33,465 nucleotides of DNA from contig JAGSHI010000030.1 in assembly GCA_023954635.1 (NCBI GenBank), positions 1 to 33,465 of the forward strand. The letters are read 5' to 3'. Numbering within the stretch: position 1 is the first letter of the stretch; every line of letters begins with the position of its first letter. The stretch is from Bacteriovoracaceae bacterium. Lineage in GTDB: Bacteria > Bdellovibrionota > Bacteriovoracia > Bacteriovoracales > Bacteriovoracaceae. Shown here piece after piece: positions 1-33,465 of this stretch. The position numbers and the translations under genes were made by a program. The notes beneath the pieces were generated by a model. That model ran no database searches. It was given only the letters and a program-made list of their open reading frames with translations, and was not told where the DNA came from.

Positions 1-26
1 GGGCTTTGCAGGGGCCCCCTTTTTTT
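1..26 (+). terminator. 3' part of a rho-independent terminator, cut by the window start
   Basis: GGGC at 1-4 can pair with GCCC at 14-17, and the C run continues to 19, so the stem probably extends to the left of the window. Seven Ts (20-26) follow. The T run on the plus strand means it ends a plus-strand gene lying outside the window that converges on the CoA-transferase operon. The left arm is incomplete, so stem length cannot be judged. Confidence 0.5.
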
Positions 27-645
27 ATGCCAAAATTAAATCTAACCCCAAATCTTCTTTCAAAATTCCATCAGCTAATTCAACAATCTCAATTTTATTA
101 TTAACCGGTTTAAAGATTCCTTTATCAGTTACAACAATGTCGACAACTGATTTTCCTGTAAGGGGAAGCGTACAAGTCTTAAGAATTTTTGGATCACCTT
201 TCTTAGAAAAATGAGTCATCATAATGATCACTGTCTTAGCACCATTGACTAAGTCCATAGCTCCACCCATTCCTGTTACTTTATGACCTGGGATCATCCA
301 ATTCGCTAAGCTACCTTCTGAGTCGACTTGCATTCCTCCAAGTACACAAAAGTCTATATGGCCTCCACGAATCATTCCAAAGCTCATACTGCTATCAAAA
401 AATGAAGCACCAGAACCTATCGCTATTGTTTCTTTTCCTGCATTGATTAATGTCGGGGAAACTGATTCTTTTGTGGGTCTTCCCGAAACTCCAAACACTC
501 CATTCTCAGAGTGAATCATAATGTTCATTTTAGGATCGATTCTTTCGGCAACTAGGGTTGGAAGACCAATCCCTAAATTTACTGAGCTACTTTCTTTGAA
601 GAGTTCAATAACTTTGTCGGCCATTTGTTCTTTGTTCCAGCTCAT
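25..645 (-). CDS. scoB: 3-oxoacid CoA-transferase, subunit B
   Basis: This 206-residue protein is the beta subunit of a family I CoA-transferase (SCOT/AtoA type), which moves CoA between succinyl-CoA or acetyl-CoA and a 3-oxo acid. The glycine-rich N-terminal motif (GIGLPT, about residues 25-30) and the SENG motif are visible. Glu47 in that motif matches the family's catalytic glutamate, which forms the glutamyl-CoA thioester. Length is normal for the subunit. The ATG is preceded by GGAGG and overlaps the TAA of subunit A by one base (TAATG), so translation is coupled. It is the last gene of a six-gene operon. The true acyl substrate cannot be read from sequence, and in this operon it may be an amino-acid-derived keto acid rather than acetoacetate. 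Confidence 0.9.
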   Translation of the reverse strand: MSWNKEQMADKVIELFKESSSVNLGIGLPTLVAERIDPKMNIMIHSENGVFGVSGRPTKESVSPTLINAGKETIAIGSGASFFDSSMSFGMIRGGHIDFCVLGGMQVDSEGSLANWMIPGHKVTGMGGAMDLVNGAKTVIIMMTHFSKKGDPKILKTCTLPLTGKSVVDIVVTDKGIFKPVNNKIEIVELADGILKEDLGLDLILA

Positions 646-1343
646 TATTGATCCTCCAATTTTAAAAACTCAATATCATTTTTATAATCAGAACCTTGAA
701 AAATTCGTTGAACAAAGACACCAGGTAAATGTACATCTTCAGATGGTATATCTCCTAGCTCGACAAGCTCTTCGACTTCAACAACGGTAGTTTTAGCGGC
801 CATGGCCATGAGTGGAGAAAAATTTCTTGCTGTTTCTTTGAACCAGAGGTTTCCGTAGGGGTCACCTTTTTGGGCCTTTATTATGGCGAAGTCAGCATGA
901 AGTGCAGTCTCTAAAATACAAGGACGGTCAAACTCCTTAACCTCTTTCCCTTCAGCAATTAATGTTCCATATCCTGTAGGGGTATAGAAAGCTCTAATCC
1001 CCATTCCTGCAGCTCGAATTCTCTCTGCAAATGTTCCTTGTGGAATGAGTTCGACTTCAACTTCTTTTGCGAGCATCCTTTTTTCGAGGTCAGGGTTTCC
1101 ACCAACATAACTACAAAAGGCCTTCTTTATCTGGTCTTTAACTAAAACTTTAACGAGTCCTCTTCCACTATTTCCAATATTATTAGAAATAACTGAAAGA
1201 TCTTTTACATCCATCTTAGAAATGGCATCAATACAGTTCTCTGCAATTCCACAAAGACCAAAACCACCACTCATAAGAGTCATTCCTGATTTAAAATCAA
1301 AAAGAGCTTCACTAGCACCTTTAAAAACTTTTCCATTACTCAT
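645..1343 (-). CDS. scoA: 3-oxoacid CoA-transferase, subunit A
   Basis: This 232-residue protein is the alpha subunit of the CoA-transferase whose beta subunit follows directly. The N-terminal SGGFGLCG stretch (about residues 25-32) is the family's CoA/acyl-binding glycine-rich loop, and the Rossmann-like core matches ScoA/AtoD proteins in length. Its ATG lies in an ATGA overlap with the stop of the upstream aminotransferase, with an AGGA ribosome binding site. The two subunits together form the active enzyme, so the operon can make or use a CoA thioester. Pairing with aminotransferases and an acyltransferase-type hydrolase suggests that acyl-CoA exchange is one step of the pathway. Confidence 0.9.
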   Translation of the reverse strand: MSNGKVFKGASEALFDFKSGMTLMSGGFGLCGIAENCIDAISKMDVKDLSVISNNIGNSGRGLVKVLVKDQIKKAFCSYVGGNPDLEKRMLAKEVEVELIPQGTFAERIRAAGMGIRAFYTPTGYGTLIAEGKEVKEFDRPCILETALHADFAIIKAQKGDPYGNLWFKETARNFSPLMAMAAKTTVVEVEELVELGDIPSEDVHLPGVFVQRIFQGSDYKNDIEFLKLEDQ

Positions 1344-2524
1344 GAGTTTTCCTGTAGGTACTCTTTTACAATTGAGAGTGCCTTTTTGAGGTATTCTGGG
1401 TCCATATTTAATGCTGGTCCAAGTAGAACTCTATTTGGAGGAGTCAGAAGGTAAATTCCTCGTGAGAGAAATTCATTAGGATCTGGTTGAAAAGTCACAT
1501 CAATGGCGGCCAGAAGTCCTGTACACCTTGTTTCTGTGACACTTTTTAAGCTTTCAATGTCACTACAAAATTGATGAAGAGTTTTTTCGTTTTCTTGTCT
1601 AGTTATATGAAAATCTTCTCTCTCTATGAGGTTGAAGACTCCTTTCATGGCCGCAAGACCTAGTGGGTGAGCATAATTTGTGAGCCCACATGATAAAATA
1701 TTATCATCATAGTAGTCAGCGTATTCCTTTGAAACAAAAACAGCACCAAAGGGAATATATCCTCCAGTAATCATTTTTGAGAGTGTAATAAAACTTGGTC
1801 TTAAAAAATCAAAATGAGAGAAACCATACATTTCTCCCGTTCTGTAGAAACCGCATATAACTTCATCTAAAATGAGTGGGATCGAATATTCATCACAAAT
1901 ACTTTGGATTCCTCTCCAGTAAGATTCAGGAGCACTATAGGCTCCATTTCCTCCGGTAAAGGTCTCTAGAATGATCGCAGCAATTTTGGTGTGATCATAA
2001 TTTTCGATAATTTCTCTTGTTTTTGTCGCATTTGGATCATCAGATGGCTCTGGAATTCTTAACGTCCAGTCATCTGCAGTCTCATGAGATGTGTTTCTCC
2101 AATCTCCTGTGACAGAAAGCGCTCCTAGAGTTGCTCCATGATAACTAATTGACCTTGCACAGACTGTGTTACAATTTCTTTGCTCCCTAACAATTTTAAG
2201 GGCATTTTCATTGGCCTCAGCTCCACTAACTGTATAAAAGATTTTTCCTTCAAACCCAGTTGATTCAATAAGTTTTTTAGACATATCACTTTTCAAAGTA
2301 AAGTCGGCCTTAGGGCTAGCTATAGGCATTGTATCGAGTTGCTTTTGAATTTCTGACTTAATTTCAGGACAACTAAGGCCAAAGCCGGCCTGAAAGCTAA
2401 TCGAGGTTAAGTCTGCTATGGAATCACCTTTAGGACTTTTAAGAGTCCATTCGGCTGAGGACTCAATCTCTATGTGAGTAGCGCCGTTTTGCTTTGTCCA
2501 AGTGTAAAAATAATCTTTTGGCAT
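1340..2524 (-). CDS. Class III PLP-dependent aminotransferase
   Basis: This 394-residue fold-type I aminotransferase belongs to the class III (omega-aminotransferase) group, acting on GABA, ornithine, beta-alanine or related substrates. The SGAEANENALK motif for PLP phosphate binding is present. Asp220 in LILDEV should bind the pyridine nitrogen, and Lys250 in LSKMITGG is the Schiff-base lysine, so it looks catalytically intact. It starts with ATG in a TAATG overlap with the upstream C45 gene. It is a separate gene from the tripartite fusion two genes upstream, so the operon encodes three aminotransferase modules, of which two look active. The substrate cannot be assigned: an omega-amino acid or a beta-amino acid are both possible. 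Confidence 0.88.
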   Translation of the reverse strand: MPKDYFYTWTKQNGATHIEIESSAEWTLKSPKGDSIADLTSISFQAGFGLSCPEIKSEIQKQLDTMPIASPKADFTLKSDMSKKLIESTGFEGKIFYTVSGAEANENALKIVREQRNCNTVCARSISYHGATLGALSVTGDWRNTSHETADDWTLRIPEPSDDPNATKTREIIENYDHTKIAAIILETFTGGNGAYSAPESYWRGIQSICDEYSIPLILDEVICGFYRTGEMYGFSHFDFLRPSFITLSKMITGGYIPFGAVFVSKEYADYYDDNILSCGLTNYAHPLGLAAMKGVFNLIEREDFHITRQENEKTLHQFCSDIESLKSVTETRCTGLLAAIDVTFQPDPNEFLSRGIYLLTPPNRVLLGPALNMDPEYLKKALSIVKEYLQENS

Positions 2525-3630
2525 TACTTTGTCCGTTTGAATGTTCCATCTACCAATTCAAAATCATAACCAACATAATTATCATCGTGCTCTTCACAAC
2601 CTCTCCAAAAATGGGTCCTATTTCCGTTAGTGATCTCAGCAATACCACCGCCACAGGTAAATGATGGGTCCTGAGCTCCACTTTCAAAGTGAGAACAAAT
2701 AGATTTTGGATAGTTTTCATGGTCTTTCAATAAATCGTTAAGGGACTCATATGAATCTACTTTTGGTGATTTGTTTTGAAGACTATCAAAACGAAGATGA
2801 GTCGTAGAACTTAGGCTACTTGTATCTTCGTGAAGTTTAACTTTGGGACCGAGGCAGTGATTTGTATGAAATATCTCGCCGTCTTCGCCTTTATCTAGGG
2901 AGAGAACTGTCTCACGATCAGTTGGAGTGACTTCACAATGTCTTCCTCCCTCAGGTGAACTTAAAATATAATTGTGGCCACTGGTCACAGGAGCATTCAT
3001 TAAAGAATTCTCCATCCCTGAAAGAGTTTTTTCTAAAAGTAGTTGTCTCACGAGAACTGGCCAAATAACTCCGGCCTTAGCGTTTACGGTATTTATGTTG
3101 TTAACACCTACAAGGCAACGGTCAGTGTTGTAACCCATCATCCCAACACATCCGACTAGAGAGAAAACTAACGATTCAGTTTGATCATTTGTTTTTGGTG
3201 TTTTGATTAGACAGACATAATTTTTTGCGCTTTTGTGCATATCCCAAGTCTGACCAGAGACTATACTTTCACCTTTTTGAACGTGAATTGTTGAACAACC
3301 TTCTTCTGGGAGAGTAAGGTCTCGAAAGTCTGTGTAGTTATTTAAGATAACAATCTCAGCAATAGATAGATTAGAGGCCTTGGCAATCGCAACTAATTCC
3401 TCACAAATGAGGGGAGCAAATGTTCTGGTATTCTCAAGTTGTTCGTGTGCCATTTGATCGAGATGGTTTTTAATATCTGGATTTTTAGACAACATTAACT
3501 CTTTTCTAATGTCAGCAAGTTCTCTAATGGCATCGGCATAGGATTCGCCATGTTGTAGACCCCAAGAGATATAATTATCTTTCTTGTTACTTTCTTCATA
3601 TTCAATAAATGGGAAATTACATTGGATCAC
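2524..3630 (-). CDS. C45-family Ntn hydrolase / acyl-CoA:6-aminopenicillanic acid acyltransferase-like protein
   Basis: This 368-residue protein resembles the AAT/C45 family (isopenicillin N acyltransferase, beta-alanyl-dopamine synthase/hydrolase). Members are made as precursors and cut themselves before a cysteine that becomes the nucleophile. Here the EEGCST segment places Gly111-Cys112 at the expected site; fungal isopenicillin N acyltransferase is cut at Gly102-Cys103. The flanking ILNNYTDFR and SGQTWDMH segments are also typical of the family. The start is GTG within a GTGA overlap with the upstream fusion gene. The family makes or breaks amide bonds between an acyl group and an amino compound, which fits the CoA-transferase and aminotransferases beside it. 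No signal peptide is seen, so it is probably cytoplasmic. Direction of reaction is unknown. Confidence 0.8.
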   Translation of the reverse strand: MIQCNFPFIEYEESNKKDNYISWGLQHGESYADAIRELADIRKELMLSKNPDIKNHLDQMAHEQLENTRTFAPLICEELVAIAKASNLSIAEIVILNNYTDFRDLTLPEEGCSTIHVQKGESIVSGQTWDMHKSAKNYVCLIKTPKTNDQTESLVFSLVGCVGMMGYNTDRCLVGVNNINTVNAKAGVIWPVLVRQLLLEKTLSGMENSLMNAPVTSGHNYILSSPEGGRHCEVTPTDRETVLSLDKGEDGEIFHTNHCLGPKVKLHEDTSSLSSTTHLRFDSLQNKSPKVDSYESLNDLLKDHENYPKSICSHFESGAQDPSFTCGGGIAEITNGNRTHFWRGCEEHDDNYVGYDFELVDGTFKRTK

Positions 3631-6600
3631 AGCTCTATTCCTTTTTCTAAGTACATCTCAATATCGTTTAAATTTGGTGCAACCAAATATCTTCCGTCTT
3701 TATATTTAAAGTGTGTCGAAAGAGAGTTTGGAATTTTTCCTTTGAAGGAGCCACATCCATTTTTTATATCAATATCTTGAATTAAGTATTTCTTTAAATC
3801 TTTCTCGAGTTTCATTTCAAATTGATGATAATTATCAACAACTTTTTTAGAGTTTGAATGAGCACTCATCGCGGCAGTGTGAAACTTAGAAAGAGAAAAC
3901 TCATCCCCATCCCATGTACTAATCATCATGAGAGGTTTTTCTAAGAACTTCTCTTCTTTAACGAAAACCATTCCACTTTGTCCGCCCATATAAAGCATAA
4001 CGGCACTAGGTGAAATCTCATTTGATCCTGAAGCAAAGAATGTTGAGCTATCGAATCTATGAAATGATGAAATTGTTTCATTTAAAATTAAGTTTGATTC
4101 ATACTTGTCGCAAAGAGAATTCAGAGCATGGATAAACTCTTTAGGAACTCTTTTAAAAGATTTCTGAAGAATTGGCTCCAGCCATACTCCTAAAATTTCA
4201 CCTGTTTTTAATTCACTCTCAAGCTTTTCGATTATATCTTTCCAGTTTTTCTCTGTGGGATGATCATAATGATGAACAGGGAAGAAAGTGTCTTTTTCAT
4301 CAGAGAGTGAGCGAGAGAGAAATGAGCCTGTCCCAAAATGATGACCTCTAAAAGAAATCATTTTAAACCCTGCTTTTTTCTTATCATTAAACCATAGAGT
4401 TTTAGCAATCTTATCAACACATTCAGATTGGCCACTTGTCGTAAAACCATGTCTCAATGTTTTTGGCATTAAGCTAAAAATATCTTTAACTTGTTTTAAG
4501 AATCTATGACTCACAAAGTTTGATAAACAAACTTTATTATTTAAATAAGGTAGCTCAGCTTTAATCATAGAGTCAGTTAAGCCAGTTTGTCCTAGAGGAC
4601 TGGTCAGTGCTGAACACATATCAAGACTTTCTTTTTTCCATTGAAGGGGAGAGGTGTAATAGAAAACATCTCTATACTTTTCAAAGTCTGGATAATCTTC
4701 TTCTAAATAGTTTTGCTCATATGCACCCATACTTAGGTTGATAAAAAGCATTCCAGCGGCTAAACGATCTCTGTTCCTACCATGAACTCTTTCTTTACCT
4801 TCAGAAGTTGCGATAATTTGAAGAGCGTACTTCAAAAATCGGCCTTGACCTCTTCCTTGGAGCTCTGGGGATATGGTTGTATCGATCATATAAAGAACAT
4901 CTTCATTCTCAAAAGAAGGATCTTGCCTTACTCCACGCTCAAGTGGGTTTGCCTTAAGTGGACCAGAGAAGGCCATACCTAAAAGCTCATCTTTTCTAAC
5001 GAGGCCTAAGCAAACGCTTCCTTGATGTTCAGCATTCTTTTTAAATGTCTCAAGAGTTGTTTGTCTTGTTGGCTCATAGACACATTTTTGGAGTTCCATT
5101 ATTTTGTCACCAAACTGATCAAAGTTCGAACGATCAATTCGGACTAAATCGCAATCATACTTTTCACTAAAGATTTCTTTTAATTGGTTCCATTCCTTAC
5201 TCGTATTGTCTGTTCCTTTAAGGTGATGAAATTTAGTGAGCAACATATGTTCTGACCACTGATAAACTTCTTGAGAGAGGTGAGGAGAAGCCTTAAATGT
5301 TGTCGGTAATGGTGATTCAACTTTGTTAAAAACTTTATTTGAAATACTATGGAGTTGATCGAATAAAAAACTTAAATCATTATTTTTAAAACCAAGGTTT
5401 AGTCGAAAACGAAGTGTTCTCTCTCCAGCTGGGTAAAAAAGAAGTCCATAGTTAAACCTTTCCGCTATAAAGGAAGCGACATCTTCTTTGCTTTTAAAAT
5501 CAAAAGAAAACGCAAGCCCATTAGACCTTGGACTTTCTATGAATTCATCAAACGTAGTCACAAGAGATTTTAATTTCTCTGTTGCCTGTTTTTCCATCTC
5601 AATTATTTTCCCTTGGCTTTGATCAAGAGAAACAGCATGGAGATAACCTCTAATTGCACTTGAAACATTAAATTCCATCTCGCCTTGAGGTTTAGAATGT
5701 GAAATGACCATACCTACTTGTGCCTTCTTTGCACAGACTACGTAATCTGGCTCAAGAGGAGTATCATTTACTCCTTTCATTTTTAGCTGTTTGTGCCAAA
5801 AGAATTCACGTCCTAAATGAAAACCTGTTTGTACTTCATCATGTATAACTGGAATTTCAAAACTTCTGGCCATGAGAATAAGTGCACTATGAAACCTGCT
5901 TGTTAGATAACGGTCTCCACCTTCACATTGCATTGGCTCAATTATGACGGCGAATAGGCTATTGGTAAGTAGCTTTTTTCTCACATCGAGAAGACAATTA
6001 ATTTCTTCTTGAAGAAGCTCGTCTTGCTTGTCCCAGTTTGTAGGGACTTTAAACTCCGAAAGAGTTGCTTCGTCCCAGACTTTTGCCCAGTCAGAAGGAG
6101 CTTCGAGGTTTATTTGTCCTTGTGTATCACTTGGGGCCTTACAGTATTCAGTTTCAAACCCTTTCCACTCAAAAGGTTCTCTCTTAGAAGGGTTCCATGT
6201 AGAGGCCAATGTAATTAACATTCGACCATGAAAAGAACCTTCGAAGGCCAACACTTTCTTTGCAGAGGAATGTACTCTTCGCTTAAAGCATTCTCCAAGG
6301 GCAATTTCATTGGCTTCCGCTCCACTATGACAATAGGTCAAATGGATGTTTTCCCAATTGAGTTTTCTTTTCATAAACTTTCGAAAGGCAGTATGGATTC
6401 TAGTAAACTCTGGTCCATTTGGATTATTTGTCCATGACTCTAGAAAATGTGAAGCACCATGGAAAACACTCGAATTAAACCCTAGACCTAGTGTTGCAAT
6501 CTGACTGGCAGCATCCATGAAATGATGAGGAGTTCCGTCGTGACCTTCAACTCCAAGCCAAGCTCCTTGTGAGCTTTTCAAGTCTGTTAAATACGTCTTT

Positions 6601-6695
6601 TTCTCGGCCGGAATCATTTGGTTTTCATAAAACCCTGCTAAAACTTTTTTAGCATGTTCCACATCTTGATTATCGATTAGCTTTATATCGGACAT
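3627..6695 (-). CDS. Tripartite fusion: LAT-like class III aminotransferase, GNAT acetyltransferase, degenerate second aminotransferase
   Basis: This 1022-residue protein has three parts. Residues 1 to about 460 form a class III aminotransferase. It has the HSGAEANE motif, FHGR, Asp286 in HDEVQTGF, and a double lysine (Lys323 most likely catalytic) in CAKKAQVG, which recalls L-lysine epsilon-aminotransferase (GKKTQV). Residues of about 515-690 form a GNAT domain whose acetyl-CoA loop is QGRGQG at 613-618. Residues of about 715-1022 resemble another class III aminotransferase (FTTSGQSE, SFRGHHFG). In that third part the aspartate is Asn872 and the lysine position, aligned without gaps to the neighbouring 394-residue enzyme, is Tyr902, so it should not do PLP chemistry. 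It overlaps both neighbours (1 and 4 bases). A role in epsilon- or omega-amino group transfer followed by N-acetylation is inference. Confidence 0.85.
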   Translation of the reverse strand: MSDIKLIDNQDVEHAKKVLAGFYENQMIPAEKKTYLTDLKSSQGAWLGVEGHDGTPHHFMDAASQIATLGLGFNSSVFHGASHFLESWTNNPNGPEFTRIHTAFRKFMKRKLNWENIHLTYCHSGAEANEIALGECFKRRVHSSAKKVLAFEGSFHGRMLITLASTWNPSKREPFEWKGFETEYCKAPSDTQGQINLEAPSDWAKVWDEATLSEFKVPTNWDKQDELLQEEINCLLDVRKKLLTNSLFAVIIEPMQCEGGDRYLTSRFHSALILMARSFEIPVIHDEVQTGFHLGREFFWHKQLKMKGVNDTPLEPDYVVCAKKAQVGMVISHSKPQGEMEFNVSSAIRGYLHAVSLDQSQGKIIEMEKQATEKLKSLVTTFDEFIESPRSNGLAFSFDFKSKEDVASFIAERFNYGLLFYPAGERTLRFRLNLGFKNNDLSFLFDQLHSISNKVFNKVESPLPTTFKASPHLSQEVYQWSEHMLLTKFHHLKGTDNTSKEWNQLKEIFSEKYDCDLVRIDRSNFDQFGDKIMELQKCVYEPTRQTTLETFKKNAEHQGSVCLGLVRKDELLGMAFSGPLKANPLERGVRQDPSFENEDVLYMIDTTISPELQGRGQGRFLKYALQIIATSEGKERVHGRNRDRLAAGMLFINLSMGAYEQNYLEEDYPDFEKYRDVFYYTSPLQWKKESLDMCSALTSPLGQTGLTDSMIKAELPYLNNKVCLSNFVSHRFLKQVKDIFSLMPKTLRHGFTTSGQSECVDKIAKTLWFNDKKKAGFKMISFRGHHFGTGSFLSRSLSDEKDTFFPVHHYDHPTEKNWKDIIEKLESELKTGEILGVWLEPILQKSFKRVPKEFIHALNSLCDKYESNLILNETISSFHRFDSSTFFASGSNEISPSAVMLYMGGQSGMVFVKEEKFLEKPLMMISTWDGDEFSLSKFHTAAMSAHSNSKKVVDNYHQFEMKLEKDLKKYLIQDIDIKNGCGSFKGKIPNSLSTHFKYKDGRYLVAPNLNDIEMYLEKGIEL

Positions 6696-7693
6696 TATGA
6701 CCTCACATTATTTTTAATAATTGATTCTAAAAACTCTGAAAAAGAAACCCCTCCCGATTCCATCATCTTTGGAAACATCGAGATAGGTGTCATTCCTGGA
6801 AATGTATTTATTTCATTTAGATAAATTTCTTTATTTTCACTTAGAAAAAAATCAACTCTTGATAGATGACTTAATTTAAAAAGTGAAAAGGCCTTGATTG
6901 AAATAGCTTGAATCTCCTCTAACAACTCAGAGGATAATCCTTCAGCCTTCATAACTGTGTCAGTATGACTTTTATCAGAGTACTTTTCTTCATAACTATA
7001 AAAATCATTTTCAGGACAAAGTATTTCTCCCGGGTGACTCGTTACAACTTTTCCATTGTGTTCGAAAACTGATACTTCAAGCTCTCTGCCTTTGATACTT
7101 TTTTCAATTAAGACATATGGTGAGAGTTTTAAGGCCTTGGTGACTGCTTCTTTTAACTCGGCTTCATTAACAACTTTGAAGCAACCTATAGAAGAGCCCT
7201 GTGAACTTGCCTTAACAAAAACTTCTTTTTCTTTGTCCAAAAACTCACTAGCCTTTGAGATTTCTTCTAAATCTTTAATAAAACAAAAAGGAGTGTTTGG
7301 AATACAGGCGGCATCTAGCCACAACTTAGTACTCACTTTATTGAAACAAAGCATACTGGCCTCGGGGCCAGATCCTAGGTAAGGAAGCTTCATCATTTCA
7401 AAAACTGATTGGATTTCTCCTGTTTCTCCTGGAGGCCCATGAAAACATGGGATGGCAAAGTGAAGTGTTATGAGTTCCTCAGTCTGATGATTATATAAAA
7501 AACCACCTTTTCGAAGTTCTACCTGTTCACCTTTATCATTAACTCGAGAGCCATCTTTCGAAATCTCTACATAATAGGGCCGGATTGAGGAGATTTTGTT
7601 TAGACTTTCCTGTATAAAGGCCGCAGATGTAAGGCTGATTTCGTGCTCTGTGCCACCGCCTCCGCAGATAAGTAGAATATTTTTTGAGTCCAT
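6695..7693 (-). CDS. ddl: D-alanine--D-alanine ligase homologue (ATP-grasp)
   Basis: This 332-residue protein has the full Ddl layout. GGGGTEHEISL is near the N-terminus, followed by HGPPGETG, the ATP-binding ASSQGSSIG loop, the omega-loop DFYSYEEKY, and the metal-binding C-terminal segments RVDFF and NEINTFPGMTP. Ddl enzymes join two D-alanines for peptidoglycan, in the cytoplasm, using ATP. All recognisable catalytic segments are kept, so it may be a true Ddl. However, it is not in a murein gene cluster: it is the first gene of an operon of aminotransferases and acyl-transfer enzymes. A ligase for another amino acid pair, as in D-cycloserine-type pathways, is possible. The ATG has a GGGA ribosome binding site. 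The operon promoter must lie in the 271-base gap upstream. Confidence 0.85.
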   Translation of the reverse strand: MDSKNILLICGGGGTEHEISLTSAAFIQESLNKISSIRPYYVEISKDGSRVNDKGEQVELRKGGFLYNHQTEELITLHFAIPCFHGPPGETGEIQSVFEMMKLPYLGSGPEASMLCFNKVSTKLWLDAACIPNTPFCFIKDLEEISKASEFLDKEKEVFVKASSQGSSIGCFKVVNEAELKEAVTKALKLSPYVLIEKSIKGRELEVSVFEHNGKVVTSHPGEILCPENDFYSYEEKYSDKSHTDTVMKAEGLSSELLEEIQAISIKAFSLFKLSHLSRVDFFLSENKEIYLNEINTFPGMTPISMFPKMMESGGVSFSEFLESIIKNNVRS

Positions 7694-7854
7694 GGTTTCC
7701 CTTTTTTGAAAACAAAATATATTTAATTACGGCATCCATTGTCGTAACTCATTGATATTACGTTCTGTAGTCTATCTTTATAGTCCAATGAATTTAGCAA
7801 TCCCTGTATACATAATCAATCAGGTTTGAAACACTAATTTTGCCTAGTTAAAAA

Positions 7855-7899
7855 TTACATACATGTTTCTTACATTTTTGACTAATGGCGTGATTACAT
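7855..7899 (+). repeat. Three direct TTACAT repeats in the divergent promoter region
   Basis: TTACAT occurs at 7855-7860, 7870-7875 and 7894-7899, start-to-start distances of 15 and 24 bases. The repeats flank or lie within the putative promoter of the TPR/winged-helix regulator, between it and the divergent six-gene operon. OmpR-type winged helices commonly bind direct repeats, so this could be the regulator's own operator. That link is inference. The region is AT-rich, which raises the chance of accidental repeats. Confidence 0.35.
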
Positions 7900-7907
7900 G
7901 GTATGAA
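7878..7907 (+). promoter_or_regulatory. Putative sigma-70 promoter of the TPR/winged-helix regulator
   Basis: TTGACT at 7878-7883 differs from the -35 consensus at one base. It is followed after 18 bases by TATGAA at 7902-7907 (4 of 6 matches to the -10). Transcription would start near 7914, leaving about 50 bases of leader before the ATG at 7965. No clear minus-strand promoter for the ddl operon could be singled out in the same gap. Confidence 0.45.
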
Positions 7908-7964
7908 AAGCTATAAAGAGGCTAATTTTTTAGCTACTTAAGACATCTAGATTGGGAGCTAGCA

Positions 7965-9242
7965 ATGGATCAAACTGTCATGGGCCACGGTCAACCGTCA
8001 ATTAAAGAGGCGGATCCTTCTTTGGCATTTTTCGAAATGGACGAAAGCTTTATTCCATCTGCAGAGTCTATTAATACTTATGAGGTCGGTCGTTCTTTCT
8101 ACCAGTTAGGAAAAATCTATTACGATAAGGCGGATTTAAATAAGGCTGAAGAGAATTTTCTTAAGGCCATTAAGTGTACAGAAAAACCAAGAGACACTTT
8201 CTCTATATTTAAAATTCTTGGATTTTTGATTAGAATCGCATCTGAAAAACTAGAAGACGAAAAAGCACAATCTTACATTAAAGAGGCAGAGGACTTGGTA
8301 GAGGAACTGACAACAGTTCTTGGAAGTCTAAATAGTGAGTATTTTTATAACGTAGGAATTGTAAAGAATTATTCTGGAAACTTTGAAGAGGCCAGAGATA
8401 ATTTTGAAATAGCTTATAAGAAATCAAAAGAAGAGAACGAGCCAGAATTATTAGCAAAAACTTTATTGGCCCTAGCAATTAACTGTTATAACCGAAAAGA
8501 TTTTGATGGTGCTCTCGATTTCCTTAATCAACTTAACCAACTTTTAAAAATTATTAGAAAGAACTACTTATGTGGGGCGATGTATTTATTCAGCGCCAAG
8601 ATTTATTTAGAAATGGATCTTCATGACAAGGCACTTGAGTTTTTCACAAAGGCTAACAGAACACTACAAGACAAGAAATGTTGGAACCTTTACGGTTATA
8701 TCTTACTTGGAAAGGGTGCTGTTTATAAAAGAGCTGGAAATTTTGATAAGACACTAACTTATTATAATTTGGCCCTAGAGTCGATTGATACTCATACGTT
8801 CAAAAGACTAGCTACTTTACTTAAAAACGAAATTGAAGACGTAAACGATAGTTCTGTAGACCTTTATTTAGATAGAGCAAACAGAAAGATTAAAGAACGA
8901 ACTCTTGGAACGATTGATTTTAAACATAGATTTGTTCTCCTTGAGATCTTATTCCTTCTTGCTAAGAACTCTGGGTCTTATTATGACAAAGAACAATTGG
9001 CGAAAAGTATTTGGAAAGACGAATATAATCCTCTTATCCACGATAAGTTAATCTATACTTCTGTTAGTCGTTTAAGAAAACTTATTGAGCCTAAAAATGA
9101 CAAGGGAACTAAGAGAAAGTACATCATCAGAGGTAAAGATGGTTACACTTTTAACCCGATTGCAAAAATACGTTTCCATATGGAAAGTAAAATGAACAAT
9201 GAAAAAGTCATTGGGAATGTGGAATTAAGCTCTCCAGTCTAA
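7965..9242 (+). CDS. TPR protein with C-terminal OmpR-type winged-helix DNA-binding domain
   Basis: This 425-residue protein has TPR-like helical repeats from about residue 28 to 300 (for example YQLGKIYYDKADLNKAEENF and LLGKGAVYKRAGNFDKTLTY). A winged-helix domain follows at about 310-400, ending in the wing segment YIIRGKDGYTFNP typical of Trans_reg_C domains. There is no receiver domain and no membrane segment, so it is likely a cytoplasmic transcription factor controlled through protein or ligand binding by the TPRs. The order (TPR first, DNA-binding last) is the reverse of SARP regulators. A GGGAG ribosome binding site precedes the ATG. It is divergent from the six-gene operon and the natural candidate to control it; that is inference from position. 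Confidence 0.82.
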   Translation: MDQTVMGHGQPSIKEADPSLAFFEMDESFIPSAESINTYEVGRSFYQLGKIYYDKADLNKAEENFLKAIKCTEKPRDTFSIFKILGFLIRIASEKLEDEKAQSYIKEAEDLVEELTTVLGSLNSEYFYNVGIVKNYSGNFEEARDNFEIAYKKSKEENEPELLAKTLLALAINCYNRKDFDGALDFLNQLNQLLKIIRKNYLCGAMYLFSAKIYLEMDLHDKALEFFTKANRTLQDKKCWNLYGYILLGKGAVYKRAGNFDKTLTYYNLALESIDTHTFKRLATLLKNEIEDVNDSSVDLYLDRANRKIKERTLGTIDFKHRFVLLEILFLLAKNSGSYYDKEQLAKSIWKDEYNPLIHDKLIYTSVSRLRKLIEPKNDKGTKRKYIIRGKDGYTFNPIAKIRFHMESKMNNEKVIGNVELSSPV

Positions 9243-9273
9243 TTAAGGCTTGAGGTTAAAACTGGAAACGGAT

Positions 9274-9825
9274 TTGCGGTTATATATTTTTTCTATTCTA
9301 TTATCATTACTCTCTTTTAATGCTTTCTCTGAGACTGCGCCTAAATTGGTTGCTGCAGACATGGCCGTAATGAAAATTGATCAAAATCCTATTCTCTACT
9401 CCGATTTTAATAAGTACATGAGCAATTTAAAACTGTTTAGATGTATGATTAAAAACTCAATATCTCTAGATGCCATAAAATTAGACAGGAAGTCTCACCC
9501 AAAATTCCCTCGATTTAAAATGAGAAGAAGTTCTCTAAATGGAAAAAGAAAATTTATTCAAAAGTTGGTAAAACTCATCAAAACTCAAGTCTATAGCAGT
9601 CAGTTTAAATTAAGTGTTGATAAATCTGCCATTAAAAAAATTGAAAAGAGAAGATGTACTAAGGGCGGGTTTAAAAAATGGCCTGATGATGTGAGAAGTC
9701 TTGTTCTCGTTGAGTTTTATTTAAGAGAGCGTTTTCTTGATCAAGAACGAAAAAATGTAAAAAGTGATATTAATCAGTTCATTGATAGTATCGATAAAAA
9801 AATTCCTCATGACCTCTACTTCTAA
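9274..9825 (+). CDS. Small exported protein of unknown function
   Basis: I do not recognise this protein with certainty. A TTG start at 9274 gives a clean signal peptide (MRLYIFSILLSLLSFNAFS, cut before Glu) with a TGGA Shine-Dalgarno six bases upstream; an in-frame TTG at 9250 would add eight residues and a less typical n-region. The mature part is about 165 residues and strongly basic. An early NPILYSDFNKY segment resembles the N-terminal region of SurA-like chaperones, but no PPIase domain follows. It starts shortly after the TPR regulator stop, so the two may be co-transcribed, and it overlaps the next acetyltransferase by 17 bases. A periplasmic location is likely. Confidence 0.6.
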   Translation: MRLYIFSILLSLLSFNAFSETAPKLVAADMAVMKIDQNPILYSDFNKYMSNLKLFRCMIKNSISLDAIKLDRKSHPKFPRFKMRRSSLNGKRKFIQKLVKLIKTQVYSSQFKLSVDKSAIKKIEKRRCTKGGFKKWPDDVRSLVLVEFYLRERFLDQERKNVKSDINQFIDSIDKKIPHDLYF

Positions 9826-10297
9826 TCCCCCAGACTGCGAAATCGTCTTTATTCAAAAGAATACATCAAATTCAAGTGAGCTCATTGCATCTATTGTAGA
9901 AATGGATAGAGATGAATTTAATAGGGCCTGGACAAAAAACGACTGGGATGTATTTTTACAAGGTCCTAGCGATTATCTACTACAGGCCATTTTAGTTTCA
10001 GGATCCTTAATTGGGTATGGATTATGGAAGTTAAGTAAGGCCGAAGAGTTGGCCCATCTCCTAAAACTTCACATAACAATCAGCTCTAGAAAAAATGGAC
10101 TCGGTGCATTGGTTATGAAAGAGGCCATTGGAAAACTTGAAACTCTTGGGTTTAATTTTCAATACTTAGAAGTTGAAGAATCTAACCTTCCTGCTATTAA
10201 GCTCTATGAGAAATACTCTTTCCATATTGTGCATCGCAAAGACAAATATTATTCAGATGGGAAATCAGCTCTCTTCATGAAGAGAGGCCTTGAATAG
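9809..10297 (+). CDS. GNAT N-acetyltransferase, RimI-like
   Basis: This single-domain GNAT protein is about 162 residues. The acetyl-CoA binding loop RKNGLGA follows HITISS (motif A), and the C-terminal part EVEESNLPAIKLYEKYSF is close to the RimI/Ard1 pattern VxxxNxxAxxLYxxxGF. It therefore probably acetylates an alpha-amino group of a protein or peptide. An upstream in-frame ATG (9764) lies deeper inside the preceding gene and would add a poorly conserved hydrophobic start, so I prefer the ATG at 9809. It is the last gene before a terminator-like hairpin. Substrate is not determinable. Confidence 0.75.
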   Translation: MTSTSNPPDCEIVFIQKNTSNSSELIASIVEMDRDEFNRAWTKNDWDVFLQGPSDYLLQAILVSGSLIGYGLWKLSKAEELAHLLKLHITISSRKNGLGALVMKEAIGKLETLGFNFQYLEVEESNLPAIKLYEKYSFHIVHRKDKYYSDGKSALFMKRGLE

Positions 10298-10412
10298 TCT
10301 AGTTTTCAAGAGTTTACAGCTAAAAACTTTGCTATTTAGGTCAATCTTTGATATCTAAATACTCGATCTCACGATCATTTTTTATTTATCTTTTTCTGGA
10401 TTAGTCCAGTGA

Positions 10413-10443
10413 AGGGTTGGGTTTATACCGACCCTTTTTTTTT
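10413..10443 (+). terminator. Intrinsic terminator or attenuator directly upstream of rimP
   Basis: AGGGTTGG (10413-10420) pairs with CCGACCCT (10428-10435) around a 7-base loop, giving eight pairs with one G-T. The stem is followed by Ts to 10443. A small hairpin CTGGA/TCCAG (10396-10409) lies just before it. It may simply end the acetyltransferase transcript. However, the rimP ribosome binding site (AGGTG, 10444-10448) begins right after the T run, so it may also control read-through into the nusA operon. Confidence 0.75.
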
Positions 10444-10452
10444 AGGTGTTAA

Positions 10453-10974
10453 ATGGTTCTGAATAAAGAACGAACAGGTGTAGACAAAAAATTTTTTGAG
10501 CTTTGCTCGAGAATAGTCCATGAGGAAAATTTAGATCTTTATGATTTAGAGTATATTCATGGTTCACACCAACTAAGAATTTATATTCAAGATCCAGAAA
10601 CAGGAACTGCTGTTTTAGATGATTGTATAAAAATTGACCGGGCCATGACTCCTTTCATAGATAACGAAGAATGGATGCCAGCTGAGTTAACTCTAGAAGT
10701 TTCCAGCCCCGGGCTTTATAGACAGATTAGAAGTCTAGAGCACTTCAAATCTGCGATTGATCAAAAGGTTAAACTAGTTTTAACAAAAAAGTTAGGTGAC
10801 CTTTATCCTGAGTTGGAACTCTCTAAAAAAGAGCTTTCTGCAAAATCGGTAATCGTGAAATTGTTAGAAGTTACTGATGAAGAAATAAGTATTGAAATTG
10901 AAAATAAAAAATTAACTATGAAATATGATTGGATAAAAAAGGCCAATCTGGAAACGGAACTAGATAATTACTAG
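10453..10974 (+). CDS. rimP: Ribosome maturation factor RimP
   Basis: This 173-residue protein matches RimP, which assists 30S subunit assembly. The N-terminal alpha/beta domain contains YDLEYIHGSHQLRIYI. The family signature LEVSSPGLYRQIR (usually EVSSPGLDRPL) sits near residue 82-94, followed by the SH3-like C-terminal domain. The ATG has AGGTG four bases upstream, immediately after a terminator hairpin. It is the first gene of the conserved rimP-nusA-infB-rbfA-truB operon, with a 15-base gap to nusA. No ylxR or ylxQ gene is present between nusA and infB as in many Gram-positives. Confidence 0.93.
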   Translation: MVLNKERTGVDKKFFELCSRIVHEENLDLYDLEYIHGSHQLRIYIQDPETGTAVLDDCIKIDRAMTPFIDNEEWMPAELTLEVSSPGLYRQIRSLEHFKSAIDQKVKLVLTKKLGDLYPELELSKKELSAKSVIVKLLEVTDEEISIEIENKKLTMKYDWIKKANLETELDNY

Positions 10975-10989
10975 TTAAAGGAATCAGAT

Positions 10990-12405
10990 ATGAATTTTTC
11001 TGAGTTAGGTAGAGTAATCGAAGCTTTGGGTAAGGATCGTGGTATTGAAAAAGACATCGTGATTAAAGCTGTTGAGCAGGCCTTTCTTGTTACTGCTAGA
11101 AAAAAATATGGAATTCAAGGTGAGTACGAAACAAGATATAACGAAACTGACGATGATATCGAAATTTATCAATATAAAAATGTTGTTGATGATGTAAGAG
11201 ATTCAATCTTAGAGATCTCTCTTGGAGATGCCAAAGAATTGGATGAAGAAGTTGAAATTGGTGACCAACTCGGTATTAGAATTGAAAACCCTAACTTTAC
11301 AAGAGTGGACGTTCAAACAGCTCGTCAAATCATTTTTCAAAAAGTTAGAGATGCCGAAAGAGAAAAACTATTTGCTGACTACAAGCACAGAGAAGGTGAA
11401 CTTGTTACTGGTATCGCTAGAAGATATGAAAGAGGGAATATTATTGTAGGTCTTGGTAATGCTGATGCGATTCTACCTAGAAGAGAAATTATTCCTGGTG
11501 AGAGCTTTGATCCAAACGATAGAATTCAAGCTTATCTATCAGAAGTTGTAATGACGAATAGAGGTCCAGAAATTAGACTATCTAGAACTTCACCACTTTT
11601 TCTTGTTAAATTATTTGAAATTGAAGTTCCTGAAATCCAAGATGGAACAATTGAAATTAAATCTGCGGCTAGAGAGCCTGGACATAGAGCTAAGATAGCA
11701 GTTGTTAGTGTTGATAAAGACATTGATCCTGTAGGAGCTTGCGTTGGGATGAAAGGAAGTAGAGTTCAAAATGTTGTGAATGAACTTCAGGGTGAAAAAA
11801 TTGATATTGTAAAATGGTCAGATGATGTTGAAATGTTTGCAAGGTCAGCATTGGCTCCTGCAGAAATTACGAATATCATGGCCGATCATGAAGACAAGTC
11901 AATGGACGTTGTTGTTGAAGAAGATCAACTTAGCCTTGCTATTGGGAGACGTGGTCAAAACGTTCGTCTTGGAGCAATGCTATCTGGTTATAGAATTAAC
12001 ATTATTTCGAAAACTAAACTTCAAGAAAAAATCAATGCTGCTGTTGGGACACTTATTCAAATTCCTGTTGTTACAGACACTAAAGCACAAGTACTTGTTC
12101 AACACGGAATCATGGCCATTGGTGACCTCGTTGCCTTAGAGCCTGCAGATTTAGCAGAAATTCTTGAAGTAGATGAAAATGAAGCTAAAGAAATGATCAC
12201 ACAGACAACAGACATGATTGAGAAAGGTGAAATTGACCTCTCTGGTGAAGAAGGCGAAGAACTCGTTGCTGCATCAGCTGTTCCTGCTTACACAGGTATT
12301 CTTGATAAGTCAGCTGAAGGTAGAGATCCTGAAGACGAGCAAAATAAATTTTCTGAAGCGGAAAGAAGGCTACGTGAAGAGCTTGCCGCTTTTAAGATAA
12401 AATAA
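10990..12405 (+). CDS. nusA: Transcription termination/antitermination factor NusA
   Basis: This 471-residue protein is NusA, which binds RNA polymerase and nascent RNA and modulates pausing, termination and antitermination. The RNAP-binding N-terminal domain covers about residues 1-125 and an S1 domain about 130-200 (GELVTGIARRYERGNIIVGLG). Two KH domains follow, with the VGMKGSRVQ and IGRRGQNVR loops. An acidic C-terminal helix-hairpin-helix region follows at about 350-430. An AAAGGAA ribosome binding site precedes the ATG. The length is similar to NusA proteins with one C-terminal repeat. The leader terminator before rimP could give NusA feedback control, as known for the E. coli operon; here that is inference. 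Confidence 0.95.
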   Translation: MNFSELGRVIEALGKDRGIEKDIVIKAVEQAFLVTARKKYGIQGEYETRYNETDDDIEIYQYKNVVDDVRDSILEISLGDAKELDEEVEIGDQLGIRIENPNFTRVDVQTARQIIFQKVRDAEREKLFADYKHREGELVTGIARRYERGNIIVGLGNADAILPRREIIPGESFDPNDRIQAYLSEVVMTNRGPEIRLSRTSPLFLVKLFEIEVPEIQDGTIEIKSAAREPGHRAKIAVVSVDKDIDPVGACVGMKGSRVQNVVNELQGEKIDIVKWSDDVEMFARSALAPAEITNIMADHEDKSMDVVVEEDQLSLAIGRRGQNVRLGAMLSGYRINIISKTKLQEKINAAVGTLIQIPVVTDTKAQVLVQHGIMAIGDLVALEPADLAEILEVDENEAKEMITQTTDMIEKGEIDLSGEEGEELVAASAVPAYTGILDKSAEGRDPEDEQNKFSEAERRLREELAAFKIK

Positions 12406-12441
12406 CTTATTTAAATAAATAAAACTCTTGGAGTGTTTTAG

Positions 12442-15279
12442 ATGCCTATGAAGATTTTTGAATTGGCTAAAGAATTTGAAGAAATGAAGCCTCTTGAGAT
12501 TGCAGAATTTCTCAAGAATAATGGATTCGACAGTGTAAAGAGTCATATGAGCTCTTTAGCAGACGAAGACGTTGAAAAGGCCAGAACTCTTTTAGCGAAG
12601 AAAGATGAGCCTGAAGAGTCAGCTAAAACGACTAAGAAGAAGGCTAAGAAGAAAAAAGCAGCGAAAAAGAAAGTTGCTAAGAAAAAAGTCACTAAGAAAG
12701 CAGATACTAAGTCTGCTTCAGGTGATGATGCTTCAGCTGAAGAAACTGACAAACCTAAAAAGACGACAACTCGTAGAAAGAAAACTGTAATCAGGCGAAA
12801 GTCTGGTGAAGAAGATAAAGTTGAAGAGCCTGCAGAAGCAGAAGTCTTACAAACAGAGTCGACTCCAGCGACAGAGGAAGCAACTGAAGTAACTTCCGAA
12901 GCAGCTCCGGCTGAAGTGAGTGAGGAGGAAACAGACTCTTCAGGATTAAGAGTTGTAAGCCGACCAGCTGAAGAGGCTCAAGAAGTCGCTGAAGAAGCTC
13001 CTGCATCTAAAGAAGATAAAGATTCTGATATTTATAGAGAAAAAGTTCATAAGTTCACTCCAGTCTTTATCCCTGAGAAAAAAGAAGTTGATGAAACTAA
13101 AAAACAAGCTAGCTCTGAGAGTGGTGGAGAATCTTCATCTGACTCAGATGACGATCAGAAAAAGTCCGCTGACTCAACCAAGAAGAGAATGGGTGGCCTA
13201 GCTTCATTAATGTCAGGTAAAAAAGCGAACGTTTCTAAATCTCAAACACTTACTGAACAAAGAGCTGATAGTGAATTAAAGAACTATGCTGCACTTAGTT
13301 CAACTGGACGGCCGATTTATACACAGGCCAAAAGAAAAAGAATTTATTCAGGTCCTTCAAAGGAAACTGAACTAACTGAAGTTAAAGATAGTAAGAAAAT
13401 TGTTAACCTCCACGGTGGGGGAACAATTAAGGAACTAGCGAAAAAACTAAGTGTAAAAGTTAAAGAGCTTGGAGATAAAACGCTAGAGATGAATCTTCTA
13501 ATTAAATCAGAAGATTATGTCGGTATTAAATTGGCCTCTCAGATCGCTGCTTTATATGGGTATAGAGTAGAGGATAAGGCCTTTAATGAAGATGAAGTTA
13601 TCGGAAAAGTTGATTTAAGCGAAGATCAAAAAAGTAATCTACCACTTCGTAATCCAATTATAACTGTAATGGGTCACGTTGATCACGGGAAGACAACTTT
13701 AATTGACCATATTAGAGATGCAAAAGTTGTTGATGGTGAAGCAGGTGGAATTACACAGCATATTGGAGCTTACAGTGTAGAAGCTGGAGGGAAAACTCTA
13801 ACTTTCCTTGATACTCCTGGACACGCAGCCTTTGCATCTATGAGACAAAGAGGTGCTGATGTTACTGATATCGTTATTTTAGTTGTTGCAGCTGATGACG
13901 GTGTAATGCCTCAAACAAAAGAATCAATTAAGTTTTGTCAGAATGCTAATAAGCCTGTGATTGTTGCAGTTAACAAGATGGATAAAGAAGAAGCTAATCC
14001 TGATCGTGTAAAAACAGAACTTGCAGAGAACGGAATTCAAGCAGAAGACTGGGGTGGAGATATTCAATTCTGCCCAATTTCTGCACTAAAAGGCGATGGA
14101 ATTGATGAACTTCTTGATGCTGTCGCTCTTCAAGCAGAAATTCTTGAACTACGAGCTGACCCTAAAGGGCAAGGCGAAGGTATTGTTATTGAATCTAAAG
14201 TTGAGCAAGGACGTGGCCCTGTAGCTACGATTCTAGTTGAAACTGGAACTTTGAAAAAAGGTGACAATATTGTTGTTGGAGAGACTTATGGTCGAGCAAG
14301 AAGCCTTACCAATCACGTAGGTAAGCAAATTCCAAAGGCCGGTCCATCTATGCCAGTTCAAATCTTAGGACTAGCTGAGCCTCCGAAGCCAGGCGATGTA
14401 ATGAATGTTGTTAAAAACGAAAGAGAAGCTAAAAAGATTGCTCAAAATAGAGCAGAAGAAAGAAAGAAACTCGATAGTGGACCAGTTAAGAAAAAGGTTT
14501 CTCTCGAAGACTTCTTTGCGAATGCAGCTCCAGAGGGTGAAGAGCAAAAAATGCTTAACCTTATTATTCGTACAGATGTTCAAGGTTCATTTGAAGCGAT
14601 TAAGCAATCTCTTGAGCCACTTGGAACTGATGAAGTAGGAATTAAAATTCTTGGCGGTGGAGTAGGACCAATTACTGATAGTGATGTTCAGTTGGCTGAC
14701 TCTGCGAGTGCAATTATCATTGGATTCAACATGAGACCAATGAATACTTCAAGAAGACTTGCCGAACAAAAAGGTATTGATATTAAAACTTATTCCATTA
14801 TTTATGAACTTATAAATGATGTGAAACTTGCCCTTGAAGGTCTACTTGAGCCTGAGTACGAAGAGAAGTTTATCGGCCGTGCTGAAGTTAAAGATACTTT
14901 CTCTGTACCGAGAGTTGGAACTATCGCTGGTTGTCAGGTCGTTGATGGTGGAATTTCTATTGGATGTAATATCAGGTTACTTAGATCTGGAAAAATTATG
15001 TTTGACGGAAAATTAAACTCTCTTAAGAGATTTAAGGATGATGTTAAAGAAGTTAAAAATGGTTACGAATGTGGTATGGGACTCGAAGGTTATAACGATG
15101 TAAAAGTCGGAGATGTATTTGAGGCCTACTTAATGGAAGAAAAGAAACGAACACTAGAAGACGCAATGAAAGCTCAAGCTGAGAGTGAAGCTGCCGCAGC
15201 CGCTGCTGCTAAAGCTGCAGCTGCAGCAGAAGCCGCTGAGGCCCAAGCTGCTGCTGAGTCTGAAAGTACTTCTGTTTAA
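12442..15279 (+). CDS. infB: Translation initiation factor IF-2
   Basis: This 945-residue GTPase brings initiator tRNA to the ribosome. An IF2-N-like segment at the start ([21 protein letters not shown]) is followed by a long Lys/Ala/Glu-rich linker of low complexity. A second IF2-N domain is near residue 335-385. The G domain has G1 GHVDHGKTT (411-419), DTPGHAAF and NKMD. Domains II, C1 and C2 follow to about residue 900. After the usual end of C2 there is an extra, Ala/Glu-rich tail of about 45 residues, which is uncommon. The antisense ORFs over the linker are composition artefacts. Start choice between the first ATG and the ATG two codons later is open; GGAG lies upstream. Confidence 0.95.
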
Positions 15280-15291
15280 TTGAGTTATTAG

Positions 15292-15660
15292 ATGAGTGGG
15301 AATAAGAACAACAAAAAAGAAAAATTTGAAGAACGCATCCTTCATGAATTAAATAAGGCCTTGCGTTCTGAGTTTTCAGATTCCCGCTTACAATTTGTGA
15401 GCTTTACCAAAGTTGAACTAAACTCTGATCTAAGTGAAGCTAATGTCTATTGGGATACCTTTGACGCTTCTAAAAGAGGCGATATTAAAAAGGCGATTGA
15501 TGGTATTGGTAGTAAGTTAAGAGCTGTCTTATCTACTAAATTAAACGTACGCCATACTCCAAACTTAGTTTTACAGTACGATTCACAATACGAATCTCAA
15601 AAATCTATTGAGGATATCCTTTCAAGTGAAGTGAAAAATGGGAAACCATATTCCGATTGA
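15292..15660 (+). CDS. rbfA: Ribosome-binding factor A
   Basis: This 122-residue KH-like protein of the RbfA family acts in late 16S rRNA processing and 30S maturation. The pattern RILHELNKALRSEFSD followed by SFTKVELNSDLSEANVYW, and a C-terminal RHTPNLVLQYD segment, match the family (typically RxTPxLxFxxD). It sits 12 bases after infB and its 3' end overlaps truB by 23 bases, as expected for this operon. Length is normal. Confidence 0.92.
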   Translation: MSGNKNNKKEKFEERILHELNKALRSEFSDSRLQFVSFTKVELNSDLSEANVYWDTFDASKRGDIKKAIDGIGSKLRAVLSTKLNVRHTPNLVLQYDSQYESQKSIEDILSSEVKNGKPYSD

Positions 15661-16564
15661 AGATCCATTCATTTTAAATTTATACAAACCAAAAGGGATA
15701 ACAAGTACTAAAGTTGTAAGTGCTGTTAAGTGGGGCCTTGGTAAAAAAGTCAAAAAAGTAGGCCATTTCGGTACTCTCGATCCTTTTGCTGAAGGTGTTC
15801 TTTTAGTTGGAGGAAATGGAGCGTGTCGGTTAAATAATTTGCTTCACGAAAAGTACCCAAAAACTTACCTTGCGAAAGGTCTTCTTGGTAAAAGAACTGA
15901 CACTGGAGATTGCGAAGGTGAGATAGTCGAAGAAAAAGAAATCTCTGAACTCGAAGTTGATTTTATTAAAAATATCTTAGATGAATTTAAAGGAGAGTAT
16001 CTTCAAAGTCCTCCTGCCTTTTCTGCCACTAAGCATGAAGGAAAACCTTTATACAAATGGGCAAGAGAAGGGGTGAAAATTGAAAAGCCACCTGTAGAGC
16101 GATTTATTCATAGCATTGAATTTGTCTCATTTGAAAAAGATGAAGTGACTTTTAGAGTGACTGTTTCAACTGGCACTTACATCAGAGTGTTGTTTGAGGA
16201 CATTGCAACGAAATTAAACACTGTAGGACATTTAGTAGAGCTCAAAAGAGAAAGTATAGGTCCGCTAAAAGTTGAAAATGCATTAAAAAGTGGGCAATGG
16301 CCTGGTGAAGATAACTTCAAAAATGAAGATTTTATCAAAGTGACTAACGCCTTTGAGGTCCAACCACTAGTCGTTAAAGGTAAAGAGCTAAAGGCCTTTT
16401 CCCATGGAAACCCCTTAAAAATAGAAAATGTCGAGTTCTCTCAATTACCCTCTAAAGGTGATTATATTTGGGTTTGTACAGAAGATGAGCAAATCCTTGG
16501 TTTGGCCACTGTAGGTGATGAGTATTTGACTTCCTGCTTCAATTTTCCTTTAAAGACACCTTAA
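15638..16564 (+). CDS. truB: tRNA pseudouridine(55) synthase TruB
   Basis: This 308-residue pseudouridine synthase modifies U55 in the T-loop of tRNAs. The catalytic motif GHFGTLDPFAEGVL is present with Asp48, at the same number as in E. coli TruB. Further family segments include the N-terminal LYKPKGITS, the QSPPAFSATKHEGKPLYKWAREG motif and the VSTGTYIRVL segment. The start overlaps rbfA by 23 bases. It is the last gene of the ribosome/translation operon; a separate promoter is seen downstream before the next gene. Confidence 0.94.
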   Translation: MGNHIPIEDPFILNLYKPKGITSTKVVSAVKWGLGKKVKKVGHFGTLDPFAEGVLLVGGNGACRLNNLLHEKYPKTYLAKGLLGKRTDTGDCEGEIVEEKEISELEVDFIKNILDEFKGEYLQSPPAFSATKHEGKPLYKWAREGVKIEKPPVERFIHSIEFVSFEKDEVTFRVTVSTGTYIRVLFEDIATKLNTVGHLVELKRESIGPLKVENALKSGQWPGEDNFKNEDFIKVTNAFEVQPLVVKGKELKAFSHGNPLKIENVEFSQLPSKGDYIWVCTEDEQILGLATVGDEYLTSCFNFPLKTP

Positions 16565-16599
16565 GTCTAAAAATGACTCCATAAATCAAAAAATTAACA

Positions 16600-16629
16600 T
16601 GGAAATGAAAAGATTTCTCATGCTATAAT
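16600..16629 (+). promoter_or_regulatory. Putative extended -10 promoter for the membrane ferredoxin gene
   Basis: A perfect TATAAT at 16624-16629 is preceded by TGC, making an extended -10 element. A weak -35 (TGGAAA, 16600-16605) lies 18 bases upstream. The predicted start near 16636 gives a leader of about 35 bases before the ferredoxin gene. This suggests the gene is expressed independently of truB. Confidence 0.6.
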
Positions 16630-16671
16630 AGTCGGGAATTACTTGAAATCATAAACATTTTGGAGCTTCGT

Positions 16672-17511
16672 TTGAATACCAGCATGATTGCATTAGCAGT
16701 TGCCTCACTCTTAACAGTAGGCCTCATCGTTCACCTCGGAATCATTAGTTTATTAATTGGTGCCTTCTACTTTTTGTTTGGGAAAAAGAAATTTGAAATC
16801 CTAAACTCTGCTTTAGGACCAACTGGATTTGCTTTTGCCTTCTCATGGAATGCGGCCAGAGAGCCTGCAAAAATTACGACTATTAGAATTCGTCTTTTTA
16901 ATCCATTTGGAAGTCCAACTCAAGTAGATGTAACAAAAGAATTTGATGTTCAGTCTGACGACTTCGCTCTTGATCTCGATCTAGGACCTGCTTATGCCGA
17001 ATTACTTTCGGCAGAAGGTTTCGATAAAGCAAAAATTGAGATTACATTATTCTCAAAAGATTGTCTTAGTCACCATAAAGAAATGAAAGCATTTCAATTT
17101 AAATCTAAATTAGAAGATGCAAAAATGACTGCTGAAAAGTGGATGCTTGAAAATGGTCCTCAAAAAGAGAAAGTTTACTACACGACAGTAACAAAATCTT
17201 TTATAGCTGATCCTCTTCCACTTACGAAAGAAAAGAAGTTAAGAATTGCTTCTAATCCTGAGTTTGCTGGAGAGTTTGCTTCAGGAGCTGCTCCTGCTGG
17301 TGCAGCCGTTGAAAACTTTAGTGTCTCTAAAGTTTGGATTGAGCCTGGGTGTATTGTTTGTGATGCCTGTGAAGATATTTTTCCTGAGGTTTTTGAAGTA
17401 ACTTCTGATACCTGTATTATTCGTCCTGGAGCACCTATGGATGACGGTTTAAGAATTACCGAAGCAGCTGAGGCATGTCCTGTTGAGGTTATTAAATTTA
17501 ATAAAGCTTAA
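16672..17511 (+). CDS. Membrane-anchored protein with C-terminal single-cluster ferredoxin domain
   Basis: With the TTG start at 16672 the protein has 279 residues. A TGGAG ribosome binding site lies about six bases upstream; the TTG at 16660 overlaps that site, and an ATG at 16684 is also possible. A hydrophobic N-terminal stretch of about 35 residues (IALAVASLLTVGLIVHLG onwards) should anchor it in the inner membrane. A middle domain of about 170 residues is not recognised. The C-terminal 60 residues form a ferredoxin fold with CIVCDAC, and a fourth cysteine in EACPVEV, enough for one [4Fe-4S] or [3Fe-4S] cluster. It likely carries electrons to or from a membrane or cytoplasmic partner not found in the window. 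It is followed by a strong terminator. Confidence 0.75.
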   Translation: MNTSMIALAVASLLTVGLIVHLGIISLLIGAFYFLFGKKKFEILNSALGPTGFAFAFSWNAAREPAKITTIRIRLFNPFGSPTQVDVTKEFDVQSDDFALDLDLGPAYAELLSAEGFDKAKIEITLFSKDCLSHHKEMKAFQFKSKLEDAKMTAEKWMLENGPQKEKVYYTTVTKSFIADPLPLTKEKKLRIASNPEFAGEFASGAAPAGAAVENFSVSKVWIEPGCIVCDACEDIFPEVFEVTSDTCIIRPGAPMDDGLRITEAAEACPVEVIKFNKA

Positions 17512-17530
17512 GACTTAATTTAAAGAATAA

Positions 17531-17567
17531 AAAAAGGCCAGATCGAATAACTCGATCTGGCCTTTTT
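17531..17567. terminator. Bidirectional terminator between convergent genes
   Basis: AAAAAGGCCAGATCGA (17531-17546) is perfectly complementary to TCGATCTGGCCTTTTT (17552-17567) with a 5-base loop. The T run on one strand and A run on the other allow it to stop both the ferredoxin gene (plus) and the large metalloprotease gene (minus), whose stop codons lie just outside the stem. Confidence 0.92.
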
Positions 17568-17575
17568 CATTTTGA

Positions 17576-20500
17576 TTAGATTGATTGAATGTTTGTAGGA
17601 AGAATTTCAAGTAGCAACTTATACTCTTCTACCTTTTTGTCTGTAAGCACATCTCCAAGAAAGTTAGATAAAACTCCCATTGAGATATCGTAAAGTTTCT
17701 TTTCATCTTCAGTCGCTTCTACTGGTGGTACTTTTGTAGCAGCTTCTTTAAGAGCGATTACTTGATCATACTTAGCTTGACCCATCATATAGACTAGGAA
17801 GGCCTTTTTTCCCATCTCAGCGTCGCCACCAAGAGCTTGTGTAAAGAACTCTTCTGTGAACTGAGGATCATTAGCAGGTAAACCTAGTATCTGACCAGCA
17901 AGACCATCTGGAATACTCCAAGCAGCTTGTTGCTCTTCAGAAAGATCACTTGGCATAGGCGGATTAATTCTCCACTTAAGAACCTTAAGAACAGTTTCTT
18001 TTCCAAGTTTCTTTAAAAACTCTAAGCTATCCATTCCTTCAAGCATAGTGAATGCAAGTAGGTTATCTTCAGTTGCACCGTAAAGAACATCATCAATCAT
18101 AGTTGACACTATCCCTTCGCCTTCAAATGGATTGTCTCTGTCTTTCTTTCTTACTGTAAAAGTATTCACAAGCTTTCTGGCTTCTTTTTTCATATCAACA
18201 TGATCAGTAAGACCTTGTCTTGCTGCCATTGAAAGAAGAACTTTGTTCAGGTGATCAGTTCCACTTAGGGAAAGACCTAAATAGTTGTACATCCACTGTG
18301 GACCTGACATATCAAGGATCTTGTAATCAAGATCTATAGAGTATGCCTCTTCGTATTGCTGTCCATCTTCTTTCTTAAATTTAACTCCATTTTGAAGTGG
18401 AACCCCTGAACCAATATGTCCAAGTACTGCAAAGATCTCAGGAGCAAGTTCAGTGTGATCAATATAAGATCTATTGATACTGTCACTTGTTGGTCTACCT
18501 GAATCTCTTTGGAAAAGAGATTTCATCGCCATAACTCTATCGATCCAAGTACCGATCACATATCTGTCTGAACTGTAGATATGTTCATCATCGTTATCTT
18601 TAAAACCGTTAAGAAATTTACCAGCTTCACCTTTTACAACCATTTCATCTTCAAGAACTTTGTCCTTGATCGCTTTATCGAAACAAGTGTGTGGTACATA
18701 CTTGATATCAAATTTTACATCGTTATAAAGTGAGGCAAGTGGCTTAAGCTCAACTGTTTTCATATCAGGATCATCTTTCTTAGCAAGAGCACAAAGGTGA
18801 TCAGGAGTCTTCAAGACTTCAAGAAAGAAATTACCTGCGATCTTAACAGCATCTCTTCTGTCATTGATCATCTTACAAACTGGAAACTGAGCTGTTTGCT
18901 GAGGTGAACAACCACTAATTAGTATGTCATCGCTAAAGATAGAAGCGAAGAATTCCCAATCTTCGAAAACGTCTCTAATAGCATTAAACTCTCTGTATCT
19001 TGCGAATAAGTAACCACTGTACTTATAAACATCAAAGTCGTTTCTTCCATCTCTGAAGTTTCTGTACTTATAAAGATCTTTGTATCTTTGGATCTTGTGC
19101 TCAATAATTTCAACAAGGCTAGAACCTTCGTCAAAACGGTTACACGAAGTTGAAAGTCCTGCATTTCCATCTGTACAGAAGCTATAGTCTTTCTTAGCTA
19201 GGCTTTCTGACTCTAATTGTGGGTACAAAGCTCTCAATGTTGTTGGAACATCTACAAGCTTAGTTTCAATAACATTTCCAGCTTCATCTTTTTTAACAGC
19301 TTCAATTTTTCTAGCGTATGCAAATCTAAGAGCAGCGATATCGTATTTACCAAATACTGTAAGTTCGTTCATTGTTGAGATCGCATAATCCATAACTGAA
19401 CTGTAAGTAGGAAGGTTTTCGATCCCTGCACCTGTTCTCGTATTAAGAGAGTCAATTTCTTCTTTACTGTAGAAATTGTCCTTATCGAATGAACCAATAA
19501 AGTTGTGTCTAAGACCAAGGTTGTGTCCAAACTCGTGAACAAGAGTTGAAGTATAAGAAAAAGGAACGATAATATCGATCGCAGCTTTTTGTTGTGCTTC
19601 TGTTAACTCATCCCAGCCTTTTAAGATCTTTTTGTTTTCGTCCTTAAAGAACTCTGGGTTGTCTTGAATTCCAGGAAGAAGAGTCTTAACTCTACCTGCA
19701 ATTTGAAGAAACTCTTCATGGTATGCATTGTTTGTTGCATACATATGAAGTTCCTTTTCTTTTTCAACCATTTGTTTTTCGAACTCATCCATATGACGAG
19801 TTTCGATTTGAGAAGGGTTTAAACTTCTTTTAAGTCTTTCTTTTAGTTGTCTCTTAACAGAGAGAGAGTTTTCTCTAACTAGCTCAAGGCTATTTTCATC
19901 AAGTCTTCTCTTGTTTTGAACAAACTTCTTAAAGTTCTTAAATTGTTCTTTTACCTTTGGAGACTCATGCTGAAGCTTTCTAAGCTCAGAAACACTTAAC
20001 GTTTTCTCTTCTTTCTTAAGAGATTTCTCATCTTCTGTTTCAGCTTCGGCCTTCTTAGCAGCGTTAGTTGTAAGATCAACCATTGATTGCCATACGTATC
20101 TTGAAGTTGAAGTAAGTACTCCACCATACATATTAACGTGGCCTTGAACGATCTCACCTGTGTACGGGTTTGTTACTGTAGGAGCATAACCTAAAAGTCC
20201 ATTTGCTAGAGGATCGTCGATAAGAACAAGCATGTTGTTTCTTAAATCACCAACTTTCTTACCTCTTGCTTGGTAATCGAATTCAATTCTAATCCCAGCG
20301 TCAGCTTGATCAAGAGCATCGTTCATTACTTTTGCAGCATTTTTTGTTGCTTCAAGAATTTTAGCGTTGCTTGCCTTAAAGTATGAATCACTTAAGTAAT
20401 ACTTGATCTTTCTTGGAGCATCATCATTATCTGCTGGACTCCATCTTGAAAGAAGGTACTTCTTCTCTTTTCTTTGTGTATCATTATCGATACCAAGCGC

Positions 20501-22291
20501 CATTGTGAAATCTTTAAAGAAACCAAACTCACTATGGTCATGAATAGGGTAGTCAACAGCTTTGTAGTTTTCTGTTGCAAGATCATCAAGCTTCACAAGA
20601 GAGTAATAGAAAGATGTCTCAAATGCAGTGTTTTTGAAATCTGAGAAACCTTCTGGGTCTTTTGCATAGTGCTCATAAAGACATGAACTCCAGTTTGGAA
20701 CTGTCGTATACTTTCTCTTTAGTTCAACATTGATAACACCCTTTTCAACTTCGTAAGAAACTAATTCTGCACGTCCTTTAATAAGACATGGAGAATCGAG
20801 TGTGGCGATATCTAAAAGGTTAGTTTGTTCAATCTTCAAACCTTCAAAGTTAGGAATAAAGAATCTTCTCTTACTCCAAGTCAGGTCAGTGTTTTCTTCA
20901 TCTCCTGAAGTACACTCACCATTGTCATCAGTTCTACATCTGTAATCTTTGTGGCTACCAGGTATCTTTAAAACTGGACTTGTATTAAGTGGATTATCAT
21001 TCCATCTATCTTCATTATCTAGCTCTTTTACTTCAAGTCCGTCTTCGGCCCACTGAAGCTTAACAACTCTTTCGTTACCTTGATAAAAAGGAGCAGCAAT
21101 AACAACGTCTCTAGGAGTTCCCATAGTCATTGGAACATAAAGATATTTACCTTCAAGTTCAACTTGGTCTTCTTTACTGATGATAATTTTATCAGTGAAG
21201 TTAATGTCTTGCCCGATCGCATCTTTTTTAAGAGCTGATTCTAGATTGATCTTCACGAACTTACTTTTTGTGTGATGGATGTCATCATCTAAAGTAACAG
21301 TCGCAATTGGATGATTATCATTAGTGTTAAGCTTCAATTTGATATGTGTAGCTGAAGCACTAAATACTGGCTTTAGAATACAATCTTTAAGCTCAATTCC
21401 TGCTCTTTTTGCGATTGTCTTTCCACACTTCTCAATTCTAGGATCATTTTTAGTTAGCGCACCTTTTTCTAGAATATTAAGATTCTTTTTATTAATTGGC
21501 TTTTGAACATAAATTTTGTCACGAACTACTTTCAATTTTAGAGGAGAGTTATCATCACTAATTTGTGGAGTCATTCCAAGAACAGTATTGTTTTTGAAAA
21601 GTGACTTCAGTCCTTTTAGAGTAACAACTTTCTTATTAAGAGCAGTTTTTCTAAAGACTGCTTTTTTCTCGTCGTAATCACCTTCTCTAAGCCCTGCAAG
21701 AGTTCTATTTTCGATGATTGGATCAATTCTTACGTGAGTAGAACCGGCCTTACTTCTACTTCTAAAAACAACAGTTCTTGTTTCTTCACCAAGGTCGTTT
21801 TCAGCTCTTTCAAGTATTCCGTATGTAGAGATATTGTACTGGAAAATAGGAGTTTTATTTCCAACTGTAATTGAGCGACTATGCTCTGATTGTTCTGTTT
21901 GAGCTTCAACGAAAGCAACAAGATAGTCTGAAGTTAAGTTAAAGCTAACTTTGAACTTTTCTCCTGCTTTAGCAGATTCGATTGATAAGTCTTTTAGGAA
22001 AGGTTTTAGTCTTTCATCACCACTAACCATTTCAATGCTCTTATATTGCTTTTCATTTAAAGCATAAAAGCTTGAAACTTCAGCATCGGCTTGAACGGCC
22101 TGGATTGAGTTGTTCCCAACTGCCTGAACGACAACGCTAGACTTAAAAAGAGTTGTTGGGTGTACATTTTTTTCTATATCCTCAGAAACTTTCTCAGGAA
22201 GTTCCTTAGCACAACTGACTACGAGTAAACTCATCAGTACAAGTTTGGCAAGCTTTGAACTTGCGAATAGATTTTCCATTTTCTTGGCCAT
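17576..22291 (-). CDS. Very large lipoprotein zinc metalloprotease (metzincin-like, EcxA/DUF4953 type)
   Basis: This 1571-residue exported protein has a lipoprotein signal (LLVVSC near residue 27), so it is probably anchored to the outer membrane. The zinc motif HEFGHNLGLRH has His919, Glu920, His923 and His929. About 38 residues later SVMDY (Met967) forms a Met-turn, so it belongs to the metzincin-type proteases, closest in pattern to bacterial EcxA-like/DUF5117-DUF4953 proteins. A charged, helix-rich stretch at about 735-855, rich in Lys and Glu, lies directly before the catalytic motif and looks like a coiled-coil insertion. AGGAG lies seven bases before the ATG. Codon use differs from neighbours in having few GGCC. 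A role in digesting extracellular or prey protein is inference. Confidence 0.85.
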   Translation of the reverse strand: MAKKMENLFASSKLAKLVLMSLLVVSCAKELPEKVSEDIEKNVHPTTLFKSSVVVQAVGNNSIQAVQADAEVSSFYALNEKQYKSIEMVSGDERLKPFLKDLSIESAKAGEKFKVSFNLTSDYLVAFVEAQTEQSEHSRSITVGNKTPIFQYNISTYGILERAENDLGEETRTVVFRSRSKAGSTHVRIDPIIENRTLAGLREGDYDEKKAVFRKTALNKKVVTLKGLKSLFKNNTVLGMTPQISDDNSPLKLKVVRDKIYVQKPINKKNLNILEKGALTKNDPRIEKCGKTIAKRAGIELKDCILKPVFSASATHIKLKLNTNDNHPIATVTLDDDIHHTKSKFVKINLESALKKDAIGQDINFTDKIIISKEDQVELEGKYLYVPMTMGTPRDVVIAAPFYQGNERVVKLQWAEDGLEVKELDNEDRWNDNPLNTSPVLKIPGSHKDYRCRTDDNGECTSGDEENTDLTWSKRRFFIPNFEGLKIEQTNLLDIATLDSPCLIKGRAELVSYEVEKGVINVELKRKYTTVPNWSSCLYEHYAKDPEGFSDFKNTAFETSFYYSLVKLDDLATENYKAVDYPIHDHSEFGFFKDFTMALGIDNDTQRKEKKYLLSRWSPADNDDAPRKIKYYLSDSYFKASNAKILEATKNAAKVMNDALDQADAGIRIEFDYQARGKKVGDLRNNMLVLIDDPLANGLLGYAPTVTNPYTGEIVQGHVNMYGGVLTSTSRYVWQSMVDLTTNAAKKAEAETEDEKSLKKEEKTLSVSELRKLQHESPKVKEQFKNFKKFVQNKRRLDENSLELVRENSLSVKRQLKERLKRSLNPSQIETRHMDEFEKQMVEKEKELHMYATNNAYHEEFLQIAGRVKTLLPGIQDNPEFFKDENKKILKGWDELTEAQQKAAIDIIVPFSYTSTLVHEFGHNLGLRHNFIGSFDKDNFYSKEEIDSLNTRTGAGIENLPTYSSVMDYAISTMNELTVFGKYDIAALRFAYARKIEAVKKDEAGNVIETKLVDVPTTLRALYPQLESESLAKKDYSFCTDGNAGLSTSCNRFDEGSSLVEIIEHKIQRYKDLYKYRNFRDGRNDFDVYKYSGYLFARYREFNAIRDVFEDWEFFASIFSDDILISGCSPQQTAQFPVCKMINDRRDAVKIAGNFFLEVLKTPDHLCALAKKDDPDMKTVELKPLASLYNDVKFDIKYVPHTCFDKAIKDKVLEDEMVVKGEAGKFLNGFKDNDDEHIYSSDRYVIGTWIDRVMAMKSLFQRDSGRPTSDSINRSYIDHTELAPEIFAVLGHIGSGVPLQNGVKFKKEDGQQYEEAYSIDLDYKILDMSGPQWMYNYLGLSLSGTDHLNKVLLSMAARQGLTDHVDMKKEARKLVNTFTVRKKDRDNPFEGEGIVSTMIDDVLYGATEDNLLAFTMLEGMDSLEFLKKLGKETVLKVLKWRINPPMPSDLSEEQQAAWSIPDGLAGQILGLPANDPQFTEEFFTQALGGDAEMGKKAFLVYMMGQAKYDQVIALKEAATKVPPVEATEDEKKLYDISMGVLSNFLGDVLTDKKVEEYKLLLEILPTNIQSI

Positions 22292-22351
22292 TATTTTTCT
22301 CCTAATTAACTTATCTCTACTTCTACGTTTCTATATATCTTTAATATGTTA

Positions 22352-23170
22352 TTAAAATGTGTAACCTAATGAGAAAAACATTGCTGCACTTCTCTCATCA
22401 AAAATATCTATATCTGTATTTGATCCATTGGCCGCAAGTGGAGAACCTCCATTTGCATATCCTAGTGACAATGATGTTTGAGCTGTTGGTGAGTAACCGG
22501 CAGTAGCAGCAAATCCAAATGAATCTCTCTCTCCACCTTCATAAGTCACTCTTCTATTGTATGAGCCAGTAACATTCATACTAACTTGGTCTGAAAAACC
22601 ATAGTTAACTGAAAGAGCGTTACCTAAACTGTATTGCGTGTTTGATCCACCAGTTAAGGCCGTGGTGTACTCATGAAAATAAAGAGCAGCATTTGGAACA
22701 TAAGAGATACTCATGGAATTGATTCCAAAGTTTTTTCCAAATATTGTAAAAGATGGACTGGCCTTAAAACCTGTAATCATCTTTTGATACTTTTTTGAAT
22801 ACTCTGAAGTTGGAATATAACCAATTAAAGTTCCACCAACTCTACCAGCTTCACTTTGGCCAAGAGTTGTACTCAATCCAACAGCAGAGTTACTCCAGTT
22901 CCACTTTCTTTCACCTTGTAGGTTCTTATTTCCACTAACTGAAGTGAACATTCTCACTCCATTCTTAAACTTATAACTATGTGAAACACCAAGGTCAGAT
23001 GAAATTGATTTCTCGGCATCATCTAAATGATGCATGGATGTGTTTAAAGTGGCCGAAGTTGATAATGACCAATTTTTAGACTTTTTGACACTACTAGTAC
23101 TATCACTGGCCAGAGTGGTACCAATTGAAAGTGTAAATAGAAGACCTAATGCCTTGATTTTTCTTTGCAT
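22352..23170 (-). CDS. Probable outer-membrane beta-barrel protein
   Basis: I do not recognise a named family. The ATG at 23170 gives a clean signal peptide (MQRKIKALGLLFTLSIGTTLAS) with AAGGA upstream; the longer ORF to 23245 would put 25 residues before it and is rejected. The mature part (about 250 residues) is rich in alternating Ser/Thr/Tyr/Gly strands, and the protein ends in FSLGYTF, the terminal aromatic pattern of outer-membrane barrels recognised by the BAM machinery. It lies 60 bases upstream of the large lipoprotein protease on the same strand, with no obvious terminator between, so the two may be co-expressed. Confidence 0.7.
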   Translation of the reverse strand: MQRKIKALGLLFTLSIGTTLASDSTSSVKKSKNWSLSTSATLNTSMHHLDDAEKSISSDLGVSHSYKFKNGVRMFTSVSGNKNLQGERKWNWSNSAVGLSTTLGQSEAGRVGGTLIGYIPTSEYSKKYQKMITGFKASPSFTIFGKNFGINSMSISYVPNAALYFHEYTTALTGGSNTQYSLGNALSVNYGFSDQVSMNVTGSYNRRVTYEGGERDSFGFAATAGYSPTAQTSLSLGYANGGSPLAANGSNTDIDIFDERSAAMFFSLGYTF

Positions 23171-23239
23171 TACCAATATTCCTTCGTGGTGTTTTGGGGT
23201 TTGTTCCCCATATCTGCAACTTAAGTGCCATAGTTTTGG

Positions 23240-23252
23240 TGTCATAATGACA
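23240..23252. promoter_or_regulatory. Perfect 13-base inverted repeat upstream of the barrel gene
   Basis: TGTCAT and ATGACA flank a single A at 23240-23252, about 70 bases upstream of the barrel protein's ATG. It looks like a dimeric repressor or activator site. TATACT (minus strand, near 23266-23271) lies about 15-20 bases upstream in the direction of transcription, so the palindrome would overlap the transcription start region. No regulator can be named. Confidence 0.3.
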
Positions 23253-23378
23253 ACGGTTTTAGTCCAGTATATTTTTGATGTGATATTACCAATTGAAGAG
23301 TTATAAAGGTGAAATTATGATGCATGGTGTAAGATTTACAGGTCACCATCGAAATTTCAGTTAGTTATAAGTTATTGA

Positions 23379-24062
23379 TTATTCAGGAGAATTTAATAGG
23401 TCAGATGAAAGAAGATTTTCTAGTCCTACACGATTCTCATCCCAGATATCTTTTAAAGAGATATCATCTGTAAGTACTGGAAATTCCATAGTCAGGACGG
23501 GACTCTTATATTTTTCAGGTGCATACTCACCTAATGAACCAGGTGTAGGATGACCTTCAATTTCTGGGACTATGGGGTAAGAATTGTGCCTTTCTAAAAG
23601 CTCAGCAATTTTTTGGCAATCACCATTTGTGTTAAGCATCGGTTTCCAAGAATGCATGGTGATGATCACACTTGGGGCAAATTTAGAAAAGAGCTTATCT
23701 AGGAATTTATTTTCGGGTTCAGACAATGCACTTGGGCCAGGGTTGTATTTGGTATCTCGGGCCTCACTAGTCCAAGATGCAGCCGGTAAGTTTCGATTGA
23801 GGTCAACTCCGTGTGAGTTCACTCGAGTTCCCGAGCGGTAGCCATCCACATTAAGAACGGGGATGACTATTAAAGGAACTTCAATATCATCTTCGGCCTT
23901 AAGCCACTCGAAAAGTTTTGAAAGGACGAAGACTCCTTCGACCTCGTCCCCATGGACTCCCGCTATGAGGTAAGCATACTTAGAAGCTTTGAGATCACTT
24001 CGATAAGCCTTGATCTCATCACCTTCAACAGAATGTCCCGATTTCAAGTCGATAAAATTCAA
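23379..24062 (-). CDS. M14-family zinc carboxypeptidase, MpaA-like murein peptide amidase
   Basis: This 227-residue single-domain M14 peptidase has zinc ligands visible as His37 and Glu40 (GVHGDEVEG) and His138 (TMHSW). The substrate segment VDLNRNLP (Asn90-Arg91) and the catalytic Glu194 (TMEFP) are also present. The compact size and the SHGVDLNRNLPA pattern are close to MpaA, which cuts the gamma-D-Glu-diaminopimelate bond of murein peptides. No signal peptide is present, so like MpaA it is probably cytoplasmic and would recycle peptidoglycan fragments, which a predator would have in excess. Its start overlaps the pterin-synthase-like gene by four bases. A succinylglutamate-desuccinylase-like activity is the alternative. 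Confidence 0.8.
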   Translation of the reverse strand: MNFIDLKSGHSVEGDEIKAYRSDLKASKYAYLIAGVHGDEVEGVFVLSKLFEWLKAEDDIEVPLIVIPVLNVDGYRSGTRVNSHGVDLNRNLPAASWTSEARDTKYNPGPSALSEPENKFLDKLFSKFAPSVIITMHSWKPMLNTNGDCQKIAELLERHNSYPIVPEIEGHPTPGSLGEYAPEKYKSPVLTMEFPVLTDDISLKDIWDENRVGLENLLSSDLLNSPE

Positions 24063-24553
24063 AGAGTATCTCCCTTGAATAAATGAACTGCGGACTGACC
24101 CGGAGTTTCTTCTACTTCAATTTCCAGACTTGAAAACTGGAAATCGAATCGTTTCTTAACTATTGATTTTATTTCATGGCCTATGAAGATTGCAAGCCTC
24201 TCGGCACTGGTGTTTTGAATAGGGAGAATCAATACGTCTTGTTTAGGGAAACTAAAAGTTGATCCATCTGGGGTTTTTAAATTGATATTGGTGTCTGTTA
24301 ACTGGGTTTCAAGCTTTAGGTTTTCACCCGGAATAAGGACTTTATGGTCGAGTGAGTCGCAAACTTCTCTAACGATGGGTTTTATATCGAGAAAGTCGAA
24401 AACCATATCAGCAGTCAGTTTTGGGCTATCGCCTTTGACTTTGACTCGGTAGTTATGGCCATGCAGGGGTTCACGTGACCCATCTTCAAAAATCAGAAAG
24501 TGTGAACAGGCGAAGTTAAAATATTCCTTGTACACCTTAATGCTAAATTCCAT
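24059..24553 (-). CDS. 6-pyruvoyl-tetrahydropterin synthase homologue, PTPS-III-like
   Basis: This 164-residue member of the QueD/PTPS (COG0720) family acts on dihydroneopterin triphosphate. Zinc ligands are His18 (CSHF) and His31 and His33 (HGHNY). The usual QueD/PTPS motif CxxxHGH is replaced: Arg is at the cysteine position and the sequence reads E-P-L-HGH (Glu28), i.e. ExxHGH. In the literature on this family, that signature marks PTPS-III, which makes 6-hydroxymethyl-dihydropterin for folate and can replace FolB. So folate rather than queuosine is the more likely pathway. The C-terminal EVEETPGQSA segment is also typical. It overlaps the M14 peptidase gene by four bases. Confidence 0.82.
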   Translation of the reverse strand: MEFSIKVYKEYFNFACSHFLIFEDGSREPLHGHNYRVKVKGDSPKLTADMVFDFLDIKPIVREVCDSLDHKVLIPGENLKLETQLTDTNINLKTPDGSTFSFPKQDVLILPIQNTSAERLAIFIGHEIKSIVKKRFDFQFSSLEIEVEETPGQSAVHLFKGDTL

Positions 24554-24727
24554 TAAATTTATACCTCGTGTGTTTTCCTAGGTTGGCGTTTTAACACTTT
24601 ATGAACTTGGAGCAAAGAAAAGTATTACTCTTTCGCGTTGCGTATAAAGCTTTATGGTGTTCATTTAAAATACGGTAAGTTAGAATTTAAACTTCCTTTT
24701 CAGTCTTATAAAATTAAGGTGTTAAAG

Positions 24728-25972
24728 ATGAGTAAAGAACAGGTCAATCAGTTGGACCCTGCTGTTGAAAAAGAAGTTCAAAAGCAACTGGAATATTTAA
24801 AATTTGGTGTAACTGAGATTACCCCTGAAGATGAGTTTGTGAAAATGCTTAGGCATTCTATTTCTACAGACACTCCTCTTCGAATTAAGTGTGGCATTGA
24901 TCCGACAGGAGCTGATGTTCACTTAGGTCACCTAGTTCCTTACCGTAAGATGCGACAGTTTCAAGATTTAGGTCATGTTGGAGTCGTCATTATTGGAGAC
25001 TACACTGCTTCTATTGGTGATCCCTCTGGGAAAAATGAATCGAGGCCAGCTCTTGATCCCGATACTATTAAACTTAATGCCAGAAAGTACATGGACCAAG
25101 TTTACACAGTAGTAGATCCTGATAAAACTGAAGTTTGTCATCAAACAGAATGGTTTGAAGATGTCACATTGAGAGATGTTCTTTCTTGGGCGGGTCAAAC
25201 GACGGCCGCAAAGCTTTTAGGTCATGAAACTTTTAGAGATAGACTCGAAAAAGGTTTCCCTCTCGGACTTCATGAACTTTTCTACCCTGTATTACAAGGG
25301 ATTGATTCCGTTTTTATCAAGGCCGATGTTGAACTTGGTGGATCAGATCAACGTTTTAATGTTTTGATGGGAAGAGACTACCAAAAAAACTCGGGGTTAA
25401 GACCTCAGGTGGCGATGTTGCTTCCAATTATTACTGGAACATGTGGAACTCAGAAAATGAGTAAGTCGCTAAATAATTACATAGGTATTTTAGATGAGCC
25501 TTTCGACAAGTTTGGAAAGGTTATGAGTATTCCCGATAATCTAATGATTGAGTGGTACCAGTACTTAACAGATATCGGCGAAAAAGATTTTCAAACTTTA
25601 AAAACTGGAATTGAAGATGGAAGCCATCATCCAAATGAAGCTAAAAAAGAATTAGCTTCTCGGATTGTTAGTTTCTTCCATGGTGATCAGTCCGGTAAAG
25701 AAATGCGTGAGCAATTTGAAAATGTATTTAAGAAAAAAGAAATCCCTGACGATATTCCAGAGTTTGAATTAAGTGAACCTTCGCAATTGATATCTATTTT
25801 AGTTGACGCTGGTCTTCTTGGTAGTAAGGGTGAAGGGCGAAGACTTGTAAAACAAAAAGCTGTCGGAGTTGTCGATGGTGACAAGTTTTCTGATCCCGAA
25901 GTTAAACTTGATGACTCTCATAAGGGAAAAGTTATCAAAGTTGGTAAAAGGAAGTTTTTAAAAATCATATGA
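24728..25972 (+). CDS. tyrS: Tyrosyl-tRNA synthetase
   Basis: This class I aminoacyl-tRNA synthetase is 414 residues from the ATG at 24728, which has AAGGTG upstream; the longer reading from a TTG at 24638 adds 30 residues of no visible homology. The HIGH motif appears as HLGH (GADVHLGHLVPY) and the KMSKS motif as QKMSKSLNNYIG. The C-terminal S4 RNA-binding domain is visible (LLGSKGEGRRLVKQKAVGV). The arrangement fits the TyrZ-like bacterial group. Its stop overlaps rnhA by four bases. Confidence 0.95.
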   Translation: MSKEQVNQLDPAVEKEVQKQLEYLKFGVTEITPEDEFVKMLRHSISTDTPLRIKCGIDPTGADVHLGHLVPYRKMRQFQDLGHVGVVIIGDYTASIGDPSGKNESRPALDPDTIKLNARKYMDQVYTVVDPDKTEVCHQTEWFEDVTLRDVLSWAGQTTAAKLLGHETFRDRLEKGFPLGLHELFYPVLQGIDSVFIKADVELGGSDQRFNVLMGRDYQKNSGLRPQVAMLLPIITGTCGTQKMSKSLNNYIGILDEPFDKFGKVMSIPDNLMIEWYQYLTDIGEKDFQTLKTGIEDGSHHPNEAKKELASRIVSFFHGDQSGKEMREQFENVFKKKEIPDDIPEFELSEPSQLISILVDAGLLGSKGEGRRLVKQKAVGVVDGDKFSDPEVKLDDSHKGKVIKVGKRKFLKII

Positions 25973-26619
25973 GTAAAAAAAGATATCTCCATACATTAAC
26001 TCAAATCTTAGAACATTTTGATGATGACAAAGATGTTGTAAAGGCCATTGCCGTTTTACATGAGAAAATTGTTTCCAAAGATGATTGGGAAGAAGATATG
26101 GCGAATACTCCTGGTGATATGGAAGTGCCTGCGCAGATCGCAGGTAAAGAAGGATACTTTGCAGTCTTTTCTGATGGGGCCTGTCGAGGAAATCCTGGTC
26201 CTGGCTCCTGGGGTGCTGTTGGGCAAGATTCTAAAGGTGAAATCATTTTTGAAAGTTCAGGTGTTGATGTTCCAAGCACAAATAATCGAATGGAAATGGA
26301 AGGTGCTCTTCAGGCGATGAATAGTGTTCTTTTTTATGCACAAGAGAAGGGAGAGTCGATTGAGAAGCTTTTTCTCTTTAGTGACTCTAAATATGTTGTT
26401 GAAGGCATGAAGACGTGGAGACATGGTTGGAAAAAAAGAGGCTGGAAAAAGTCTGACAATAAACCGCCTGAAAATGTGGAACTTTGGCAACAACTCGATC
26501 AAGTTTCGACTAAATTTAAAGATATTCAATACGAATGGGTTAAAGGTCACGCTGGACACCCTCAAAATGAAAGATGTGATCAATTAGCAAACGAAGCATT
26601 AGATGATGCTGGGTTTTAA
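25969..26619 (+). CDS. rnhA: Ribonuclease HI with N-terminal extension
   Basis: This 216-residue protein degrades RNA in RNA:DNA hybrids. The catalytic set is complete: Asp69 (FSDGACRGNPG), Glu109 (NNRMEM), Asp139 (FSDSKYV), His194 (KGHAGH) and Asp204 (NERCDQLA). The domain occupies about residues 62-214, the normal RNase HI size. The first 60 residues are an acidic helical extension not matching the hybrid-binding domain found in eukaryotic RNase H1. ATG overlaps the tyrS stop (ATGA). It is followed after 14 bases by the acid phosphatase gene, so tyrS-rnhA-phosphatase are probably one transcript. Confidence 0.94.
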   Translation: MSKKRYLHTLTQILEHFDDDKDVVKAIAVLHEKIVSKDDWEEDMANTPGDMEVPAQIAGKEGYFAVFSDGACRGNPGPGSWGAVGQDSKGEIIFESSGVDVPSTNNRMEMEGALQAMNSVLFYAQEKGESIEKLFLFSDSKYVVEGMKTWRHGWKKRGWKKSDNKPPENVELWQQLDQVSTKFKDIQYEWVKGHAGHPQNERCDQLANEALDDAGF

Positions 26620-26633
26620 AAATATTAGGAGCA

Positions 26634-27425
26634 ATGGTGAAAACAATATTTAGTTTTCTTCTTATCACTTTATTGGCCCAAGGTTGTGCCAATTACAAAG
26701 TTAAACACGATAATACGCAAGAGTACTTAATGGCCTCGACACTTTGGATGCAAAATGCAGCAGAGGTAAGAGCACTTACTTATCAGGCGTACAATATTGC
26801 TCGTCTTAGACTTGATCACGACCTTAAATACAATAAATCTAAAAAGAAAAGAGCAGTCGTAGTCGATGCTGATGAAACAGTTATCGATAATAGCCCTTAT
26901 CAAGCCAGAAACATTTTTAGAAATGAAAGTTATAACTCTAAAAATTGGAGTGAATGGATAGAAGAGGCAAAGGCCGATGCTGTTCCAGGAGCAGTCGATT
27001 TTCTTTCCTATGCTGCAAGTAAAGGTGTTGAAGTTTTCTATATTACCAATAGAAAAATTGGTGGGTTTGAAGCGACACTTCTGAATCTGAAGAATCTAGG
27101 CTTTCCTGTAAAAAGATCTAACCTGATGTTACGTACCAAAGGGAACAGTAAAACAGAGAGAAGGAACAAAGTTCTCGAAAATCATAGGATCGTACTTCTT
27201 ATGGGTGATACCTTGGCCGATTTTACTGAGGCATTTGAACACAAAGGAACAGCTGATAGAAAGAAGATAGCTGACAAGTTTCGTCGAGAATTTGGACGTA
27301 AATTTATTGTCCTTCCAAATCCAATGTATGGCGATTGGGAGCAGGCCTTGTACGATTATCAAGGGGGAATGGATCTAGATAAAAAAATCAATAAGAGATT
27401 GAAAAGTCTTGATCCTAAGAACTAA
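26634..27425 (+). CDS. HAD-family acid phosphatase lipoprotein (5'-nucleotidase e(P4)-like)
   Basis: This 263-residue exported lipoprotein has a lipobox LAQGC with Cys18. The HAD nucleophile motif is VVVDADETVID (Asp78, Asp80, Thr82), followed by FYITNRK (motif II) and LLMGDTLADF (acidic motif). This is the pattern of the class B/C-like acid phosphatases that include Haemophilus e(P4), which removes phosphate from nucleotides in the periplasm or on the surface. In this setting it could help take up nucleosides. The ATG lies only two bases after AGGAG, so the adjacent GTG (second codon) may be the actual start. Confidence 0.87.
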   Translation: MVKTIFSFLLITLLAQGCANYKVKHDNTQEYLMASTLWMQNAAEVRALTYQAYNIARLRLDHDLKYNKSKKKRAVVVDADETVIDNSPYQARNIFRNESYNSKNWSEWIEEAKADAVPGAVDFLSYAASKGVEVFYITNRKIGGFEATLLNLKNLGFPVKRSNLMLRTKGNSKTERRNKVLENHRIVLLMGDTLADFTEAFEHKGTADRKKIADKFRREFGRKFIVLPNPMYGDWEQALYDYQGGMDLDKKINKRLKSLDPKN

Positions 27426-27428
27426 AAG

Positions 27429-27457
27429 TTGAAATTATCGGGGTGTTCCCGTAAATT
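27429..27457 (+). promoter_or_regulatory. Putative promoter of the FKBP lipoprotein gene
   Basis: TTGAAA (27429-27434) and TAAATT (27452-27457) are separated by 17 bases, with a small CGGG/CCCG hairpin inside the spacer. Each hexamer has four or more consensus matches. The downstream leader carries a run of nine or ten Ts before the GAGG ribosome binding site. The phosphatase stop lies immediately upstream. Confidence 0.4.
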
Positions 27458-27494
27458 ATTATGTGTACTATTTTTTTTTAACTGAGGATGATTA

Positions 27495-28217
27495 ATGAAA
27501 AAACTTGTAGCTCTTGCTTTTTGCTCGGTACTACTCTTTTCTTGTAATAAGGGTGGGGGAAGTAATCAGAAAGTTGATCTTAAAACTGAAGATGATAAAA
27601 CCTTTTATGCTGTTGGGGCGATGTTTGGAGATAGACTTTCAAATTTAAACCTTACAGAACATGAAGTTAATGCACTTGTTGCTGGGTTGAGAGACAAAGC
27701 AACAAATCAGAAAACTCAAATCAATTACAGAGAGTATCAGTCTAAAGTTCAGGCCCTATTCAAAGGTAGAATGTCTAAGAATACTGATAAGTTCAAAGGT
27801 AAGGGAAAAGACTTTATTGAGAACTTTGTAAAGAAAGAAGGTGCCAGTAAGACAGCATCTGGACTTGCTTACAAAGTCATTTCACAAGGTAAAGGTGCTA
27901 ATCCAAAGCCGACAGATATAGTTGAAGTTCACTATCACGGAACTCTTATTGATGGGACAGTATTTGATTCATCAAAAGAAAGAGGGAAGAAAGTTAAATT
28001 TCCACTTAATAGAGTTATCAAGGGTTGGACTGAAGGTCTTCAGTTACTTCAACCAGGTGGGAAAATCAAATTGGTTATTCCTTCTGAGTTAGCTTATGGT
28101 GATCATGGTGCACCTCCGAAAATACCTGGTGGCGCTACTCTTGTATTTGAAGTTGAGCTATTTAGTGTAAATTCTCCGGAAGCCCCTAAAGCAGCTCCAA
28201 AATCTAAGAAAAAATAG
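27495..28217 (+). CDS. FKBP-type peptidyl-prolyl cis-trans isomerase lipoprotein (FkpA/Mip-like)
   Basis: This 240-residue lipoprotein has a lipobox LLFSC with Cys17. An N-terminal helical dimerisation segment (about 30-110) is typical of FkpA/Mip. The FKBP domain covers about 115-225 with VEVHYHGTLIDGTVFDSS, VIKGWTEGLQLLQPGGK, IPSELAYGDHG and GATLVFEVELFSV, the standard active-site stretches. It acts as a chaperone for exported proteins, probably in the periplasm. The C-terminus ends in a short Lys/Pro/Ala tail. GAGG lies upstream of the ATG; a 12-bp hairpin terminator follows. Confidence 0.92.
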   Translation: MKKLVALAFCSVLLFSCNKGGGSNQKVDLKTEDDKTFYAVGAMFGDRLSNLNLTEHEVNALVAGLRDKATNQKTQINYREYQSKVQALFKGRMSKNTDKFKGKGKDFIENFVKKEGASKTASGLAYKVISQGKGANPKPTDIVEVHYHGTLIDGTVFDSSKERGKKVKFPLNRVIKGWTEGLQLLQPGGKIKLVIPSELAYGDHGAPPKIPGGATLVFEVELFSVNSPEAPKAAPKSKKK

Positions 28218-28237
28218 AATTTTCTCTTTCATATTGG

Positions 28238-28267
28238 AAAAGGCCTCCTCTTTAGGAGGCCTTTTTT
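28238..28267 (+). terminator. Intrinsic terminator after the FKBP gene
   Basis: AAAAGGCCTCCT (28238-28249) pairs perfectly with AGGAGGCCTTTT (28254-28265) around CTTT, and the T run continues to 28267. This ends the tyrS-to-PPIase transcription unit. Confidence 0.92.
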
Positions 28268-28310
28268 ATTTCAATTTAGGCCATATCTAAGTACTTCCGA
28301 ATGGTTAGAT

Positions 28311-29417
28311 ATGAAACCCATAATACTTCTCTTATCACTTATTCTAAGCGCTCAAAGCTTTGCTCAGCTTGGTGAAAATGATGATCGTGACATGTCGCCA
28401 GACAAAGTCGTGGAAAGCGTTAAAGGCAAAATAAAGCGCAAAAGAGTGAATAGGGCGAAGTGGTTGGTTGACCACTTTTCTAAAAACTTTGCGACAGAGG
28501 TTGAAGAAACTATTTTTAGATTCAATATGATGAGGATCAAACCTAAAAAAATTGTCTCTAAAATCTTTCCTAAGTCAGAGCATGAGATCATGTTTAACCT
28601 TTTAAAGGCCTCGAGTGTTAGAAGTTTTCCTGAGATTAAGTATGAAGAAGGAAGATACTTTTTTACGTGGCGGAAAAAGACATTACATTTTAATTCTCTC
28701 GATGCCTTTCAAAGACAATTTCGAATGGGGAAACATGTTTTTTCTTATAAGGGAATGCATGATGTACGAGAGATGGTAATCCATTTCGAGAGGTTTTTAC
28801 GTAAGCATAAATTTAAGAAAACTTCTTTTCTAGACACTCTTATAACTCCTGCTCATGCAGATTTCTTTTGCGATAAATTATGTCTCAGTGGAGTTGTCAT
28901 TGGTGCTGTTGTTGCTGGTGGGATGTATCCGATTAAGACAACAATGGAAAAGTCTGAGATTCGAAAAGAAGTGAGAGCGATGGGGAAGATGAAAAAACAG
29001 GTGAGTGGGAGAGTGAATAAGTGTAAAAATGATCTTAAAAAGAATCTCCCAAAAGTAATGGAGAAAACGTCTTTAGAGAATCTCGCTCCAGGAAAATTTA
29101 CATCCTTCAATATTATTGTTCAGCTTTTAACAGATAAGTTTGAGTCTGAAGAAAAAAAGCTTGGTGGTTATATTTATAAAAGTGTTACGAGTAATTCTAT
29201 AGGCAACTGTGGTGACTTCAGTAAATTTTTGGTGCAGTCCTTATCTGATGTCGAAAACAAGTCAGGTGTACAAAAAATTATGAGTGGAATTTGTTCTGAG
29301 CATCGTGAAATGGTGAGTTGTTTAAGTCAGTTTGCAGGTTATTTTAAATCCTATCAAGGTGGTCGTTACTTTGGGAAAAGACCAAAGGCCATAGGCGTAC
29401 CTTTTCAGGTTCAGTAG
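28311..29417 (+). CDS. Exported protein of unknown function
   Basis: I do not recognise this 368-residue protein. It has a standard signal peptide (cut after AQSFA) and a basic mature N-terminal part of about 165 residues. A PAHADFFCDKLC segment follows, then a short glycine-rich hydrophobic stretch (SGVVIGAVVAGGMYP) that could span or insert into a membrane. The C-terminal half has several cysteines (NKCKN, GNCGD, GICSEH, MVSCL), compatible with disulfides in the periplasm. It has its own start after the FKBP terminator. Its stop overlaps the 3' end of the convergent membrane-protein gene by seven bases. Confidence 0.7.
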   Translation: MKPIILLLSLILSAQSFAQLGENDDRDMSPDKVVESVKGKIKRKRVNRAKWLVDHFSKNFATEVEETIFRFNMMRIKPKKIVSKIFPKSEHEIMFNLLKASSVRSFPEIKYEEGRYFFTWRKKTLHFNSLDAFQRQFRMGKHVFSYKGMHDVREMVIHFERFLRKHKFKKTSFLDTLITPAHADFFCDKLCLSGVVIGAVVAGGMYPIKTTMEKSEIRKEVRAMGKMKKQVSGRVNKCKNDLKKNLPKVMEKTSLENLAPGKFTSFNIIVQLLTDKFESEEKKLGGYIYKSVTSNSIGNCGDFSKFLVQSLSDVENKSGVQKIMSGICSEHREMVSCLSQFAGYFKSYQGGRYFGKRPKAIGVPFQVQ

Positions 29418-29824
29418 TTAAACCATAAATATTCTACGATGCCTGAAAAAAGCATCCATACCGGAAGATAATCTAACCTTATTAAGTTATGTATGGCGAA
29501 ACGTCCTTCGTAGTGCCAGGGTACCTTTCCTGTAATCTTTCGAATTATCCAGCCTGTGATGTATTCCACAATAAAAATGATTATTGAAAAGATTAGGAGC
29601 CTTACTATGAGGGGGTACTCTTGTAGTGGGACAATAACTAGTGGGCCAAAAAACGATATACTTCCATAGATAGGGATCATCCAGATGTAGCTATGTCCTG
29701 TCAGTGACCAGTTGAGCTTTTCCTTTTTCTTGTAGAGCTCAATATTCTCGCAAATAGAGGTAAAGACTATTTCGGCGGTTACCCCAAATGTGGCAAATTT
29801 TAAAAAGGTAAACAAAGCGGTCAT
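29411..29824 (-). CDS. Small multi-pass membrane protein, CmpB/TMEM229-like
   Basis: This 137-residue protein has about four hydrophobic segments (GVTAEIVFTSI, IWMIPIYGSISFFGPL, IVRLLIFSIIIFIVEYITG, LPVWMLFSGIVEYLW). The pattern EYITGWIIRKITGKVPWHYEG resembles the family called putative ABC-transporter type IV / CmpB, which includes animal TMEM229. Its function is not established. No ATP-binding partner is seen nearby, so a transporter role is unsupported. AGGAAGAG precedes the ATG. It lies just downstream of the secreted protease gene on the same strand, separated by that gene's terminator. Confidence 0.65.
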   Translation of the reverse strand: MTALFTFLKFATFGVTAEIVFTSICENIELYKKKEKLNWSLTGHSYIWMIPIYGSISFFGPLVIVPLQEYPLIVRLLIFSIIIFIVEYITGWIIRKITGKVPWHYEGRFAIHNLIRLDYLPVWMLFSGIVEYLWFNY

Positions 29825-29848
29825 AGCTCTTCCTAGTTTTTGGCATAT

Positions 29849-29873
29849 AAAAAGGCCCCTAAAAAGGGGCCTT
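29849..29873 (-). terminator. Intrinsic terminator of the secreted protease gene
   Basis: On the minus strand AAGGCCCCT/AGGGGCCTT (29865-29873 and 29852-29860) form a 9-bp stem with a 4-base loop, followed by a T run (plus-strand As 29849-29853). It lies 27 bases beyond the protease stop and immediately before the next minus-strand gene. Confidence 0.88.
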
Positions 29874-29899
29874 CGTATTAAGCTAATGTAAAACTAAGA

Positions 29900-30781
29900 T
29901 TAGTTTGTGGCAACTGGCTTGTACCAACAAAGAGGTCTAATACCTTCTTGGTGTTGGTCAACTCTGTTACAAACACCTTTGTTAGCATCTGAATCAGAAA
30001 CGTCTGTGTAAGCATCTTTTTCACAAAGTGATCCTTGAAAGTAAGTATCAAGTCTACACTGAGGAGCTGGATGGTTGTCGTTAGTTGCTGTAACCACTTT
30101 TGGATCTGGTGTATCAAACTTAAGTGGAGCATCTAGGTTTCTAAGAGCTCTAAAAAGATTTCCTAGAGAAAGTCCTGCAAGAGCACCTCTTTGGCACATT
30201 GCGATGTCTGCTGCGTTTTGGAAGTTTGACTCACACTTTTCAGTTACTACTGCAGGAACTGTTGCATTTGCCATCATAGTGATGTTGTCGTCATTTTCCA
30301 TATACTTTCTAAGACATTTCATTGTTCCGAAGTAGTCAGCTTGACCTTCGTTTGAAGCCCATGATGATGACCACCATGATTTCTTCTTAGGAAGTCCACC
30401 GATGTGGTGACCAACTTCGTGACATACAACTAGTGCAAATCCGTCAGCTGTGATTGTTGCGTGTCTGGCAAGACCACCAAACATTGAAACTTTCCAAGTG
30501 TTACCAACTTGTTGTGCGTAAGCATTAACTGTTCCGTCGTCCCACTTTCTGATTACTTCTAGAGTTTTTCCTCTAGCTGAAATAATTGGAGCGTAAATTG
30601 CTTCAACTTTATCAATAGCTGAATCAAATTCTGCTTCTGTCATTCCTGCGTTTTTTACGCCTACTGGAATGTTCATGTTGTTGTTTTCTACGATTCCACT
30701 CTCTCCGTGCATATCGCAAGCAATTGAGCTACCTAATGAAGCTAACGCGACCATCGTGGCCACTAGAATTCCTTTTCTCAT
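29900..30781 (-). CDS. Secreted HExxH zinc metalloprotease (gluzincin-like)
   Basis: This 293-residue protein has an N-terminal signal peptide (cut near ACDMHG, residue 21-22). Zinc ligands are His121 and His125 with Glu122 as base (HEVGHHIGG). The downstream NEGQAD at 144-149 offers Glu145 as third ligand, the ExxxD pattern of gluzincins such as the M48 group. The C-terminal half has several cysteines and probably disulfides. The gene has a strong AGGAGG site before the ATG and its own terminator, so it is a single-gene unit, likely well expressed. Probably periplasmic or secreted. The closest family is not certain; it has no transmembrane helices of classical HtpX-type M48. Confidence 0.8.
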   Translation of the reverse strand: MRKGILVATMVALASLGSSIACDMHGESGIVENNNMNIPVGVKNAGMTEAEFDSAIDKVEAIYAPIISARGKTLEVIRKWDDGTVNAYAQQVGNTWKVSMFGGLARHATITADGFALVVCHEVGHHIGGLPKKKSWWSSSWASNEGQADYFGTMKCLRKYMENDDNITMMANATVPAVVTEKCESNFQNAADIAMCQRGALAGLSLGNLFRALRNLDAPLKFDTPDPKVVTATNDNHPAPQCRLDTYFQGSLCEKDAYTDVSDSDANKGVCNRVDQHQEGIRPLCWYKPVATN

Positions 30782-30952
30782 ACATTTCCTCCTTGAACCT
30801 ATATTTAGAACTATCTTTGTTCTGTCATTTTTGTGTTAACATTTTTTCGTTTTCAACAAGGCTTTGTCTATGAAATGAAGCACTGTTAGGGCCTATGTAA
30901 GTTTTTATTAACATAGTTGGGTAAATGGGTCGGTTAAAGAGGAGGGGTAAGT

Positions 30953-31264
30953 ATGTATAAATTAGTGATATTCACACCTTGTGATAACGCGCAGGGCGTT
31001 GCTGATGCCATGTTTGAGGCGGGTGCCGGTAAGGTTGGAAGCTATGATAAGTGCTGTTTTATCTCTAAAGGTATAGGTCAGTTTAGACCTTTAGAGGGGA
31101 GTAATCCTCATATTGGCAAGCAAAATGAGTTGGAGTTTGTTGAAGAAGCAAGAATTGAAATGGTTTGTAATGAAACATCTATAAAAGATGTGGTGAAGGC
31201 CATGAAAGAATCTCATCCTTATGAGACGCCTGCTTATGATGTGATTAAATTGGAAGACTTCTAA
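30953..31264 (+). CDS. Stand-alone NIF3/YqfO-type domain protein
   Basis: This 103-residue protein corresponds to the CutA/PII-like insert domain of YqfO/NIF3 family proteins. The opening YKLVIFTP, the middle GAGKVGSYDKCCF and the closing SHPYETPAYDVIKL are the family's conserved stretches. The metal-binding halves of full NIF3 proteins are absent; free-standing versions of this domain are widespread in bacteria, with unknown function. A very strong ribosome binding site (GAGGAGGGG) precedes the ATG. Confidence 0.85.
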   Translation: MYKLVIFTPCDNAQGVADAMFEAGAGKVGSYDKCCFISKGIGQFRPLEGSNPHIGKQNELEFVEEARIEMVCNETSIKDVVKAMKESHPYETPAYDVIKLEDF

Positions 31265-31317
31265 TTTTTAGTGTTTAGAAGTATTTAGTTGGGAGCTGCT
31301 TTGAATCAAATAGGTTT

Positions 31318-32745
31318 ATGTTTGATGAAGAGCAAAGTGACTATTATAAAATAATAGAGAAAGAGCTACTTTCTTGCTTTCACTCTAAAGAAGTACAATT
31401 ACCTGTTCATGTAGAATCTGAATTTCATAAATATTTAAGTTGTGGGTTGCTTTCAAAAGGATTTTTGAGAGTTGTCTGTCATCATTGCAAAAATGAAAAA
31501 CTTGTACCATTTTCCTGTAAGTCGAGGACAATTTGTCCAAGGTGTGCGGGGAGGCGAATGAATGATGGAGCTTCTCACTTGCTTGATCATGTCATTCCAG
31601 ATGTTCCTATTCGGCAGTGGGTGATTTCATTTCCATTCCTGTTGAGATATTTGTTGGCCTATCGTCCTAAGTTGCAAAATACGGTGATGTCTATTTGGAT
31701 TCGATTAATAAGTTCATTTTATAAAAAGAAAGCAAAGAGTTGGAGAGTTCAGGGTTCTGATTGTGGTTCTGTAACAGTTATTCAACGTTTTGGTGGTAGT
31801 TTAAATTTGAATGTCCATTTTCATTCCTTGTTTGCGGATGGAGTTTTCCATAACAATAATTTTATGAGAATTCCTGTCTCACATGAAGAAGTTGAGAGTT
31901 TAAATAAAAAGTTAAAAGTAAGAGTGTTGAGGGCCTTGAAGAGGCAAGGTTTTGATTTAAGTTATATGGAAGAGTCTGATGTTGAAACGAATGAGTTTGA
32001 AAGTGACTTTCCTGATATGGCGAATTTTCTAAGTGAGAGTGTTACTGATGGAAAAATAAATGGAAGTCGAGCTGAAAAAGTAGGTCAACTTTTTAATCCT
32101 CCTTTTCAACCATTTGTAGGAAAGAGGTGTTCGTATGTTGATGGTTTTTCGATGCATGCTAATGTCTATATTTCAAAATATAATAAAAAAGGTCTTGAAC
32201 ACTTGTGTCGCTATATTCTTAGACCTGCAATAAGCAAAGAACGTATAACGAGACTTGGAAACGATTATGTCCTGCTGAAATTAAAAACACCTTATTCAGA
32301 TGGAACGACTCATTTAAAATTTACAACAGAACAATTTATGAGAAGGTTAGTTGCCCTTATCCCTCCAAAAATGGCAAATTTGACTAGGTATCATGGAGTT
32401 TTTGGTGCCAGAAAAAAAGAGCGAAGTAAGTTTGTTAAAAGAAACAAGACTAAGAAGAAAACAAGAGAGGGGACTCTTAGAAAAGAATATCGTATGGAGT
32501 GGGCGAAGCTACTGAGAAGAGTTTTCAAAATTGATGTGCTGAAATGTAATGGTTGTGGCGAGCAGATGCAAATCTTGTGTGAGGTTGTGAAGCAAGAGGC
32601 CATTATTAAAATCTTGAATCATTTAAAGTTTGAGCCTTACTATCCAGACCTTGAACCTGCAAGGGGACCTCCTGTTCAAGGAGACTTCTTCAATGAGTCA
32701 GGTGATGACTTTAATCAAGAGTATGTAGAACAATGTGACTTCTAA
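31318..32745 (+). mobile_element. IS91-family-like HUH transposase gene
   Basis: This 475-residue transposase has an N-terminal zinc-binding domain with cysteines at 54, 57, 67, 73 and 76 (CHHC, CPRC). The HUH nickase motif NVHFHS (His167, His169) and a tyrosine in RYILRP (Tyr299) follow. The C-terminal zinc ribbon begins with KCNGCGEQM. This is the order in IS91/IS801/ISCR-type elements, which move by rolling-circle replication and have no terminal inverted repeats. Only one clear catalytic tyrosine is visible at the expected place, as in ISCR-type Y1 enzymes. The reading frame is intact. A TGA in frame just upstream fixes the ATG as first start; the ribosome binding site is weak. The element's ends were not located. 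Confidence 0.85.
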
Positions 32746-32789
32746 CAATAAAAAAGTTGTGATGAGTTTCTATATTTAAAAAATTTAAT

Positions 32790-32803
32790 TTTTCTTAAGA
32801 AAA
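32790..32803. repeat. 14-base palindrome downstream of the transposase
   Basis: TTTTCTTAAGAAAA at 32790-32803 is a perfect palindrome 45 bases after the transposase stop. It may be a weak terminator or part of an element end (IS91-type ends carry hairpins near the nick site), but there is not enough to choose. Confidence 0.3.
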
Positions 32804-32844
32804 CTAAAAAACACCCTAATTTCTCTAGTTCATAGTACTTAATC

Positions 32845-32875
32845 TTAACATATCCCATTTCATCTAAGGTATAAT
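32845..32875 (+). promoter_or_regulatory. Putative promoter of the gene at the window end
   Basis: A perfect TATAAT at 32870-32875 is preceded at 19 bases by TTAACA (32845-32850, 4 of 6 matches). The leader runs about 60 bases to the ATG at 32942, which has AGGAG seven bases upstream. The -35 spacing is longer than ideal. Confidence 0.5.
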
Positions 32876-32941
32876 ACCAATTAAGATTCAGAGGACTTTA
32901 TTAAAAAGGTTATTAATCTGTCCTATACTTAGGAGTTCACA

Positions 32942-33465
32942 ATGTTTTATCTCAACCCAGCAGTTAAACAATTGGTCGGAGCCGATGGTTCTGTCCCTTC
33001 TTACAGAGAATCAGAAGTTGGAAGCTGTATTCTCGCTGCTGAGGAAATGATTCAAAGAATGCTCGGTTGTACGATCGTTATCAGAGGAAAGAAGTTCATA
33101 TTGAGTAATCTAGAACTCTATTATGGTGGAATCGGAGATGCAGCTCACGACTGGCACCGATCGACATTTAATCCCAAACAGGGAATATCAAAAACTCAGA
33201 TTCACGCCCAAGTCAACGAAGGCCTTCGTTTCTATCTACGTCAAAAAGGAAAAGGTGGTTTTAATCGTATGGACCTAGTTGTTGGTCAAGAAGGAGTCGC
33301 TATTTCATTTCTTATTAGAAATGTTCACGATGAAAATCTTAATTCAGTCTCTAAAGATGCATCAGGAAACCCTGCTCTTCTTATTCGTGAGGACAGAATG
33401 AATATCCTCGATAGTGATCACGATGCTCACTTCAATGAACATGAAGAAATTGAGTTTCTTGATAC
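32942..33465 (+). CDS. Unrecognised protein, 5' part only (cut by window end)
   Basis: An open frame runs from ATG at 32942 to the window end, 174 codons without a stop, with AGGAG upstream. I do not recognise it with confidence. The start is MFYLNPAVKQLVGADG; it has no signal peptide or membrane segment. A stretch SNLELYYGGIGDAAHDWHR recalls the ExYxGxxDxAxH signature of the 3-methyladenine DNA glycosylase (AAG/MPG) family, but with one extra residue. A later DLVVGQEGVAISFLIRNV segment lies roughly where that family has its second conserved stretch. This is a weak resemblance only. Confidence 0.6.
   Translation, partial: MFYLNPAVKQLVGADGSVPSYRESEVGSCILAAEEMIQRMLGCTIVIRGKKFILSNLELYYGGIGDAAHDWHRSTFNPKQGISKTQIHAQVNEGLRFYLRQKGKGGFNRMDLVVGQEGVAISFLIRNVHDENLNSVSKDASGNPALLIREDRMNILDSDHDAHFNEHEEIEFLD

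Follow-up and report, generated by a model that had tools for sequence, protein, structure and literature searches.

The window that we analysed is the whole stretch of 33,465 nucleotides at positions 1 to 33,465 of contig JAGSHI010000030.1 of a Bacteriovoracaceae bacterium (assembly GCA_023954635.1; genome G000 in our survey), and the locus considered here consists of a PTPS-type gene, an overlapping zinc carboxypeptidase gene and a divergently transcribed tRNA synthetase gene (Table 1). Elsewhere the window encodes an IS91/ISCR-like transposase with Y2_Tnp and zinc-binding domains (31318-32745, plus strand), a 1022-residue protein with an N-terminal class III aminotransferase domain (3627-6695, minus strand) that is adjoined by a D-Ala-D-Ala-ligase-type ATP-grasp gene (6695-7693), and a 1571-residue protein with a Met-zincin (DUF4953) stretch (17576-22291, minus strand), beside which a 297-residue protein (22352-23245) gave no family match.

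Table 1. Genes and key codons of the PTPS locus (positions are those of the window)
Feature	Positions	Strand	Basis or remark
PTPS-III-type gene, 164 aa, ATG start	24059..24553	minus	proposed enzyme for DHNTP to 6-hydroxymethyl-7,8-dihydropterin
R27-E28-P-L-H31-G-H33 codons (ExxHGH, two zinc histidines; E28 at 24470-24472)	24455..24475	minus	sequence and Plasmodium alignment
H18 codon, third zinc histidine	24500..24502	minus	alignment; invariant in 96/96 relatives and P. vivax
D69-H70 codons, catalytic Asp-His pair	24344..24349	minus	alignment; His also in Plasmodium, replaced by Glu in the majority of ExxHGH relatives that lie outside the family
E149 codon, invariant Glu	24107..24109	minus	96/96 relatives
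M14/AstE-like zinc carboxypeptidase (MpaA-like), downstream	23379..24062	minus	TTG start overlaps the PTPS stop (TTGA)
Tyrosyl-tRNA synthetase, divergent neighbour	24638..25972	plus	no functional link seen

An earlier note on this DNA had claimed that the cysteine of QueD is replaced in the PTPS-type protein and that Glu28-Pro-Leu-His31-Gly-His33 fits the ExxHGH motif, and both points were borne out by our reading of the open reading frame and by the PTPS profile. Residues 23-33 run E-D-G-S-R27-E28-P-L-H31-G-H33, with Arg27 at the position of the QueD cysteine; the CxxxHGH motif of QueD (PTPS-I) is absent from the protein, Arg replacing Cys, as is the CxxxxxHGH motif given for PTPS-II in excerpts of PMC5041015. 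The match to the Pfam PTPS profile (PF01242) was well above its cut-off of 22.4 (76.6 bits, E-value 2e-21), and ExxHGH showed no variation, either across the 96 query-like proteins of full length that were read from 153 genomes of the phylum or across the 31 rows of alignment A2. The equally invariant E149 we take to be the pterin-binding Glu. The PTPS profile, the phmmer matches described below and this conservation rule out that the motif arose by chance in a random frame, and it is confirmed that the frame encodes a PTPS-fold protein with a real ExxHGH motif.

When all PDB sequences were searched with phmmer, the best matches were to Plasmodium PTPS (2a0s, from P. vivax, and 1y13, E-values 1.3e-22 and 1.2e-21), the next protein having an E-value of only 1.2e-4. 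An AlphaFold2 model of the window protein, built from 31 aligned sequences, had a mean pLDDT of 91, and searches with this predicted model gave the same ranking: by Foldseek 1y13 and 2a0s had E-values of 6e-18 and 1e-17 (next protein 2e-6), and by VIA-align the Plasmodium chains aligned over 158-159 residues with Z-scores of 22.6-22.8 and an rmsd of 1.8-1.9 (next chain Z 14.3). H18, E28, H31, H33, D69, H70 and E149 are identical in the P. vivax and window proteins. The closest solved family is thus Plasmodium PTPS-III by sequence and predicted fold, with QueD much more distant, and all the sequence and fold features that we examined mark the window protein as a putative Plasmodium-type PTPS-III. 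According to excerpts of PMC2229834, the P. falciparum enzyme converts DHNTP mainly to 6-hydroxymethyl-dihydropterin, with 6-pyruvoyl-tetrahydropterin formed alongside, and its E38C variant loses the hydroxymethyl product and keeps the pyruvoyl product. ExxHGH is described as the PTPS-III motif in the portions of PMC5041015 available to us, which together with portions of PMC3223725 report that the folate role of PTPS-III was verified in several bacteria. PTPS-III itself is therefore already known and the window protein adds a member; in the open-licence papers that we searched we found no treatment of PTPS in Bdellovibrionota.

The genome that encodes the window protein (3.70 Mb, 219 contigs, 98% complete) gave no match to folB (PF02152) in a search that matched 10 of 14 control genomes. 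It contains folK, above the NCBIfam cut-off, and a folP-type gene for a divergent Pterin_bind protein (151 bits, under the NCBIfam cut-off of 162.6) that lies immediately after ftsH and a gene resembling tilS (the latter named by eye), ftsH followed by folP being also the order in E. coli. A search for GTP cyclohydrolase IA gave no match, so that the genome would need FolE2 (GTP cyclohydrolase IB). No aromatic-amino-acid hydroxylase was found there, and a single bacterial sepiapterin-reductase homologue used as query gave no match at E 1e-30. The genome thus has the gene content expected with PTPS-III, folB missing and folK and folP present. Both queC and queF were found, together with a second PTPS whose CRFIHGY sequence bears the QueD cysteine; a queuosine pathway needing the window gene alongside a normal folB, which the earlier note had named as evidence against its folate reading, was looked for in this genome and not found.

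The note had also predicted that automatic annotation would call the gene queD, and the NCBIfam QueD equivalog was indeed the top model for the window protein, although at 62.6 bits it fell below its cut-off of 89.25. We nevertheless consider it highly improbable that the protein is QueD and supplies 6-carboxy-tetrahydropterin for queuosine. Two genomes (G074 and G109) do combine queC, queF and a window-type gene with a single PTPS match; against this, the catalytic Cys is missing at the QueD position, another PTPS with Cys is encoded in the same genome, and the nine genomes of the window's family that lack the window-type gene all keep queC and queF, with a Cys-bearing PTPS in each of the eight that were read (all but G150).

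The best-supported reading is that the window gene fills the FolB step in its own genome, which we regard as probable because this genome lacks folB and the hydroxylase and has folK, a divergent folP, queC, queF and a Cys-bearing second PTPS. A zinc ion on H18, H31 and H33, ligands deduced from relatives, would hold the 7,8-dihydroneopterin triphosphate side chain in place, and Glu28, standing in for the QueD/PTPS cysteine, would with D69-H70 cleave the chain to give 6-hydroxymethyl-7,8-dihydropterin. FolK and then FolP would turn this product into folate, with FolB bypassed. By analogy with the Plasmodium enzyme, the window enzyme may release some 6-pyruvoyl-tetrahydropterin as well. Doubts about the bypass come from repeated losses of the gene in relatives, the GTP cyclohydrolase IA that was not found, the absence of folate-gene clustering, and the occurrence of the motif in 53 genomes in which HPPK was not detected.

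The named relatives of the window protein comprised 34 loci (53-71% identity in the best segment), mostly from Bacteriovoracaceae, Bacteriovorax and Halobacteriovoraceae, the remaining records being titled Oligoflexia, Proteobacteria or Bdellovibrio sp.; we infer that family f1 of our survey is the family of these relatives. No folate-gene clustering around the window-type gene was found in the f1 relatives read. What does recur is the M14 gene, which overlaps or abuts the PTPS gene in 33 of the 34 named family-type loci, and which is found beside PTPS genes in f1 and also in f10 and f20, two further families of the phylum. This pairing could mean that the two proteins act together in a process on pterins or glutamyl conjugates that is separate from de novo folate and queuosine synthesis. 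We know of no reaction that links a PTPS and an M14 carboxypeptidase, the M14 protein resembles murein amidases of the MpaA kind with a score below cut-off, and a screen of the loci of 46 named relatives from outside the family, made with a few query proteins and by eye for recurrent neighbours, turned up no M14 gene; we judge such a joint process unlikely.

Among the 41 f1 genomes, 32 have the window-type gene, none has folB, 39 have HPPK and 40 have a DHPS-type match. We had expected from the proposed role, which is not a published criterion, that the gene would be retained wherever folK and folP are kept and folB is missing, and this expectation failed: eight of the 41 genomes (G008, G038, G042, G046, G054, G062, G124 and G142), 92-100% complete with G142 and G124 only 92%, keep HPPK and DHPS and are missing both folB and the window-type gene. 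One further genome (G150) is without HPPK, DHPS, folB and the window-type gene, a joint absence that speaks for the bypass. On an FtsH+FolP tree covering 40 of the 41 genomes (G150, having no folP locus, was left out) the gene underwent at least six state changes, with approximately six independent losses. Since it was lost repeatedly where folK and folP were kept and folB is absent, the window-type gene is not indispensable in f1. These losses bear on its role in the family and not on the window protein's own features: either the eight lineages draw on another source for 6-hydroxymethyl-dihydropterin, or they obtain it by salvage, or the gene has always been one source among others. In the second PTPS no difference was seen between f1 genomes with and without the window-type gene among the 22 read (20 with CxxxHGY, two with CxxxHGH). 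The note's claim that the signature points to a FolB-independent folate route is supported for the window protein, with Plasmodium closest and folB absent beside folK and folP, and is weakened by these eight relatives for the family as a whole.

As a general rule the same claim failed. Over 153 genomes of the phylum we found PTPS matches in 151, folB in 19, HPPK in 72 (including two weak matches, G019 and G069), QueC-family matches in 153, QueF-family matches in 148, DHPS-type proteins in 74 (rather than 96, matches in frames of ~1200 residues having been dropped as methionine synthase) and an aromatic hydroxylase in 103. Of 108 genomes with a match to the window protein, 96 were counted as having a full-length relative, the other 12 showing only short weak matches. 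Among the 96 genomes, 43 had HPPK and 53 gave no detectable match to it, and 10 had folB. Presence of HPPK did not differ between genomes with and without an ExxHGH relative (43/96 vs 29/57, p 0.5), whereas the hydroxylase was clearly commoner in genomes with one (79/96 vs 24/57, p 8e-7, kinship ignored). That ExxHGH generally means folate was accordingly rejected over the 96 full-length relatives; ExxHGH alone is not diagnostic of a folate role, and the published one-line motif is insufficient to predict it, more than half of the ExxHGH proteins read in the phylum coming from genomes in which HPPK was not detected.

The residue that follows the catalytic Asp divides the 96 relatives into 31 D-H proteins, 63 D-E or D-D proteins and two others. 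Thirty of the D-H proteins come from f1 and one from G059; every D-E or D-D protein lies outside f1, and the two with other residues (G115 and G118) belong to it. The catalytic His is replaced by Glu or Asp in the relatives from 52 of the 53 genomes in which HPPK was not detected, most of which have an aromatic hydroxylase, and genomes with HPPK and without folB account for 30 of 31 D-H proteins as against one of 63 D-E/D-D proteins. His versus Glu after the catalytic Asp thus separates the two genomic settings almost completely. The match is strong as a description and weak as independent replication because almost all D-H proteins come from a single family, and outside f1 one genome (G059) agrees with the pattern and another (G047) disagrees.

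A quick tree of 113 rows, in which relatives outside the family were reduced to one row per genus (31 of 64) and 49 of 80 named loci were included, placed the D-H proteins other than that of G059 on one branch with Plasmodium (SH-aLRT 96), which also holds G115 and G118. The D-E proteins of other families of the phylum formed a branch (SH-aLRT 99) with G059 inside it, and those of planctomycetes and deltaproteobacteria formed another (SH-aLRT 85); the 46 named loci outside the family divided into 19 D-H and 27 D-E. In 12 of the 53 genomes in which HPPK went undetected (members of f11, f14 and f19) a divergently transcribed SDR gene lies within ~100 bases of the ExxHGH gene, these being all the matches under E 1e-50 in a phylum search with one such SDR, and for the two SDRs that we checked sepiapterin reductase 2bd0 was clearly the best solved match (249 vs 115 bits and 178 vs 77 bits). 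A FolE-type gene adjoins the ExxHGH gene in two f10 genomes (one confirmed by NCBIfam), and the D-H gene of G059 has an SDR and a 596-residue hydroxylase close by. From this genomic context, the D-E group points to synthesis of a tetrahydropterin cofactor rather than folate.

Other proteins seen during the survey include a second, degenerate PTPS-like protein of ~130-150 residues, with an HFH/HPH-type motif and neither Cys nor Glu at the catalytic position, that is encoded directly beside ExxHGH genes at 17 loci in f3, f8 and f11 (e.g., L096:2838-3281, minus strand) and is perhaps a non-catalytic partner. They also include an aromatic-hydroxylase-like protein of ~600 residues matched by Biopterin_H in two pieces (L109:2375-4165, minus strand), a kind widespread in the phylum.

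The cofactor context raises the possibility that the window enzyme, too, chiefly supplies a tetrahydropterin cofactor (6-pyruvoyl-tetrahydropterin) for aromatic-amino-acid hydroxylases, folate being secondary or absent. The Plasmodium enzyme makes both products (excerpts of PMC2229834), and D-E relatives elsewhere in the phylum adjoin the sepiapterin-reductase homologue. Within f1 the hydroxylase occurs only in genomes with the window-type gene (18/32 vs 0/9; p 0.0025 by genome, p 0.017 by genus) and adjoins a pterin-4a-carbinolamine dehydratase gene in five of the 13 hydroxylase loci read. The association was not significant once relatedness was counted by independent pairs on the FtsH+FolP tree (at most two informative pairs); moreover, the window's own genome and a gene-bearing genus-mate (G106) have neither the hydroxylase nor a reductase match at E 1e-30, and the D-H pair, which the reductase-linked copies lack, is retained in the window protein. 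On balance we think a chiefly cofactor-supplying role rather unlikely for the window protein and retain the FolB bypass as the preferred reading.

The ExxHGH motif is shared by two or more groups whose genomic settings differ, and this is a more interesting outcome than the window gene itself. Tentatively, and with somewhat less than even confidence in the whole combination, we suggest that the motif marks two enzymes, a D-H clade making the folate precursor (the window gene and Plasmodium) and a D-E clade, widespread among other Bdellovibrionota, Planctomycetota and Deltaproteobacteria and with Glu in place of both Cys and His, supplying tetrahydropterin cofactor for aromatic hydroxylases, and that several Bacteriovoracaceae make folate from a further source of 6-hydroxymethyl-dihydropterin that is neither FolB nor PTPS-III. 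With the FolB bypass, a folate enzyme of the malaria type would occur among the predatory-type Bacteriovoracaceae, and annotating it as a queuosine gene would mislead. A second folate-precursor source in relatives becomes a concrete question.

Compared with known systems, the window protein is most like the PTPS of P. falciparum and P. vivax (1y13, 2a0s), with which it shares the whole-chain predicted fold, the Arg before the Glu of ExxHGH, the D-H pair, the zinc histidines, a long middle insertion and a clade in the quick tree; it differs in that identity is ~31% and the gene is bacterial and overlaps an M14 gene. With the bacterial PTPS-III of COG0720, as described in excerpts of PMC5041015, it shares ExxHGH and the presence of folK and folP with folB missing, but the window gene was not seen clustered with folate genes and its close relatives lost the gene yet kept folK and folP. 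QueD (PTPS-I) and the CxxxHGY proteins, the latter termed 'PTPS-II-like' in the part of PMC5445326 available to us, have the same superfamily fold and zinc motif; the window protein instead has Arg at the Cys position, Glu one place later and a longer insert, and its genome encodes a separate CxxxHGY protein besides it. The D-E ExxHGH proteins of other Bdellovibrionota-type families, Planctomycetota and Deltaproteobacteria belong with the window protein to one wider family, having ExxHGH and the long insert in common, and are set apart by the change of the catalytic His to Glu, by genomes that in the surveyed phylum mostly lack HPPK, and in some cases by sepiapterin-reductase-like or FolE neighbours.
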